Source of the DNA: Streptococcus suis 10581
GTDB lineage: Bacteria > Bacillota > Bacilli > Lactobacillales > Streptococcaceae
Assembly (NCBI GenBank): GCA_000440235.1
Contig: ALKQ01000093.1
Location: forward strand, 47,907-111,906
Direction: 5' to 3'
DNA: 64,000 nucleotides
Positions 1 to 64,000 of the stretch are shown one piece after another; within the stretch, counting starts at the first letter, position 1; every line of letters begins with the position of its first letter. Made by a program: the position numbers and the translations under genes. Below the pieces are notes generated by a model. The model had not been told where the DNA came from, searched no databases, and was given only the letters and a program-made list of their open reading frames with translations.

Positions 1-568
1 CATCATGCATAACCAACAATTTAGCAATTTCCACCATGGGAACTCGCTTTTGCATACTGATGGTTCGAATATGCTTAAAGGCTGCTGATTCTGATAGATG
101 ATCACGGGACATCAATAAGCCTTTTGCTTTTTCAATGATGATACGGTCATTGATTTTCTTCGTCAATTTAGCCATTTCACTGGTCAAGTGCTGAAATTGT
201 CTACCTCTTGCTATACATACTTCCACCATAGGAATCAATGATTTAGCATCAAGAGGTTTTACTAAGTAACCACTAACACCATATCTTTTGGCTTTCTCGA
301 TATACTGTTCATCACTTTGGGTAGTTAACAAGAGAACACTATAGGCCAGATTATCATCCAATATTTTTTTACAGGCTGTCAAACCATCTAATAGAGGTAG
401 CTGGATAGACATCACAACTAAATCCGAACGGTATTTTTGGCTTAATTCTATTGCTTCAAAGCCATCACTAGCCTCTGCCACAACTTCGAAATCAGCCTTT
501 TCCAATAGTTCTCTAACTTCACGTCTAACCATTGGATCCTTGTCTGCTATTAGTATTCTACCTTTCAT
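1..568 (-). CDS. eutV: EutV-like ANTAR response regulator/antiterminator (3' end cut by window)
   Basis: The visible 189 residues have an N-terminal receiver domain (about 1-120) and a C-terminal coiled-coil plus ANTAR RNA-binding domain (about 130-189, with IIIEKAKGLLM and the final PMVEIAKLLVM helix). EutV-type proteins bind dual-hairpin RNA motifs and prevent termination in ethanolamine operons. It follows eutS by 19 bases. The receiver is odd: the usual phospho-acceptor Asp in the DLVxMD motif is Ser54 (DLVVMSIQLP), and the acidic pair near the N terminus reads ADKDP rather than VDDEP. The Lys after the fourth strand (LVKPLD) is kept. Only the last few residues appear to be missing. The family assignment is firm; whether phosphorylation still controls it is doubtful. 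Confidence 0.88.
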   Translation of the reverse strand, partial: MKGRILIADKDPMVRREVRELLEKADFEVVAEASDGFEAIELSQKYRSDLVVMSIQLPLLDGLTACKKILDDNLAYSVLLLTTQSDEQYIEKAKRYGVSGYLVKPLDAKSLIPMVEVCIARGRQFQHLTSEMAKLTKKINDRIIIEKAKGLLMSRDHLSESAAFKHIRTISMQKRVPMVEIAKLLVMHD

Positions 569-587
569 ACCTACCTCTTCTGAAAGC

Positions 588-941
588 TTATGTCCGCGTT
601 ACAACTGTACTTGAAAAATGAAGAATTTCCTCCAAGCCCTGTAACACAGCTACTAGAGCAGCCTCAACAGATGAAACATCTCCTGTCATGACAACAGAAC
701 CACTAAATCGGTCAACAAAGCCGATCTGAACATCTGCCGCCTTGGTCGCAAGATCTACCGCAATGATGGAAGCTTCACTAGGAGTAATCGTCAGTATGCC
801 AATAGCTCCTTTTTTATCGACCAGCAAACCAAGTTTTTCATAAATGACTTCATCAGGATTTGCAATGAGATGGGCCAGGGTTATCTGTTTCCCTGGTACA
901 TACTCTTGTATCATTCTCTGTTTTTCTTCCAGTTTGTCCAC
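588..941 (-). CDS. eutS: Bacterial microcompartment shell protein EutS/PduU
   Basis: 117 residues of a circularly permuted BMC-domain shell protein. It carries the hallmark start [18 protein letters not shown], which contributes to the small beta-barrel on the hexamer, then the BMC fold with [14 protein letters not shown] and [17 protein letters not shown]. It would form part of the shell of an ethanolamine-utilisation compartment. The sequence also resembles PduU closely; the neighbouring EutV and EutG favour EutS. The start is a GTG, supported by the nine-residue extension before MIQEYVPG seen in PduU, although the ribosome site (GAGGGAAG) is close. It has its own promoter at 983-1011. Confidence 0.9.
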
Positions 942-982
942 CTTCCCTCAATTAGAAGTTTGGATAACACCCTAGTTAGTAT

Positions 983-1011
983 ATTATAACACGAAGTAGG
1001 GTAATTATCAA
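983..1011 (-). promoter_or_regulatory. Promoter of eutS-eutV
   Basis: On the minus strand a TTGATA -35 (1006-1011) and a TATAAT -10 (983-988) are 17 bases apart, ending about 40 bases before the eutS start. An ACCCTA/TAGGGT inverted pair brackets the -10 region and might be an operator. No ANTAR hairpin pair was seen in this short leader. Confidence 0.7.
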
Positions 1012-1018
1012 CATAATT

Positions 1019-2155
1019 CTAGAAAGCATTTTCCAAAACTGCCAAAGCTTCTTCCGTGCTCGGTTGTCGTGGATTTGTAGCAGTACACTTATCTACTACC
1101 GCTGCTGCTGCAATTTCTTCCTTGTACTGATTAAAATCACTAACAGAAACACCATACTCCCGTAAGGTCATCGGCAAATCCAGTTTTCGTTGCAATTTTT
1201 TCACAGCGTCAATCAGCTGTCGAACACCCAAAACAGGACTAGTAGCACTGCAACCAATTAGTTTTGCAATCTCTTGGTAACGGATAGCTGTTGCTCTATC
1301 ACCGTCACCTAGTCCACGAGCACTGATATTGGCATTATACTGGATGACGTATGGCATTAGAATACTGTTTACTCGTCCATGAGGGATATGGAATTTTGCT
1401 CCTGTAGCATGGGCTAAGCCATGGTTGATCCCCAAGGATGCGGTATTGAAGGCCATGCCTGCCAGAGTTGACGCAACATGCATTTTTTCACGAGCCACTG
1501 AATCGTTTCCGTTTTTGTAGGCTTTAGGTAGGTATTCGAAAACTAATTTAATGGCTTTTTCTGCTAGAGCATCTGAAAAATCTGTTGCCTTGATCGAAAC
1601 ATAGGCTTCAATAGCGTGGGTCAGGACATCCATCCCCGTATCTGCTGTAATGTTTCCTGGTAGAGATGATACTAAACAGGAATCTAAAATGGCTACATCG
1701 GGTAGTATTTCTCTTGAAACCAAAGGATACTTGATTTCTTTTTGCCTGTCAGTAATGACGGCAAATTCCGTCACTTCCGAACCAGTACCGCTGGTTGTTG
1801 GGATAGCAATTAAAGTCACATCTGTAAACACAGCCATTTTTTTACCAAAGTAGTAAATTGCCTTGGCTGCATCAAGAGCTGAACCACCGCCAATCGCAAG
1901 GATGATACTGATTTGTTGACCACCCACGGACTGAATACCAGCAATTATGGTTTCAATCGGTGGATCTGGTACAATATCATCAAAAACATGACACTGATTA
2001 CTTGAATCCAGATAACTTAATACACTGTCCAACTGACCAGTTTGTTTTAGGAAGGGATCTGCAACAACCAAGATGTGCTCATTCTTATAACTTCTTAGCT
2101 GTTCTAGAGCACCCTCACCTATGCACAATTCTGTTTTATAGAAAATCTTGTACAT
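1019..2155 (-). CDS. eutG: Iron-containing alcohol dehydrogenase, EutG/PduQ type
   Basis: 378-residue group III (iron) alcohol dehydrogenase that would reduce the acetaldehyde or propionaldehyde made in a microcompartment to alcohol with NADH. The nucleotide-binding GGGSALDAAKA lies near residue 97 and TTSGTGSEVT near 139. Metal ligands lie in DTGMDVLTHAIEAY and in GLAHATGAKFHIPHG. Length is normal for EutG. AGAAAGGAG lies just before the ATG. It is the first gene after an ANTAR-controlled leader (2184-2317) and is followed by eutS. PduQ or a general alcohol dehydrogenase cannot be excluded, but the leader and neighbours point to ethanolamine use. Confidence 0.85.
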   Translation of the reverse strand: MYKIFYKTELCIGEGALEQLRSYKNEHILVVADPFLKQTGQLDSVLSYLDSSNQCHVFDDIVPDPPIETIIAGIQSVGGQQISIILAIGGGSALDAAKAIYYFGKKMAVFTDVTLIAIPTTSGTGSEVTEFAVITDRQKEIKYPLVSREILPDVAILDSCLVSSLPGNITADTGMDVLTHAIEAYVSIKATDFSDALAEKAIKLVFEYLPKAYKNGNDSVAREKMHVASTLAGMAFNTASLGINHGLAHATGAKFHIPHGRVNSILMPYVIQYNANISARGLGDGDRATAIRYQEIAKLIGCSATSPVLGVRQLIDAVKKLQRKLDLPMTLREYGVSVSDFNQYKEEIAAAAVVDKCTATNPRQPSTEEALAVLENAF

Positions 2156-2183
2156 TTCTTCTCCTTTCTATGTAACTTTTCCA

Positions 2184-2248
2184 TAAAAATAAGCCATATG
2201 AAAACCAGACTAGAACTCTCCATTAAGTCATAGTCGTTTCATATAGCT
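2184..2248 (-). terminator. Intrinsic terminator in the eutG leader (attenuator)
   Basis: On the minus strand an arm at 2231-2248 pairs with 2192-2212 (AGCTATATGAAA with TTTCATATGGCT, plus CGACTA with TAGTC) and is followed by a U-rich tail (2184-2190). The start of the stem is the same GCT that closes the second ANTAR hairpin, so the two structures exclude each other. Confidence 0.85.
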
Positions 2249-2279
2249 ACATTGCTTATTGATTAGTACGCCTTTGTAC
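2245..2279 (-). promoter_or_regulatory. Dual ANTAR hairpins (EutV binding site) in the eutG leader
   Basis: First hairpin GTAC-AAAGGC-GTAC (2266-2279) and second hairpin AGC-AATGTA-GCT (2245-2256) each have a six-base loop with A at position 1 and G at position 4. This is the established recognition rule for ANTAR antiterminators. They sit just downstream of the predicted transcription start and overlap the terminator, as in known eut leaders. Confidence 0.88.
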
Positions 2280-2288
2280 CACGAAAAA

Positions 2289-2317
2289 ATTATAACATAA
2301 AGTCATTAACATATCAA
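2289..2317 (-). promoter_or_regulatory. Promoter of eutG
   Basis: Minus-strand TTGATA (2312-2317) and TATAAT (2289-2294) are 17 bases apart. Transcription would start just before the first ANTAR hairpin, giving a leader of about 125 bases. Confidence 0.85.
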
Positions 2318-2573
2318 CAGAAATAATGATTTTTCTTGATATTTTTATTAACTTTTTTTGCTCCTTGCACCCTTACCTAAATGACTACCTATGAACCTGT
2401 GCCCCTCGTTCAGTACTTCTATCTATGACTAGTTTTCAAGCTACCTAGCATTCATCTTCTTTTTTATATTTCCATCAAAATCTGCCTTGATGAATGACAA
2501 AATGCTCTCCTATAGCAAAGCGAGTTATGGATGGAGAGAGCTTCTCAATTTCCATCATTTTGATACAAATTAG

Positions 2574-2602
2574 TTGTCAAACTGGCGAAGATAAGTTATA
2601 AT
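2574..2602 (+). promoter_or_regulatory. Promoter of the riboswitch sRNA
   Basis: TTGTCA (2574-2579) and TATAAT (2597-2602) with a 17-base spacer on the plus strand, pointing to a start near 2609. No protein gene follows on this strand, so the product is a free-standing RNA. Confidence 0.82.
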
Positions 2603-2624
2603 AATGATGCTAGGAATTGATTTT

Positions 2625-2725
2625 AGTACTTTTGAAAACATGGAAGTTTGGTGCAAATCCAACGCGGTCCCGCCACTGTGATAAGCTTTGCTTTAAGTCA
2701 GGTCTTTGGTTTCAAATTTTAGTAG
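2625..2725 (+). promoter_or_regulatory. Cobalamin riboswitch aptamer
   Basis: Conserved blocks in order: GGTGCAAATCC (2650-2660), CCCGCCACTGTGA (2669-2681), and the B12-box-like AGTCAGGTC (2696-2704). The closing arms TTTGAAAAC (2631-2639) and GGTTTCAAA (2708-2716) are complementary apart from one bulge. It faces away from both flanking protein genes and leads only into the ANTAR hairpins. Confidence 0.9.
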
Positions 2726-2762
2726 ATCTCACGCCTCGATGTAAGGTGTGATGTCAGTTTGG

Positions 2763-2786
2763 ATAGCGCATCTACTGCGGTATTTT
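2763..2786 (+). terminator. Candidate B12-dependent early terminator of the sRNA
   Basis: An ATAGCGCA/TGCGGTAT hairpin with one mismatch (2763-2783) runs into a short U stretch (2780-2785). Its loop region ATCTACT (2769-2775) is the exact complement of AGTAGAT (2721-2727) just after the aptamer, giving an alternative pairing that could act as the switch. The U stretch is weak, so this is a proposal. Confidence 0.45.
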
Positions 2787-2944
2787 CCATTATTGGCTCT
2801 ACGTGAAGTACCTTTCATTTTCTAAAGGTAGAAAAACTACCTTACTGCAACGGAGCAGGGCCGATAATCGGGAAAGCCACAGTTAATCAATGATGCTTAA
2901 CAGACTATACAAAGATGTATAAATGCTTTCTTAACATAAACTAC

Positions 2945-2979
2945 AAACCACCCTTGATTTTTCAAAGGTGGTTTTTTCT
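2945..2979 (+). terminator. Terminator of the sRNA, possibly bidirectional
   Basis: AAACCACC-C-TTGA pairs with TCAA-A-GGTGGTTT with one mismatch, followed by six T on the plus strand. On the minus strand it lies just past the stop of the last gene of the cob operon but has a poorer U tail there. Confidence 0.88.
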
Positions 2980-2983
2980 TGTT

Positions 2984-3565
2984 CTAATCCGACTTTGCTT
3001 CTGCTTCTCTTCGTTTTTTGATCAGAGTCCCCATTCGTAAGGATGTTTCATTATAGAAACGATAGTCCCGACCTGAACCATCACCGATATAGCTGATCGG
3101 CGAAAATTCATGGCCCTTAAAATCACCATTTTCATCAAGTAGATTTTCTTCTACCACTCTACGTGTTACTTTTCCGATTATATTGGTCAGTTTGCCACAC
3201 TCAACCAATTCAACGACTTCGCACTCAATAGAAATTGGGCACTCATTTACTAAAGGAGCATCGACTGTTTCACCAACTGTGTAAGTCAAACCAGTCAAGG
3301 AAAATTTATCTTTTCGGCTATTAAAACCAGCAAGTTCCACTTCCTCAATCAACTCTTCTCTAGGAATATTGACAGTAAAGTGACCATGTTTACTGATTTC
3401 AGTTACTGCATTTCCCTTTGTCCTCATGCCAATAACAATCATACTGCCCAAAGAATAAGCAGAACTTGAGGTTGTTATATTGTATCCATGAACATCATCT
3501 TTATATCCCAGAAAGAATACTGGGAATCCGAAATATAGCTTGCGTGTTTCAAATGTTTTTTTCAC
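2984..3565 (-). CDS. Flavin-reductase-like FMN-binding split-barrel protein
   Basis: 193 residues resembling flavoredoxin and flavin reductase-like proteins. The N-terminal half has ITTSSSAYSLGSMIVIGMR, a serine-rich flavin phosphate region, then HFTVNIPREELIEEVELAG and CPISIECEVVE. Such proteins bind FMN and move electrons from NAD(P)H or a partner to flavins or metal centres. It is the last gene of the cob operon, 54 bases after an old yellow enzyme gene. CobR, the cob(II)yrinate reductase of the aerobic pathway, has the same fold, so a corrin-reducing role is attractive but unproven. Confidence 0.75.
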   Translation of the reverse strand: MKKTFETRKLYFGFPVFFLGYKDDVHGYNITTSSSAYSLGSMIVIGMRTKGNAVTEISKHGHFTVNIPREELIEEVELAGFNSRKDKFSLTGLTYTVGETVDAPLVNECPISIECEVVELVECGKLTNIIGKVTRRVVEENLLDENGDFKGHEFSPISYIGDGSGRDYRFYNETSLRMGTLIKKRREAEAKSD

Positions 3566-3619
3566 CTTTTACTCCTTTATGATAGTTTTCTAAGACAAAA
3601 GATGACCAATTCTAAATAG

Positions 3620-4723
3620 TCATTGGTTGCCTTCCAAATAATCCCGTAAGGAATTGACAAATGCTGTTGGAAGTTTCAGCTCTTCTTGCAGTTCATCTCG
3701 ATAGCGAGTAATGATGTCATACTCCCGTCCTTGAGAAACCTTGATTGGCCAGTCGGGATCTAGTAACATGGCCTTACCAACAGAGAAGAGTGGGATATCT
3801 TCTGCGAGAATTTCTTCCACATCTTGACTAGTCTGAACCCCACCAACTGCAATCAAAGGAACCCGTCCATTGATTTTTTTTATGACTGAGTGAATGATCG
3901 GCTCTGGTGCTTCAGGATTCCGCAGGGAAGGTCGGAAAACATGACTTAAGGAGAGATGAAGATAATCTACCCCCATTGCAATTAGCTGCTCTATCAGCTG
4001 TAAACTATCCCATAATTCAATCCCTGGATCTTCAATCTCTTCTGGGGAGAAACGATAACCAACCAAAAATGGTCTATCTGCCTCTTCTTTGACTAGTTTT
4101 TTCACCTGCTTAACTAAGGTCTTGGCAAACCGCATACGGTTATTCAGACTGCCTCCCCACTTATCTTGCCGTCGATTGGAATGGGGAGAAAGGAATTGCT
4201 GGATTAAATAGGTGTTAGCTCCATGTAACTCTACCCCATCGAAACCTGCTTTTATGGCCCTCCTAGTTGCATCAAGGAAGGCTTGTAATATCTCATCTAC
4301 TTCCAAATGCTTTAGGGAACGTGGCTCCACTACATTGCCATGAGAACCAATAATGGCACTAGGGGCTACGGGTTTTCCTTCAATCAGGACTGGAGGAACC
4401 ATGCGGCCACCATGATAGATTTGTAAGATTGCCAAAGCTCCTTTTTCCTTGATGGCGTGAGCCAAGCGGGACAAACCTTCAATCTTATCATCTTCCGCGA
4501 CGCTAAAGCTATCCCTGAACGCCTGACCTTGTGCATGGACATAGGCACTACCTGTAATAACCATACCTACTTGGCCAGCACGACGAGCATAAAAATCAAT
4601 ATCATCTTGTGACACATAGCCTCCCGGTTGACAAACACTCAAGGTCATGGGAGCCAGCACCACTCGATTTCTAGTGTGAATGTAATCCGTAATTTGTACG
4701 GCATCATGAATTGTTTTTACCAT
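3620..4723 (-). CDS. Old yellow enzyme family NADH:flavin oxidoreductase
   Basis: 367-residue FMN-dependent (beta/alpha)8-barrel enzyme. The N-terminal VVLAPMTLSV, the active-site region ILQIYHGGR (near 120), DGVELHGANTYLIQQFLSP (near 180), RFSPEE and the C-terminal phosphate-binding IAVGGV/FSVGKAMLLDP are all present. The short length means it lacks the extra FeS and NADH domains of dienoyl-CoA reductase types. Its first codons overlap the end of cobC by 20 bases, so it belongs to the cob operon. The substrate cannot be read from sequence. Its pairing with the flavin-reductase-like gene suggests a shared redox step. Confidence 0.85.
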   Translation of the reverse strand: MVKTIHDAVQITDYIHTRNRVVLAPMTLSVCQPGGYVSQDDIDFYARRAGQVGMVITGSAYVHAQGQAFRDSFSVAEDDKIEGLSRLAHAIKEKGALAILQIYHGGRMVPPVLIEGKPVAPSAIIGSHGNVVEPRSLKHLEVDEILQAFLDATRRAIKAGFDGVELHGANTYLIQQFLSPHSNRRQDKWGGSLNNRMRFAKTLVKQVKKLVKEEADRPFLVGYRFSPEEIEDPGIELWDSLQLIEQLIAMGVDYLHLSLSHVFRPSLRNPEAPEPIIHSVIKKINGRVPLIAVGGVQTSQDVEEILAEDIPLFSVGKAMLLDPDWPIKVSQGREYDIITRYRDELQEELKLPTAFVNSLRDYLEGNQ

Positions 4724-5309
4724 CTACAACCTCTTTTCCTAAAAGATATGCAGTAAAATATGTTTCTTTTTTTTCAACAACAGTCACGGTTCCTTGGGGG
4801 AAATCAATATCCCAAAATAGTGCCGATTGATCTACTAAACGTTGGTAAATCAGCCTTAAAACACCTAAGTGAGCAACAAGAGCCAGTGAGTGCCCTGGGT
4901 GTTCATTGACCAATCTGTCAACTTCATTCCAAACACGGTCTTGAAATTCCCCAAAAGCTTCCGCTTCTGGCGGTTTGTAGGTAAATGGTTCAGCTAACCA
5001 GGCCTCCCATTCCAGTGGAAATTGTTCTTGAATCTGGTCAGCAGTCAAGCCTTCCCACAATCCGAAACCTTTTTCATCTAGTTTTTTTAATGGAATTGGA
5101 TTACTAGCTGGAAAGACAAGTTGGGCTGTTTCCTGACTACGTCTTAAAGAGCTGACATAGACCTTGTCAACAGGAATATCGTGCATCAGAGTGTGTAAAA
5201 TCTGAGCCTGCTCCCTGCCTCTTTGATTGATAGAAACATCCAAGTTGCCGTAAAAACATCTTTTCTTGTTTAAATCGGTTTCACCGTGACGCATAAGGTA
5301 GATTTTCAT
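4704..5309 (-). CDS. cobC: Alpha-ribazole-5'-phosphate phosphatase (histidine phosphatase family)
   Basis: 201 residues of the phosphoglycerate-mutase-like family. The phospho-histidine motif MRHGETDLN (near residue 6), SSLRRSQETA (near 54), an acid/base region LWEGLT, and the second histidine in ALVAHLGVLR are all present. In the nucleotide-loop pathway it dephosphorylates alpha-ribazole phosphate or the cobalamin phosphate made by CobS. The start overlaps the cobS stop (ATGA). Family assignment is firm, and the substrate follows from its position after cobU and cobS. Confidence 0.88.
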   Translation of the reverse strand: MKIYLMRHGETDLNKKRCFYGNLDVSINQRGREQAQILHTLMHDIPVDKVYVSSLRRSQETAQLVFPASNPIPLKKLDEKGFGLWEGLTADQIQEQFPLEWEAWLAEPFTYKPPEAEAFGEFQDRVWNEVDRLVNEHPGHSLALVAHLGVLRLIYQRLVDQSALFWDIDFPQGTVTVVEKKETYFTAYLLGKEVVDGKNNS

Positions 5310-6028
5310 ATGATTAACCCAATAATAAATAGGAGTTGAGCCACTTCTACAAAGGCTCCTAAAGTATCACCCGTGTGGCCGTCAATTTTTTGGTAGACAA
5401 ACCGCCGATAGACCTGTGAACCGAGCAAGACAAGGCCGTAGGCAAGCAAACCTTTATAACTAAAGACATAAACCAAGCTGGCTAGTGGCAAGAGCTGAGA
5501 GAGGAAAATTTGACCACTTGTCGTGCCTGAGAAAAAATTGCCCGTACCACCTTCAGCCCGTGCATAGCGCATGTGATAAAGTTGCAGAGCTAGTCCAGCC
5601 TTCCCAATCATCGCCAAGGCTGCCACTATAAACCAGGTCGGCTCAGGAAGATAAGGATAGGCCACCAGCATCAGAGCATAGTAAAGAATCAAGGCCAGGA
5701 CACCATTGCTACCGATACGACTATCCTTCATGATTTCCAGCATTCTCTCCTTTTTTCGCGAGGAAAAAAGTCCATCTGCAGTATCTGCCAAGCCATCTAA
5801 GTGAAACCCACCTGTCAGTAAGACATCAAAGAGAAAACTGAGGCACCACGCGACTATCCCTGGTAAAACTAGCTGAGCTAGAAAGTAAAACAGTCCTGTA
5901 ATACTCCCTAGCAAGAGACCAAATAGGGTCAGGTAGGGAACTCCTTTTTGGATGTTAGCAATGTCCACTTCCTTGTTGATGGGAATCCGACTAAAAAATT
6001 GTGTGTAAATAATCAGTGCGTCTATCAT
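5306..6028 (-). CDS. cobS: Adenosylcobinamide-GDP ribazoletransferase (cobalamin synthase)
   Basis: About 240 residues with several membrane segments. It joins activated cobinamide to alpha-ribazole(-phosphate) at the membrane. Family motifs seen are FFSRIPI near the N terminus and FHLDGLADTADGLFSSRKKERMLEIMKDSRIGSNG in the first half, an Asp-rich metal site; GTGNFFSG and HTGDTLGA follow. I start at the ATG at 6028 ([10 protein letters not shown]) because it forms an ATGA overlap with the cobU stop; longer versions would run far into cobU. Confidence 0.95.
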   Translation of the reverse strand: MIDALIIYTQFFSRIPINKEVDIANIQKGVPYLTLFGLLLGSITGLFYFLAQLVLPGIVAWCLSFLFDVLLTGGFHLDGLADTADGLFSSRKKERMLEIMKDSRIGSNGVLALILYYALMLVAYPYLPEPTWFIVAALAMIGKAGLALQLYHMRYARAEGGTGNFFSGTTSGQIFLSQLLPLASLVYVFSYKGLLAYGLVLLGSQVYRRFVYQKIDGHTGDTLGAFVEVAQLLFIIGLII

Positions 6029-6609
6029 TTTAAGCGTTGAGCAAGGCCACAAATCACCAGATAAACCTCACTCGCCTCCTTCGCTAAAAACTGATTTACC
6101 TGTCCAAGCAGATCGCGGAAATACCGTCCCAACTTGGTATCTGGAACGATGCCCAGTCCAATTTCGTTGGTAACAATATAGAGCTGACCATCTGTCAACC
6201 GCTGAGCACTTATGATGTCCTGCCATTGAGCATGGATTTGTTGGCTGATAAAAGCCTGTTCTTCCTTGCTTAGGAAGTTGGTATCCTCCATGGCTATTTT
6301 ATCAGGGAAATAGTTTTCAACCAGCTGAAAGAGGAGATTGGTGGTCAACATGGTGGCACAGTCCAGCAAGTAATAATCGTAGGTTTGGTCTTTCAACCAG
6401 GATCCAAGATTCGCAAACTGCTCATGTGTCGTCCAGGACGCTGGCCGGCGTTCTTGGTGAAGTCGGACTCGCTCCTGCCATTCACTGTCCTTTCCTGAAC
6501 TCATTCCTGTCGCTATATAACAAACACGATCTTTCTCCCAGATTTGCTCTTCAGTGAACTGCGATTTGCCACTTCGAGCTCCTCCAGTTACCAAGACAAT
6601 TTTACCCAT
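6025..6609 (-). CDS. cobU: Adenosylcobinamide kinase/adenosylcobinamide-phosphate guanylyltransferase
   Basis: 194 residues. It phosphorylates adenosylcobinamide and then attaches GMP for the nucleotide-loop assembly. The P-loop [12 protein letters not shown] is at residues 6-17, followed by YIATGMS and the guanylyl region [14 protein letters not shown] chose the ATG at 6609 so that [10 protein letters not shown] begins the protein as in the family; this overlaps the hemL stop by 8 bases. It precedes cobS in a tight set cobU-cobS-cobC. Confidence 0.95.
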
Positions 6610-7891
6610 ATATTTCTCCAAAAACAGTATCAAAGGCCTGCAAGGTCTGGTCAATATCTTCCTTGGTATGAGCAGCGGACATGAAATTGGATTCATACTG
6701 GGAAGGTGCTAGGTAGATCCCCTGTTTGAGTAAACCTGCATGGACACGAGCAAAGACTTCCTGGTCGCTGGCTTTGGAATCTTCAAAATTCCGAACAGGT
6801 CGCTCGTTAAAGAAAAATCCAAACATGGTACCAACTTGTACAACCTGTAAGGGAATCTGATACTTGACAGCTAACTCTTTCAAGCCTTGACAAAGCTGAC
6901 TGGTTCGTTCTTCCATATCCTTGAAGATTTCTGGTGTCAAGGACACCAAGGTTTCATAGCCTGCTGTCATAGCGATGGGATTTCCTGACAAGGTACCTGC
7001 CTGATAGACCGCCCCCATGGGAGCGATATAGTCCATGTACTTCTTCTTACCTCCAAAGAGTGCCATTGGGAAACCTCCGCCAACAACCTTACCAAAGCAC
7101 AACAAGTCAGGTTCCACACCGTACAAGCCAGTAGCTCCAGTATAACTAGCCCTAAAACCTGTCATCACTTCGTCGATGATAAACAAGGCACCGTATTGAC
7201 TGGTGAGCTCTCGAATAACATGGATAAAGTCATGGTCCGCCTGAATTAGCCCCATATTTCCCGCCACAGCTTCGATAATGACACAGGCGATGTCTGAACC
7301 CATTTCTTCAAAACAGGTCTGAAGGCTGGCCTTATCATTATAAGGTAACGTAATGGTATCTTGAGCAGTTGCTTCTGTCACGCCAGGGGAATTTGGCAAG
7401 CCAAAGGTGGCAACCCCAGACCCTGCTTGAACGAGGAAGGAATCACTGTGACCATGGTAACAGCCAACAAATTTAACGATTTTATCCCTCTGTGTTACTC
7501 CACGTGCCAATCGAATAGCACTCATGGTAGCTTCCGTTCCTGAACTGACCATTCTCATCCGTTCCAGATAGGGAATTCGTTCCTGCAGGTGCTGGCCCAA
7601 ACGAGTTTCCAAGGGACTTGGTGCTCCAAAACTGGTGCCGTATTCCACGGCTGACTTGACCGCTTCAATAACCCTATCTTCTGCATGACCTAAAATCATT
7701 GGTCCCCAGGATAGAACGTAGTCGATGTAGCGATTACCATCCACATCATAGAGATAGGCTCCCTTGGCCCTGTCGATAAATACTGGATTTCCTTCAACTG
7801 CCTTAAAGGCCCTGACAGGACTATTGACTCCGCCTGGAAAAACGGCTTGGGCTTGTTCGAATGCGAACTTAGATTGTTGAGTCTGCATCAT
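6602..7891 (-). CDS. hemL: Glutamate-1-semialdehyde 2,1-aminomutase
   Basis: 429-residue PLP enzyme converting glutamate-1-semialdehyde to 5-aminolevulinate. Seen: [15 protein letters not shown] at the N terminus, [18 protein letters not shown] (PLP phosphate binding), [10 protein letters not shown], and the Schiff-base lysine in [13 protein letters not shown]. Length matches the family. It is one base after hemB, within a hemACDBL set placed inside the corrin operon, and so feeds corrin rather than heme here. Confidence 0.97.
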
Positions 7892-7892
7892 C

Positions 7893-8867
7893 TTATCCTT
7901 CCTCTTTCAAATAGTAGGCTACATCTTTGGCAAAGTAGGTGATAATCAAGTCTGCACCTGCCCGCTTAAATCCTGTCAAGGTTTCAAGGACAACTGCCTT
8001 TTCATCAATCCAGCCATTTTGAGCTGCAGCTTTAATCATGGCATATTCTCCGCTGACATTATAGGCAACTAAGGGAAGTTTTGTTTCCTGCCGTAACTCC
8101 CGCAGAATATCCAAGAAGGCTAGGCCTGGCTTGACCATGAGGAAGTCAGCACCTTCTTTCTCATCGCTCAGTGCCTCTCTCAAGGCTTCTAAACGATTGG
8201 CTGGATCCATTTGGTAGGTCTTCCGATTGCCGAACTTTGGAGCACTCTCACCAGCATCGCGAAACGGTCCGTAAAAGCTAGAGGCAAACTTAATGGCATA
8301 GGACATGATGGGAATATCTTCAAAACCTGCCTGATCCAGTCCCTGACGAATAGCCTCAACATAGCCGTCCATGGCGTTGGATGGAGCAATGATATCCGCC
8401 CCCGCTCTTGCTTGACTAATAGCAACTTCTGCCAAGCGTGTCAAGGAAGTATCATTGTCAACCTCCTGACCTTTTAACAAACCACAATGTCCATGACTGG
8501 TAAATTCACACAAGCAGGTATCTGCGATCACGACAAGCTGAGGGAAGTGTTCTTTGATTAGGCGAATCGCTTCCTGAACAATACCTGTTTCACAAGAGGC
8601 CTGGCTACCAATCTCATCTTTTTCCTTAGGAATGCCAAATAGAATGATACTCTTTAGCCCTAATTTTTCTACTTCTGCTACTTCGTCCACTAACTGATGC
8701 AAGGGGAATTGATAAACTCCTGGCATGGAAGCTACTTCCTGCTTGTCTACAAGACCTTCTTTCACAAAAATAGGATAAATCAAGTCTGTGGTCAGTAGTT
8801 GGGTTTCCCTGACTAAATCGCGAATCCCTTCTGTCCTTCTCAGACGTCTGTGTCTAAAAAATACCAT
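7893..8867 (-). CDS. hemB: Porphobilinogen synthase (delta-aminolevulinic acid dehydratase)
   Basis: 324 residues condensing two 5-aminolevulinate molecules to porphobilinogen. The zinc cysteine cluster [14 protein letters not shown] is intact near residue 118. The two active-site lysine regions, [17 protein letters not shown] and [12 protein letters not shown], are present. It overlaps hemD by 14 bases and precedes hemL. The complete Cys triad points to the zinc-dependent type. Confidence 0.97.
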
Positions 8868-9576
8868 ATCGTTTCTCCTTATCCATTATGGTTTCTAGCA
8901 TGGCAGTGATAGAAGGCCTGTCTGGCATTAGGTCTACCTCATAACCAGAATCCATCACTGCCTGAGCTGTTGTCCTTCCAATAACTGCAATCTTATGGCT
9001 GGTAGGCAGGCTTTTTACTACCTCTGTAAAACTATGCCAGGCAGATGGACTAGCAAAGGTCCAAATAACCCTATCTATGTTCAGATAAGTAGCCAGCTGA
9101 GCCTGACCTGCCTGATGGGCAACCGTGTCATACATCTCCCAAGCCAGCACAGAATGCCCTTCTTGCCTCAAACACTCTGCGATACGAGGATTGGCCAAAT
9201 GACTCTGAGGCAACAAGATTGTTTGCCTTTCTAAGCCAAGGGCCAGCCACTCCTCTACAAAATCTTTTCCATACTGACTAGTGGACTCAAAAGCTACTGA
9301 CCGTCCTGCTTCCCTGATGGAACGACTGGTCTGCTCGCCAATACTGGCAATCTGTAGGGAAGTTGGAAGATAGGGCAGGAAGTACTCAAAAGCTGTCGCA
9401 CTGGTGCAGAACAGCCAATCAGCCTTTGCTAACTCCTGCTGGACTTGTTGAGGCAGAGGATGGGCCTGAAAAGCTATCAGGGGAACAATTACTAGCTGGA
9501 AGCCAGCATTTTCCAAAGCTGCTTGCAGGTCCACATCTATAGCCCCATCTCTTGTTACTACAATCGTCGCTGTCAT
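8854..9576 (-). CDS. hemD: Uroporphyrinogen-III synthase (stand-alone)
   Basis: 240 residues of the two-domain HemD fold, which cyclises hydroxymethylbilane with inversion of ring D. Conservation in this family is low; the recognisable pieces are [51 protein letters not shown] and [16 protein letters not shown]. Position between hemC and hemB supports it. A second HemD-like domain is fused to CobA at 18230-19684, so one of the two may be redundant or specialised. Confidence 0.9.
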
Positions 9577-10481
9577 CTTGCTGGCTCAACCCCTAGCTGA
9601 TTGAGTTTCTCCACGGCCTCTTTGGCCAACTGGAAACCGTCTGGACCAGAGAGTTTGATGCGGTGGCAGTTTTTCTCACGGTCTGCCAGCATGACTTCTA
9701 ACTGATAGTCAGCTCCAACCTGCTTGGCCAAGGCAGCAATTGGGAAGGTGCAATCGGCACCCATTCCTCGTAAAAATTCCCGCTCAATGCCTGCACAGAT
9801 GGCTGTTTCAGGATGGTTTATGCCAGATAAGATATCCAATACTTGCTGGTCATCCGCCCGACATTCGATTCCCAGAGCTGCCTGGGCAATAGCAGGAAGA
9901 CAAATGGATTCGTCCAAATATTCAATATCCAAGTCAGCCTGGCTGGTCCAGCCGAGCCGATTGATCCCCGCGACTGCTAAGACAATAGCATCATACTGGC
10001 CGTCTCGGACTTTTTGGATACGGCTATCGATATTTCCACGCAGGGACTTATAGACCAAGTCAGGCCGAACAGCCTCAAGCTGGACTTGACGACGAAGACT
10101 ACTAGTCCCTACTACTGATCCAGCTGGCAAGCTAGCTAAGGTCATACCTGATTCTTTGAAAATTAAACAGTCACGCTCATCCTCACGCTCAGGACTGGCC
10201 CCAATGACACATCCCTCAGCTAGTAGTCCAGGAACATCTTTCAAGCTATGGACTGCAATGTCAATCTCTTTTTCCACCAGTGCCTTCTCAATATCTTTAA
10301 CAAAAACACCTTTTCCACCGATTTTCTGAAGACTGACATGGACCAACTTGTCACCTGTCGTCTTATAAGGAACCAGTTCAAACTCAACATCGGGGTGTAA
10401 GGTCTTAAGGGCATCTACAACCATATTGGTCTGAGTAAGTGCTAGCTGACTTTGCCGAGTTCCCACTCTAATTATTGTCAT
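9573..10481 (-). CDS. hemC: Porphobilinogen deaminase (hydroxymethylbilane synthase)
   Basis: 302 residues. It polymerises four porphobilinogens using a dipyrromethane cofactor. Visible: IRVGTRQSQLALTQTN at the start, HSLKDVPG with the catalytic Asp (near 80), GTSSLRRQ, LRGNIDSRIQK, and the cofactor-holding cysteine in LRGMGADCTFPIAA. Overlaps hemA by 14 bases and ends in an ATGA-type overlap with hemD. Confidence 0.97.
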   Translation of the reverse strand: MTIIRVGTRQSQLALTQTNMVVDALKTLHPDVEFELVPYKTTGDKLVHVSLQKIGGKGVFVKDIEKALVEKEIDIAVHSLKDVPGLLAEGCVIGASPEREDERDCLIFKESGMTLASLPAGSVVGTSSLRRQVQLEAVRPDLVYKSLRGNIDSRIQKVRDGQYDAIVLAVAGINRLGWTSQADLDIEYLDESICLPAIAQAALGIECRADDQQVLDILSGINHPETAICAGIEREFLRGMGADCTFPIAALAKQVGADYQLEVMLADREKNCHRIKLSGPDGFQLAKEAVEKLNQLGVEPAR

Positions 10482-11727
10482 AATCTTCTCCTAATCTGTC
10501 TGCTTTTAAGCCAAAAAGTTTACAGACCAAGGCAATATCATAGTCAGACCTTTCCCCGACAGACATCTCCTTGAGTTGTAAAATGGGCTCTCGAATCAAC
10601 TGATTGACAATTCCCTTCATGTGTTTGGAAATTTGTTTCTGTTCCCTTTCGGTCAAATCAGGTATCTTTCGATTGATACTTTCTAAAGATGTTGCATGAA
10701 TCTGCAAGGCTTTTTCCCTCAATTCACGAATAAGCGGAACAATTCCCAACTGCGCTTGCCACTCTTGGTATTTGACCAACTCATCCTCTATTTCCAAAAC
10801 AATCTGATTGGCAATTTCTCTTCTTTCTTCATGATAGACTTCCAGTTGATTGCTGAGATTCTCGATGGTATAGAGGGTCATCTGTTCACTGGGATGAACG
10901 GTCCTAGGTAGACAAAGGTCAAAGGCGATAACACTTTCTTTTAGCATAGTTGGAAAGAGAATGTAGCCACCTACTTTTACAGCCGAGAATACAACATCCG
11001 CATCCGCAACCGCTGCTTCTAGCTGGTCCCAGCTAAAAGCTTGCACACGTTGTTCCTGTAGAAAATACTGGGCCTTTGAAACTGTCCGATTGACCAAGCG
11101 GATTTGTTCAAAAGGTTTTTTCAGCAAGTATTTGGTCACCAGTTGGCCGATTTCACCCAGGCCGATAACCGCTACCGTTTTTCCAGAATAGTCAAAATCC
11201 GTCTGCTCTAGCATTTGCACCGCTGTTAAGCCTATGGAAATCGGTCGAGCATTGATGCGGTATTCTTCATGCATTCGTTTGGCAAAGGTCATGACCTGCT
11301 TAAAGACCTGATTTAAGATAACTCCAGTCGTCCCAACTGTCTGAGCTCTGGCAAAGGCCCGTTTCAACTGACCTAGAATTTGAGTTTCTCCTAAAATCTT
11401 CGATTCCAGTCCGATGGACACTCTCAGTAGGTGTTCCAAGACCTGATCGGCTTCTTTGAAAATCAGACAGGGCTCTACTTCTTTCGCTTCCAGCTGAAAC
11501 CAGTTCAGTAAAAATCGTTTGGCATAATAGCGTCCTGTATGGAGCTGGTCCACCACTAGATACAGCTCTGTTCGATTACAGGTCGATACAATGACCGTTT
11601 CAAAAATACTTTTCTCTTGGTTGAGGGCCCGTAAGGCCTGGTCCACTTCCTCGTCGGAAAAGTGTGCCCTCTCCAACAAACTAAACGGTGTATTTTGATG
11701 GGTCAATCCAACATATAATAGGTCCAT
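10468..11727 (-). CDS. hemA: Glutamyl-tRNA reductase
   Basis: 419 residues. It reduces charged glutamyl-tRNA to glutamate-1-semialdehyde with NADPH, the entry point of the C5 tetrapyrrole route. The catalytic cysteine lies in VIVSTCNRTELY (near residue 49), the substrate domain has SIGLESKILGETQILGQLK, and the nucleotide domain has VAVIGLGEIGQLV. It begins the hem subset of the corrin operon, 15 bases after the precorrin-2 dehydrogenase gene. Confidence 0.96.
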   Translation of the reverse strand: MDLLYVGLTHQNTPFSLLERAHFSDEEVDQALRALNQEKSIFETVIVSTCNRTELYLVVDQLHTGRYYAKRFLLNWFQLEAKEVEPCLIFKEADQVLEHLLRVSIGLESKILGETQILGQLKRAFARAQTVGTTGVILNQVFKQVMTFAKRMHEEYRINARPISIGLTAVQMLEQTDFDYSGKTVAVIGLGEIGQLVTKYLLKKPFEQIRLVNRTVSKAQYFLQEQRVQAFSWDQLEAAVADADVVFSAVKVGGYILFPTMLKESVIAFDLCLPRTVHPSEQMTLYTIENLSNQLEVYHEERREIANQIVLEIEDELVKYQEWQAQLGIVPLIRELREKALQIHATSLESINRKIPDLTEREQKQISKHMKGIVNQLIREPILQLKEMSVGERSDYDIALVCKLFGLKADRLGEDYDNN

Positions 11728-11742
11728 AACGTACTAACCTTT

Positions 11743-12177
11743 TCATTCTAACTCTTCTAACAGTGCTTCAATTTTCTGACGTATGGCTTTTGAATAGGCA
11801 GCAGAAGCACCATTTGTTGAAATCATGACAGAAAAATTTTTTCCCTTGGCCATTGCTACATTATAAAAATCAGAATGGTTCTTGTCACCAGTATTGTTGA
11901 CCAACTGACTAGGATCGGCATCCTCCATCACTTGCAGATTGACACTGGCTTGGTCGGTACAGGCAAAGGCTAATGTTGCACCCTCTAAATCTCCTTTTTG
12001 ATAGGGTCTAGCAAGCCAGGTCACTTGTGTAGCATCAATACTGGAGTGCAGGTCCGGGCTAATCACTGTGACCAGGGCTCCCTCATCTAGCAAGCCCTTG
12101 ATTTTTCTGGAAGCAACCTTGCCCCCACCTACTACAACAACCTTTTTTCCTTTTATGTTAATCATAACTGGGTACAT
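11743..12177 (-). CDS. Precorrin-2 dehydrogenase (SirC/CysG N-terminal type)
   Basis: 144 residues with an N-terminal Rossmann motif VVVVGGGKVASRKIKGLL and the conserved LVNNTGD region where CysG and SirC have the dehydrogenase Asp. It oxidises precorrin-2 to sirohydrochlorin, the substrate of CbiK. It is short, with no ferrochelatase or C-terminal dimer domain of long homologues. I use the ATG at 12177, seven bases after AAAGGAGG, rather than the GTG two codons earlier. Confidence 0.9.
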   Translation of the reverse strand: MYPVMINIKGKKVVVVGGGKVASRKIKGLLDEGALVTVISPDLHSSIDATQVTWLARPYQKGDLEGATLAFACTDQASVNLQVMEDADPSQLVNNTGDKNHSDFYNVAMAKGKNFSVMISTNGASAAYSKAIRQKIEALLEELE

Positions 12178-12179
12178 GG

Positions 12180-12764
12180 TCACGCCTCCTTTTTCCGACT
12201 TCGAAAAATCTTAGAGCTGCGTTCATAGACCGTATCAGCTACCCCTAATCTAAAATTGACTAGGCGAGCGAGGACAAAAAAGTAGTCTGATAAACGGTTA
12301 ATATAGACAAGACCGACTGGATTTACCTTTTCTTCTATCTCCATTAAGGCTACCATTCGGCGTTCAAGTCTTCTGGTAAGCGTTCTTGCCATGTGGAGAG
12401 AACTGGCAATCAAATGCCCACCTGGTATGATGAACTTTTCCAACTGCGGTGGCTGGTGCATATAGGCATCCATACGTTCTTCCAGCCAATTCACATTTGC
12501 TTCTTCTTGTTTATAAGGACGCAATTCCCTTGGTGTAGCTAGGTCACTGCCACAATCAAAGAGCTGCTGCTGGATTTGCTCGCACTCCAGTCGAAGATCG
12601 TCCAATTCTGGGTATTCACTCATCTCCGCAACTATTCTTCCTAGCAGTGAACACAGCTCATCCATAGTCCCGTAAGCTTCCACGCGCTCATGGGTCTTGG
12701 AAACTCGGTCACCACCATAAAGGCGAGTTTTCCCACTATCTCCATATCCTGTATAAATTCGCAT
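12180..12764 (-). CDS. PduO-type ATP:cob(I)alamin adenosyltransferase, copy 1
   Basis: 194 residues. The ATP site IYTGYGDSGKTRLYGG is at the N terminus, then VEAYGTMDELCSLLG, FDCGSDLATP, the Arg motif ARTLTRRLERRMV and NRLSDYFFVLAR. These PduO signatures indicate transfer of the 5'-deoxyadenosyl group to Co(I) corrinoids. Start at the ATG at 12764, preceded by AGGAAGGG. It lies between cbiP and the precorrin-2 dehydrogenase. A paralogue lies at 29208-29816; this copy has a less typical TGYGDSGKT where the other has TKTGDKGLT. Confidence 0.92.
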   Translation of the reverse strand: MRIYTGYGDSGKTRLYGGDRVSKTHERVEAYGTMDELCSLLGRIVAEMSEYPELDDLRLECEQIQQQLFDCGSDLATPRELRPYKQEEANVNWLEERMDAYMHQPPQLEKFIIPGGHLIASSLHMARTLTRRLERRMVALMEIEEKVNPVGLVYINRLSDYFFVLARLVNFRLGVADTVYERSSKIFRSRKKEA

Positions 12765-12784
12765 ATATTTTCCCTTCCTAACGG

Positions 12785-14272
12785 TCAAGCTAAGATGTCA
12801 TAGATAGCTGCCATGTCCAAGGATTCTCTCAAAATAGTTGCTAACTTATCGTACTCTCTATCCTTTATGGTCTGAATGGCTTCTACTTGCTGGTCAAGAG
12901 CTGGCAAGCCTTTTCTAATTCTTAATTGATTTAGGTAATCACGGGTCCATGCCAGATTGTCGAAAATACCATGTAGATAGGTCCCTTGAACCTGACCACC
13001 ATGTCCAATAGCTCCATCCTGACGCTCCGTCGCCTCGCCATTTTGCAAAACAATGGTTGAAAATGCTTGAACACCATCACCCAAACAGGTTTCCCCCATA
13101 TGGATTTCATAACCTTCTAAGCAGTAGTCACCTTGCCGAGCTTGGACCTGAGTGGTACACTTATTGGCTTGGAAGATAGTGGTTGTGTCTAAAAGCCCAA
13201 GAGCAGGTATGTCCTGAATGCTGGACTCAACCCCTAAGGGATCCGACAAGTGTTGACCAAGTAACTGGTAGCCACCACAAATACCAAAAATAGCACTTCC
13301 TTCTTGGAAACAACGATGAATTTCTTTATCCAAGCCCGACTCGACCAAATAAACCATATCCTCAATGGTATTCTTACTTCCTGGTAAAATCAAGAGGTCT
13401 GGCCTACCAAGTTCATCACCTGGTCTGACATAACGAACAGACACGTCAGGCTGCATTTCTAGACTATTAAAATCTGTAAAATTAGACATCCTATTCAGAT
13501 TGATAATGGCAATATCCAAGTCTTTTTGAGGATTATATTTCCGGCTTTTTTGAACTAGGGCAACACTATCTTCACTATCAATGTTGAGCTGGGCATAAGG
13601 GACTACACCCAAAACAGGAACCTTAGTCAAGTCCTCAATCATGTCGATTCCTGACTGAAGCAGGGCAACGTCACCTCGGAATTTATTGATAATTACTCCC
13701 TTGATTCGTTGGCGATCTTCCTCTGGCATGAGCATGATTGTCCCATAAATCGAAGCAAAGACACCACCCTTATCAATATCCGCTACCAAGATAACCGGTG
13801 CATCAACCAATCTAGCCATACCCATATTAACAATATCTCGGTCGTTCAAATTGATCTCAGCTGGGCTACCTGCTCCCTCAAGCAATATTATATCATTTTC
13901 AGCACTCAGTTCCTCATAAACTTCTTTGATCTTAGGAAGTAGCTCCTGCTTAAATTCGTGGTACTCGACCGCATCCATATCCGTTAGGACCTGTCCCATG
14001 AAAACAACCTGTGATTTTCGGTCTGAGGTCGGTTTGAGAAGAACAGGGTTCATCCGAACATCTGGTTCAACCTGAGCAGCCTCCGCTTGAAAGACCTGGG
14101 CCCGTCCCATTTCTTGACCTGTTTTGGTGATATAAGAATTAAGGGCCATATTCTGTGATTTGAAGGGCACAACCCGCAGGCCATCCTGCTTAAAAATACG
14201 ACACAAACCTGCTACGATAATACTCTTACCGGCATCCGAAGCTGTTCCTTGAATCATCAATGATTTTGCCAT
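12785..14272 (-). CDS. cbiP: Adenosylcobyric acid synthase (glutamine-hydrolysing)
   Basis: 495 residues amidating four carboxylates of adenosylcobyrinate a,c-diamide. The N-terminal ATPase has MIQGTASDAGKSIIVAGLCRIF and PFKSQNMALNS; the C-terminal type-1 glutaminase has IFGICGGYQLLGQ with the nucleophilic Cys and a late His in GTYLHGIFDN. Full length and intact. The start lies 47 bases inside the end of cbiO, indicating coupled translation. Confidence 0.97.
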   Translation of the reverse strand: MAKSLMIQGTASDAGKSIIVAGLCRIFKQDGLRVVPFKSQNMALNSYITKTGQEMGRAQVFQAEAAQVEPDVRMNPVLLKPTSDRKSQVVFMGQVLTDMDAVEYHEFKQELLPKIKEVYEELSAENDIILLEGAGSPAEINLNDRDIVNMGMARLVDAPVILVADIDKGGVFASIYGTIMLMPEEDRQRIKGVIINKFRGDVALLQSGIDMIEDLTKVPVLGVVPYAQLNIDSEDSVALVQKSRKYNPQKDLDIAIINLNRMSNFTDFNSLEMQPDVSVRYVRPGDELGRPDLLILPGSKNTIEDMVYLVESGLDKEIHRCFQEGSAIFGICGGYQLLGQHLSDPLGVESSIQDIPALGLLDTTTIFQANKCTTQVQARQGDYCLEGYEIHMGETCLGDGVQAFSTIVLQNGEATERQDGAIGHGGQVQGTYLHGIFDNLAWTRDYLNQLRIRKGLPALDQQVEAIQTIKDREYDKLATILRESLDMAAIYDILA

Positions 14273-15074
14273 AGTCTTTTCCTAACCTTTCAAAAAATTC
14301 CTGTTCATTTTCTGCCAATGGGAGCCCCATTGCTAGATGTAATTTTACTAGCCAAGGTAAAGATAAGCGTGCCTTCTCTAAGATTTCCTCTTCTAAAAAG
14401 ACACTGCCTACTTCGCCTTCCAAGACTAATTTCCCCTTATCAAGTAGGTAAACGTAGTCGCAGCAATCATACATCAAATCCATATCATGACTGGTCAAGA
14501 TAATTTTTGTTCCTTGCTTGGCCAATTTTTTCATTAGAAACATCATGTGATTCCGACCACGCGGATCTAAACCTGCAGTCGGTTCATCCAGAAGTAAGTA
14601 CTTAGGTTGTAAGGCTAAAACACCTGCAATCGCCACCTTTTTCTTCTGACCAAAACTCAAATAGTGAACAGGGCGATTTCGCAAATGTTCGATATGCATA
14701 TCTTTTAACGCCTTATCCACACGCTCCTTTATTTCTGGCTCTGGATAGGAGAGATTACGAAGGGCCAGGGCCACATCATCTTCCACCACTGAGTAAAACA
14801 ACTGTTGTTCAGGGTCTTGAAAAACAATTCCGACCTCTTGGCGATAGGCATAGAGTGCTTTTTTAGAATAGACAAGCGATTTCTGTTGGTAATACACCCT
14901 TCCATCTTGTGGTTGGTAGAGGCCCATGATAACTTTCATCAGAGTAGACTTACCAGAGCCATTTGCTCCTAAAACACCGACGATTTGCCCCTTATCAAAG
15001 TCCATAGTTACATCTTCGAGGACCTTTCCAAAGTCTAGATTATAGGTGTAACTGATATTCTCCACACTTAGCAT
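14226..15074 (-). CDS. cbiO: Cobalt ECF transporter ATP-binding protein
   Basis: 282 residues. The Walker A is GVLGANGSGKSTLMK, the Q-loop VGIVFQDPEQQL, the signature YLSFGQKKKVAIAG and the Walker B YLLLDEPTAGLDPRG, followed by the TSHDMD switch His. It is the single ATPase of a CbiMNQO cobalt importer, presumably acting as a homodimer under CbiQ. It is the last of the four transport genes. The signature reads LSFGQ rather than LSGGQ, which is common in ECF ATPases. Confidence 0.95.
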   Translation of the reverse strand: MLSVENISYTYNLDFGKVLEDVTMDFDKGQIVGVLGANGSGKSTLMKVIMGLYQPQDGRVYYQQKSLVYSKKALYAYRQEVGIVFQDPEQQLFYSVVEDDVALALRNLSYPEPEIKERVDKALKDMHIEHLRNRPVHYLSFGQKKKVAIAGVLALQPKYLLLDEPTAGLDPRGRNHMMFLMKKLAKQGTKIILTSHDMDLMYDCCDYVYLLDKGKLVLEGEVGSVFLEEEILEKARLSLPWLVKLHLAMGLPLAENEQEFFERLGKDYGKIIDDSRNSFGCR

Positions 15075-15083
15075 GATAACCTC

Positions 15084-15749
15084 CTAAGGATCAAAGCGAA
15101 ATTCTAACATATCATTGATCTGTCGATTTGCTCTCATCAATCTAGTAAATAATTGACTAGCCAACAAACCCATAGTTTGATAGCTCTGCTTGACTGTTCC
15201 AAAACCAAATTTCAAATCAAGTGTATCTCGCATGACAAGAAATTCTTCCAAAAACATGAAGATAAAGCGATACATAAAGACAATTACTTCCAACAATTCA
15301 TTTGGAATGCGAAAACTTCTTAACAAGTCAATCAACTGTCTAAATGGTACAGTGAGAACAAAAAAGTAGGTAGACATCAAACAAGCATAACTTCTCACAA
15401 ACACAGCAATGGTTTGATCTAGACTAGCACGAGTGATAACTGCATAGCCCTTCCACAAAGGTAAGGCTAGAATAAGATCCTTTGATGGAGATTCTTGAAA
15501 ACTCACGGCCATGGTTACTAAACTGATAAAAACAAAAGGCAAGGTTAACAATAGCCATTTTGCATATGTTTTCCAATGTAACTTTGCTAGGTAACAAGTC
15601 ACTGGGAATAAGCCCACTATAATAGCCCATTGCAGGCTAGGAATTCCTGTAAAAGAAATTCCTAGCAACAATAGGTAAATCCCTAATTTTACTTTGGGAG
15701 ATAGGCCTACCAATCGATTCTGGTAGGCGTATTGATCAATGATTAACAT
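15084..15749 (-). CDS. cbiQ: Cobalt ECF transporter transmembrane protein
   Basis: About 221 residues with several hydrophobic segments. It is the coupling membrane subunit between CbiM/CbiN and CbiO. The C-terminal part has the two coupling-helix-like stretches around LLRSFRIPNELLEVIVFMYRF and the final FTRLMRANRQINDMLEFRFDP. I start at the ATG at 15749 (MLIIDQYAYQNRL), preceded by GGGAAAG; it overlaps cbiN by 14 bases. A longer version would run through most of cbiN. Confidence 0.92.
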   Translation of the reverse strand: MLIIDQYAYQNRLVGLSPKVKLGIYLLLLGISFTGIPSLQWAIIVGLFPVTCYLAKLHWKTYAKWLLLTLPFVFISLVTMAVSFQESPSKDLILALPLWKGYAVITRASLDQTIAVFVRSYACLMSTYFFVLTVPFRQLIDLLRSFRIPNELLEVIVFMYRFIFMFLEEFLVMRDTLDLKFGFGTVKQSYQTMGLLASQLFTRLMRANRQINDMLEFRFDP

Positions 15750-16017
15750 ATTTCTTTCCCTTGTGATAACCCAATACATAGGTAATAATACCCACACCAA
15801 TGCTACCTTGTAGAGTGAAGAGTAAGCTCTCAATCTCACCACTAGCTGGTTCATAAATTGAAGCGAACCATGGTTCATAATCTGGATTAACCTCTGTAAT
15901 GGCTACTTCAGCACCGCCATCCGAACCCCCAAACTCGGCGTCTTTAGGCGCTAAGAAGAAGGCACCAACAGCAATCAGAACACAAGTCAACAATAAAAGA
16001 ATATTTTGCTTTTTCAT
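15736..16017 (-). CDS. cbiN: Cobalt transport protein CbiN
   Basis: 93 residues with one membrane helix at each end and an extracellular loop containing FGGSDGGAEVAI and VNPDYEPWFASIYEPASGEIE, the family hallmark. CbiN is a small auxiliary subunit that helps load cobalt into CbiM. Start ATG at 16017, one base after the cbiM stop. Confidence 0.93.
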   Translation of the reverse strand: MKKQNILLLLTCVLIAVGAFFLAPKDAEFGGSDGGAEVAITEVNPDYEPWFASIYEPASGEIESLLFTLQGSIGVGIITYVLGYHKGKKYVNH

Positions 16018-16018
16018 C

Positions 16019-16741
16019 TTAGAACACTCCCACTTCTTCTTTTTTAGCATTGGCTACAACTAAGTTATACAGGACTACTGACAAAAGACCTTCAATGATG
16101 GCAATTGGAATTTGTGTAACCATGAAGACCCCCATAAATTTCATTGCAGCACCAAAGACACCTGCTTGTGCATCTGGGAAAGCCAATGATAATTGTAGCG
16201 AAGTAGTTAAATAAGTTGCTAAATCAGCTATAAAAGCACAGAGGAAAATAGCCACGCGCTGATTGACTTTCATAGACAGAGCTAATTTATAAACAAAGTA
16301 ACCAACAAATGGGCCTACGACTGCCATTGAAAATCCATTTGCTCCCAAGGTCGTCAAACCACCATGGGCCAAGAAGAGAGCTTGGAAGAGCAAACAGATC
16401 GTTCCTAAAACAACCATGACACTCGGACCAAACATAGCTGTACCAAAGCCGACACCTGTTGGATGAGATGTTGAACCTGTTACAGATGGAATTTTTAGGG
16501 CTGAAAGGATAAAGACAAAGGCACCTGATAGAGCCAATCCCACCTTGCTTTCAGGATTTTTCTGGACCGACTTTTTCAATTGGAACAAACCATACAGGAA
16601 AAATGGTGCAAATATTCCAAACCAGAGCAAGGCATGAGCAGGAGGTAAATAGCCTTCCATAATGTGCATGGCTGCTACTGGTGTAGCTGTAACTAGGGTC
16701 AGCAAAGCAACAAGTGCTAAAAGATTCAATAACTTTTTCAT
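16019..16741 (-). CDS. cbiM: Cobalt-binding substrate-specific protein CbiM
   Basis: 240 residues: an N-terminal signal-like segment ending in [13 protein letters not shown], so that the metal-binding N-terminus (Met-His-x-Met) becomes exposed after cleavage, followed by about six membrane helices. [15 protein letters not shown], a second conserved His region, is intact. It is the S-component of the cobalt ECF importer, first of cbiMNQO. Strong AGGAG lies before the ATG. Confidence 0.95.
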
Positions 16742-16760
16742 GTTATTCTCCTTTATTTTT

Positions 16761-17456
16761 TTAATGTTTTTTGACTAACATAGTTGAGAAATAAGATAGC
16801 TTTTCTTCAGGAGAGAGATCTGCTACCCCATGTCGAATCTCTTGTAGATCGGTACTAGAACGACTAACAAGAACCGTTTTATCAAGCAAATCAAACTGCT
16901 TTAACAAGGGAAGTACTTCAGCAAGATGATTAGCCACCTTCATAATAACAACCGTTTCATGTGTCCTTAATACAGCCTCCAAGTGCTGTACATCCGCAGT
17001 TGCTGGAACAACTGCAAATGATTCCTCATCCATGACCAGGGGTAAACCGACTTCAGCTGCAATACTGTTATATGACGTTATCCCCGGTATGGTCTTGGTT
17101 TCAATACGATGCCCGATAATGTCTAATAGATAGCTATAGGTACTGAATACCATTGGATCCCCAAGAGTGATGAAACCAACATTCTTACCTGCTTGGACAT
17201 CTGCAACAATTTCTTCAGCGATATCCAGCCATTGCCCTTCTTTATGCGACTTATCCCTTACCATTGGAAAATGCCGTTGCTTGATCATCAATTCTTCACT
17301 AAGATAGGGCCCAGCAATCTCAAGCGCTAAACTTTTCGCTCCTTTTTTGGCTTCTGGAGTATAGAGAATATCAAGCTCACCAAGTATACGACTAGCTTTT
17401 ACTGTTACCAACTCACTATCACCAGGACCAATCCCAATTCCATAAAATCGTGCCAT
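16761..17456 (-). CDS. cbiL: Cobalt-precorrin-2 C20-methyltransferase
   Basis: 231-residue SAM-dependent methyltransferase of the SUMT/tetrapyrrole methylase family. [19 protein letters not shown] at the N terminus and [18 protein letters not shown] (near residue 95) are the SAM-site loops. [17 protein letters not shown] fits the C20 enzyme. It lies just after cbiK, and its substrate is the CbiK product. Confidence 0.95.
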
Positions 17457-17465
17457 AAGCTACTC

Positions 17466-18233
17466 CTAGTCAATGATTTTGTGTAAATGTTGGATATACA
17501 TATCTTGAATGGCTGGATACTCTCCTAAACCAATTAGGTGAGGTATCACTTCATAACCTCGTTGACTGAAATAGGTATTCCAAGAATCTTCATCATCTGA
17601 CACCATATCATTGGTCGCATGTTCACCAGCTACCAGCATGAAGGGTGCCAAATGAACTTCTTTGATTCCCTTAGATTTTAATTTCTCCTCAATCTGCTCA
17701 ACAGGAGGATAGCTTTCCACACAACCAATGTGCACCTGACTACCAGTCAACATATGATCTAATGCCGCATAGGCCACAAAGGCATTGTGTTGGCTTCCAT
17801 GGCCCATTAAAACAGTAGCTGCTTTTTCACCAAAATGGCCGTACTGGTCCATCAGAACTTGCTTGACTTGCTGATAGTCATCTTCACTGTGGAGCAAGGG
17901 CTGACCAACTTTTATGATGTCAAAATAAGATTGAAATTCTTTTGATTGATTCAAGATTTTTTCAAATTCAGACCCCGCAATAATGTGTAATGGCTGAATG
18001 TAAACTTCCCGAATTCCTTCGTCTTTCATTTGTTCCAAGGCTTGTTTAACAGTTGGAATCTCTAGTCCCTCATTTTCCTTGATACGTCTCAAAACGACTG
18101 TGGAAGTATAAGCCTGATAAACCGCATACTGCGGAAAGGCCTCCTTGATGGCCTGTTCACAGGCACCAATCGTTTTTTGTCTAGTTTCTGGATGAGTTGT
18201 ACCAAAACTCACCAATAAAATAGCTTTTGTCAT
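17466..18233 (-). CDS. cbiK: Sirohydrochlorin cobaltochelatase, CbiK type
   Basis: 255 residues of the anaerobic, ATP-independent class II chelatase. It starts MTKAILLVSFGTTHPETR. The two active-site histidine regions, VYIQPLHIIAGSEFEK (near 90) and VLMGHGSQHN with LVAGEHATND, are intact. It inserts cobalt into sirohydrochlorin, marking an early-cobalt pathway. The ATG overlaps the stop of the cobA-hemD fusion. Confidence 0.96.
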   Translation of the reverse strand: MTKAILLVSFGTTHPETRQKTIGACEQAIKEAFPQYAVYQAYTSTVVLRRIKENEGLEIPTVKQALEQMKDEGIREVYIQPLHIIAGSEFEKILNQSKEFQSYFDIIKVGQPLLHSEDDYQQVKQVLMDQYGHFGEKAATVLMGHGSQHNAFVAYAALDHMLTGSQVHIGCVESYPPVEQIEEKLKSKGIKEVHLAPFMLVAGEHATNDMVSDDEDSWNTYFSQRGYEVIPHLIGLGEYPAIQDMYIQHLHKIID

Positions 18234-19684
18234 AGATTCTCCTTTATCAGAATGTCACGGCACTTGTCTCGAATCGCCAAAATAGTCGGCTGGTTCGATT
18301 CAACAATATTTGAATAGCCAGCTTCCACCAGTTTATCTCGTGTTGTTTCTCCCATAACGATAATTGGCAGTTCTTGAAGCTCTAATCCTGTCTCTTCCAC
18401 AAGAGTCACAAAATTAGCCGCAGCAACTGAATTTGGCAAGCAAACACAGTCAAGCTTGGTCCAATCTTGAGGTCTTAATTCCTTATCAAATGCAAGACTA
18501 TGGGTGACCAGGACAGGGAAGTCATATAAGCTTCTCAAATCTGCCAGCTTGTGTTCTGGAGCCACCAAATACCAAGAAGCATCAGTCTTTTCCAGTAAGT
18601 CCTTAATAGAAGGATCCTTACTTTGTGTTCCTTTTGCTACCAATAAAATCCCTGCTTCTTCCAATGTCTTAGCAGTATGATGACCAATGGCTGCAAACTG
18701 AATATGGGAAAGGCTGCGTAGGTCAATTCCATCCTCCCTCAAACGAGATAAGAATAAAATCCAACTCTGCGTATCAGTAAATACCATTCCATCAACTTGG
18801 GACCAATCTGGCAAATCAAAGGAAAGCTTATTAACCTGTGTACGACTTGGGAATTTAACCAAGGTCGCTCCATCATCTTTTAAGTAGACTGGCAATTTCC
18901 CGGTTGTTGAATCCTGTAAAAAGATTCGTTTACCATGCAAAGGAAGATGTTCATAGAAATTCAATTCCTTTCTAAAGGAAACTACATCCCCAACAACAAT
19001 GATAGAAGGTGCCTTCATATCTTCTTTCAGGGCCAGTTCTTCAATGGTAGACAAGGTTCCGTCTATCGAACGCTGGCTTGGATGGGTTGCCCATTCTACT
19101 ATCGCTACAGGTGTATCCTTAGAAAAACCATTGTTAACAAGTTCTTGTGTGATGACGGATTGATGTTTCATCCCCATTAAGAAGACCAGGGTTCCCTTAA
19201 GCTGACTAATAGCTGCCCAGTTTAGACTTTCCATTTCATCCTGCAAATGACCTGTAAAGACATGGAAGCTGGTTGCCTTATCCCTAAAAGTCATTGGGAT
19301 GCCTGCATAAGTGGCACCTGCAATGGCTGATGTCACTCCTGGAACTATTTCAAAAGGAATTCCAGCCTCTACCAAGGCTTGCGCTTCCTCACCACCTCGC
19401 CCAAAGATATAAGGATCTCCACTTTTCAGTCGGACAACCCGCTTATTTTCCCTAGCTTTCTCAATGAGAATTCGCTCAATTTCTTCCTGCCGAATACAAG
19501 GCATTCCTGGTTTTTTTCCAACATCAATCAGCTGACACTTATCTGATAGATAGGAAAACAAATCCTGATTGACTAGACGGTCATAAACCAAAACATCTGC
19601 TTCTCGCAATCTTCTAGCCCCCTTGACCGTTATCAGTTCAACATCACCAGGTCCCGCACCTAGCAAACTTACAAATCCTGTCAT
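18230..19684 (-). CDS. cobA-hemD: Uroporphyrinogen-III C-methyltransferase fused to a HemD-like domain
   Basis: 484 residues. Residues 1-240 are a SUMT methyltransferase ([59 protein letters not shown]), making precorrin-2 from uroporphyrinogen III. Residues about 250-484 resemble uroporphyrinogen-III synthase, with IFLQDSTTGKLPVYL, MVFTDTQSWILFLSRL and IAAIGHHTAKTLEEAG-like spacing. A separate hemD sits at 8854-9576. I use the ATG at 19684 after GAAAGGAG. The synthase part is divergent and its activity is uncertain. Confidence 0.92.
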   Translation of the reverse strand: MTGFVSLLGAGPGDVELITVKGARRLREADVLVYDRLVNQDLFSYLSDKCQLIDVGKKPGMPCIRQEEIERILIEKARENKRVVRLKSGDPYIFGRGGEEAQALVEAGIPFEIVPGVTSAIAGATYAGIPMTFRDKATSFHVFTGHLQDEMESLNWAAISQLKGTLVFLMGMKHQSVITQELVNNGFSKDTPVAIVEWATHPSQRSIDGTLSTIEELALKEDMKAPSIIVVGDVVSFRKELNFYEHLPLHGKRIFLQDSTTGKLPVYLKDDGATLVKFPSRTQVNKLSFDLPDWSQVDGMVFTDTQSWILFLSRLREDGIDLRSLSHIQFAAIGHHTAKTLEEAGILLVAKGTQSKDPSIKDLLEKTDASWYLVAPEHKLADLRSLYDFPVLVTHSLAFDKELRPQDWTKLDCVCLPNSVAAANFVTLVEETGLELQELPIIVMGETTRDKLVEAGYSNIVESNQPTILAIRDKCRDILIKENL

Positions 19685-19701
19685 TCTAACTCCTTTCACT
19701 G

Positions 19702-20481
19702 TTAAACTATTGGGCATTCGTTTTGAAATGCTTCTATTTGTAAATATTCTTTTAGTTCTTCTACGGAAGACACCTTCTTAGGATAATCCACCTTAGGCCT
19801 TGCGATGATAATGCAATCAACACCCAATTCTTGACAACCTGTGATTTTCTCACGAATACCACCAATACTGCCACTTTCTTTGGAGACAAAGGCTTGAGCC
19901 TTGGACCGTAAAATCAGTTCCTTGTTGCATTCCTTGGAAAAGGGTGCCTTAATAGCATCAATCTGATCAGCAACCATACCCAATCGCTCACAAGCCAGCA
20001 AAACCTCAGAAGTGGGAAGAACACGGGCCACAATTCGTACATCAGGTAAACCATTAACAAAGAGTGGCAAGGTTTTACTTCCAGTTCCTAGATAAACAGT
20101 AGGGTAACCTTTTTCTTTTATCAGGGATATAGCTTCTTCTGTGGAATGTACCACTAGGGCTCCCGTCAAGTCGTCTGTTTCCTTCCGCTCATACCGCAAG
20201 TAAGAAATGCCAGCAAGCTCTGCTGCTCTCATCGCCTCCTTGGAAACCAAATCTGCAAAAGGGTGGGTGGCATCAATGATTTCATCCACTTTGTGTTCTT
20301 GGACAAAGCGGACAATATCCTCTGCAGTCAATCGACCTTGAATGACAGGTTGACCAAATTTGGATGCCAGATGTTTCCCATAGTCTGTCACCACCGATGT
20401 TGTTACCTCGATACCTAGATCATTTAGCAGAGCCAAAATTTCTGTGCTGTCCGAAGTCCCTCCCAAAAGTAATTTCATCAT
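19702..20481 (-). CDS. cbiJ: Cobalt-precorrin-6A reductase
   Basis: 259 residues of the CobK/CbiJ family. The N-terminal LLLGGTSDSTEILALL, the central IIDATHPFADLVS and the TVYLGTGSKTLPLF strand motif identify it. It uses NADH to reduce cobalt-precorrin-6A. Its ATG overlaps the cbiH stop in an ATGA, so translation is coupled. Confidence 0.94.
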   Translation of the reverse strand: MMKLLLGGTSDSTEILALLNDLGIEVTTSVVTDYGKHLASKFGQPVIQGRLTAEDIVRFVQEHKVDEIIDATHPFADLVSKEAMRAAELAGISYLRYERKETDDLTGALVVHSTEEAISLIKEKGYPTVYLGTGSKTLPLFVNGLPDVRIVARVLPTSEVLLACERLGMVADQIDAIKAPFSKECNKELILRSKAQAFVSKESGSIGGIREKITGCQELGVDCIIIARPKVDYPKKVSSVEELKEYLQIEAFQNECPIV

Positions 20482-21203
20482 AGAGTGTATCCTCTAGGTG
20501 TAACCATACGGCCATTTTTAATATAGGTTTCTTTGTTTCCAACGATGACAATGGTTGTCATATCAACCAAGGACTCATCTAAATCTTTAATCGTCGTTAA
20601 GATATACTCCTCTTTCTTACGACCAATGTCCTTACCGATACCAACAATGGTATCTGGTGATTTGTACTCTGCAATAATTGAAAGGGCCTTGGATAGATGG
20701 TCCGGCCGCCCCTTACTACGTGGATTGTAGAGGCAAATGACGAAATCTCCCTGAGCAGCGGCATGAAGACGTTTTTCAATAACAGGCATGGGAGTCATCA
20801 AGTCACTGAGACTGATATGACAAAAGTCATTCATCAAGGGAGCCCCCATAATTGCTGCAGCACCCAAGCTAGCTGTAATACCTGGAATCACCTTGACTTC
20901 CAAGTCAGAATCTTCTCCAATCAACTCTAAAATCAAACCAGCCATGCCATAGACACCTGCATCACCACTGGATACAACACCGACATTCTTACCCGTTTCC
21001 AGAGCCAAATCAATAGCTTTTTGGCAGCGTTCAATTTCTTTCCGCATACCTGTCGCCACTAATTCCTTACCTTCTACCAAATGCAAAATCAAACGCATGT
21101 AGGTTGAATAACCAACAATAATTTCGCAATCCTCGATAGCCTTGAGGGCTTCTCCAGACATTAGTTCCTCTTTACCTGGACCTAAGCCAATCACATAGAG
21201 CAT
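20478..21203 (-). CDS. cbiH: Cobalt-precorrin-3B C17-methyltransferase
   Basis: 241-residue tetrapyrrole methylase. It starts MLYVIGLGPGKEELMSGEAL; VVSSGDAGVYGMAGL, VIPGITASLGAAAIMGAPLMNDF and CLYNPRSKGRPDHL are typical of CbiH/CobJ. The enzyme couples C17 methylation to ring contraction. It follows cbiG by 20 bases. Confidence 0.95.
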   Translation of the reverse strand: MLYVIGLGPGKEELMSGEALKAIEDCEIIVGYSTYMRLILHLVEGKELVATGMRKEIERCQKAIDLALETGKNVGVVSSGDAGVYGMAGLILELIGEDSDLEVKVIPGITASLGAAAIMGAPLMNDFCHISLSDLMTPMPVIEKRLHAAAQGDFVICLYNPRSKGRPDHLSKALSIIAEYKSPDTIVGIGKDIGRKKEEYILTTIKDLDESLVDMTTIVIVGNKETYIKNGRMVTPRGYTL

Positions 21204-21223
21204 AGCATTCTCCTTTATATCTA

Positions 21224-22270
21224 TTAGTTTACAGGGACTTTACCTAAAGCAAAGGTACACCCATCTTTTGCAAATCGATTTGTTAGAACCTGGCCATCGC
21301 TGGCAAGGTCTGCACTAGCAAGCGCCACACTTCCTACCCCAACTGTTTTTTTCACGAAATCCGAACAAGGATACTTGTCAGCAACCTTCTCTAAGTCCTC
21401 CTTGCTATACACATCAAAGGGGCAAGATAGTTGTTCTGCTAAATTCAAAATGGCCTCTTCATCCTTCTTGACGTCAATACTGACAATCCTCGCAATTTCG
21501 GTTTGCTCAATTCCTTGTTCCTGACAAAATTCTTGAAAGCTCCGATAGAAAATCTCAGAGGATACATTTTTTCGTGCCCCAACTCCAAGTACATAGGGCT
21601 TAGGATAAATGACAGCAAGATGTTCACGTTTGCTGGTCATTTCCTTTGTCTGCAAGAGAATAAGAGGGGCATCTCCAGCTAGGACTTCTTCCACTTGATT
21701 GACTTCAAGAAGGCTTAAGCCCCGCACATCTTCTATCCAAGGTTTTTCTTGGTAAAAATAGACCCTTTCCCGATTTGCTAACAATCCATTAAATTCCTTA
21801 ACCAAGGGGCGTAGGTCAGATCGCCAACCATTGACGGATTTGGCAAGGGTATCCAGGGCAACAACATTTTGAACATCCGTTGCCGTTGTAATGACTGGAT
21901 TAGCTTCCAGAAGAGTAGCGATTTCCCTAGTCACTTCATTGGCTCCACCCAGATGACCACTTAGTAGACTAATGACATTTGTCGCATTTTCATCTAGGAC
22001 TATGACGGCTGGGTCTGCTGCTTTGTCCTGAACAACAGGGGCAATGGCACGGACAACAATTCCGGTCGCCATGATACAGACCAGAACGTCCACTTGTTGA
22101 AAGAGCTCTGCTATTGCCTGAGTAGGACGCTTATCAAAACCTGTCACCTGATTATCTGCCAATTTAGCTAGGCTATAGATATGACAGGGACGTGCCCACT
22201 TGCTTTTCAACCTTAGAGCCGTTTCTTTGCCAGTTTCTGTTAGGGCAACAAGGGCAACCTTACTGGGCAT
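21224..22270 (-). CDS. cbiG: Cobalt-precorrin-5A hydrolase
   Basis: 348 residues with three parts: an N-terminal domain ([18 protein letters not shown]), a middle region ([33 protein letters not shown]) and a C-terminal domain ([13 protein letters not shown]). It opens the delta-lactone and releases acetaldehyde, a step found only in the anaerobic route. Start at the ATG at 22270 after GGGAAAAG; it overlaps the cbiF stop by 11 bases. Confidence 0.94.
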
Positions 22271-23033
22271 GGCTACTTTTCCCATGGCGATACTCGTGTT
22301 CAAATTCTTCATGGTAAAGTTTTGAATAATAAAACTCCTGTCCTAGAAAATCACCAACCAGAATCAGAGCCGTCTTACTGATATCCGCTTCTTTGACCTT
22401 CTCTGCAATCGTTTCGAGTGTGCCAAAAACCTTTTTCTCCTCTGGCCAAGTCGCCTTATAGATGACCGCAACAGGTGTAGTGGTAGGATAGCCACCTTGA
22501 ACCAATTCTTCCACTACTTTTTCAATGCCTTGAATAGACAGGAAAATAGCCATTGAAGTACGATGCTGGGCATAGCTTCGTAAAGATTCACGTTCCGGAA
22601 CAGGTGTCCGACCTGCCATACGGGTAATGATAACACTTTGAGAAACTTCAGGTACTGTGTATTCTGTTCCAATACTTGAAGCAGCTCCTAAGAAGGAACT
22701 GACACCTGGGGTACAATCAAATGCAATCCCTCGCTTCTTCATCTCCTCAATCTGTTCACGGATAGAGCCGTAAATAGAGAAGTCGCCAGTCTGTAATCGA
22801 ACAACCTCCTTACCTGCCTTGACACCTGCTTCCATGACATCAATAATTTCCAACAAATGCATCCCAGCACTGTCGTAAATTTCTGCACCTTCCTTGCAGT
22901 AATCCAAGAGGGCTGGATTGACCAAGGAACCTGCATAAATCACAACATCTGCCTGTGATAACTGCTTATACCCCTTCAAGGTAATCAGTTCCACATCACC
23001 AGGTCCAGCACCAACAAAATGTACCTTCGACAT
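22260..23033 (-). CDS. cbiF: Cobalt-precorrin-4 C11-methyltransferase
   Basis: 257-residue tetrapyrrole methylase with [34 protein letters not shown] and [20 protein letters not shown], typical of CbiF/CobM. It methylates C11 of cobalt-precorrin-4. It is full length and five bases downstream of cbiT. Confidence 0.95.
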
Positions 23034-23038
23034 TCTCT

Positions 23039-23602
23039 CTACTCCTTTTTAGCTTTTTGACAAGAAACCACAATTGTTGGATTCTGTGGTTTAAAATAAT
23101 GACCTTTTCCTAAACCAGTCCAGTTGCCAACCTGTACTGAGGTGAGCTCTAGGTCTTCCCAATCCATTGTTTCAGCAATCTGGGCTGCCTCTAAGGCATT
23201 TTCCAAAAGTATAAAATTCAAGACCAACCTGCCTCCAGGAAGGAGAAGTTTCTGACACCAGTCAAAAATTTCCTGCATGTTTCCACCAGTCCCTCCGACA
23301 AAAATGGCATCAAATGGACCCTGTAGTTCAATCGGTGCCTTCCCTTCATGCAGAGTGATGTTTTGGCACTGAAACTTTTCAATATTTTGTCTTGTTAGGG
23401 CCAAGGCATCAGGATTTTGCTCCACAGCTACCACTTCTAATTGAGGATAGCTACAAGCTGCCTGAATCGTAACGCTACCAGTCCCAGATCCCACATCCAG
23501 CATCCGTTTAGCATGTGTTAAATCTAGTTTATCAATGCTAATGGCGCGAATCTCTGATTTGGTCATAGGGACCTTGGTTCGAATAAATTCACTATCCTTC
23601 AT
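23039..23602 (-). CDS. cbiT: Cobalt-precorrin-6B C15-methyltransferase (decarboxylating)
   Basis: 187-residue Rossmann methyltransferase with [17 protein letters not shown] (SAM motif I near 37), [10 protein letters not shown] and [14 protein letters not shown]. CbiT methylates C15 and decarboxylates the ring C acetate, working with CbiE. The start [20 protein letters not shown] matches the family start. It overlaps the cbiE end by 11 bases. Confidence 0.95.
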
Positions 23603-24200
23603 CTACAATTACCACCACATTCATTTTATAATCACGGTCAACAACATCTTCCGCTGCTAGAATACTGATTTCCTCATCTTCGTAGCTCAGATGTTCACCG
23701 ATAATGATTTTCCGTTTAAGTCCCCTTTTGAGGACCTCCTGAGCAATTTGATAGGGACCAACATGGGCATCTGTCACCATGAAGACCTTGGGCAAACTCA
23801 TGATCAAATCAAAGTTTGGAAGTTTAGCATGGCTACTAGTCAAATAAGCATCATTCATAGGCAAACATACCTTGCTAGCTAAGTATTGCATGGAGCTAAT
23901 TCCTGACAATATCCTAACACGACCAGGAAATTTTTCAGACATCCACTTGCCCAAACCGTAAATCAAGGGATCTCCTGAAACCAAGTAAACAATAGAAGCT
24001 TCTACGGGATATGTTGCTAATAAGGCTTCTAAGTCCTTCAGTTTTTTAGGAGCTATAACCCCTTTCTCCTTGAGCCTATCAGGAAGGACTTCTAAATGAC
24101 GTTCACTCCCCAAAATATAGTCTGCCTGCTCACAACGCTCCAATTGACCAACCAGACAATAGGCTGGATTTCCTGGACCAATGCCAATCACATCTATCAT
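23592..24200 (-). CDS. cbiE: Cobalt-precorrin-7 C5-methyltransferase
   Basis: 202-residue tetrapyrrole methylase beginning MIDVIGIGPGNPAYC, with VYLVSGDPLIYGLGKW and ILSGISSMQYLASKVCLPM. It methylates C5. I use the ATG at 24200, which overlaps the cbiD stop, rather than a GTG two codons earlier. In some bacteria CbiE and CbiT are fused; here they are separate but overlapping. Confidence 0.94.
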   Translation of the reverse strand: MIDVIGIGPGNPAYCLVGQLERCEQADYILGSERHLEVLPDRLKEKGVIAPKKLKDLEALLATYPVEASIVYLVSGDPLIYGLGKWMSEKFPGRVRILSGISSMQYLASKVCLPMNDAYLTSSHAKLPNFDLIMSLPKVFMVTDAHVGPYQIAQEVLKRGLKRKIIIGEHLSYEDEEISILAAEDVVDRDYKMNVVVIVDEG

Positions 24201-25321
24201 GACCACTCCTCCTGAATTTCCACTAAGCTTTTGGTTGAAGCTAGGTAGCCATCTTCCGTACCAAATAAGACTACATCAATGGTCACCGCAGGTTGACGGT
24301 ACTTGAGCAACCGCTCTGTCTTAGCCTTAATCTTGTCTGCTAAAATCTGATAAATACCTTCATATCCATATTCTTTGATAATGGTCGCTGCTGCATCTGT
24401 TGTCAAACAAGCATTGACCTTCTGCAGCATTTCCAAGGGAGCTCCCATGAGGGCCAAATTAGCTATTAAGGTATCAATACGTCCATCAGAATCCTTACTA
24501 TGCGTAGACATAGTGCCCGATGCCACCTTAACCAATTTGCCCATATGACCTACCATCAGTACCTTTGTAAAGCCAATTCTCTGAACTTCTTTGAGAACGT
24601 GCCCCACAAAATTGCTCATATTGACAATTTGCTCTTTGGGTAGGCCTAACCCCTCCATACCGAAGGCTTCACCGTATTTCCCAGGAGAAAGTACAACCGA
24701 ACGATAGCCCTTGTTATAGAGCATGGACAGCTCGACTGTAATAGCTGCCTTCCAGCTATCCTCAGACATGGGGTTGACAATCCCCGTGGTACCTAAAATG
24801 GAAATACCTCCCAGAATGCCTAGTCGCGAATTATAAGTCGCCTTGGCAACTTCCTCACCTCCAGGAACAAATATCAAGACCTTAGCCCCGCAATCTGGAC
24901 CTATCAAGTCACGAACATGCTCCTCAATCATCCTTCGCGGGGTTGGGTTTATCGCTGCCATACCGACTGCATTGGCCAAACCAACCTCTGTAACTCTGCC
25001 AACACCTTCACCTCCATCAATTTCAATTTCTGTCTGATGAGGCAATAAGGTAACTGTTGAGAAAATCAAGAGTCCATGGGTTGCATCGGCATCATCGCCT
25101 CCATCTTTTTGAATAGCCGCCGTAGCTGTTTGTTCACCAAAGGAAGGCTTGTGAACATCCATAGTAACTTGGACACCTGAAGCTGTTTTTACAGTAACTT
25201 TCTCCTCGATTTCCTGTTGTAAAATCATGTTCAAGGCTGCGACTGTTGCTGCTGTTGCACAGGTCCCAGTCGTAAAGCCTCTTTTTAATTTTTTTCCATC
25301 AACATATACATATTCGTCCAT
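24197..25321 (-). CDS. cbiD: Cobalt-precorrin-5B C1-methyltransferase
   Basis: 374 residues of CbiD, a methyltransferase unrelated to the other methylases and specific to the anaerobic route. The conserved start region LKRGFTTGTCATAATVAAL, GGEGVGRVTEVGLAN, the Gly-rich LGILGGISILGTTGIV and LVGHMGKLVK-type stretch (MVGHMGKLVKVASG) are all visible. One base separates it from the first cbiC copy. Confidence 0.95.
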   Translation of the reverse strand: MDEYVYVDGKKLKRGFTTGTCATAATVAALNMILQQEIEEKVTVKTASGVQVTMDVHKPSFGEQTATAAIQKDGGDDADATHGLLIFSTVTLLPHQTEIEIDGGEGVGRVTEVGLANAVGMAAINPTPRRMIEEHVRDLIGPDCGAKVLIFVPGGEEVAKATYNSRLGILGGISILGTTGIVNPMSEDSWKAAITVELSMLYNKGYRSVVLSPGKYGEAFGMEGLGLPKEQIVNMSNFVGHVLKEVQRIGFTKVLMVGHMGKLVKVASGTMSTHSKDSDGRIDTLIANLALMGAPLEMLQKVNACLTTDAAATIIKEYGYEGIYQILADKIKAKTERLLKYRQPAVTIDVVLFGTEDGYLASTKSLVEIQEEWS

Positions 25322-25322
25322 A

Positions 25323-26024
25323 TTACTTACCTTGACAAAAACTATTTCCTGAAAGCGAGAAGAGTTGCCCTTCTCTATCCTCAGATTTTAGCTGATAAAG
25401 AATAGCATTTACGATTGCTGCTGCAATGGTACTGCCACCCTTTCTACCAAGTGCTGCTATAGCCGGCAAGGAACTTTCATGGAGTTGCAATTTTGACTCT
25501 GCAGCTCCAACAAATCCAACTGGAACACCGATGACTGGAACAGACTCCATTTGACCTGCCTCGACCATTTCCAAGACCTTAAATATAGACGTTGGAGCAT
25601 TCCCAAAAACAAAGAGTTTCGGCCCTTCAACTTTTGCCGCGTGCTCTACTGCAGCCATTGATCGCGTAATTCCCTTTTCCTTGGCTTCTTTAAAAATCTC
25701 TGGTTCATTCACCAAGCAACGATAAGCGACACCAAGCCTATCCAATAATTTTTTATTGAAACCTCCCAAAACCATAGTCGTATCAGTGAAAATGGTTCCC
25801 TTATTTTTCAAGACCTTCACTATTTCCTCAATGGCATGATTGGAAAACTGTATATTATACAGGTAATCAAAATCAGCACTGGTAAAGACAACTCGCTTTA
25901 AAACTGCCTCCTGGTAAGGGTCTGTGAACACAACCCCAGAGTGTTGCTTAGTGATGATTTCCTGAATTTTTTGGTAACTTGCTGCTTCAATTTTATGGGC
26001 ATCTGTTATATAGACCATAGTCAT
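25323..26024 (-). CDS. CbiC paralogue lacking the catalytic histidine
   Basis: 233 residues clearly of the precorrin-8X methylmutase family: FDYLYNIQFS, GITRSMAAVEHAAK, KLFVFGNAPTS, VIGVPVGFVGAAESK and ALGRKGGSTIAAAIVNA. The catalytic His of the family, expected in KRxIHTSxDFD, is Phe here (LKRVVFTSADFD); I checked the codon (TTT). The rest of the substrate site looks conserved. The adjacent copy at 26028 keeps the His. This copy may be a binding or chaperone subunit, a product-holding protein, or a decaying duplicate. Confidence 0.88.
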   Translation of the reverse strand: MTMVYITDAHKIEAASYQKIQEIITKQHSGVVFTDPYQEAVLKRVVFTSADFDYLYNIQFSNHAIEEIVKVLKNKGTIFTDTTMVLGGFNKKLLDRLGVAYRCLVNEPEIFKEAKEKGITRSMAAVEHAAKVEGPKLFVFGNAPTSIFKVLEMVEAGQMESVPVIGVPVGFVGAAESKLQLHESSLPAIAALGRKGGSTIAAAIVNAILYQLKSEDREGQLFSLSGNSFCQGK

Positions 26025-26027
26025 CTC

Positions 26028-26711
26028 CTATTTACTTGTCGGTGTTGAGTAACGAATATAATCACCAGTCAAGACTTCTTTTAACTGGTAGATGATGGCA
26101 TTTATTATAGCCACCACAATGGTACTACCACCCTTTCGACCAAGGGTCGCAATGGCAGGAAGAGGTGACGCAAGCAAGTCTGACTTAGATTCCTCAACAT
26201 TGATAAAGCCAACTGGAACACCAATAACAGCATCAACTTCCATCTGCCCTGCCTCAACCAATTCTAATAAGTAGGATAGGGCTGTTGGAGCACCGCCAAA
26301 GGCAAAAACTTTTTGACCTGGAATTTTTGCTGCCACTTCAACAGCAGCCATGGCCCGTGTGATACCTTTTTCTTTAGCCAGTAGAGCAACATCTTCATCG
26401 TTGATCAAGCAGGTATAATTCACCCCCATTTGATCTAAAACGCGTTTGTTTATCCCATTAAGTGAAATACTGGAATCCAGCACCAAGGTCCCCTTGTTTT
26501 TCAATACTTCTACAATCTTTTGATTGACATCATGAGTAAATTTTAAAGTATAGAGATAATCAAAATCGCCTGAAGTGTGAATTGCTCGCTTGATGATAGA
26601 CTCCTCCATCTCCGTTTGAAAACGATAATCTGGATGCTCTTCATCAATTATGGATTGGATAATCTTAAAACTTGTTTCCTCAATAGAGGATGGATTTTGA
26701 ATATAGGTCAT
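26028..26711 (-). CDS. cbiC: Cobalt-precorrin-8 methylmutase
   Basis: 227 residues. The catalytic histidine is present in IKRAIHTSGDFDYL (near residue 45), followed by GITRAMAAVEVAAK, KVFAFGGAPTALS, VIGVPVGFINVEESK and LGRKGGSTIVVAIINA. It moves the methyl group from C11 to C12 to give cobyrinate. It lies three bases upstream of a paralogue without the His, and nine bases after cbiB. Confidence 0.95.
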   Translation of the reverse strand: MTYIQNPSSIEETSFKIIQSIIDEEHPDYRFQTEMEESIIKRAIHTSGDFDYLYTLKFTHDVNQKIVEVLKNKGTLVLDSSISLNGINKRVLDQMGVNYTCLINDEDVALLAKEKGITRAMAAVEVAAKIPGQKVFAFGGAPTALSYLLELVEAGQMEVDAVIGVPVGFINVEESKSDLLASPLPAIATLGRKGGSTIVVAIINAIIYQLKEVLTGDYIRYSTPTSK

Positions 26712-26720
26712 GTAAGTCTC

Positions 26721-27668
26721 CTAAATAATCATAAGTAACAAATATACGGCACTAAATAGCAACAATGAAACGGTTGTACTCATATAGAGCATTTGAATCG
26801 TCGTTTGAATATCAGTAAACTCAACAGGACGAACCGCATCACCAATGGTCGGCTTGTCAACCCACTCACCATGGTAAATATGGGCGCCACCAAGTTGAAT
26901 ACCCAAGGCACCTGCCACTACAGCTTCTGAAAAGGCACTATTAGGGCTGGCGTGTTGGTAACGATCCCTAAAGCCGACTAGACATGCATTTTTACTATCC
27001 AATTCTAGAATATGACTAGCAATCATCAAGCAAATCCACGTGATCCTCGCAGGTATCAGGTTTGCTAGATCATCCAGCTTGGCTGACACAAAACCAATTT
27101 GCCGGTATTTTTCCGTCTTGTAACCAACCATAGAATCCAAGGTATTGACTGCCTTGTAGGCCATGGCCAAAACTGGACCACCAATAAACAAACATAGCAA
27201 TGGTCCGATAACGCCGTCACTGGTATTTTCAGCCACTGTTTCAATGGTGGCCTTGCTGATTTCCTCCGCTGTCAGTTGACTAGTATCTCGCCCAACAATC
27301 ATGCTGACCTGATAACGAGCCTCTTCGATAGTCCCCGTTTTCAAGGTTTTTAAGACCTTTAAGGCTTCCATGGCTAAACACCTTGTCGATAAAGTCGTAT
27401 AGGCTAGATAGATCCAAATTCCCCAGTAAAGCACTGGTGAAAAACGTGCCGATAGAGAAAGTAAGAAATAGCTTACACCCACAGTCAGACCAACCGTAGT
27501 CAACCACAAGAAGAACCCGTAGACATATTTTCCTTTTGGACTATTAGGCTGACCTTTCAAAAATAGGCTAATAAAATTCCCAATTAGCTTGACTGGATGA
27601 GGCCAACTATATGGATCCCCCAGCAACCAATCCAACAGAACCGCCATGAATATAGCTAGTAAATACAT
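26721..27668 (-). CDS. cbiB: Adenosylcobinamide-phosphate synthase
   Basis: 315-residue membrane protein that attaches aminopropanol phosphate to adenosylcobyric acid. The N-terminal MAVLLDWLLGDPYSWPHPV, then ETVAENTSDGVIGPL, MVGYKTEKYRQIGFVSAK and the RYQHASPNSAFSEAVVAGA stretch are family hallmarks. Several hydrophobic helices at both ends suit a membrane location near CobS. Follows cbiA by three bases. Confidence 0.95.
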   Translation of the reverse strand: MYLLAIFMAVLLDWLLGDPYSWPHPVKLIGNFISLFLKGQPNSPKGKYVYGFFLWLTTVGLTVGVSYFLLSLSARFSPVLYWGIWIYLAYTTLSTRCLAMEALKVLKTLKTGTIEEARYQVSMIVGRDTSQLTAEEISKATIETVAENTSDGVIGPLLCLFIGGPVLAMAYKAVNTLDSMVGYKTEKYRQIGFVSAKLDDLANLIPARITWICLMIASHILELDSKNACLVGFRDRYQHASPNSAFSEAVVAGALGIQLGGAHIYHGEWVDKPTIGDAVRPVEFTDIQTTIQMLYMSTTVSLLLFSAVYLLLMII

Positions 27669-27671
27669 AAG

Positions 27672-29027
27672 CTATCCCTCACAAATACTTTGAAGCCAAT
27701 TTTCCAACAAAGCCTGATTTTGATAAAAATGAACATGCAGATAGCTAGCAAAGGTTTTACCAGTTTGATAGCCACCTGTCCAGCTAGAAACAACTTGGCC
27801 ATCTCGAACTTTTTCTAGTTGCAAAACGGTCGGTTCATTAGTCTGAAATACAGAATGGTGAAACTCATGACCCCTGACAACCGTATCCTTTGGACCAAAC
27901 AAGCTACTAACCTGAGTCTTAGCTTGACAATAACCAAAACTTTTTAGCCGGTCTGTCATAATACTGACACCATCAAATATCCCTACCATGTCATAAGAAC
28001 CCTCTCCAGTCTGTAGTTCCTTGCCAAGATACATCAGGCCACCACATTCTGCATAAATAGGTTTATCTTCTTGATGGGCTTGCTGAACAGATTGGCGGAA
28101 GGAAACATTTTCCATCAATTCTTTTGCATAGACCTCTGGAAAGCCTCCTCCAAAATAGTAAGCATCTGCTTCAGGTAATTCTTTGTCATTAAGGGGACTA
28201 AAGGGAATCAAGTCCACCCCATATTCCCTTAATAAATCCAGATTATCCTCATAGTAGAAATGAAAGGCATCATCAAGAGCATAGCCAATTTTTAGAGGGA
28301 ATTGTTTTGGAATGCTGAATGGATTTGACGGTTCTTCACCTGCTATATCTACCTTCTCAAGCAAGCGATCTAAGTCAATATGGTCTTGAGCCAATTGACC
28401 TAAGATAGAAAAATGTTTCTCCAAGTTTTCCATTTCAACATCTGGAACTAGCCCCAAATGGCGTGAGGGCAATTCTACCTGAATATTTTTAGGAAAGTAG
28501 CCTAAAACTTCCACATCCGTATAGCGTTCAATAGCGCCTTTTATCAATTCATAATGAGTTTGTGAAGCAACTCGATTGACAATCACTCCAGCAATTGTCA
28601 AATCCTGATCAAAAGTTGAGAAACCATGAACCATAGCCGCTGCCGATGTTGAAGTTGCTTTCCCATCGATAATCAAGACAACAGGGATATCTAATTTCTT
28701 AGCAATCGCAGCCGATGATGCACAGTCTTTATCCGTACCAAGTCCATCAAATAGACCCATTACCCCTTCAACAAGGGCAATGTCAGCATCTTTATGCCAC
28801 TTTCTAAACGACCAGTCCAAGGCAGCCTTATCAGGAATCATAAAGCTGTCTAAGTTCCGAGAAACTCTCTTCGTTATTCGACTATGATAAGCGGTATCAA
28901 TATAGTCTGGACCGACCTTGTAAGGTTGTACACGTAAGCCTTTCTCAGTCAAGGCTTTTAAAATACCTAGAGTGACAGTTGTTTTTCCAACCCCACTAGA
29001 AACACCTGCTAACATAAATTGTTTCAT
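27672..29027 (-). CDS. cbiA: Cobyrinate a,c-diamide synthase
   Basis: 451 residues. The ATPase half starts MKQFMLAGVSSGVGKTTVT and has PYKVGPDYIDTAYH and VEGVMGLFDGLG; the glutaminase half has PIYAECGGLMYLG with the catalytic Cys and a final SYLHVHF His. It amidates the a and c carboxylates and is the first gene of the long cob operon. I use the ATG at 29027, six bases after AAAAGGTGG. Upstream frame positions lie inside the leader terminator. Expression should depend on the ANTAR attenuator at 29050-29125. Confidence 0.96.
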   Translation of the reverse strand: MKQFMLAGVSSGVGKTTVTLGILKALTEKGLRVQPYKVGPDYIDTAYHSRITKRVSRNLDSFMIPDKAALDWSFRKWHKDADIALVEGVMGLFDGLGTDKDCASSAAIAKKLDIPVVLIIDGKATSTSAAAMVHGFSTFDQDLTIAGVIVNRVASQTHYELIKGAIERYTDVEVLGYFPKNIQVELPSRHLGLVPDVEMENLEKHFSILGQLAQDHIDLDRLLEKVDIAGEEPSNPFSIPKQFPLKIGYALDDAFHFYYEDNLDLLREYGVDLIPFSPLNDKELPEADAYYFGGGFPEVYAKELMENVSFRQSVQQAHQEDKPIYAECGGLMYLGKELQTGEGSYDMVGIFDGVSIMTDRLKSFGYCQAKTQVSSLFGPKDTVVRGHEFHHSVFQTNEPTVLQLEKVRDGQVVSSWTGGYQTGKTFASYLHVHFYQNQALLENWLQSICEG

Positions 29028-29049
29028 GTATTGCCACCTTTTTAAAACA

Positions 29050-29088
29050 TAAAAAGGCCACAAAAAATATCACTATTTTTTGTAGCCC
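29050..29088 (-). terminator. Attenuator terminator in the cbiA leader
   Basis: Minus-strand GGCTACAAAAAATA pairs with TATTTTTTGTGGCC around a GTGA loop, followed by TTTTTATG (29051-29055). The 5' arm contains the GCT of the second ANTAR hairpin, so antitermination and termination exclude each other. Confidence 0.9.
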
Positions 29089-29125
29089 CGTTGCTCACTT
29101 CAATTGATTTAACACGCCGTTGTGT
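29084..29125 (-). promoter_or_regulatory. Dual ANTAR hairpins before cbiA
   Basis: Hairpin one ACAC-AACGGC-GTGT (29112-29125) and hairpin two AGC-AACGGG-GCT (29084-29095) are 16 bases apart. Both six-base loops have A1 and G4. Loop sequences are nearly the same as the AACGGA loop in the riboswitch RNA at 2849-2854. Confidence 0.88.
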
Positions 29126-29147
29126 CAAATGATTTTCTTATAAAATC

Positions 29148-29176
29148 ATTCTACACTTTATAGAGCATTATGTCAA
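29148..29176 (-). promoter_or_regulatory. Promoter of the cob operon (cbiA)
   Basis: Minus-strand TTGACA (29171-29176) and TAGAAT (29148-29153), 17 bases apart. The transcript would begin near 29141, shortly before the ANTAR hairpins. No other convincing promoter was seen down to about 3,000, so this may drive a transcript of about 26 kb. Confidence 0.85.
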
Positions 29177-29207
29177 TATGTAAATTAAAACGGTTTCAAA
29201 AATGCTC

Positions 29208-29816
29208 TTATCTTCCTTCTTCCCTAGCCTTAGCCCAACGCTCCACATCAGCTTTTGTTATATTATGAAAGACTTTTGCACCTCTTTCATAAGCAATATC
29301 TGGCTGCTGGTGGGTAAAATTGATCACACGCGCCAAGGCAAAGAAATAGTCCGAAAGACGGTTTACAAATACCAAGACATCCTTATTGATTTCCGTTGTC
29401 CACATAGTGCCTACAATATGGCGCTCCGCACGTCTAGCAATAGTGCGTGCTATGTGGATCATAGCGGCAATTTCATGTCCTCCTGGTAAGATAAAAACTT
29501 CGAGCGCTGGTGGGATATCCGCATAGGTATCAATGCGCTCCTCAATCCAATCAACCATGGTTTTGTCAACCTTATAAGGATAAACACCGTGAGGCGTAGA
29601 TAAATCCGAACCACAGTCAAAAAGGTAATGCTGGAGTTGCAACAATTCATCCTTTAAGGCATCTGCTGGGTCCATTTTAGTAACGATATAACCAATCCAA
29701 GAATTTAATTCATCAATGGTACCATAGGCATTAACACGCTCCGCATCTTTTGCGACACTCTGACCACCAACCAGTTTGGTCAAGCCTTTGTCACCTGTTT
29801 TTGTATATAACTGCAT
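29208..29816 (-). CDS. PduO-type ATP:cob(I)alamin adenosyltransferase, copy 2
   Basis: 202 residues with the canonical ATP motif LYTKTGDKGLTKLVGG, VNAYGTIDELNSWIG, FDCGSDLSTP, ARTIARRAERHIVG and NRLSDYFFALARVINF. It adenosylates Co(I) corrinoids. It is last in the eutP-cobD-pduX-cobT operon and 32 bases before the cbiA promoter. The ATG at 29816 follows AAAGTGAG. This copy looks more canonical than the one at 12180; one could serve de novo synthesis and the other salvage or ethanolamine lyase. Confidence 0.92.
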   Translation of the reverse strand: MQLYTKTGDKGLTKLVGGQSVAKDAERVNAYGTIDELNSWIGYIVTKMDPADALKDELLQLQHYLFDCGSDLSTPHGVYPYKVDKTMVDWIEERIDTYADIPPALEVFILPGGHEIAAMIHIARTIARRAERHIVGTMWTTEINKDVLVFVNRLSDYFFALARVINFTHQQPDIAYERGAKVFHNITKADVERWAKAREEGR

Positions 29817-29831
29817 TTGTATTCTCACTTT

Positions 29832-30896
29832 CTATTTTGATTGACGAATGTCGATGTAATCATCCCTACTCAATTTTCCCTCAGAAAATGTAGGCATTTC
29901 TTCAATAGTATAAACTGCATTGCTCATTAAGAAGAAGGCTAGAGGACAACCCGATCCCTCACCCAATCTCATATCCATCAAGAGCATGGGATCTAGTCCC
30001 AAGTGCTCACAAACCAACCGATAGGCAGGCTCTGTGGAAAGGTGGGAAGCAAAGCAGTAATCTAAAACATGACTATTTAATTTACTGGCAATCAGCAAGC
30101 CTGTAATGGAGATTAGACCATCCACTACACAGGGAAGTTGATGATGAGCACAGGCCAAGTAAGTCCCTACCATACCCAGCATATCTAATCCACCAACTTT
30201 TGCAGCGATGTCCAGAACATCCTTGTAGGGAGCATGGCGAGCAACCGCTGAAGCAATCACTTGTGTTTTATGGGATTTCATCCCTTCTGTCAAGCCAGCC
30301 CCGTAACCAGTCACTTGACTGGCTTCAAGATTTAAAATAGCACTGATTACTGCTGCCGAGGTTGTCGTATTGCCAATTCCCATCTCTCCTGTACCAAAAA
30401 GTTTATAGCCTTTCTGAATACAGGATAGGGTTTCCCTGTAGCCAACCATTATGGCTTCAACAGCTTGCTCTCTAGTCAAGGCTGGTTCCCTGAGAATATT
30501 CCCCGTCCCTCTCCTGACCTTACAAGCTTGGTTGGTATGAACATCTTTCATGCACCCTATATCAACTACCCTGACATCTGAGCCTACATGCCTTGAAATG
30601 GCGCATAAACCTGTTTTTCCCTCTAACATATTGCGAGCAACGATAAAGGTCGTTTCCTGTGGATTGGCAGAAATACCTTCGGCAACGACACCATTATCAG
30701 CCACATAAACCATTACAATCTGTTTAGATATGTCTATAGCTCCTTGAAACATAGCATACAAACGGGCATATATTGTTTCCATTTTACCCAGAGCACCTAA
30801 GGGCTTGCCTAATTGATCACAAATCTTCTTCCCCTTCTCAATTGCATGTTTATCTAGAGGCTTGATCTCCCTCAATATCTCATGTAAGTCTACCAC
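29832..30896 (-). CDS. cobT: Nicotinate-nucleotide-dimethylbenzimidazole phosphoribosyltransferase
   Basis: 354 residues. It makes alpha-ribazole phosphate from a lower-ligand base and nicotinate mononucleotide. Near the N terminus GKPLGALGKMETI, then VVAEGISANPQET, GEMGIGNTTTSAAVISAI and the catalytic Glu region MRLGEGSGCPLAF near the end. Length is normal. No gene for making dimethylbenzimidazole is present in this window, so the base it uses is open. Confidence 0.96.
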   Translation of the reverse strand: MVDLHEILREIKPLDKHAIEKGKKICDQLGKPLGALGKMETIYARLYAMFQGAIDISKQIVMVYVADNGVVAEGISANPQETTFIVARNMLEGKTGLCAISRHVGSDVRVVDIGCMKDVHTNQACKVRRGTGNILREPALTREQAVEAIMVGYRETLSCIQKGYKLFGTGEMGIGNTTTSAAVISAILNLEASQVTGYGAGLTEGMKSHKTQVIASAVARHAPYKDVLDIAAKVGGLDMLGMVGTYLACAHHQLPCVVDGLISITGLLIASKLNSHVLDYCFASHLSTEPAYRLVCEHLGLDPMLLMDMRLGEGSGCPLAFFLMSNAVYTIEEMPTFSEGKLSRDDYIDIRQSK

Positions 30897-30897
30897 C

Positions 30898-31764
30898 TCA
30901 ACCTCCTTTCACCCTTTTAACACCTTCGAAACAAATCCTTGAAAGATAGCGTTGGTCATAATACTTACCAATTTCTCCCTTAGAAAAATTTGCTTCGATA
31001 ACTGATATCAATGGTAATTGACTTTTAGTCATCAATATTCCCACTACCGTTCCGCTGTGAGCGACATTAACTCCAAGTAACCCTATTTGATTCACTAGGG
31101 TTATTATGTCCGCCAAATAAGGCTTTGGTAGCCGAGTGTTGTTTAATAAGGCACTTGCTGTCGCAATCTGACCCAAAAGAAGTTCATTTTTTGACTGACA
31201 TGCCTGCTGAAACATTTCCAATAACCCTTCTGATGCTTGGACTGGATAAGTAGGACATTCGGTCATTCTAGCTAGCTCAACTGTCCACTCAGTCTTTCTC
31301 GGTTCTAGAATATAGACATAAAGTTCTGGTTTCCAATATGTCTGAAACACTATCTGACCGCTCAAGGGATTGATGACCGTCCAGTCAGCAAAGGCAATCG
31401 AATCTGTTGGCTCAATCTGACAACAGAACTTGGTCACTTCTTCGGCAGTCAAATGCCTATTTTGAACATAGGCTAAGGCTTGTAGGCTTGCCAGCATATC
31501 TGCCGTGCTACTGGACATTCCTTTACCGATTGGAAGACTGGACTTCTTTTCTAGCTTCCATCCATCCTCTATCGGATCAAGATAATCCAAGACCTTGACA
31601 ACCTTTTCTCCTATTGCAAATTCCGTTTCTTCCTCCTCTCTGATAAGCCTTGCATAGGACTTGCGATTGATACCGTAGGTCAGCAAAAATTCTTGACCAT
31701 CCTTAACACCCTGAAACAATTCCCCACATGAACCTGGACAGGAAAACCATTTGTTCCTAGACAT
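30898..31764 (-). CDS. pduX: L-threonine kinase (GHMP family)
   Basis: About 288 residues. CPGSCGELFQG at the N terminus and the GHMP phosphate loop LPIGKGMSSSTADML (near residue 80) identify PduX, which makes L-threonine O-3-phosphate for CobD. The C-terminal GHMP motif VNVAHSGTVVGILM is also present. It overlaps the end of cobD. Start is ATG at 31764 or 31770; both follow GGAAAG, and MSRNKWF at 31764 looks more like relatives. Confidence 0.93.
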   Translation of the reverse strand: MSRNKWFSCPGSCGELFQGVKDGQEFLLTYGINRKSYARLIREEEETEFAIGEKVVKVLDYLDPIEDGWKLEKKSSLPIGKGMSSSTADMLASLQALAYVQNRHLTAEEVTKFCCQIEPTDSIAFADWTVINPLSGQIVFQTYWKPELYVYILEPRKTEWTVELARMTECPTYPVQASEGLLEMFQQACQSKNELLLGQIATASALLNNTRLPKPYLADIITLVNQIGLLGVNVAHSGTVVGILMTKSQLPLISVIEANFSKGEIGKYYDQRYLSRICFEGVKRVKGG

Positions 31765-32851
31765 GACCATCACACTTTCCTAACACAGATCTAAAAGCCT
31801 CAATCAAACGACAATTTTCCTCTCTTGACCGAATGGCTACTCGATAATGGTTGTCATCTAGATGGTGGTAATTATGGCAGGAACGAATAAATATTTTTTC
31901 TTGTATTAAAAGCTCTCTCAGACTTTCATTTCCCTCGTATCCAAAGAAAATGTAATTGACAGTCGGTGGCAAGACTTGCAAATCGGGCAAAGCAGTCAAT
32001 TCTTTATAAAGGAATTCCTGCTCACTCTTGAGCCACTCTTCTGTAGCATGGTGATAATCACTATCCTTGAGAATAACTGGCACCAAAGCATCTGCCAAAG
32101 CATTGATGGTCCAAGGTGGTCGCATTTCATCAATAGCAGTAATCAATTCTGTATTACTAGATAAGGCATAGCCCAACCTCAAGCCAGGAATAGCATAAAA
32201 TTTTGTCAAAGACCGAACAACAATGACATTTTGATAATCCTTCAAATGAGCCACCATGGAATAGGCATCATTGTCTAAAACAAAGTCCATAAAGGCTTCG
32301 TCAAGGACCAAATAAGCTCCTTTTTGCCTTAGAAATTCAGCTACCAGTAATAATGTAGCCGTTGGTACCAAGGTCCCTGTTGGGTTATTTGGATTACAAA
32401 TCAATACCAAATCTCCAGATGATAGTTTTTCCAAGTTAGGTAAGATGGATTCAAATGTCCAACTGTAATGAGGTCCTTCTAATACATGATATATAATATC
32501 TGAACCAACCTGCTTAAATGCTTTTTCATACTCCATAAATGTCGGACTTAAGAGCAGTATCTTCTTTGGCTTCACATACCTAGCCAATTCATAAAAGATT
32601 TCTACTGCACCGTTTGATAGAAGGATTTGCTGGGTCGGACAAGAATGGTATTCAGCCAAGGCTGCCTTGGACTGTGAGTAGGTCACATCAGGGTAGTGAA
32701 CTAAGCTATCTAAAGTTTCTATTATCTTTGATTTTACTTTTTCTGAAAGACCTAATGGATTGATATTGGCAGAAAAATCTAAGCAATCCTCTGGGCGAAA
32801 ACCAAAATCAGAGGCAAGCTGATTCATGTTTCCTCCATGTTCTACCTTCAT
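31757..32851 (-). CDS. cobD: Threonine-phosphate decarboxylase
   Basis: 364-residue PLP enzyme of the histidinol-phosphate aminotransferase-like fold. It starts MKVEHGGNMNQLASDFG and has DFSANINPLGL, LICNPNNPTGTL, LVLDEAFMDFV and the Schiff-base lysine in VVRSLTKFYAIPGLRLGY. It makes (R)-1-amino-2-propanol phosphate for CbiB. pduX follows directly, so threonine kinase and decarboxylase are translated together. Confidence 0.95.
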   Translation of the reverse strand: MKVEHGGNMNQLASDFGFRPEDCLDFSANINPLGLSEKVKSKIIETLDSLVHYPDVTYSQSKAALAEYHSCPTQQILLSNGAVEIFYELARYVKPKKILLLSPTFMEYEKAFKQVGSDIIYHVLEGPHYSWTFESILPNLEKLSSGDLVLICNPNNPTGTLVPTATLLLVAEFLRQKGAYLVLDEAFMDFVLDNDAYSMVAHLKDYQNVIVVRSLTKFYAIPGLRLGYALSSNTELITAIDEMRPPWTINALADALVPVILKDSDYHHATEEWLKSEQEFLYKELTALPDLQVLPPTVNYIFFGYEGNESLRELLIQEKIFIRSCHNYHHLDDNHYRVAIRSREENCRLIEAFRSVLGKCDGHV

Positions 32852-32860
32852 CCCATCACC

Positions 32861-33310
32861 TCAACTTTCCTTTGTCAAATAGTTTTGAATCGCTTCAATA
32901 CCTGTATTATCCTCTAAAGATACCTCAAAGATTTCCTTGGCACCTGCTGCACGTAATTGTGCTCTAGCTTTCTCAAGGCCGCTAGGGTCTGTTACTAAAT
33001 CAACCTTGGTGATAATGCCAATCACTGGTTTATTAAATAAAGATGAAAACCCCTGAGGAAATGTTTGCATAGTAGCGGTTGCTGAAGCTAGTAAGCCTAT
33101 CACTTCCGCCTCCGCAGCTGTTACAGATAAAGCATTGTAGTATCGCCTATGTTGTAAAAATTCACCAGGTGTATCAATGATAGAATCATAAAATTGGATA
33201 GCTTGTGTTTTAAAATAGGTGATATCAAGCCCCTTCAAACGTTGTGTCAGTGTCGTTTTCCCAACACCTACTGGACCTACAAACATAATTTTTTTTGATT
33301 CAAGTCCCAT
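32861..33310 (-). CDS. eutP: EutP/PduV small GTPase-like protein
   Basis: 149 residues with a Ras-like fold: P-loop FVGPVGVGKTTL (residues 10-21), IDTPGEFLQHR (G3 region) and IGIITKVDLV (NKxD equivalent is TKVD). EutP and PduV are linked to ethanolamine or propanediol microcompartments; EutP has also been reported as an acetate kinase. As in Enterococcus, eutP leads an operon with an ANTAR leader, but here the operon continues into cobalamin genes rather than other eut genes. Confidence 0.9.
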   Translation of the reverse strand: MGLESKKIMFVGPVGVGKTTLTQRLKGLDITYFKTQAIQFYDSIIDTPGEFLQHRRYYNALSVTAAEAEVIGLLASATATMQTFPQGFSSLFNKPVIGIITKVDLVTDPSGLEKARAQLRAAGAKEIFEVSLEDNTGIEAIQNYLTKES

Positions 33311-33374
33311 ACAATCATCCTCTCAAGCTATTTGTCAAAGGAGAAATTCAATTTCCTAAAATACTATTAGAAAT

Positions 33375-33444
33375 AAAAAGGCAAAGTTAGCCCGTTGTTC
33401 CAAAACTTCCGCTTCATTGCGAACAACAGGCCCCTTTGCCTTTT
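33375..33444 (-). terminator. Attenuator terminator in the eutP leader
   Basis: A long minus-strand hairpin: AAAGGCAAAG pairs with CTTTGCCTTT, and inside it GCCTGTTGTTC pairs with GAACAACGGGC. It is followed by TTTTTATTT (33375-33379 and on). Formation destroys both ANTAR hairpins that lie in its 5' arm and apex. Confidence 0.88.
33407..33441 (-). promoter_or_regulatory. Dual ANTAR hairpins before eutP
   Basis: Hairpin one AGGC-AAAGGG-GCCT (33428-33441) and hairpin two TTCGC-AATGAA-GCGGAA (33407-33423), only four bases apart, each with A1 and G4 in a six-base loop. Both overlap the terminator at 33375-33444. Confidence 0.85.
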
Positions 33445-33460
33445 ATATATTAACAAGTAT

Positions 33461-33489
33461 AGTATATACTATATTCAAGTCTTCGTCAA
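33461..33489 (-). promoter_or_regulatory. Promoter of the eutP-cobD-pduX-cobT-pduO operon
   Basis: Minus-strand TTGACG (33484-33489) and TATACT (33461-33466), 17 bases apart. It lies between the NUDIX gene stop and the first ANTAR hairpin. Confidence 0.82.
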
Positions 33490-33508
33490 CTCAAAAAATC
33501 AAGTAACC

Positions 33509-33976
33509 CTACCTAAAATTCCTATCCCACTCCCCATCGCTTCCTTTTCGGGTGTAAAAGAACTCAGACAATTCAGGATTGTCCATAACCTTCAGGATTT
33601 CTAACAAGTCATAGGCCAAATTCATCTGAGGAAGGGCCGATTTCTTGACCCACCGCACTTCCCCCTCTTCCGTTGAATGAAGAGTGCCAGTGAACTCCGT
33701 TGCCTTATAGAGAAAAACTAGATAGCGATGGCCTTCCTTGTCAGGCCAATGTTTGACACCAACCAAGCGAGCATTTGTAATGGTCAAACCGGTTTCTTCT
33801 TCAACTTCGCGAACAACAGAGTCATGGAAATTTTCACCTTCTTCAATATGACCACCTGGAAAAGCAACACCAGACCAACGATAACGCTTGGGATCTCGAA
33901 TCTGTACAACGACCTTCCCTTCCTTATCTTCGATTAGACACATGTTGGTCAAAGTGACCATTTCTTTTCTAGCCAT
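33509..33976 (-). CDS. NUDIX hydrolase (MutT/NudE-like 8-oxo-dGTPase type)
   Basis: 155 residues. The Nudix box GGHIEEGENFHDSVVREV, continuing EEETGL, is complete near residue 40, and VAFPGGH precedes it. Such enzymes hydrolyse nucleoside diphosphate derivatives, often oxidised nucleotides. It overlaps the 5'-lying acetyltransferase gene by 8 bases and probably shares its transcript. The exact substrate cannot be inferred. Confidence 0.88.
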   Translation of the reverse strand: MARKEMVTLTNMCLIEDKEGKVVVQIRDPKRYRWSGVAFPGGHIEEGENFHDSVVREVEEETGLTITNARLVGVKHWPDKEGHRYLVFLYKATEFTGTLHSTEEGEVRWVKKSALPQMNLAYDLLEILKVMDNPELSEFFYTRKGSDGEWDRNFR

Positions 33977-34472
33977 TTTTTCTCTCTTTCTGTTTAAAAA
34001 TCATTCTATATTCTGTACGTTCTGCGCCTAAATTGACCGTTTTTTTGACACCATCAAATCGGAAGCCCACTTTTTCATAGAAGGCAATGGCACGCGCATT
34101 CCCCTCCAATACCCAGAGAGTAACAGTTTCGTAGCTCTGCAATTTTTCCAAAGCTGCCTGCATGAGCTGGTAGCCTATCTTCTGATCATAATAGTCCGCC
34201 AAGACATAGAGGGCATAGAGCTCCCCTTCCCCTTGCAAATCCTCCTGACTAGACGAGCCGTAACAGGCAAAGCCAACCACCTTATCATCCATCACAGCTA
34301 TCAAGATATTCTGAGGATACCGAACTGCCCAGTCTTGACAGCGTTCTAAGGTGTAAGTATTCTTTAAAAATTCCTGAGGTAACAAGTCAGCATAGGCCTC
34401 CTGCCACGATTTCCAATGAACATAGGCCTTGCCTAGTATTTCACTTTTCGTTTCCAGTGGTTTAATCATCAT
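33969..34472 (-). CDS. GNAT family N-acetyltransferase
   Basis: 167 residues of the GCN5-related fold. The acetyl-CoA region appears as LYALYVLADYYDQKIGYQLMQAAL with a modified QxxGxG/A loop, and the C-terminal ARAIAFYEKVGFRFDGVKK strand-helix is typical. Substrate unknown; PhnO-like or amino-acid acetyltransferases are similar. It is probably transcribed with the NUDIX gene. The hairpin at 34533-34595 separates it from the upstream LPXTG gene. Confidence 0.85.
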   Translation of the reverse strand: MMIKPLETKSEILGKAYVHWKSWQEAYADLLPQEFLKNTYTLERCQDWAVRYPQNILIAVMDDKVVGFACYGSSSQEDLQGEGELYALYVLADYYDQKIGYQLMQAALEKLQSYETVTLWVLEGNARAIAFYEKVGFRFDGVKKTVNLGAERTEYRMIFKQKERKNG

Positions 34473-34532
34473 CTAAAGGACCTCCGAATTTTTTCCTCTA
34501 GTATACATTAAAAAACAAGTTGGCACAAGACC

Positions 34533-34595
34533 CAATGTCATTAAGTTAACTAACCTATCACGTTTTGTGGTGGGTTAGTTAACTTAATGACATTG
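34533..34595. repeat. Perfect long inverted repeat (29-bp stem, 5-base loop)
   Basis: Left arm 34533-34555 and right arm 34573-34595 are exact reverse complements over 23 bases. The stem continues with six further pairs, two of them G-T, around a GTTTT loop. No T run follows on the minus strand, so it is not a classic terminator. The stop codon of the LPXTG gene lies in the right arm. It could be a mobile-element remnant, a processing site or a strong mRNA end. Confidence 0.85.
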
Positions 34596-35001
34596 CCGTC
34601 AACTCTTTCTTACCTTTTTTATCAAATCTAACAGCTAATAACAGGAGAGACACTCCACCCACCACCAATAGTCCGGTTTCTACAGAGCCAGTATTTGGCA
34701 AAACTTGAGACGTGCTTGTCGATGGAGTAGATGCTGTGCCAGTAGCTGGACGATAGATCAGGTAATAATTTGCATCCGTTTCCTGAGCTAAGCCAGGCAA
34801 GTCACGAATAATCAACTCCTTTTCTGCATCTGTCAATTCTTGCTCTGTCACATAGGAATAATTGATAGACTGAGCACTAGCTGACGGTGCTGCTGCGACC
34901 GATGACGCAAAAAACAAACTTGCTACAGCTGCCGAGACAAGTCCAATTGACAGTTTCCGAAAACCGAACCGCTGTCGTTTTTCACCAAAAATATTTTTCA
35001 T
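34579..35001 (-). CDS. Very small YSIRK-signal, LPXTG-anchored cell wall protein
   Basis: 140 residues. A signal peptide with a YSIRK-type motif (FGFRKLSIGLVSAAVAS), then a short middle stretch NYSYVTEQELTDAEKELI, a Thr/Ser-rich linker and the sortase signal LPNTG, a hydrophobic helix and a KKGKK charged tail. Only about 60 residues would remain outside, without an adhesin or enzyme domain. The middle stretch resembles the start of much larger streptococcal surface proteins, so this may be an internally deleted survivor. The stop codon lies within a 29-bp hairpin. Confidence 0.85.
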   Translation of the reverse strand: MKNIFGEKRQRFGFRKLSIGLVSAAVASLFFASSVAAAPSASAQSINYSYVTEQELTDAEKELIIRDLPGLAQETDANYYLIYRPATGTASTPSTSTSQVLPNTGSVETGLLVVGGVSLLLLAVRFDKKGKKELTAMSLS

Positions 35002-35444
35002 AAAAACTTCCCTATTCCCTAAATAGTATAGAAACCATTATAACCTTTTATAGGGACGAGGCTGGGCAAAAAGTCCAAAGCCACTTCTCAGAGTTCGTAT
35101 CAACATCTCAGCGCAGTGGTTGATTGGCTTAAACAGTCTGGGGGACTGTTTAAGGTTGGAGATAGGATTTGCAAAGCAAATCTCAGCAGTTCGTGTTTCA
35201 CACTCCAAATCTGACCTAATCAACTGTTCGGGGGTGGGAGTGAAACAGTCTGGGGATAGACTGTTTTAGCTCAACAACTTAAAACGAAAAATTGTTGGCG
35301 AACTCTTTTTGACTAGTTGAGTTCTTTCCCACTCCCAAGTCCACAAGTAAAAATTTTAAGTATTATAAAAGGTGGCAGGTCAATTTCTACCTGCCGCCTC
35401 TTGTAATTTCATTCTACTTAAATCACTGAACCTAGTAACTCTTA
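35002..35444. other. Intergenic region with structured repeat modules, no gene
   Basis: The 443 bases between the LPXTG gene and uvrB are full of short inverted repeats, including AAACAGT/ACTGTTT (35131-35151), GGATTTGC/GCAAATC-type (35164-35183) and GGGAGTGAAA with TTTCCCACTCCC (35237-35336). A 61-codon open frame here overlaps these repeats and lacks a ribosome site; I do not call it a gene. The uvrB terminator lies at 35366-35399. Confidence 0.6.
35366..35399 (-). terminator. Terminator of uvrB
   Basis: Minus-strand AGGCGGCAGGT pairs with ACCTGCCACCT around a short AT-rich loop and is followed by TTTTATAATA, 46 bases past the uvrB stop. Confidence 0.8.
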
Positions 35445-37430
35445 CTACAGATTCTTCAACTCAATGACCATATCACGAATATGGGCTGCCAGTTCAAAGT
35501 CAAGCACTTCTGCGGCTTCCTGCATTTGACCTTCCAGTTTCTTGATCATAGCCTTGCGTTCATCTTTGTTGAGGGCGTTGAAGTCCACTACTTCTTCCTT
35601 GTCCTGAGTGACAGCCTTGGTCACGCTAATCAGGTCACGGATTTCCTTTTTAATAGTTTGTGGAATGATGCCATGTTCTTCATTATAAGCCATCTGGATT
35701 TGACGACGGCGGGCTGTTTCTTCCATAGCCTTGCGCATAGACTCAGTAACCTTGTCCGCATACATAATCACATGACCCTCAGAGTTACGAGCTGCCCGAC
35801 CGATTGTCTGGATGAGCCCCCGTTCATTACGGAGGAAACCTTCCTTATCCGCGTCCAAGATAGCGACCAGACTAACTTCTGGCACGTCAATCCCTTCACG
35901 CAAGAGGTTAATCCCTATCAGAACATCAAAGACACCTAAGCGCAAATCGCGAATAATCTCCGTACGCTCCAAGGTCTTGATGTCCGAGTGCATATACTTG
36001 ACCTTGACGCCCATTTCTTTCAGATAGTCAGTCAAGTCCTCTGCCATTTTCTTGGTCAGGGTAGTGATAAAGGTTCGCTCGCCTTTTTCAACACGGGCAT
36101 TGATTTCGCCCAAGAGGTCATCCATTTGCCCCATAGTTGGACGGACTTCCACCTCAGGATCCAGAAGCCCGGTCGGCCGAATAATCTGCTCGACAACGGT
36201 CTCCGTCTGCTCCATTTCATAGTCACCCGGCGTCGCAGATACATAGACAATCTGGTGGACATGGCTCTCAAATTCTTCCCTGCGCAGCGGACGATTGTCC
36301 AGTGCACTCGGGAGACGGAAACCATAGTTGACCAACATCTCCTTGCGTGAGCGGTCACCATTGTACATCCCCTTAATCTGCCCCATGGTCATGTGGCTCT
36401 CGTCAATCATAATCAGGTAGTCTTCAGGGAAAAAGTCCAGCAGAGTATAAGGAGGCTCGCCCTCGCTTCGCCCGTCCATGTGACGAGAATAGTTCTCGAC
36501 TCCGTTGGTGTAGCCCATTTCCCGAAGCATTTCGATGTCATAGTCGGTTCGTTGTTTCAATCGCTGAGCTTCTAAGAGTTTTCCTTCTGCCTCAAAGACC
36601 TTGAGCTGCTCTTCCAGTTCCGCCTGAATCTTGGCAATAGCCGTTTCCATATGGTCATCGTTGGTCACGAAGTGGGTGGCAGGGAAAATCGCCAAGTGGT
36701 CCACATCGCCCAAAACCTTGCCTGTCAGGCTTTCAATCTCACGAATGCGGTCGATTTCATCCCCGAAAAACTCCACACGGAAGGCGTGTTCATCTCGAGA
36801 AGCCGGGAAAATCTCCACCACATCACCACGTACACGGAACCGTCCCCGTTGGAAATCGATGTCGTTGCGCTCAAACTGGATATCTACCAAGGCATTAAGC
36901 AACTGGTCACGAGAAATCTCCTGACCTGGTCGCAAACTGACCACGCTATCAGCATATTCCTTGGGCGATCCCAAACCGTAGATACAAGAAACGGAGGCCA
37001 CGACGATGACATCGTTGCGTTCTAGCAGAGCTGAGGTAGCTGAGTGACGGAGTTTGTCAATCTCATCATTGACTGAGCTATCCTTCTCTATATAGGTGTC
37101 GCTGGATGGGACATAGGCTTCGGGCTGATAGTAATCGTAGTATGACACGAAGTATTCTACCGCATTTTCTGGGAAGAACTCCTTAAACTCACTATAAAGC
37201 TGACCAGCCAAGGTCTTGTTGTGGGCGATGACCAGAGTGGGCTTGTTGACGCGGGCGATGACCTGACTCATAGTGTAGGTCTTACCAGTTCCTGTTGCCC
37301 CCATGAGAATCTGGGCTTTTTCTCCCCCCTCGATATTATCGACCAAGGTTTCAATGGCTTGGGGCTGGTCACCAGACGGTGCATATTTTGACACAAGTTT
37401 AAATTGGTTTTCAGTATTTCGATTAATCAT
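35445..37430 (-). CDS. uvrB: Excinuclease ABC subunit B
   Basis: 661 residues, the helicase-like damage-verification subunit of nucleotide excision repair. [17 protein letters not shown] at the N terminus, Walker [13 protein letters not shown], the beta-hairpin [13 protein letters not shown], helicase motifs including DESH ([10 protein letters not shown]) and [12 protein letters not shown], and a C-terminal UVR domain ([20 protein letters not shown]). Full length and intact. It is transcribed divergently from the amino-acid transporter operon. Confidence 0.98.
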
Positions 37431-37564
37431 ACTTCTATTTTATCATAAGTTCGACCAATGGAGAAACATTCTAAACCATTCACAACTATGTCCAAAATAT
37501 TAAATTTTCTCACATTTTAATGACTTTGTATGTCAGAAATTCTAACATTATAAAAACCTCGATT

Positions 37565-37593
37565 TTGCATTAATTTTCAGAATATGATATACT
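37565..37593 (+). promoter_or_regulatory. Promoter of the glnPQ-type operon
   Basis: TTGCAT (37565-37570) and TATACT (37588-37593) with a 17-base spacer, about 35 bases before the first gene. Confidence 0.7.
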
Positions 37594-37627
37594 AAGACAG
37601 TTATTTTATAATAGAAGGAGTATGGAA

Positions 37628-39826
37628 ATGAAGAAAAAATTACTCATATTATTGGCAAGCATTCTGCCAGTATTCTTTATTTTTACTGGCGTTAAAGCTG
37701 ACGAAACTATTGATATCGTATTTGACAATGCTTACGCCCCATTCGAGTTTAAAGACTCAGATCAAATTTATAAAGGGTTAGATGTTGACATCATCAACGA
37801 AGTAGCCAAGCGATCAGGTTGGACCATGAATCAAAGCTTCCCAGGATTTGATGCAGCTGTCAACGCTGTTCAGTCAGGTTCTGCCGATGCTTTGATGGCT
37901 GGTACAACCATTACGGAGGCTCGTAAAAAAGTCTTTACTTTCTCAGACCCTTACTTCGACACCAAAATCGTTATCGCTACCACAAAAGCAAATACCATCT
38001 CTTCATATAAGGACCTTAAAGGCAAGACTGTCGGTGTCAAAAACGGTACCGCAGCCCAAAACTTCCTAGAAGAAAACAAAGACAAGTACGGATACAACGT
38101 AAAAACTTTTGATACTGGCGATCTGATGTACAACAGTCTTTCAACTGGTGCTGTTGATGCAGTTATGGATGACGAAGCGGTTATTCAATACGCTATCCAA
38201 CAAGGTCAAGACCTTAGCATTGATATCGAAGGCGAAGCAATCGGTTCATTTGGTTTCTCAGTTAAAAAAGGTAGCCAATACGAGTACCTTGTAGAAGATT
38301 TCAACAAAGCTCTTGCTGCTATGAAAGAAGACGGTACTTATGAAAAAATCATGAATACATGGTTGGGTTCATCTACTGCTTCTGCTGAAACTACTGATTA
38401 CTCTTCTCGCCTAACATTGACTGGTGATGCCAATACCAAGGCAACACCTGTAAAATCAAGCTATACAATCGTTGCAGATTCATCATTTGCTCCATTTGAG
38501 TATCAAGATGAAAATGCCGACTATGTCGGAATTGACATGGAATTGATTAAAGCCATTGCTGAACAACAAGGCTTTACCATTACCATTCAAAACCCAGGTT
38601 TCGATGCTGCCTTGAATGCTGTTCAAGCTGGACAAGCCGATGCAGTTATCGCTGGTATGTCCATCACAGATGCTCGTAAGGAAATCTTTGATTTCTCTGA
38701 CGCTTATTACACTTCAAACATCTTGCTTGCTGTTAAAAATGGTAGCGACATTACCTCTTATGAAAATTTAAGTGGTAAAACAGTTGGTGCTAAGAATGGT
38801 ACTGCATCTTATACATTCTTGGAAGAAAACAAGGATAAGTACGGTTACACCCTAAAAGCTTTCGATGAAGCTTCAGGAATGTATGACAGCTTGAACTCAG
38901 GTTCTATTGATGCCCTCATGGATGACGAAGCTGTTCTTCTCTACGCTATCCAACAAGGACGGGACTTCGCGACTCCAATCCCTGGTGAAAAATCTGGTGA
39001 GTACGGATTTGCTGTTAAAAAAGGTACTAACCCTGAATTGATTGAAATGTTCAACAATGGTATGGCTGCTCTTGTAGCATCAGGCAAGTACGATGAAATT
39101 TTAAACAAATATTTCAACACAACAGAAGAAACAAGTACAACCACTACAACAGTTGACGAGACAACAATTGTAGGTCTCTTGAAAAACAACTACGGCCAGT
39201 TGCTTTCAGGTCTTGGTATCACAATCGGACTTGCTCTTCTATCATTCGCTATTGCAATTGTCATCGGTATTATCTTTGGTATGTTTGCAGTTAGCCCAGT
39301 TAAAGCACTCCGTGTAACAGCTTCTGTCTTTGTAGATGTTGTTCGTGGTATTCCACTCATGATTGTTGCCGCATTCATCTTCTGGGGCATTCCAAACTTG
39401 ATTGAATCTATCACAGGTCAACAATCTCCAATCAATGACTTTGTCGCTGGTACCATTGCCCTATCCCTCAACTCTGGTGCCTATATTGCTGAGATTGTCC
39501 GCGGTGGTATCCAAGCCGTTCCTGCTGGTCAAATGGAGGCGTCACGGAGTTTGGGTATTTCCTATGGAACAACCATGCGTAAGATTATCCTACCTCAAGC
39601 TGGTAAAATTATGTTGCCTAACTTTATCAACCAGTTTGTTATTACTCTGAAAGATACTACTATCATCTCAGCTATCGGTTTAGTAGAACTCTTCCAAGCT
39701 GGTAAAATCATCATTGCCCGTAACTATCAATCATTCCGTATGTATGCAATCCTTGCCATCATCTACTTGGTAGTTATCACACTCTTGACTCGCTTGGCTC
39801 GTAATCTTGAAAAAGGAGGCAAATAA
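37628..39826 (+). CDS. glnP: Amino-acid ABC transporter: two substrate-binding domains fused to permease (GlnP type)
   Basis: About 732 residues. A signal segment (1-24) is followed by two tandem periplasmic-binding-type domains (about 26-255 and 275-500; [14 protein letters not shown] and [14 protein letters not shown] mark their starts), then a permease domain with membrane helices (about 525-732, EAA-type loop [15 protein letters not shown]). GlnPQ importers of lactic acid bacteria take up glutamine, glutamate or asparagine. The ATG at 37628 is better spaced from GAAGGAG than the one at 37622. The two binding domains are close relatives, so an internal duplication is evident. Confidence 0.93.
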
Positions 39827-40566
39827 TGGCTCAATTGAAAATTAGTGTCCATGACTTGCATAAGTACTATGGAAAAAACGAAGTCCTCAAAGGCATTACT
39901 GCCAAATTCTATGAAGGCGATGTTGTTTGTATCATCGGTCCTTCTGGTTCAGGTAAATCAACATTTCTACGGACAATGAACTTACTTGAAACCATTACGA
40001 GTGGACAAGTAACTGTTGACGGATATGACTTGACAGATCCTAAGACCGATGTGGATGCATTCCGCTCCAATGTCGGAATGGTATTCCAACACTTTAACCT
40101 CTTCCCGCACATGTCTGTACTTGACAACATCACTTTTGCGCCAATCGAACACAAATTGATGGATAAGGCAGAAGCTGAAAAAGTCGGTATGGAATTGTTG
40201 GAAAAAGTTGGTTTGGCTGATAAACGCGATGCTATGCCAGATAGCCTATCAGGTGGTCAAAAACAACGTGTTGCTATCGCTCGTGCCTTGGCTATGAACC
40301 CAGACATCATGCTCTTTGACGAACCAACTTCTGCCCTTGACCCTGAAATGGTTGGCGATGTACTCAACGTTATGAAGGACTTGGCTGAGCAAGGTATGAC
40401 CATGTTAATCGTCACACACGAAATGGGCTTCGCCCGCAAGGTTGCTAATCGTGTTATCTTTACTGATGGCGGTCAATTCCTTGAAGATGGGACTCCAGAG
40501 CAAATCTTTGACAACCCACAGCACCCACGTCTTAAAGACTTCCTTGATAAGGTCTTGAACGTCTAA
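39826..40566 (+). CDS. glnQ: Amino-acid ABC transporter ATP-binding protein
   Basis: 246 residues. Walker [19 protein letters not shown]-loop [19 protein letters not shown], signature [17 protein letters not shown], Walker [15 protein letters not shown] and switch [12 protein letters not shown] are all intact. It powers the polar amino-acid importer encoded just upstream; stop and start share one base (TAATG). Confidence 0.96.
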
Positions 40567-40574
40567 GCAAAACG

Positions 40575-40606
40575 AAAAGCCTTTGACTAATAGTCAAGGC
40601 TTTTTG
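40575..40606 (+). terminator. Terminator of glnPQ (works on both strands)
   Basis: AAAAGCCTTTGACTA pairs with TAGTCAAGGCTTTTT around a short loop. It also sits at the end of the pseudogene on the minus strand. Confidence 0.88.
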
Positions 40607-41087
40607 AGTTGCTTCAAATAATCATTTGCATCTTTTCTGGAGGTAAATATAAAAATATTCTTGTCCTTATATATGGATAGCATATTGAAAATATTGGGGC
40701 GGACCTGCGTTCGAAAATTCTTTACAAACTCTAATAATTCTTCATCGACAGTCATCGAAACCCACGGTATATCCACTCTCGGTTTGCCAACACGACTGTA
40801 TAGACCTTCCACGCACACTTCTTCTGGGTAATCTAAAAATAGTATCGTATCACAAGCCGCCATTCGAAGTTTTTAAGTCCCCCTATAAGACCATCAATAA
40901 TCCACTCTTCTTACCTTAATACTTCCTCTTGACGAGCTTGAAAAACTTCTCTAGCAACTATTGTCTTGTCCGGTAACCAGTTTAACTGATCCAAATGATA
41001 GAGGGGAAATCCTGTAATTTCTTTCAATTTCAGTGAAAATATCGATTTTCCAGCACCAGGGCAACCAATAATCATTACTTTCTTCAT
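40594..41087 (-). pseudogene. Disrupted P-loop nucleotide kinase/topology-modulation-like gene
   Basis: The start at 41087 reads MKKVMIIGCPGAGKSIFSLKL, a good Walker A, and goes on to FPLYHLDQLNWLPDKT. The frame stops at a TAA where relatives continue (EEWIIDG follows in frame), and after a G-rich run the remaining homology shifts frame to RMAACDTILFLDYPEEV (89 codons, 40594-40863). One nonsense codon and one frameshift therefore break an otherwise recognisable gene. The ATG overlaps the stop of the upstream acetyltransferase gene. Confidence 0.82.
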
Positions 41088-41575
41088 ACTGTTAACCTAT
41101 AGGACCAACCTTTCTTTGTCTTTTCAACAGCTTCAAAGCCACATTTCTCAAATAGTTTACGTGAGCCCGTATTCCAGTCATATATTTCTTCTACAAGTAT
41201 TTCCTCAAGCCCCACTTCTCTTGCACGTTCAATCATTCGCTGTAATACCTTGGTTCCAATTCCTTTGTTCCAATACCGCTTGTCTCCAATAGCAATAGCA
41301 AAATCATCTGCAAACAGCGTCACATCACCTATTGGTAGAAACTGCCCGTCTTCAAGAATTTCAATAAAATAGCATTCCCCATTTTTCGATAAATAGTCAT
41401 ACATCCGATTGAGCAAATCATGACTATAGCGTTCTTTATCGCCATCAACAAGCCAGACCAATTCCAAATCTTGGTGCCAATCGAATGCAAAATCATGTTG
41501 TCCATCATACCGACGAAGACGGACCTGTTTGTCTATTTCTAAAATATCTGCTTGCTCAATTCCAGTGATTGCCAT
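41084..41575 (-). CDS. GNAT family N-acetyltransferase (RimJ/RimL-like)
   Basis: 163 residues. The acetyl-CoA loop YWNKGIGTKVLQRMIERA and the C-terminal WNTGSRKLFEKCGFEAVEKT are characteristic. The N-terminal half has VRLRRYDG and the family's middle strands. Aminoglycoside-type or ribosomal-protein acetyltransferases share these features, but no substrate can be assigned. It is coupled to the disrupted kinase gene by an ATGA overlap. Confidence 0.85.
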   Translation of the reverse strand: MAITGIEQADILEIDKQVRLRRYDGQHDFAFDWHQDLELVWLVDGDKERYSHDLLNRMYDYLSKNGECYFIEILEDGQFLPIGDVTLFADDFAIAIGDKRYWNKGIGTKVLQRMIERAREVGLEEILVEEIYDWNTGSRKLFEKCGFEAVEKTKKGWSYRLTV

Positions 41576-41654
41576 TTCGGATCCTCTCTTATTTACAATA
41601 AGTTCATTTTAACATACATCTCTATCAATATCAATAAATGTTATAGCATGCTAA

Positions 41655-41683
41655 TTGACAAGATTTTATCAAAATGCTATACT
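41655..41683 (+). promoter_or_regulatory. Promoter of the ABC-F leader
   Basis: A consensus TTGACA (41655-41660) and TATACT (41678-41683), 17 bases apart. The transcript would start near 41690, giving a leader of about 185 bases before the ABC-F gene. Confidence 0.85.
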
Positions 41684-41714
41684 AAAGCAAATAAAGCAAG
41701 CGAGGTAAGGAGAA

Positions 41715-41732
41715 ATGTACAATAACAAGTAA
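41715..41732 (+). CDS. Five-codon leader peptide (MYNNK) of the ABC-F gene
   Basis: ATG-TAC-AAT-AAC-AAG-TAA preceded at good spacing by AAGGAG. It starts about 25 bases into the leader and is followed by two terminators and an exact antiterminator sequence. Short uORFs of this kind let stalled ribosomes induce antibiotic-resistance ABC-F genes. Translation is not proven. Confidence 0.65.
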   Translation: MYNNK

Positions 41733-41754
41733 ACTCAATTTAAGTTCTATACTT

Positions 41755-41857
41755 ATTTAGTAGTTTTCTTGCGTCCATTTTTCTGTTCCCTCTATTCCTT
41801 GAATAGGGTCTTTTTGAGCAGATTTCGACACACTACTAAATAGGTAGTGTGTTTTTT
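41755..41857 (+). promoter_or_regulatory. Attenuator of the ABC-F gene: two terminators and an antiterminator arm
   Basis: Terminator one at 41790-41815 (CTCTATTC/GAATAGGG then TCTTTTT) and terminator two at 41828-41857 (ACACACTAC/GTAGTGTGT then T6). The sequence at 41755-41764 (ATTTAGTAGT) is the exact 10-base complement of 41832-41841, inside the 5' arm and loop of terminator two, so the two pairings exclude each other. Confidence 0.8.
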
Positions 41858-41874
41858 CTAGTAAAGGAGGCCCT

Positions 41875-43401
41875 ATGCTACTAACCACTCAACACCTAAC
41901 TCTCGACCATCAAAAAGATTTAAGAACCTTGGTTCACGACCTAAACCTCATTGTCAACCCTGGCGATAAAATAGCTATCATCGGCGAAGAAGGAAATGGA
42001 AAATCCAGTCTATTACTCACCTTGATGGATGCAACTCTTGTCACAGATTACCTACTCCTATCCGGCAATATTCAACGACATTTTCATTCGCCTGTCTATA
42101 TTCCCCAAAGTCTTCCACTGGAAATAGCAGAGCTGACCTTAAACGACTACATCTTCGGAGATATAGAAAAGGACATTGATTACGGTCTGCTCTACCTCTA
42201 TGCTGACCAGCTTCAGTTTGACAGCGAACGATTTGCCAGTCAACAATTGATTGGAAGCCTGTCAGGTGGCGAAAAATTAAAAATTCAGTTAATAAAATCT
42301 CTAGCAACTCCATCTGATATTATTTTTCTGGATGAGCCGTCCAATGACTTGGATTTAGATACCTTACTTTGGCTTGAAAACTATATCATTACTAGCCCTA
42401 ACACCATTCTATTTGTTTCCCACGATGAAGACTTTCTTAGCAGAACAGCTACAAAAATCATTCACCTAGAATCTGTTAAGAAGAAAACACTTGCTCAAAC
42501 TAAAATTGAAGAATTGGACTATCAGGATTACGCATTGAGACGCCACCAAGCTTATCAGAAGCAGGTCCAACAGGCTCGGAATGACCAAAAAGAATTTGAC
42601 AAAGCCATGAATAAGCACCTACGTCAAAAATCACAGGTTCGTCATACCTTGCTCAACACCCATGATGCCACACTAGGACGGCTCATAGCCAAGAAAATGA
42701 AGAATGTCTTATCACGTGAAAAACGCTATGAAAGAATGAAGGAAAATCTTACACAAGTTCCTTTTCATGAAGATGCCATTTCCCTCTTCTTCTCAGACAT
42801 TTCACCACTACCAGCTAGAAAACAAGTGCTTCACTTAGAAAACTTCCAATTAAAGGTTGACGAGCGACTACTCGTTCAAAAAATCCATTTCAACTTAAAT
42901 GGACAAGAGAAAATTGGCATCATTGGACAAAATGGAATTGGTAAATCCAGCTTTCTAAAGATCATCTATCAGAAACTTTGGCAACGAGCGGATATAAACT
43001 TGGGCTACATGCCCCAGCACTATACAGAAGTTCTTGATGAGTCTAACACTCCACTTGATTTTTTATTAGAAAATGGCAATCGTGAGCAGGAACAACTTAT
43101 CTTAACACATCTAGCCAGTCTGCAGTTTACACGACAAGAAGTTCATCACAAGATCTGTGAACTTTCGGGGAGACAAAAAGCCAAGTTACTCTTGTTAAAA
43201 ATGGTTCTTGAACAAGCCAATTTTCTTTTATTAGATGAACCCAGTCGAAACTTCTCTCCCACTTCTCAGCCATATATTCGTCAACTATTTGCCGATTATC
43301 CAGGTGGTTTGGTATGCGTATCACACGACAGACGCTTTTTGAAAGAAGTTTGCCAAAGAATCTACCGACTAACTGAGAGTGGACTGGAAGAACTAGAATA
43401 A
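41875..43401 (+). CDS. ABC-F family ATP-binding protein (probable ribosome protection)
   Basis: 508 residues, two ABC domains and no membrane segments. NBD1: GEEGNGKSSLLL, LSGGEKLKIQL, IIFLDEPSNDLD. A basic linker (about 200-300) is followed by NBD2: GQNGIGKSSFLKI, a signature changed to LSGRQKAKL, and LLLDEPSRNFSPTSQP. ABC-F proteins act in translation; many with an attenuated leader protect ribosomes from macrolides, lincosamides or pleuromutilins. The first ATG is four bases after AAAGGAGG. I do not recognise a named resistance gene. Confidence 0.85.
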   Translation: MLLTTQHLTLDHQKDLRTLVHDLNLIVNPGDKIAIIGEEGNGKSSLLLTLMDATLVTDYLLLSGNIQRHFHSPVYIPQSLPLEIAELTLNDYIFGDIEKDIDYGLLYLYADQLQFDSERFASQQLIGSLSGGEKLKIQLIKSLATPSDIIFLDEPSNDLDLDTLLWLENYIITSPNTILFVSHDEDFLSRTATKIIHLESVKKKTLAQTKIEELDYQDYALRRHQAYQKQVQQARNDQKEFDKAMNKHLRQKSQVRHTLLNTHDATLGRLIAKKMKNVLSREKRYERMKENLTQVPFHEDAISLFFSDISPLPARKQVLHLENFQLKVDERLLVQKIHFNLNGQEKIGIIGQNGIGKSSFLKIIYQKLWQRADINLGYMPQHYTEVLDESNTPLDFLLENGNREQEQLILTHLASLQFTRQEVHHKICELSGRQKAKLLLLKMVLEQANFLLLDEPSRNFSPTSQPYIRQLFADYPGGLVCVSHDRRFLKEVCQRIYRLTESGLEELE

Positions 43402-43407
43402 ATATAA

Positions 43408-43442
43408 AAAAGGAAATTGGCACACACGCCAAATTTCCTTTT
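43408..43442. terminator. Bidirectional terminator between the ABC-F and metY genes
   Basis: AAAAAGGAAATTGGC pairs with GCCAAATTTCCTTTT around ACACAC, with one bulge. It has a T run on the plus strand and an A run before it, so it can serve both convergent genes. Confidence 0.85.
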
Positions 43443-43484
43443 ATTTATTCATAAAGAATGAAGCCATGCTATTCGACTCACAAC

Positions 43485-44765
43485 CTATAATTTATCAAGA
43501 GCAAATTGCAAATCTTCAATCAAATCATTGATATTTTCAAGACCAACAGATAGGCGGATTTGATTTGGTGTGACCCCAGCAGCAAGTAAATCTTCCGGAG
43601 CTAACTGGGCGTGCGTAGTTGTAGCTGGATGAACTACTAGTGATTTAGCATCGGCAACGTTTGCTAGATTAGAAAAGATTTCCAAACTATCAATAACCTT
43701 ACGCGCTTCTTCTGCTCCGCCTTTTACTTGGAAAGAGAAAATAGAGCCAACTCCCTTAGGCAGGTATTTATCCGCCAAAGCCTTATAAGGACTATCTGGA
43801 AGTGATGGATAATTGACCGACTCAACATTAGGGTGATTGAGCAAGAAATCTACAATCTTTTCAGCATTAGATACATGACGCTCTACACGGAGAGACAAGG
43901 TTTCTAACCCTTGCAAAAGCAAGAAGGCGTTGAATGGAGAAAGGGCAGCACCTGTATCACGAAGTAATTGTACACGAACTGCTACAATAAATGCAGCTGC
44001 ACCAATATCACGAGTATAACTAATGTTATGATAGCTTGGATCTTCTTCAACAAATTGCGGAAACTTACCAGATGCCGCCCAGTCAAACTTGCCGCTATCG
44101 ACAATCACACCGCCAATGGTCGTACCATGCCCACCGATAAACTTGGTTGCTGAATGGACTACAATATCAACACCATGAGAAAATACATTAATCAAATATG
44201 GGGTTGCGAAGGTATTATCTGAAACAAGCGGGATGTGGTGGGTGTGTGCAATTTCTGCCAATTTTTCAAGATCAGGAATATTGATAACAGGATTTCCCAA
44301 GGTTTCAATAAATACCAGTTTTGTATTATCTTTAATCGCAGCTTCTACCGCTTCAAAATCATCGATATCTACAAAGCTTGTTGTAATACCATAGCGAGGA
44401 AGGGTTTCTTTGAATAGGTTAAAAGTCCCACCATAGAGTGTCGTTGCCGCCACAATGTGATCGCCAGCATGTGCCAACGCTAGAATAGTGTATGTGATGG
44501 CTGCCATTCCTGAAGAAGTGGCCAAGGCACCAATCCCACCTTCTAAAGCTGCTACACGATTTTCAAAAGTAGAGACCGTCGGATTCGTGATACGAGTATA
44601 GATATTCCCCGGTTTACGTAAAGCGAATAAATCTTCTGCTTCTTGAGCGTCTTCAAAAACATAGGAAGTGGTTTGATAGATGGGTACAGCACGTGATTTT
44701 GACGCGGGGTCAACTTCCTGCCCAGCATGGAGTTGAAGGGTTTCAAATGAAAATTCTCTAGTCAT
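43485..44765 (-). CDS. metY: O-acetylhomoserine sulfhydrylase (Cys/Met metabolism PLP enzyme)
   Basis: 426 residues. [62 protein letters not shown] and the Schiff-base lysine in [18 protein letters not shown] are family signatures. Length and sequence favour O-acetylhomoserine sulfhydrylase, which makes homocysteine from sulfide, over gamma-synthase. A perfect MET-box lies about 80 bases upstream. Product could also be O-acetylserine-acting; family is certain. Confidence 0.92.
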
Positions 44766-44843
44766 AAAGGTACTCCTTTGGTCTTTTTCTGTATTCTACC
44801 TCATTTTTACCATCTTGACTAATACTTAAACATTAGAGATATG

Positions 44844-44860
44844 TATAGTTAACAACTATA
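44844..44860 (-). promoter_or_regulatory. MET-box (MtaR/MetR-type operator) upstream of metY
   Basis: TATAGTTAACAACTATA is a 17-base palindrome with seven-base arms, matching the TATAGTT-N3-AACTATA box known for methionine regulators of streptococci. Confidence 0.8.
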
Positions 44861-44926
44861 GCCACTAATCAGTTATCCTATAAGAAAAATTTTTCCATAT
44901 TACATGGATACTAAACAAGCACTTAA

Positions 44927-45127
44927 ATGACTAAAATGTCAGTCAGTAAAAGCGGAGAAATATACTTCAAAAATCGTGACTTTTCTTCTCGACATGCAAT
45001 TAATGGACAAGCTACTGGAGGAAAAATGGTGCAAGCTTTTCCCTTCTTTACGAAGCTGACAAATCCCATTTCTTTGTCGTTTTGCGGTCATCATTTCGTA
45101 GTCAACGAAATCGATTCATCAAAGTAG
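44927..45127 (+). pseudogene. Decayed copy of the zinc-ribbon membrane protein at 46675
   Basis: The frame reads KSGEIYFKNRDFSSRHAING-type sequence, continuing QATGGK, and later SFCGHHFVVNE. This parallels KSEKLQKYPPKKREYSPRDA, IIGQAIGGR and RFCGHNFAIKE in the intact gene at 46675-46995. The membrane segment and first CxxC pair are gone and a frameshift lies between the GQATGGK and FCGHHF parts. It points the same way as the intact copy, with the alcohol dehydrogenase between them. Confidence 0.7.
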
Positions 45128-45244
45128 GCCAATAGTTAAAGATTTTACTAAATTAGTGCATTTAGGTCTAGAAAGGCTAAATGACTAAATTTTAGAACAA
45201 GTTCTATTCCATTTTATCTGATGTTCGTTAGATATACTTCCACG

Positions 45245-45294
45245 AAAAAGAGGAAGCCGGGCAAACCATAATGGATCACTTGCCCAGCTTCCTT
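45245..45294 (-). terminator. Terminator of the iron alcohol dehydrogenase gene
   Basis: Minus-strand GGAAGCTGGGCAA pairs with TTTGCCCGGCTTCC and is followed by TCTTTTTC. Confidence 0.85.
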
Positions 45295-45314
45295 AACAGA
45301 AAACAGATATTATC

Positions 45315-46466
45315 CTAGAACAATTCTTTGTAATATGAGATTGTCTCATCTAATGTTGGCATGAATGGATTTCCTGGTGCACAAGCATCAATCAAGGCAT
45401 TCTTAGAAAGATATTCAAAGTCAAAGTCTTCTTCTTTGATGTCCAACTCTGTTAATTTCTTCGGAATACCGACTTTGGCTGACAATTCTTCGATTTGTGC
45501 AATGGCATAGTCAGCACATTCTTCGTCTGACTTGCCTGCGATATCAAGACCTAAAGCTTTTGCAACATCGCGGAAAGCAGCTGGTACACGTTTGGCATTC
45601 TCACGTTCTATGATTGGCAAAATCATAGCACAGCAGACGCCGTGTGGCAGATCGTAAACAGCTCCCAACTGGTGAGCCATCGAGTGCACATAACCTAAAC
45701 CAGCATTGTTAAAACTCATACCGCCAAGGAAAATAGCATGGACCATAGCCTCACGAGCTTCGATATCTTGTCCGTTTTCAACTGCTCGTGGTAGGTATTC
45801 TTTAATTAACTCAATGGCACCCATAGATAATTTTTTGGTTACACCGTATGCTCCAGGAGTTACCAAGGCTTCGATGGCATGAGTCAAGGCATCCATACCT
45901 GTTGCTGCAGTCAAAGCTGCAGGCTTGGACAACATAAGCTCAGGATCGTTGACTGACATAACAGCTAGACTGTTTTTATCCACCATAACCATTTTAACCT
46001 TGCGTTCTTCATCGGTGATAACGTAGTTAATGGTGATTTCGGCTGAAGTACCTGCAGTTGTATTGATTGCTACAACTGGCAGACCAAGTTTTTCTGACTT
46101 ATGCAATCCTTCATAGTCTTGTGGTTTACCACCGTTTGTTGCCATGATAGAAATACAGCTTGCCGCATCCTGAGGAGAACCACCACCAACTGAGATGATG
46201 AAATCACAGTCATTTTCCTGCAAAACTGCTAGACCATCAAATACATTTTTACAAGTCGGGTTAGGATCAACCTTACTAAAGACTACGTAGTCAATACCTA
46301 CTTCATCAAGTGGCTTGGTAACTTTAGGTAAAATATCACTTGTTCGGATAAAATCATCTGTTACAAGCAGAGCCTTTTTGTAGCCCAAATTCTTGACATA
46401 ACTACCAATTTCGTTGACACAACCGCGACCAATCAAATTGACTGCTGGGACGTAAAATGTTGCCAT
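45315..46466 (-). CDS. Iron-containing alcohol dehydrogenase (FucO/DhaT/AdhB-like)
   Basis: 383 residues. SVGGGSPQDAASCI (nucleotide binding), NTTAGTSAEIT, ATGMDALTHAIEAL and SMAHQLGAVYDLPHGVCCA (metal ligands Asp, His, His, His) are intact. Candidates are lactaldehyde reductase, 1,3-propanediol dehydrogenase or a general ethanol dehydrogenase. ATG at 46466 follows AAAGGAG; the TTG two codons before is less likely. It differs clearly from the EutG-type enzyme at 1019. Confidence 0.9.
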   Translation of the reverse strand: MATFYVPAVNLIGRGCVNEIGSYVKNLGYKKALLVTDDFIRTSDILPKVTKPLDEVGIDYVVFSKVDPNPTCKNVFDGLAVLQENDCDFIISVGGGSPQDAASCISIMATNGGKPQDYEGLHKSEKLGLPVVAINTTAGTSAEITINYVITDEERKVKMVMVDKNSLAVMSVNDPELMLSKPAALTAATGMDALTHAIEALVTPGAYGVTKKLSMGAIELIKEYLPRAVENGQDIEAREAMVHAIFLGGMSFNNAGLGYVHSMAHQLGAVYDLPHGVCCAMILPIIERENAKRVPAAFRDVAKALGLDIAGKSDEECADYAIAQIEELSAKVGIPKKLTELDIKEEDFDFEYLSKNALIDACAPGNPFMPTLDETISYYKELF

Positions 46467-46503
46467 AGACAAGCTCCTTTATTCATTTGAATTATTTTAT
46501 ATT

Positions 46504-46532
46504 ATTATACTATATACAGCAAGATTTGTAAA
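46504..46532 (-). promoter_or_regulatory. Promoter of the iron alcohol dehydrogenase
   Basis: Minus-strand TTTACA (46527-46532) and TATAAT (46504-46509) are 17 bases apart. A near-perfect 24-base palindrome (46541-46564, GAAATTTTT...AAAAATTTC) lies just upstream of the -35 and may be a regulator site. Confidence 0.75.
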
Positions 46533-46674
46533 GGTTTTGTGAAATTTTTAACGTAAAAAATTTCATCCTGCCCAAAACAATGATTCACCATCTACCTTAC
46601 TGCTACTCCGCAACAATTCGTTTACTTGATGAATGGTTTAAAATTCAGTAAAATAATGTTTACGAGGAGGGAAA

Positions 46675-46995
46675 ATGATGAATTTGCTCGAGTATATCGG
46701 TCCGATTCTCTTCATTACTGCAATCATTAGCTACAGTCTCTACCGGAAGTTTAAAGATAGCAAGGCCACTATTAACGTACCAAAATGTCCAAAATGTAAG
46801 TCAGAAAAACTTCAAAAATACCCTCCCAAAAAACGCGAATATTCTCCTCGAGATGCAATTATTGGTCAAGCAATTGGTGGAAGAAACGGCGCAATGTTTG
46901 CCCTTCTTTATGAAGCTGATAAAACTCATTACCATTGTCGATTTTGTGGACATAATTTTGCAATAAAAGAAAATCGTTTAATTAGAGAATCCTAA
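46675..46995 (+). CDS. Small membrane-anchored zinc-ribbon protein of unknown function
   Basis: 106 residues. One N-terminal membrane helix (about 5-25), then a rubredoxin-like zinc ribbon made of CPKCKSEK (near 37) and CRFCGHNF (near 93). Between them a Gly-rich IIGQAIGGRNGAM stretch. I do not know a function. GAGGAGG precedes the ATG; a promoter (TTGATG 46626-46631, TAAAAT 46649-46654) lies just upstream. A decayed copy is at 44927. Confidence 0.75.
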   Translation: MMNLLEYIGPILFITAIISYSLYRKFKDSKATINVPKCPKCKSEKLQKYPPKKREYSPRDAIIGQAIGGRNGAMFALLYEADKTHYHCRFCGHNFAIKENRLIRES

Positions 46996-47461
46996 AATTA
47001 TCAATTTAAACCTTGAACATCATTTTACCTTCAAAAAGCAAAAACAACTGATAAAATATTCTAGCAGATTTCAATTTGGAATTGTCTATAGGTCTGACAA
47101 ACTCCCCCCATCCAACTGCTACGAATCAATGTCTAGAAAACACATTACCAAAGTTATTGTTATTCAGACCCTGGTCAAAAATCATAAAATAGAAAACAGC
47201 TTAGAATCAACGTTTCTGGAAACGTAATTCTATGCTGTTTTTTGAACAAATTTGTATTTGGAGAGAATATTTGCACATCCACAGTATGATAATATCGTCT
47301 CAATCTTTAAAAGATATGAATACCAATCTCAGTAAAATGAAATAAAAGGTTAACGAAGTATTCTAATAAAATAGTCCTTTATCAATTTAATGCAGTGGCA
47401 CACAAAATAAAGATTAGTGATATCCTAGACTTATTGAATAAAAAGATATCGAAAATCAAAC
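46996..47461. other. 466-base gene-free stretch
   Basis: Apart from the hairpin at 47193-47243 this stretch is AT-rich with no credible gene, repeat or promoter that I can support. Confidence 0.5.
47193..47243 (+). terminator. Long hairpin terminator after the zinc-ribbon gene
   Basis: AAAACAGC, TTAGAAT and AACGTTTC pair with GAAACGT, ATTCTA and GCTGTTTT with small mismatches, followed by a T run. It is about 200 bases beyond the gene stop. Confidence 0.75.
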
Positions 47462-48004
47462 TTAACTAGCATACCCATTATTTTCTTCAAAGTTCTCCAT
47501 CATTTCCTTCTGCATAAGTATAATTTCGGAACGAAACACATTAGCCAAAGTGGATTGATTGATGATTTGACAATTGATTCGCACAGATTTCAAGACTCTC
47601 TCAACTAGACTTTCGACTTCTGAACTGTTACGAATCCCCATATCCCATAGTTCTTGCAAGACTGATTTTTCATATCTTCTTTCATACTCAGACATCCCCT
47701 GCTTCGCCCAAAACAGTTGACCACTCTCATTCTCAAGCCAATTCCAAACCAGATCAGGATTTTTTACTAAAGGTTTCTCAATTTGACAAGATTGACAAAG
47801 AACCATTTTATTAGATAAAGAATAGGACAACGGCCAGATTTTATTGACAATTTGACAAGCAGATACAGCAAAAGAAGATTTACATCTCCAGCAACAACCA
47901 CTCAAATTATCTTCGACGTCACAAATTCCCATGTCAACTAAAGTACTTGCCCAATATTCTTCAACCTCTTTGACTCCTGTTTTTTTAGCTACTAATCCAA
48001 ACAT
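47462..48004 (-). CDS. Cys-rich hypothetical protein
   Basis: 180 residues, not recognised. The first half holds two Cys pairs (GCCWRCKSS near 37 and CQSCQIE near 70), which look like one metal-binding unit. The second half is charged and helical (YERRYEKSVLQELWDMGI, SEVESLVERVL). No signal or membrane segment. It is transcribed divergently from a HdiR-like repressor with a shared 224-base spacer, so it might be a target of that repressor. An ATG with upstream AGGAG supports the start. Confidence 0.6.
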   Translation of the reverse strand: MFGLVAKKTGVKEVEEYWASTLVDMGICDVEDNLSGCCWRCKSSFAVSACQIVNKIWPLSYSLSNKMVLCQSCQIEKPLVKNPDLVWNWLENESGQLFWAKQGMSEYERRYEKSVLQELWDMGIRNSSEVESLVERVLKSVRINCQIINQSTLANVFRSEIILMQKEMMENFEENNGYAS

Positions 48005-48150
48005 TTTTATAATCTCCTTTAATAATCAATCAAATTTGAAAAGTCGATAGAATGCCAAATTTAAAATAAGCTCTAGAAAATAGTCCAAATAAATTTATTT
48101 TTTTCATTCGACTTGATCTTTATGCTTATATATTACCACCAATTTTTTAT

Positions 48151-48203
48151 TTTGTCAAACATGTTAAACAAAATTTGCAAAAAATATTTTTTAATGGTAT
48201 AAT
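48151..48203 (+). promoter_or_regulatory. Promoter and candidate operator of the S24-family repressor gene
   Basis: TTGCAA (48175-48180) and TATAAT (48198-48203), 17 bases apart. A 22-base near-palindrome TTTGTCAAACATGTTAAACAAA (48151-48172, split here as arms around CATG) lies upstream, and a further GTTAAAC half site follows the -10, as expected for self-repression. Confidence 0.6.
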
Positions 48204-48228
48204 TGGTTAAACAGATAAGGAGACAACC

Positions 48229-49029
48229 ATGATTTTAGGTGATATTTTAAAAGAATACCGAAGCAAGAATAAATTATCAATGGATAAATTCGCTGAATTA
48301 TCTGGTTTAACAAAAGGTTATATTTCTATGTTGGAAAAGAACCAGCATCCCAAAACAAAAAAAGCTCTCCTGCCAACGATGGATACGCTAGAAAAAGTCG
48401 CTAAGGGCATGGCTATATCGGTTGGTGAGCTAATCGAGCAACTAGATTCCAATCAGGATATTGCTTTAACGATTACTCCTTCCCAGTTTAAACTCTTTCA
48501 ACAGCCTATTCATCCAGAGGTTCAAACCTTGGACAATGAATTAAAAGGTGATTTCCATGCACAATGGTTAACTTTTGGTCAAGAACAGTTATCAGCTATG
48601 CAAACTGCCTCAGTTACTCCTTCTCCTTCTATTCTTCACTTGGATGACTATCGGGAGCGAATCGAATTACCTGTTCCTGGTAAGGTTTCTGCCGGTACAG
48701 GTTACTGGCAGGATACAGATATGAACAATCTTGTATCATTCTATAACGATGAGATTCCAGATAACCAATCTTATGATACAATCGCTCAGGTTGTGGGAGA
48801 TTCTATGGCTCCGCATATCGAGGATGGAGACTATCTCTTCATTCGCCTAACTCCTCATATTCCTCTAAATACGATCGGAATTTTTTCAGTAAACGGAGAA
48901 AATTTTGTTAAGAAATTCAAAGGTGACTATTTGCAATCACTCAATTCTGACTATGATGATATCTATTTTAGCCCAGAAGACGATATTCGACCTATTGGTC
49001 AAGTTGTAGATATTTATAGTCCAGATTGA
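48229..49029 (+). CDS. HdiR-like transcriptional repressor (HTH_XRE plus S24 peptidase domain)
   Basis: 266 residues. An XRE helix-turn-helix (LSMDKFAELSGLTKGYISML, residues 17-36) is followed by a linker and a LexA-type autoprotease domain: the probable cleavage site Ala-Gly in PGKVSAGTGYW (near 151), catalytic Ser in VGDSMAPHIEDGDY and Lys in GENFVKKFKG. HdiR of Lactococcus is cleaved during the SOS response and then released. Length and domains agree. Which genes it represses is unknown; the divergent Cys-rich gene and itself are candidates. Confidence 0.88.
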   Translation: MILGDILKEYRSKNKLSMDKFAELSGLTKGYISMLEKNQHPKTKKALLPTMDTLEKVAKGMAISVGELIEQLDSNQDIALTITPSQFKLFQQPIHPEVQTLDNELKGDFHAQWLTFGQEQLSAMQTASVTPSPSILHLDDYRERIELPVPGKVSAGTGYWQDTDMNNLVSFYNDEIPDNQSYDTIAQVVGDSMAPHIEDGDYLFIRLTPHIPLNTIGIFSVNGENFVKKFKGDYLQSLNSDYDDIYFSPEDDIRPIGQVVDIYSPD

Positions 49030-49691
49030 TTTCTAAGCCTAGTTAATCACTAGTTATATTGGCTACATTCATCCATCTAGTTTTGGAAAGTCTGTTCGTA
49101 TAGCTGGCGTTTTTTCCTACTGAAAACCAACTGAAAAGCACAGTAAAAGGAGGCTATGACAGCCTCCCTTTTATATGTCAAATTGGAAAAGTCCATTACC
49201 AGATAGTTATTTGACAACAAGTTAATGATTAAATAATTATTCTGCTACCCTTATGTCTTTGATTGTCCTCTTACTATTTGTCTAAAGTGTGGAGATTGCT
49301 TATTATGATGAAAATCGCTAGAGGTTTTTGTGATTTTCTAAGGTTATGTTCAAAAGTTACAACATCTTGAACACATAGTAGTTACGACACGAATAATCTT
49401 AGCCTACTTCTGATTGAACCGGGTAGCAAGGCTAAATAATGAGTTAATGCTATGCATTTGACAATGGATATCACAAATAGATATAAAACAGGGATAACGG
49501 ACTTTTCCCCTACTAGCATCCCTCTCTTTTTATTAGAGAAAGATGGCTAATAGTATATACACTTCTACGAACGCTAAAGAACTCCTTTCAGCAATTCAGA
49601 TGGCGTTCAACATCTTAACTAACTATTTCCTTTTTTCGAATAGATTATACCACTATTATAAAACGCTTTCAAATAATTATGTGCTCCAAAG
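49030..49691. other. 662-base gene-free stretch before mutY
   Basis: Holds the repressor-gene terminator (49145-49172). Further right is an orphan TTGACA/TATAAA pair (49458-49487, 18-base spacer) near a GGGAT/ATCCC hairpin with a T-rich tail (49491-49532), but the hairpin starts before the expected transcript start. No credible gene. Confidence 0.5.
49145..49172 (+). terminator. Terminator after the S24 repressor gene
   Basis: AAAAGGAGGCT pairs with AGCCTCCCTTTT around ATGAC, ending in TTTT. Confidence 0.82.
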
Positions 49692-50852
49692 TCAACTTTT
49701 TTGCTTTTCTTTTTCCTTGATAAAGTTTTCCCACATTTTTTGTTGCGGCTTAGCAAATGGGTAGGTAGGAAAATCTTCTACAGAAACCCATTTCAATTCT
49801 TTTGATTCTGGAAGGTTAAGTGTTTCTGCCACACCTTCTACCATTTCTATCTGCCATTTTCGGTGACTAAAAATGTGCTGGACGATGCCAAATTCTTGCT
49901 CTTGCCAATCAACAGTCAGACCATAAAGTTCCGTAAAGCTCTGCCGAATATCTGGCTGAACAACTTCTTCCGCAACTTCAAAGAGAGAGACTTGTTTTTC
50001 AACGATTGCTCCTTTTTCCAAAAGCGGAAAAGACCAGAAACCTGATAGAAGACCTGCTTCATTATTTTTTTCCAATAAAAATTGATTGTCTTTATTCCTG
50101 ATTAGAAATCCCTGGTAGGCCACGGGAATCGGCTTTTTCTTTGGTGCTTTGATTGGATACTTATCCATTGTACCGTTTAAGTAGGCTGCGCTAAAGGCTT
50201 TGACTGGGCTGTCCTGGGGACGTGGATTAACTGGCGATTCAATATCCGACCCCAGATCCATCAGGGCTTGGTTGAAATCGCCCGGTCGCTCTGGATCAAT
50301 CAATAGCTCCATCATCGCTTGGAAAATCTTGCGATTGGCAGGAAGACCAATGTCATAATCAACCTCAAACAAGCGGCTGAGAACCCGCATCACATTGCCA
50401 TCTACCGCTGGTTCTGGCAAATTAAAAGCAATACTGGAAATTGCTCCAGCAGTATAGGGACCAATGCCCTTTAGGCTTGAAATGGCTGCATGCGTGGTCG
50501 GAAATTGCCCATCAAAATCTTCTACCATTTGCTGCGCTGCCTTTTGCATATTCCGCACGCGCGAATAATAGCCCAATCCCTCCCAGAGTTTGAGAATGAC
50601 CTCCTCTGGTGCTTGTGCTAAATCACTAATCGTAGGCAAGTGATGGAGAAAACGTTCATAATAAGGAATGACCGTGTCTACTCTTGTCTGTTGAAGCATG
50701 ATTTCAGAAACCCATATAGCATACGGATCCTTGGTCCGTCTCCAAGGCAAATCACGTTTATTGGCATCATACCAATCTAAGAGTGCCTTGCGAAAAGCTT
50801 GAATCTTTTCCTCCGGCCACATTTCGATTCCATATTCTTTCAAATTTAACAT
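49692..50852 (-). CDS. mutY: A/G-specific adenine glycosylase without the FeS-cluster cysteines
   Basis: 386 residues. The HhH-GPD domain has WVSEIMLQQTRVDTVIPYYE, LWEGLGYYSRVRNM, LKGIGPYTAGAI and the catalytic Asp in AVDGNVMRVLSR. The C-terminal Nudix-like domain (8-oxoG recognition) follows. Where most MutY proteins have four Cys for a 4Fe-4S cluster, here the stretch after ALMDLGSDIESP contains none; cluster-less MutY is known in some lactic acid bacteria. The start MLNLKEYGIEM fits relatives; an ATG 11 codons later is possible because a -10-like TATACT lies close. Confidence 0.92.
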   Translation of the reverse strand: MLNLKEYGIEMWPEEKIQAFRKALLDWYDANKRDLPWRRTKDPYAIWVSEIMLQQTRVDTVIPYYERFLHHLPTISDLAQAPEEVILKLWEGLGYYSRVRNMQKAAQQMVEDFDGQFPTTHAAISSLKGIGPYTAGAISSIAFNLPEPAVDGNVMRVLSRLFEVDYDIGLPANRKIFQAMMELLIDPERPGDFNQALMDLGSDIESPVNPRPQDSPVKAFSAAYLNGTMDKYPIKAPKKKPIPVAYQGFLIRNKDNQFLLEKNNEAGLLSGFWSFPLLEKGAIVEKQVSLFEVAEEVVQPDIRQSFTELYGLTVDWQEQEFGIVQHIFSHRKWQIEMVEGVAETLNLPESKELKWVSVEDFPTYPFAKPQQKMWENFIKEKEKQKS

Positions 50853-50931
50853 ACATCTAGTATAACACAAAGAAAGGGAGCCAGCTTTTGCCAACTCCCT
50901 TATATCGTTTATAATCAAAATCAAACTAGCT

Positions 50932-51043
50932 CCAAAGGTTTGGGGAACCTTTGGAGGTTGGAAATAGAGCGAACGAAGTTCGTTTCTACAAAGGTTTGGG
51001 GAAACTTGGGAGATAGGAAATAAAGCGAACGAATTTGTTTCTC
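50932..51043. repeat. Two tandem hairpin modules, shared design with 35131-35184
   Basis: Module one (50932-50987): CCAAAGGTT/AACCTTTGG hairpin, then GGTTGGAAATAG, then AGCGAAC/GTTCGTTT. Module two (50990-51043) repeats this with changes. The same pattern (hairpin, GGTTGGAGATAG, hairpin) occurs at 35131-35184. Confidence 0.7.
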
Positions 51044-51085
51044 TAAATCTAGCCAAGACTGTTTATTTTTGATGTTCGTTGAGTA

Positions 51086-51478
51086 TTATTCTACTTTACC
51101 TGTTACAAACATGGTAAAGCTTGCTGAAGCAAGTAGCTGTTTATCTTGATTTTCTATCTTCACTTCAACGACCTTTGTTCTACTTCCATCATGTGTGCAA
51201 GAACCAGTGACGGATAAGGTATCACCAAGTTTTGCCGCCTTCATATAATGGATATTGGACTGCAGGGTGACAGAATAAGAACCCCCTGCCACTGTTGTCA
51301 ATCCTGCTACTGAATCTGCTAAAGTAAAGAGGAAGCCTCCATGTGCCATACCGTATGGATTGAGAGATTTTTCCGTCACCTTTGTGGTCAGTAGCACCTC
51401 TTTCTCATTGAGCATTGTAGCTTGATAGTCATCTAAAACCGTAATCGGTTGTAAGTTTAATTTATCTAACACTTTCAT
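51086..51478 (-). CDS. PaaI-like hotdog-fold thioesterase
   Basis: 130 residues of the hotdog fold with the active-site segment NPYGMAHGGFLFTLADS (near 42), where His-Gly-Gly and the downstream Asp/Ser mark PaaI and YdiI type acyl-CoA thioesterases. The substrate is likely a small or aromatic acyl-CoA. It overlaps the exporter gene by 17 bases and would be co-translated with it, although a functional link is not obvious. Confidence 0.85.
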   Translation of the reverse strand: MKVLDKLNLQPITVLDDYQATMLNEKEVLLTTKVTEKSLNPYGMAHGGFLFTLADSVAGLTTVAGGSYSVTLQSNIHYMKAAKLGDTLSVTGSCTHDGSRTKVVEVKIENQDKQLLASASFTMFVTGKVE

Positions 51479-53204
51479 CCTCCTCTGTCTGCTGACTTGT
51501 TTGCATTTGATAATAAACGCCTTGTTCAGCCATCAACGCTTCATGATTCCCTTGTTCAACAATTTTTCCATCCACCATGACCAAAATCAAGTCAGCTGAT
51601 TGAATGGTTGATAGGCGATGAGCAATAATAAAACTCGTCCGTCCTTCCATCAATTTGGTAAATGCTTCTTGTACTAAAATTTCTGTCCGTGTATCAATAG
51701 AGGAAGTCGCCTCATCTAAAATCAGGATTTTAGGTATCTTGACAAAGACACGCGCAATAGACAAAAGCTGACGTTGTCCCTGGGATAAGCCTTCACCTCC
51801 ATCTGCCAAAACTGTATCGTAGCCCTGCGGAAGCTGACGAATAAAGAAGTCTGCATTAGCTGCCTTAGCCGCCTCAATGACCAATTCCCGCGTGGCATTT
51901 GGATAGCCATAGGCAATATTATCATGAATGGTACCAGATTTGATCCATGTCTCCTGTAAAACCATCCCAATCTGTCTGCGGAGATCCTCACGACTATACT
52001 GGCTAATCGGAACCCCATCTAGAACAATCTCACCAGCCGTCACATCATAGAAACGCATGAGAAGATTGATCATGGTTGATTTACCAGCACCAGTAGGTCC
52101 AACAATGGCTACTTTTTGTCCAGCTTTGACATCAATGTCCAGATGTTCTATCAGAGAACGGTCAGGGCTATAAGAGAAAGACACATTGTCAAAGGAAATA
52201 GCTCCCTTCAACTCCTCTGAATCAATTTTCCGCTCAGCCTGATCGTCAATGCTATCTAGAGCCAAGATAGCAAACAGCCTGTCTGCACAAGCTAAGGCGC
52301 TCTGCAATTCCGATAGGACCGAGGAAATATCATTAAAAGGCTTGCTGTACTGACTAGCATAATTGAGGAAGGTTGTCAGAGATCCCACTGTAAAATTTCC
52401 TGCCATAATTCTCAGCGCTCCAAGTCCTGCAAGTAAGGCATAAATAATAGCATTGATAAACCGCGTACTTGGATTGACCGTTGAAGAGGCAAAGATAGCC
52501 TGTTGGGAATAGGTTGCATACTGGTCATTCACAACTTGAAAACCTTGCGTAAATTGCTCTTGAGCATTGAAAGATTGAATCAGTGTCAATTGACTGATGG
52601 ATTCTTCCAAAAGCTGAGATTGTCTCCCACGTGCCTGAGTCTGTTGCCTATAATAACCATAGGATTTCTTAGCGATATAGCGTGCCACAAGCAGAGAAAC
52701 CGGAGTCAGGGCAACAACAACCAACATCATCGTCAAGTCAAGCCTAGCCATAGTGAAAATGGTTAGGAAAATGGTCAAGATACCAATGAAAAATTGATTG
52801 AAAATCATCAAGAGACCATTTGTTAATTGCTCACTATCACTTGAAAAACGAGCCACCAAATCACCGACTGATTGACAATCAAGATAAGATAGGGGCATCT
52901 GGTGCAGCTTCACATAGACCTGTTCACGCAAGTCGGCCACCATTCCATAAACCAAGCGATTGGTTACCAAAGGTAAGTACCATTGCACCAGCGTATTAAG
53001 CAAGATAACCATCACCATTTTGCCTAAGATACCGAGCAAGACCTGACCATTTGCTATCAATACTGCATCGACTGCCTGACCAATCAAGATAGGCAGATAA
53101 ACTGTCAGAAGGACTTGCACCAAAGTTCCTACCAGCATCAAGGACATTCGAAGGGGCTGGTGTAAAACCAATCTGACCAGTTCCTTAAAACTAGATTGTC
53201 TCAT
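51462..53204 (-). CDS. Heterodimeric ABC exporter, subunit B (canonical ATPase site)
   Basis: 580 residues: a six-helix membrane domain (about 1-310) and an ATPase domain with GPTGAGKSTMINLLM, signature LSQGQRQLLSIARV, Walker B ILILDEATSSID with the catalytic Glu, and AHRLST. Together with the overlapping gene at 53191 it resembles heterodimeric multidrug exporters of the LmrCD, PatAB and SatAB group. S. suis SatAB and pneumococcal PatAB export fluoroquinolones, but I cannot show that this pair is either of them. Confidence 0.9.
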   Translation of the reverse strand: MRQSSFKELVRLVLHQPLRMSLMLVGTLVQVLLTVYLPILIGQAVDAVLIANGQVLLGILGKMVMVILLNTLVQWYLPLVTNRLVYGMVADLREQVYVKLHQMPLSYLDCQSVGDLVARFSSDSEQLTNGLLMIFNQFFIGILTIFLTIFTMARLDLTMMLVVVALTPVSLLVARYIAKKSYGYYRQQTQARGRQSQLLEESISQLTLIQSFNAQEQFTQGFQVVNDQYATYSQQAIFASSTVNPSTRFINAIIYALLAGLGALRIMAGNFTVGSLTTFLNYASQYSKPFNDISSVLSELQSALACADRLFAILALDSIDDQAERKIDSEELKGAISFDNVSFSYSPDRSLIEHLDIDVKAGQKVAIVGPTGAGKSTMINLLMRFYDVTAGEIVLDGVPISQYSREDLRRQIGMVLQETWIKSGTIHDNIAYGYPNATRELVIEAAKAANADFFIRQLPQGYDTVLADGGEGLSQGQRQLLSIARVFVKIPKILILDEATSSIDTRTEILVQEAFTKLMEGRTSFIIAHRLSTIQSADLILVMVDGKIVEQGNHEALMAEQGVYYQMQTSQQTEEDESVR

Positions 53205-54930
53205 AGCTATCCTCCTCTCCTTGTTGTTGCGATTGGTGAATTTCTTGATAAATAGCAGAGCTTCTCAGCAAGTCCTCATGGCGACCAAGTCCAACTTGAC
53301 GCCCTTGTTCCAAGACTAAAATCTGATCAGCTGTCCGTAAACTATTGGTTCTTTGTGATACCATGATTAAGTTCTGACCTGGTAATTCCTGGCGAATAGC
53401 CACTAATAATCGACTCTCCGTCAAATAATCCAGAGCAGAGGTCGCATCATCCAAGATTAAAATCGGTGCTTTCTGTAAAATAGCGCGTGCAATGGTCAAA
53501 CGTTGACGCTGTCCACCAGAAAAATTCTTCCCAAAGGCTTCGACTGGGCTATCCAAACCACCTTTATCCTCTATGAAAGATTTAGCCTGTGCAATTTCTA
53601 ATGCAGACCATAGGTCACTATCAGATATTTCTTCCAATCCTAAAGATAAATTAGAACGTATAGTTCCAGCAAAAAGCTGAGCCTGTTGCGGAACGATGGC
53701 AATTCGCTGCCGCCACTCTTTTAAATTCTTAGGACTTTTTCCATCAATGAAGAGAGAGAGCTGATTTGTTGGCACTGAATAGAGTGCCTGCAATAAATCT
53801 ACTAGGGTGGACTTACCTGACCCAGTTCCCCCGATAATTCCCATAAACTGTCCCTTACGTAAGTCAAAAGTAATGTCAGACAGGGACTCCTCAGCAGATT
53901 TCGGATAAGAAAAGGAAAGATGACGCACAGAAAAGATGATTTCCTTATCCTCACTAACCACTTTTGGCAAACTAGACTCTACATCCTCAGATGTTTGGTC
54001 AAAAACCTCTTGAATACGTTGCGCTGAAATATAGGTCTGGTTGAGAGTAGACACGACCATAATCATCTTGACCAATTCGACTAAAATTTGAAGAAGGTAG
54101 TTGATAAGAGCGACCAACATCCCCTGTTCCAACAAATTGTGTGAAATGGCTATATTTCCCTGCCAGATGAGAATGAGCAAGGTGCCGTTGACCACTAAAA
54201 ATGTTAATGGTGATAAAAGACTAGACCAAAAACCAGCCTGCAATTGTTGCTTCTTATAAATCTGATTTATGCCTTGAAAAGCCTCAATTTCCCGCTCTCT
54301 TTGTCCAAATGCACGAATCACTCGCCAACCAGTCACTGTCTCACGGACCTGCCCCACCAAACCATCTAATTCTTTTCGCATCGATTGATAAATACGGCTG
54401 GTCATAACAGAAATGACTGTCACTATAAAAATCAATAGGATAATCATTCCTAGAAAATAGGCAGATAGACTTGGGCTAATATAGAATGCCATGATGAGCG
54501 AACCAAATACGACAATTGGAGCACGTAAAAACAAACGAAGAAAAGTATTAATACCCGTTTGAATTTGTAAAGTGTCGCTGGTCAATCGTGTCAGCAAGCT
54601 GGATGAGGAAAGAATATCTCGGCTAGACTTGGGAAGGGAAAGAACCTTCTGATACAAGTCATTCGTCAGCTCTTTAGTCACTCCAACCGCTGCTTTAGCT
54701 GAATAATATTGCGCTATTAGTGAAACAATAATTCCAATACATGCTATACCAACCAGTAAAAAAAGCATAGCAACCAGGTTTCCCTGGCTGCCATTTGGAA
54801 TAATTGTATCAACGATATAGGCGATAATTAATGGTACCAAAAGCTCAAAACAAGCTTCCAATAGTTTAAAAACTGGACCTAATATGGATTCCTTAATATA
54901 GTCCTTAAAATATCGTGATAAAAATTTCAT
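53191..54930 (-). CDS. Heterodimeric ABC exporter, subunit A (degenerate ATPase site)
   Basis: 579 residues with an N-terminal membrane domain and an ATPase domain containing GGTGSGKSTLVDLL, signature FSGGQRQRLTIARAI and Walker B ILILDDATSALD. The catalytic Glu is Asp, and the switch region reads VSQRTNS instead of His, the typical non-hydrolysing half of a heterodimeric exporter. Its stop overlaps the start of subunit B by 14 bases. It follows pta by one base. Confidence 0.9.
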   Translation of the reverse strand: MKFLSRYFKDYIKESILGPVFKLLEACFELLVPLIIAYIVDTIIPNGSQGNLVAMLFLLVGIACIGIIVSLIAQYYSAKAAVGVTKELTNDLYQKVLSLPKSSRDILSSSSLLTRLTSDTLQIQTGINTFLRLFLRAPIVVFGSLIMAFYISPSLSAYFLGMIILLIFIVTVISVMTSRIYQSMRKELDGLVGQVRETVTGWRVIRAFGQREREIEAFQGINQIYKKQQLQAGFWSSLLSPLTFLVVNGTLLILIWQGNIAISHNLLEQGMLVALINYLLQILVELVKMIMVVSTLNQTYISAQRIQEVFDQTSEDVESSLPKVVSEDKEIIFSVRHLSFSYPKSAEESLSDITFDLRKGQFMGIIGGTGSGKSTLVDLLQALYSVPTNQLSLFIDGKSPKNLKEWRQRIAIVPQQAQLFAGTIRSNLSLGLEEISDSDLWSALEIAQAKSFIEDKGGLDSPVEAFGKNFSGGQRQRLTIARAILQKAPILILDDATSALDYLTESRLLVAIRQELPGQNLIMVSQRTNSLRTADQILVLEQGRQVGLGRHEDLLRSSAIYQEIHQSQQQGEEDSYETI

Positions 54931-54931
54931 A

Positions 54932-55906
54932 TTAACGGTGCTCCAAAGCCTGAACCGCAGTAATCAAGGTTAAGTTGTAAACATCATCAGGGTTACAACC
55001 ACGAGACAAGTCGTTTACAGGCTGATTCAAACCTTGTAAAACAGGACCTACCGCTGCAAATCCACCCATACGTTCGGCAATTTTATAACCAATATTACCA
55101 GCTGAGATACCTGGGAAGATAAATACAGTCGCTTGACCAGCAACACTCGAACCTGGTGCTTTTAATTTACCTGTGGTAGGAACAAAGGCAGCATCAAATT
55201 GCAATTCACCGTCCAAATCCAACTCCGGACGCAATTTTTGAGCAATTTTTGTAGCTTCAACCACCTTATCTACTTTAGGACCAGCACCAGAGCCTTTTGT
55301 TGAATAGCTGAGCATTGCAACTTTTGGATCAATACCAAACATTTTAGCAGTACGTGCTGAGTTGATAGCGATTTCTGCCAAGGTTTGAGCATCTGGATCA
55401 ATGTTGATAGCACAGTCACCAAAAATATAACGCTCTTCACCTTTTACCATCAAGAAGGCACCTGATGTTTTCGATACACCTGGCTCTGTTTTAATGATTT
55501 GAAGAGCTGGACGAACTGTTGAAGCGGTTGAATGAATCGCACCAGATACCATACCTTCTACTACGCCCATATATACCAACATAACACCAAAGTAGTTAAC
55601 ATCTTTCAACAACTCATGTGCCTGCTCTTCTGATACCTTACCTTTACGGCGCTCTACCAAAGCAGCTACCATCTCATCATATCTATCATAATGAGCTGGG
55701 TCAATAATTTCAAAACCTTCTGTAATCCCTTCAATGTCAAGGTAAATCTTAATACGATCTGGGTTTCCAAGCAAGACGGGGACTACATCCGACTCATTTA
55801 CCAAACGTTTTGTCGCCTGCAAGATACGTGGTTCTTCACCTTCTGGCAATACGATACGTACTTTTTTACCCTCTAGCTTTGTAGCTAATTGCTCAAAAAT
55901 TTTCAT
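54932..55906 (-). CDS. pta: Phosphate acetyltransferase
   Basis: 324 residues, converting acetyl-CoA and phosphate to acetyl phosphate. VRIVLPEGEEPRILQAT at the N terminus, GMVSGAIHSTASTVRPALQI, MLSYSTKGSGAGPKVDKV and FIFPGISAGNIGYKIAERM are signatures. The ATG at 55906, seven bases after AAGGAG, is the start. Its position after a pseudouridine synthase gene is as in other streptococci. In this genome it also links to ethanolamine use, where acetyl-CoA is an end product. Confidence 0.96.
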   Translation of the reverse strand: MKIFEQLATKLEGKKVRIVLPEGEEPRILQATKRLVNESDVVPVLLGNPDRIKIYLDIEGITEGFEIIDPAHYDRYDEMVAALVERRKGKVSEEQAHELLKDVNYFGVMLVYMGVVEGMVSGAIHSTASTVRPALQIIKTEPGVSKTSGAFLMVKGEERYIFGDCAINIDPDAQTLAEIAINSARTAKMFGIDPKVAMLSYSTKGSGAGPKVDKVVEATKIAQKLRPELDLDGELQFDAAFVPTTGKLKAPGSSVAGQATVFIFPGISAGNIGYKIAERMGGFAAVGPVLQGLNQPVNDLSRGCNPDDVYNLTLITAVQALEHR

Positions 55907-55923
55907 GAACAAACTCCTTAAAT

Positions 55924-56817
55924 TTATTTACTTATTAACTGATTGATAACAGCCTGAAAATCCTCAGGAAGCGGTGCTTCCAAATCAATCCTTTCGGCTG
56001 AAAAAGGATTGTCGAAGGCCAAATTATGACAATGCAAGGCTTGACGTTCTATCCCACATTCCAAACTTCCACCATACATATCATCTCCTAACAATGGAAA
56101 TCCAATGTGAGAAAAATGAACACGAATCTGATGAGTCCGTCCAGTATGTAGTTGAATATCTACTAAATGAATATCTCCCCACGATTGCACAACACGATAG
56201 GAAGTATGAGCATATTTTCCATTCTTTGTCACACAACGGGTAATGATGCTATCTTCTGGACGACCGATAGGGGCAATAATATCCCCTGTCTCTTCTAGCT
56301 GCCCATTCCCCTTCACCAAAGCATAATAACGTTTATGAATAAGCTTTGCCTGCAACTGCTTATCGAGTCGTGCATGGGCATAGCCGTGCTTGGCAAACAG
56401 CATAACGCCTGATGTATCCCTATCCAGACGAGTCACAATATGAACCTGCTTATTCTCATAATTCTGCTCAATAAGATAACCTTTTACAAAATTTGCGATT
56501 GTGGATGAATGCAAGGCAGAAGGAATGGAGGCGTAGCCAACTGGCTTATTTATCGCCAGAAAATGATCATCTTCATAGACAATATCCAGCGAAAAGGAAA
56601 TCGGTTTCAAACTTCCCGTTAAATCCTCCTCAGCTGGTATGTCAATTGTAACCCTATCTCCAATATCAAGCAAGTAAGTTGCATTGCGTTCGATACCATT
56701 GACCCAAATATTGCCACCAGTGTACTTGATTTTTGCCAACAAGCCCTTTGAAACACCGTGTTTTTTAAGGAAAGTCTTTATTTTCGTATGCTGGTCAGCA
56801 ATGAATTCAAACCGCAT
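55924..56817 (-). CDS. RluA-family pseudouridine synthase
   Basis: 297 residues. A short S4-like N terminus (FLKKHGVSKGLLAKI) precedes the catalytic domain with the Asp motif TRLDRDTSGVMLFAK and the later LHTGRTHQIRVHFSHIGFPL. It isomerises uridines in rRNA or tRNA. In streptococci the gene sits between nadK and pta and is often called rluD. The start shares its A with the nadK stop (TAATG). Confidence 0.9.
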   Translation of the reverse strand: MRFEFIADQHTKIKTFLKKHGVSKGLLAKIKYTGGNIWVNGIERNATYLLDIGDRVTIDIPAEEDLTGSLKPISFSLDIVYEDDHFLAINKPVGYASIPSALHSSTIANFVKGYLIEQNYENKQVHIVTRLDRDTSGVMLFAKHGYAHARLDKQLQAKLIHKRYYALVKGNGQLEETGDIIAPIGRPEDSIITRCVTKNGKYAHTSYRVVQSWGDIHLVDIQLHTGRTHQIRVHFSHIGFPLLGDDMYGGSLECGIERQALHCHNLAFDNPFSAERIDLEAPLPEDFQAVINQLISK

Positions 56818-57635
56818 TACTCCACCTCTCCAATAAAGGCGTCCTTAACCCGATTCCAAAAACTAGTATGGCTCGGTGTTGCAACAAAATGAATCTTACT
56901 ATTGTCTATCTGATACTCTATACTTTCAATACTATCATAGACAAAAGTCTTATTGTCTACCGCAATCGAGTAACGGTCACTATGCTTTGGTTCAATCACA
57001 ATCTTGTCTTTTTTAGGGACAACAACGGATGAACCTAAGGTGCGGTAAACACGATTGTTCAAACTTGCCACTTCTGCAATCTGCAATGCCTCGATTGTTG
57101 GATGTAAAACAGCACCACCTAATGACTTGTTATAGGCTGTTGAGCCTGTCGGCGTTGAAACCGAAATTCCATCCCCTCTGAAGCGTTCAAAGGGCACATT
57201 GTTAATAATAATATCTGCGACCATGGTCTTAGAAAGACGTTTTACTGTCGCCTCATTTAAGGCACGCGCCTCGACAATGCGACCATCTGTCATCTTGACC
57301 TTAACATTTAAAATCGGATACGATACTCTAGCACCTGTATCAAGCTTAAGATTTTCAATCAACTTGTCCACTTCAAAATCGCGATAATCTGTATAAAACC
57401 CCAAATGACCCGTGTGAATTCCTACAAAACGTACACGATCAATCAACTTTTCATATTTGTGAAAAGCAGATAAAAGCATCCCATCTCCACCGATAGAAAT
57501 GACAATATCTGGATTTTTAGGAGTCAAAATAAAATTTGCTTCTTTTAACTTTGTCCATAATTCTTTGGACACCGCTTCACTCTTAGGATTTCGACTAGCG
57601 AGCAGAGCGATTTTTTTTCTACCTGTATTCTTCAT
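56817..57635 (-). CDS. nadK: NAD kinase
   Basis: 272 residues, making NADP from [21 protein letters not shown] (near 50), [21 protein letters not shown] and [17 protein letters not shown] are family signatures. The start is the ATG at 57635 ([12 protein letters not shown]) or 57644; both lie in the end of relQ. It is in a relQ-nadK-rluD-pta transcript typical of this genus. Confidence 0.95.
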
Positions 57636-58290
57636 CTGTATCATCACTGTTGCCCACACCGTCATTCAGTTTGCGATAGGCAGGATCAAATAAGGCCTGC
57701 GCTTCTTGAATGTCGTTGCGGATTTTTCGCATCTCCTCATCTAATTCATAGGCAATTTTTGCTGTAACTTCCAAGCGTTTCTTGATTTCTTCTGGAAAAT
57801 TCCCCTTATATTTATAATTCAGAGAATGTTCAATTGTAGCCCAGAAATTCATGGAAAGGGTTCGAATCTGGATTTCTGCCAGAACCGTCTCGTTGCCATT
57901 TATAGTATCCACAGGATACTCAATCACCACATGATATGAACGGTAGCCAGAGGCTTTCATATTATTGATATAATCCCGTTCATGCACAATTTGCATATCC
58001 TTGCGTTTCCGCAAAATAGCTAATACTTCTTCAATGTCGTCCACAAATTGAACCATAATCCGAAGACCGGCAATATCTTGCATATCTTGAGCAAGATTTT
58101 CCAATTTGATATGTCGCAGGGCCATTTTTTCTTTAATGGATTCAATCGGTTTTACCCGTCCTGTGACAAACTCAATTGGAGAATGCCGGTTAGCCTTGCG
58201 ATACTGCTTGCGAATCCCCCGCAGTTTGATTTTCAATTCACCAACTGTCTGAATATAGGGGTCTAAAAATTCTTCCCAGTTAAAGTCCAT
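57619..58290 (-). CDS. relQ: Small alarmone synthetase (GTP pyrophosphokinase), RelQ type
   Basis: 223 residues, single synthetase domain. [37 protein letters not shown] and [20 protein letters not shown] are the RelA/SpoT-synthetase motifs; no hydrolase or regulatory domain is present. It makes (p)ppGpp or pGpp under stress. It is divergent from the CYTH gene with an 86-base spacer. Confidence 0.94.
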
Positions 58291-58376
58291 ACGGCCCCTT
58301 TCTTGTCAAAACTTTTAAATTGTATTAGAATAACACAAAGACTAATCTATTATAACACATTGAAAGGGTTTACTGC

Positions 58377-58943
58377 ATGAAAAACCACCTTGAAATTGAG
58401 TATAAAACCTTACTGACCAAATCCGAATACAAACGCCTGCTTACTGACTTTTCAGATGTGAGCCCAATTCTTCAAACAAACCACTACATTGATACCCCAG
58501 ACCTAGATATGAAGAATCACCGCTTTTCACTCCGTATTCGTACCTTTGAGGACTCAGCAGAACTAACCTTAAAAATTCCACAAGAAGTCGGCAATCAAGA
58601 ATATAACCAAGTTCTAGACATCCAAACTGCTCATGATTTACTGGAAAATTTTCAACTACCCGTCGGACAAATTTCTGACATTATTTCTGCAACCGAAATT
58701 CCACTTGATAAACTTGCTGTCTGGGGAAGCCTCACAACAAAACGCTATGAGAAACAGACATCTATAGGCCTTATGGCACTCGATGAAAATGATTATGTGG
58801 GACAAAAAGATTACGAATTAGAAGTCGAAGTGACCGATGCAGATGCAGGGAAAATTCTTTTTGATGAATTCCTTAAGAAGAAATCAATTCAATTCAAATA
58901 TGCTAGTAGTAAGGTTGCACGAACAGCTGCGCACATGAAATAA
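58377..58943 (+). CDS. CYTH domain (triphosphate tunnel) protein
   Basis: 188 residues. The N-terminal ExExK motif is LEIEYKTLL, and SLRIRTF, LTLKIPQ and YELEVEV follow, forming the charged tunnel of CYTH enzymes, which hydrolyse inorganic triphosphate or related compounds. It resembles YjbK of Bacillus, also next to the relQ (yjbM) gene there. Start ATG after GAAAGGG. Confidence 0.9.
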
Positions 58944-58947
58944 CTAT

Positions 58948-58977
58948 AAAAAATCAGCCAAATAAGGTTGATTTTTT
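58948..58977 (+). terminator. Terminator after the CYTH gene
   Basis: AAAAAATCAGCC pairs with GGTTGATTTTTT around AAATAA. Confidence 0.82.
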
Positions 58978-58987
58978 AGTTTCACTA

Positions 58988-59016
58988 CTGAAAATTTTTC
59001 ATTTTTTTGATAGAAT
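58988..59016 (+). promoter_or_regulatory. Likely promoter of the prs-cysteine desulfurase operon
   Basis: A good -10 TAGAAT (59011-59016) with a weak -35 CTGAAA (58988-58993) at 17 bases. It lies 70 bases upstream of prs. Confidence 0.5.
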
Positions 59017-59086
59017 AGAACTATCTATTGTAAAAATACTTTTATGTCATCATAAAAGCTCAGTGTGTAAAAGGAGTTACTTTAAA

Positions 59087-60064
59087 ATGGTACAACCACT
59101 CGGTGAACATAACATTAAATTATTCTCACTCAATAGCAACCGTGATATTGCTGAAAAAATTGCTGATTCTGCTGGAATTCCTCTTGGAAAGCTGTCTTCT
59201 CGTCAGTTTTCTGATGGTGAGATTCAAATTAACATTGAAGAATCTGTACGTGGCGTAGACGTCTACATTATCCAATCAACAAGCTATCCGGTCAATAATC
59301 ACTTGTGGGAATTATTGATTATGATCGATGCTTGTAAACGTGCTAGTGCCAACACCATTACAGCAGTCATCCCTTATTTCGGCTATGCTCGTCAGGACCG
59401 TACCGCTTCTCCACGCGAACCAATTACAGCTAAACTAGTTGCAAATATGCTGGTTAAAGCTGGTGTCGACCGTGTATTGACTCTTGATTTGCACGCTTCA
59501 CAAATTCAAGGTTTCTTTGATATTCCAGTAGACAATCTCCTTACAGAACCACTTTTTGCAGCCTACTACATGGAAAAAGGACTCTGCGGAGAAGATGTCG
59601 TCATTGTGAGTCCTAAAAATTCTGGTATCAAACGCGCGCGTAATATCGCTGAATTTCTAAATGCACCGATTGCGATTATCGACTACGCTCAAGATGATTC
59701 TGAGCGTTCTGAAGGCTATATTATCGGTGATGTTGCTGGTAAAAAAGCTATTTTGGTGGATGATATTCTCAATACTGGTCGCACTTTCTCGCAAGCTTCA
59801 AAAATTGTCCAAGAAGGTGGTGCTACTGAAATTTATGCAGTTGCCAGCCACGGTCTCTTTGCAGGAACTGCAGCCCAACTCTTAGATGAAGCACCAATCA
59901 AAGAAATATTAGTTACCGATTCTGTTGCAAGCAAAGAACAGCATCCTAAAAATATCGCCTTCCTAACAGCTAGTGACTTGATTGCAGATGCCATCCACCG
60001 CATCCAAGAACATCAGCCACTCAGCCCACTTTTCAAATTTACTAGTCCTGAAAAAGAAAACTAG
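59087..60064 (+). CDS. prs: Ribose-phosphate pyrophosphokinase (second streptococcal type)
   Basis: 325 residues making [55 protein letters not shown] and the PRPP loop [13 protein letters not shown] are visible. The sequence resembles the prsA2-type enzyme that streptococci carry beside the standard one. ATG at 59087 follows AAAGGAG at 11 bases. The next gene, a cysteine desulfurase, follows in 10 bases. Confidence 0.93.
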
Positions 60065-60074
60065 GAGTAACTCT

Positions 60075-61190
60075 TTGATTTATTTAGATAATGCAGCAAC
60101 CACTGCTCTATCTCCTACTGCACTCCAACGGATGATGGAAGTGGCTCAAGAAAATTATGGAAACCCCTCCAGTATTCATCAAAGCGGTCGGAAAGCCAAT
60201 CAATGTCTTAGACAAAGTCGTCAAGAGATTGCTCAGATTCTCTCCGCCTCTCCTGAACAAATTATTTTCACATCTGGAGGCTCCGAAGCTGATACTTTAG
60301 CTATTCAAGGCTATGCACTTGCGCATCAATCCAAAGGAAAACACCTGATTACTACGGCTATCGAACACCATGCTGTGCTCCATACCATGCAGTATCTAGA
60401 GGATCGGTTTGGGTTCGAGGTAACCTATATCCAACCAGTCAATCAAGTAATCACCGCTCAACAAATTCAGGATGCCCTTCGGCCAGATACTATTTTAGTC
60501 AGCGTCATGTTTGCTAACAATGAGACCGGTCAGCTACTTCCCATCAAGGAAATTGGAGAGCTTCTAGCCGATCATCAGGCCGTCTTTCATGTAGATGCTG
60601 TCCAAACAATTGGAAAAATTGCAATTTCTCCCTCTGACTACGGAATTGACTTGCTCGCGGCCTCTGCCCATAAATTCCATGGTCCAAAGGGAACGGGATT
60701 CCTGTATAGTAAAGTTCATAAATTTGATTCCTTGATCCACGGCGGAAAGCAGGAACAGCAACATCGAGCAGGTACTGAGAATCTCCCTGCTATTGCTGCT
60801 ATGGCGACTGCCCTAACAGAACAATATGAGTCCTTAGATACGCATCATAAGCATGTCAGTGAACTGCGACAACATATTATTGAGGGATTATCTGGCTTAG
60901 ACTATTATCTCAATCAGGCTGGACCTCATCTCCCTCATGTCCTTAATATCGGTTTTCCTGGTAAACTTAATGAACAACTCCTTATGCAACTAGATTTAGC
61001 AGGTATCGCTGTTTCTAGTGGTTCTGCATGTACGGCAGGCGTTGTCCAAAATAGCCATGTTTTAGAAGCTATGTATGGAAAAGACTCCCATCGTCTGAAA
61101 GAATCCATTCGTATCAGCCTATCTGAAATCAATACAAAAGAAGAGATAGATACTCTTATCATCGAACTAAAGAAAATACTTGGAGGTTAA
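60075..61190 (+). CDS. Cysteine desulfurase (NifS/IscS family), TTG start
   Basis: 371 residues, a PLP enzyme taking sulfur from cysteine. IYLDNAATTALSPTAL at the start, TSGGSEADTLAIQG, IEHHAVLHT, the Schiff-base lysine in ASAHKFHGPKGTGFLY and the active cysteine loop SSGSACTAGVVQ. The best start is TTG at 60075, seven bases after AGGAG; the family begins exactly there and no ATG is near. Sulfur may go to thiolation of tRNA or FeS clusters. Confidence 0.9.
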   Translation: MIYLDNAATTALSPTALQRMMEVAQENYGNPSSIHQSGRKANQCLRQSRQEIAQILSASPEQIIFTSGGSEADTLAIQGYALAHQSKGKHLITTAIEHHAVLHTMQYLEDRFGFEVTYIQPVNQVITAQQIQDALRPDTILVSVMFANNETGQLLPIKEIGELLADHQAVFHVDAVQTIGKIAISPSDYGIDLLAASAHKFHGPKGTGFLYSKVHKFDSLIHGGKQEQQHRAGTENLPAIAAMATALTEQYESLDTHHKHVSELRQHIIEGLSGLDYYLNQAGPHLPHVLNIGFPGKLNEQLLMQLDLAGIAVSSGSACTAGVVQNSHVLEAMYGKDSHRLKESIRISLSEINTKEEIDTLIIELKKILGG

Positions 61191-61191
61191 A

Positions 61192-61536
61192 ATGGCATTC
61201 CAACAATCAGTTACCTTAAAAGATTGTAATTTTACTTATCACATTAGCCCTGCTATCAAAAAATATACACTCCGTGATAACACCTTTGAACAGACCAAAG
61301 CAGGTCACTATCAGCTTACACGTCTTCTGGAAGAAATTCCAAATTCAAACCAAGGATTCCTCTTGAAAATTATTATCAATCAAGACCTAACTGGTTTTAA
61401 AATTAACATTACCGACAAGTCTGGTCTTCATCTGGTAAACATTTTTAAGCCAGAAAGTAACAAGGTTATTCAAGAAAAATTCTATTTCCTCATGGATAGC
61501 TTGATTGACCGTGACATCTTTACAAAAGAGGCTTAG
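61192..61536 (+). CDS. DUF1831 family protein
   Basis: 114 residues (start MAFQQSVTLKDC after GGAGG). I recognise the family by order and sequence, found after cysteine desulfurase in lactic acid bacteria, but its job is not known. No membrane segment or Cys. It may be an accessory of the desulfurase. Confidence 0.8.
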   Translation: MAFQQSVTLKDCNFTYHISPAIKKYTLRDNTFEQTKAGHYQLTRLLEEIPNSNQGFLLKIIINQDLTGFKINITDKSGLHLVNIFKPESNKVIQEKFYFLMDSLIDRDIFTKEA

Positions 61537-61537
61537 T

Positions 61538-61741
61538 ATGATTGAAATTCACTATCTTGACGCTTACAAGCAAGAACGTATCCAAACATTTGAGAATAAA
61601 GATGCAGCCATTCTGGCTTTTTCCGGTTGCTTAACCCTCCCAGACTATTATCCAGTTACCAGCATTACACAAGACGGACAAGCTCTGGATTACAAAGGGA
61701 CAATCGGAGATCTCTATCGCTATTTACAAACACTAGATTAG
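61538..61741 (+). CDS. DUF4649 family small protein
   Basis: 67 residues (MIEIHYLDAYKQERIQTF). A small acidic protein of unknown role that follows the DUF1831 gene by one base. Conserved order in streptococci is the main support. No motif recognised. Confidence 0.75.
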   Translation: MIEIHYLDAYKQERIQTFENKDAAILAFSGCLTLPDYYPVTSITQDGQALDYKGTIGDLYRYLQTLD

Positions 61742-61767
61742 ACAGTTTCCTGTTTAATCTTTTTTTA
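61737..61767 (+). terminator. Terminator after the DUF4649 gene
   Basis: GATTAGACAG pairs with CTGTTTAATC around TTTC and runs into seven T; the first bases overlap the stop codon. Confidence 0.85.
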
Positions 61768-61778
61768 AAATCAATCTG

Positions 61779-61807
61779 TTGATTTTTTCACAAACTTGGA
61801 CTAGAAT
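61779..61807 (+). promoter_or_regulatory. Promoter of rex
   Basis: TTGATT (61779-61784) and TAGAAT (61802-61807), 17 bases apart, just after the previous terminator. Confidence 0.65.
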
Positions 61808-61875
61808 AGAATAAAGAACTGTTTAATATATAAATAATCGATAAAGCGTATTCTATCGAAATAAAGGAGTCTAAA

Positions 61876-62514
61876 GTGAAAAACGATAAAAAATCTGATA
61901 TTCCACGCGCTACTGCCAAACGTCTATCCCTCTATTATCGCATTTTTAAACGTTTCTATGCAGGAAATATTGAAAAAGCTAGTTCAAAAGAAATTGCCGA
62001 AGCTATCGGAATCGATTCGGCTACCGTCCGCCGAGATTTTTCCTATTTTGGAGAGCTTGGTCGTCGTGGCTTTGGCTACAACGTCAAAGAGTTGATGGAT
62101 TTCTTTGCGGATATTCTAAATGATACCTCCATCACCAATGTTATGCTTGTTGGAGTCGGGAATATGGGGCGGGCCTTGCTACACTATCGCTTCCACGAAC
62201 GAAATAAAATGAAAATAGTCATGGCTTTTGAAGCAGATGATAATCCAGCTGTTGGAACGACAGATGAAAATATCCCAATCCATGCAATCTCAGAAATCAA
62301 GGAACGTATCAGCGAAGCAAACTCTCAGACAGCCATTCTAACGGTACCCAGCGTCAAGGCACAAGAAGTGACCGATATTCTTGTTGAAGCTGGTGTCAAG
62401 GGAATTCTGAGCTTTTCACCAGTTAACTTGTCTGTCCCAAAAGATGTCGTTGTCCAGTATGTTGATTTGACTAGTGAATTACAGACACTACTCTACTTTA
62501 TGCGAAAAGGATAA
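61876..62514 (+). CDS. rex: Redox-sensing transcriptional repressor Rex
   Basis: 212 residues. The N-terminal winged helix (ARAT-like [37 protein letters not shown]) is followed by a Rossmann domain ([16 protein letters not shown]). Rex senses the NADH/NAD ratio and represses fermentation genes such as alcohol dehydrogenases. The start is GTG after AAAGGAG. Possible targets in this window are the two iron alcohol dehydrogenases and pta, but I found only half-site-like sequences near them. Confidence 0.95.
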
Positions 62515-62517
62515 GCA

Positions 62518-63210
62518 ATGAAAAAACCAGTTATTGGTATTTCTAGAAATGAATATAAAACAGGGGATCATACAGAACCCCTGCTTTCTTATACCCAGAC
62601 TTGCCTCGTACAAGCTATTGAAGATGCTGGTGGGCTCCCACTCATCCTTCCAGCTACAGAGCCAGATTTGGCAAAATATTATATCCATCTTATTGACAAA
62701 CTCATCCTGACAGGAGGACAAAATGTCCAGCCAAGCTACTATCATGAAGAAAGGACTATTGACAGCGATAATTATCTACCAAAGCGTGACGAGTTTGAAT
62801 TGGCCCTCATAAGGGCTGCCCAAGAAAATCAGAAACCTATCTTCGGTATCTGCCGAGGTCTACAGCTCTACAATGTAGCTCAAGGTGGTAGCCTTCATCA
62901 ATCAATTTCTGAACATTGGCAAGACATAGACGGACAAGAAGTCAGTCAAACGATTCAACTGACTCAAAATAGTCCACTTTACGACATATATAAGTCCGAT
63001 CCGAGTGTAAACTCATTTCACCGTCAGGCTATCAAAGACTTAGCACCTGACTTAGAAATCATTGCACTATCAGATAATCAACAGATTATTGAAGCAGTTC
63101 ATTCAGCCTACCCAACTAAATTTTTAGGGGTTCAATGGCATCCTGAACTACTCTACGGTAAACGTGAGATTGAAAAAGACCTCTTCCACTATATTGTCAA
63201 TAAACTTTAA
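62518..63210 (+). CDS. Class I glutamine amidotransferase-like (peptidase C26) hydrolase
   Basis: 230 residues like gamma-glutamyl-GABA hydrolase (PuuD). PVIGISRN at the start, [14 protein letters not shown], the nucleophile Cys in [27 protein letters not shown] and the His-Glu pair [10 protein letters not shown]. It follows rex by three bases, as in other streptococci. Substrate uncertain. Confidence 0.88.
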
Positions 63211-63887
63211 AATAACTCACTTTCTTCTCTAAAAGAATAGTAATCCTTGTTTCCAACAATTAAATGATCTAATAATACCAGTCCTAGCTTTTCGCAGGAC
63301 TCTTTTAAATTCTCCGTAAATAGCAAATCATTCCTACTAGGTTGTACTGAACCCGACGGGTGGTTATGAACGATGATAATCGATGTTGCCATACATTTTA
63401 CTGCGTAATGCAAAATTTCACGTGGTTCTGCAATGCTACGATTAACACTCCCAATAAAAATCGTTTTTTGACTGATAATCTGGTTCTGTGTATTGAGATA
63501 AAGTGCAACTAGATGCTCCTGCTTCTTATGCCCGATTTCATGAATCATCTTACGTCCCAACTTCTCACTTCCCAAAATTCTCTCATTTAAGAGTAGCTCT
63601 GATTGATTGATACGTTTTCCAAGTTCAATCATAGCCTTAATTTCAATCGCCTTGACGCGCCCAATTCCAGTCAAACTTTGCAATTCTTCAATTGATAGTT
63701 CTCTTAGAGCCGCTAAACTCTCCAAACGATTCAATAATTTATTGGAGAGAATAGAAACAGGTTCTTTTTTTGTCCCAGTTCTAATAAAAATTGCTAGTAG
63801 TTCCTGATTACTGAGACGCTCAGCTCCAACTTCTACTAAACGTTCTCTAGGTAGAATGGCCTCTTCTTTAAATTCAATTTGATACAT
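63207..63887 (-). CDS. radC: RadC family JAMM-domain protein
   Basis: 226 residues. The helix-hairpin-helix part ([20 protein letters not shown]) is followed by an MPN/JAMM metalloprotease-like domain with [17 protein letters not shown]. Named as a DNA repair protein, but a repair role has been disputed and the true function is unknown. It converges on the C26 gene with a 4-base overlap. Confidence 0.93.
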
Positions 63888-63930
63888 AATTTCCTCCTCA
63901 CCTATCTATTCGTAAAATCTTGCAAAAAAA

Positions 63931-63986
63931 GGCTCTATAATTTCTGTAGTGGGTAAATCCACTGTAGAGATTATGGAGCCTTTTTG
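63931..63986. repeat. 22-bp hairpin with T runs on both sides near the window end
   Basis: The arms 63931-63952 and 63959-63980 pair almost fully (GGCTC...GAGCC at the ends, mismatches mainly G-T). The plus strand has TTTTT after it and the minus strand TTTTTTT. Simplest reading: terminator of a minus-strand gene beyond the window. Its ends also resemble, from memory, those of ISL3-type elements, so a mobile remnant is possible. Confidence 0.6.
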
Positions 63987-64000
63987 AGTATATACAAAAA

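Follow-up and report, generated by a model that had tools for sequence, protein, structure and literature searches.

A dual-hexaloop leader of the EutV type precedes the cobalamin biosynthesis genes of Streptococcus suis and other streptococci and appears to place them within the EutV regulon

Cobalamin biosynthesis (cob) operons are textbook targets of B12 riboswitches that act in cis and repress synthesis once B12 is abundant. The locus analyzed here, a 64,000-nt stretch of the Streptococcus suis 10581 genome (hereafter, the window), raises the question of how such an operon is controlled when its leader looks instead like the target of an ANTAR antiterminator. The presumed cob operon comprises 31 frames of at least 100 aa that occupy about 26 kb of the minus strand (2984–29027), and their spacing and common strand suggest a single transcript. 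These were assigned as cbiA, B, C, C', D, E, T, F, G, H, and J, a cobA/hemD-like gene, cbiK, L, M, N, Q, and O, cbiP, a PduO-type cobO, a sirC-like gene, hemA, C, D, B, and L, cobU, S, and C, an OYE-type gene, and a last unnamed frame, the name cbiN (15736–16050) being presumptive. An NCBIfam scan of 30 of the 31 frames returned a family match for 29, several of these scoring under the curated cut-off (including cbiK, cbiG, hemD, cobC, and the sirC-like and OYE frames), and nearly all matches pointed to B12 or uroporphyrinogen III synthesis or to cobalt uptake. Two adjacent cbiC-type genes for cobalt-precorrin-8 methylmutase (26028–26711 and 25323–26024, minus strand), both scoring above the family cut-off, form a tandem duplication.

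The minus strand upstream of the cbiA start (ATG at 29027) carries a promoter, TTGACA-17-TAGAAT (29148–29176), the TTGACA of which is present in 18/18 leaders aligned, followed by an ANTAR hairpin P1, TTTGACAC[AACGGC]GTGTTAAA, with hexaloop AACGGC (29108–29129), a second hairpin P2, GTGAGC[AACGGG]GCTAC, with hexaloop AACGGG (29082–29098), and an intrinsic terminator, GGGGCTACAAAAAATA..TATTTTTTGTGGCCTTTTT, with a U-run (29051–29089) that overlaps P2. A preliminary description of this DNA had listed a promoter, two A1/G4 hexaloop hairpins and an overlapping terminator before cbiA, and all of them were confirmed on the sequence and recovered in 38/38 Streptococcus cbiA loci examined. The 5' arm of the terminator takes in the 3' arm of P2, so that the P2 and terminator states are mutually exclusive. 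Only the three inner pairs of P2 (AGC/GCT) are robust, and measured to them the linker from P1 is 12 nt long in the window. This architecture resembles that of the Enterococcus faecalis EutV targets, namely the leaders of eutP, eutG, eutS, and eutA with linkers of 5–12 nt as described in PMC3369931, in its two hexaloop hairpins, the A1/G4 signature, the overlapping terminator, a linker within range and a single EutV-type protein; unlike those targets, the streptococcal cob leader heads B12 synthesis rather than ethanolamine catabolism, and its readthrough is a prediction. A weak cre-like site (catabolite repression) adjoins the promoter (29185–29198, minus strand). Cre-like sites by or over promoters were clear by eye at two other loci (L006, L010) and at S. 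sanguinis eutG, and weak in the window.

Predicted energies were −6.3, −2.1, and −18.9 kcal/mol for P1, P2, and the terminator, respectively. Folding of the stretch 29180–29020 yielded z = −4.39, with 0/200 shuffles as stable, although this stretch takes in promoter DNA and P1 is absent from its minimum-energy fold; P1 shows up once folding begins within the presumed transcript. A motif scan for two A1/G4 hexaloops with an overlapping terminator returned two sites in the 64-kb window, the cob leader and position 59024. The chance rate of this combination was 0.10 per 64 kb in 400 dinucleotide shuffles, and 0.005 per shuffled 64-kb window when P1 had at least 8 bp (a 30-shuffle run with any P1 gave 0.03), on which grounds chance occurrence of the cob leader hairpins was rejected. 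The site at 59024, with loops ATAGTT and AGTGAA, is absent from a stricter scan for C-closed dual hexaloops and was taken as a chance match.

Conservation is the stronger evidence for this leader and outweighs folding. The cbiA sample combined 18 of 147 Streptococcus genomes with 20 Streptococcus records from a set of 79 loci, itself drawn from the best 80 of 256; the resulting 38 loci correspond to 28 genomes, since 10 records duplicate genomes, and to 24 distinct leaders once identical fragments were removed. Across these, G4 was invariant in both loops (24/24 each), as was A1 of the P2 loop (24/24), while A1 of the P1 loop was kept in 21/24, the three exceptions reading GACGAT with G at position 1. 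Loop position 3 was C in 22/24 P1 and 23/24 P2 hexaloops, and the cob leader of S. danieliae displayed the loops AGCGTT and AAAGGT. Conservation of the two hexaloops in related genomes, on which the preliminary description had made its proposal depend, was thus borne out. Pairing was maintained in 98.3% of cells in the P1 stem, with one pair changed on both sides, and in 99.7% in the terminator; for the two together, 99.4% of cells were paired and 16 cells carried double changes versus 4.0 in shuffles, with 0/500 shuffles as high. Covariation was also seen between position 6 of the P2 loop and the base opposite it in the terminator (UA 15, GC 5, AU 4). Double changes were few in the P1 plus P2 structure. 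The three inner pairs of P2 are invariant and therefore uninformative either way, and its two outer pairs were unsupported, being unpaired in 4/24 and 10/24 leaders. The weakness of P2 (3 bp, −2.1 kcal/mol), and the fact that kinship alone can hand down conservation, would suit a plain attenuator or constitutive terminator in which the hexaloops are incidental. Against this stands the invariant loop G4 in 24 distinct leaders whose linkers and stems diverge, and we regard such an explanation as highly improbable. A model of the leader (R1) was built including the window's own cob leader, and its match at the window is by construction.

The usual cis-acting element was not detected here. Rfam revealed no cobalamin aptamer in the streptococcal cob leaders scanned, that is, those of the window and of three further loci (L086, L099, L104), and control by a B12 riboswitch within the leader itself was accordingly dropped as a candidate. 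A search of the whole genome with RF01482 and RF00174 returned a single place, 2615–2759 on the plus strand, with an Rfam match of 120.1 bits; RF00174 scored 31.1 bits at the same place, just below its cut-off of 31.5. The earlier statement that this operon is not under the usual B12 riboswitch stands in cis, at the cob leader, with the amendment that the locus has one in trans, in an antisense EutX-like RNA (2574–2977, plus strand). Outside Streptococcus, we scanned with Rfam 10 of the 59 cbiA loci obtained from the best 80 of 256, and eight of them contained a riboswitch before cbiA or a few kilobases upstream of it: directly 5' of the gene in Vagococcus fessus (L105), Ignavigranum (L109), and two Tepidibacter (L107, L108), and about 3.7–4.4 kb upstream in L106, L111, L112, and L114. 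Rfam detected none in Granulicatella (L102), and none in L110 within the 362 upstream bases covered there. When the upstream 200 bases were tested loosely for hexaloops, 57/59 non-Streptococcus loci were negative, whereas L106 and L156 contained loop pairs. In Granulicatella sp. WM01 (L102), a promoter-like stretch precedes cbiA with neither a riboswitch nor a hexaloop pair. The streptococcal leader occupies the position before cbiA of the cis cobalamin riboswitch attenuators (RF00174/RF01482) but lacks the aptamer, control having apparently moved to a protein and probably to an RNA acting in trans. Streptococci with a cob operon appear to have swapped the cis riboswitch for an antiterminator common to the B12-consuming ethanolamine genes.

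Further leaders of the same design support this view of a common antiterminator. The eutG leader (2185–2281, minus strand) presents a P1 loop AAAGGC (2264–2281), a P2 loop AATGTA (2244–2257) and an overlapping terminator (2185–2247). A second gene run on the minus strand (29208–33310) encodes eutP/pduV, cobD, a pduX-like kinase, cobT, and a PduO-type adenosyltransferase, where pduX is a presumptive name suggested by position and weak GHMP-kinase hits. Its leader (33375–33489, minus strand; E 0.54) contains a promoter-like stretch (33461–33489), the hexaloops AAAGGG (33428–33443) and AATGAA (33407–33423), and a terminator (33375–33444) that encloses both; it could be aligned in the window and four loci labeled S. 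suis, and not in a fifth (L101). A dual-hexaloop element with a terminator also lies between eutV and eutA, just left of the window (contig about 47817; L002 about 17818, minus strand). This eutA element was found in 15/16 EutW loci as well; in the relatives EutW lies upstream of it, whereas here the element fills the gap of EutW. The terminator-like hairpins that follow or enclose these elements had predicted energies of −22.1 (eutG), −36.3 (eutP), and −25.7 kcal/mol (eutA).

A scan for C-closed dual hexaloops over 81.9 contiguous kb returned six rows at five sites, which are the EutX-like RNA and the eutP, cbiA, eutG, and eutA leaders. Without a terminator, chance accounts for roughly one hit in every 82 kb (mean 1.06 in 300 shuffles, with at least six in 1/300), and 1.12 Mb of non-Streptococcus loci yielded 27; a hexaloop pair by itself therefore says little and has to be weighed together with its position and a terminator. 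A model built only from eutG leaders ranked three cob leaders (L099, L100, L098) top in 809 kb, with E values of 0.0022, 0.015, and 0.094. It found 3/20 Streptococcus cob leaders at E ≤10, with non-Streptococcus hits from E 0.6, and did not pick up the cob leader of the window at E ≤5. EutV is encoded at the left edge of the window (2–568, minus strand, running just past it) and is the sole ANTAR match in the genome. Among the 147 Streptococcus genomes, an EutV query matched 62, the matches that were not full-length covering the receiver only at 29–37% identity, and full-length EutV was present in 19, namely all 18 with cbiA and one more (G111). Exactly these 19 genomes had one RF01482 match each, under stricter filters that may lose weak matches. 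Both the co-occurrence of EutV in 18/18 cbiA genomes and the recurrence of the motif at eut leaders count further against incidental hexaloops. With dual hexaloops in front of eutG, eutA, and eutP as well, B12 synthesis appears to be part of the EutV regulon, as judged from these sequences, and EutV very probably acts on the cob leader. The preliminary proposal that an operon of about 26 kb for B12 synthesis is controlled by ANTAR antitermination is thereby supported on comparative grounds, the 31 same-strand frames being headed by an EutV-type attenuator. A single antiterminator for B12 synthesis and ethanolamine genes would couple the production of B12 to the expression of the genes that consume it. 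In the G111 genome (L038, L065, L085), EutV, EutW, and an AdoCbl riboswitch were found with no cbiA match.

The only detectable B12 riboswitch of the genome belongs to the EutX-like RNA, which lies in antisense orientation in the interval that separates the last cob gene from eutG. On the plus strand, a promoter-like stretch (2574–2602) and the AdoCbl riboswitch (2615–2759) are followed by a single hexaloop hairpin (2845–2858), dual hexaloop hairpins (2882–2901 and 2906–2921), reading GTTAATC[AATGAT]GCTTAAC and TATAC[AAAGAT]GTATA, and a terminator (2946–2977). A hexaloop pair 22–26 nt apart with G4 in both loops lies downstream of the riboswitch in 26/26 loci (19 genomes plus 7 named); in 4 of them one loop has G at position 1, and in all but a few species the first hairpin has a mismatch beside the closing pair. 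The extra single hexaloop was present in 24/26 loci, in the window as CTGC[AACGGA]GCAG within a long hairpin, which is a further likeness to EutX, since such a loop is mentioned for it in PMC8934654. A decoy made of TTTTCT[AAAGGT]AGAAAA and CTGC[AACGGA]GCAG had also been considered, and was dropped since the loop of the first hairpin varies across species. The streptococcal RNA shares with EutX/Rli55, as described in PMC5821096, an AdoCbl aptamer followed by EutV hexaloops that are untied to the terminator of a gene, and a reverse-oriented EutX has already been published for S. sanguinis (PMC5821096). It differs from EutX/Rli55 elsewhere in that the putative regulon here takes in the B12 synthesis operon itself. 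The 3' end of the aptamer in the window carries a hairpin and no strong U-run, so AdoCbl-dependent truncation is not evident from this sequence. The 3' ends of the EutX-like RNA and of the cob operon face each other (2943–2984), and cob readthrough would consequently be antisense to EutX.

We then considered how the antiterminator itself could receive signals. The kinase EutW was present in 16/19 EutV genomes, and a HisKA_2 kinase gave no match in 6/6 genomes of an S. suis-like clade (the window's, G064, G123, and strains 2219, 2187, and 614). This loss is confined to one clade and the six genomes are not independent. A tblastn search between eutV and eutA uncovered no convincing EutW remnant, the best match (E 0.041) lying on the opposite strand. 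When residues were aligned to the solved EutV structure 6wsh, position 54, at which E. faecalis EutV is reported to be phosphorylated (PMC8934654), was Ser in four of the clade genomes, including the window's, and Ala in two, and Asp10 of the acidic pocket was Lys in 5/6, including the window's, strain 614 being without D10K. Asp9 and Lys104 are retained in the clade, and both Asp10 and Asp54 are kept in 20/20 EutW-positive genomes (16 sampled genomes and 4 further). As read from its sequence, the clade protein is an aspartate-less receiver that is otherwise intact and probably phosphorylation-independent. Unlike E. faecalis EutV, it thus lacks the phospho-accepting Asp and belongs with a described class that is enriched with ANTAR outputs and in which Ser and Ala are common replacements (PMC4395418). 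D10K corresponds to CheY D13K, a change described as giving constitutive activity; its counterpart in EpsW, also D13K, was reported as not activating (PMC4671073). The window's EutV and that of EutW-positive streptococci keep Lys147 and Met172 but carry Ile in place of Lys143, a residue highlighted in the RNA-bound structure from E. faecalis (PMC8934654), and this difference at position 143 counts against an easy transfer from E. faecalis. The missing EutW and the replaced Asp54 together indicate that ethanolamine sensing via EutW is probably gone and that AdoCbl via EutX is the likely input left. The likeness to ethanolamine operons drawn by the preliminary description holds for the ANTAR-type leader, with the amendment that ethanolamine is probably no signal in this genome.

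Work on E. faecalis and Listeria (PMC3369931, PMC5821096) provides the EutV and EutX mechanisms from which a model for the cob operon can be put together. RNA polymerase would start at the sigma-A-type promoter and halt by default at the cob leader terminator, whereas binding of dimeric EutV to P1 and then to P2 would keep the 3' arm of P2 from the terminator and allow transcription into cbiA. The antisense RNA, with its riboswitch and decoy hexaloops, would set EutV availability: full-length EutX would hold EutV at low AdoCbl, and in the presence of AdoCbl EutX would be cut short and EutV freed. In most streptococci with this locus, EutV would have to be activated by EutW (ethanolamine) too, while in the S. 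suis-like clade AdoCbl via EutX would be the main input left to it. We consider this frame of antiterminator plus EutX, taken as a whole, quite probable. With the cob operon itself an EutV target, the published EutX logic would make B12 promote its own synthesis; of all steps in the model we are least sure of this sign of the response, on which our judgment is evenly balanced. If the EutX decoy gates the cob leader too, the usual riboswitch repression of cob genes would be inverted, with B12 favoring its own production.

A hierarchical arrangement in which EutV binds the cob leader more tightly than the eut leaders, and the cob leader escapes EutX, would give a different outcome, with no true positive feedback on cob. 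Little free EutV would then serve cob first, and the accumulating AdoCbl would remove EutX, with eut/pdu following. The cob loops indeed keep C at position 3, versus eutG (mostly AAAGNN/AATGNN) and EutX loops, and P1 of the window's cob leader is the most stable by prediction (−6.3 versus −4.4 for eutG, −4.6 for eutP, and −0.9 for EutX). However, G4 has been reported as the sole base-specific contact of EutV with RNA (PMC8934654), and we regard this hierarchy as rather unlikely. Returning to a cob leader gated by EutX, we offer only tentatively that the clade has been rewired to a one-input B12 circuit, where with the kinase gone and EutV phosphorylation-independent the riboswitch decoy RNA would be the sole gate and positive feedback could be bistable. 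Such a protein would resemble AmiR in its ANTAR output and in a receiver that is not phosphorylatable at Asp; AmiR is described as controlled by sequestration through the protein AmiC (PMC4395418, PMC3369936), whereas EutV would be held by RNA. In this respect the kinase-less clade offers a test set up by nature of whether a decoy RNA suffices to control an ANTAR protein.

The absence of a detectable EutW and the loss of the phospho-Asp could also mean that clade EutV is dead or permanently on, leaving the cob leader blind to signals and expression dominated by catabolite repression or by the promoter, to which the weak cre-like site next to the cob promoter would lend itself. The evolutionary record of the protein speaks against this. 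Both EutV domains are under purifying selection in the clade, with dN/dS of 0.10 versus strain 2187 and 0.05 versus strain 614 (dS saturated, 1.6 in the latter); phospho-competent relatives gave 0.01–0.025 in three pairs, which indicates a constraint in the clade that is strong but looser. The clade members inspected have likewise retained their cob hexaloops, EutX, and eutP element. A dead or always-on EutV is hence improbable to us, and the aspartate-less protein is likely to be active.

The novelty of the locus lies in a known RNA element and its regulator on a type of target that we did not find described, together with a kinase-less version of the system. No cob operon was named as an ANTAR target in the open literature searched, a scope outside which lie the supplementary tables of the ANTAR survey PMC3369931. 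As a minor observation, a 140-aa frame (34579–35001, minus strand) combines a YSIRK signal with an LPXTG-like end, similar to the termini of zinc metalloproteases, and is possibly a remnant.
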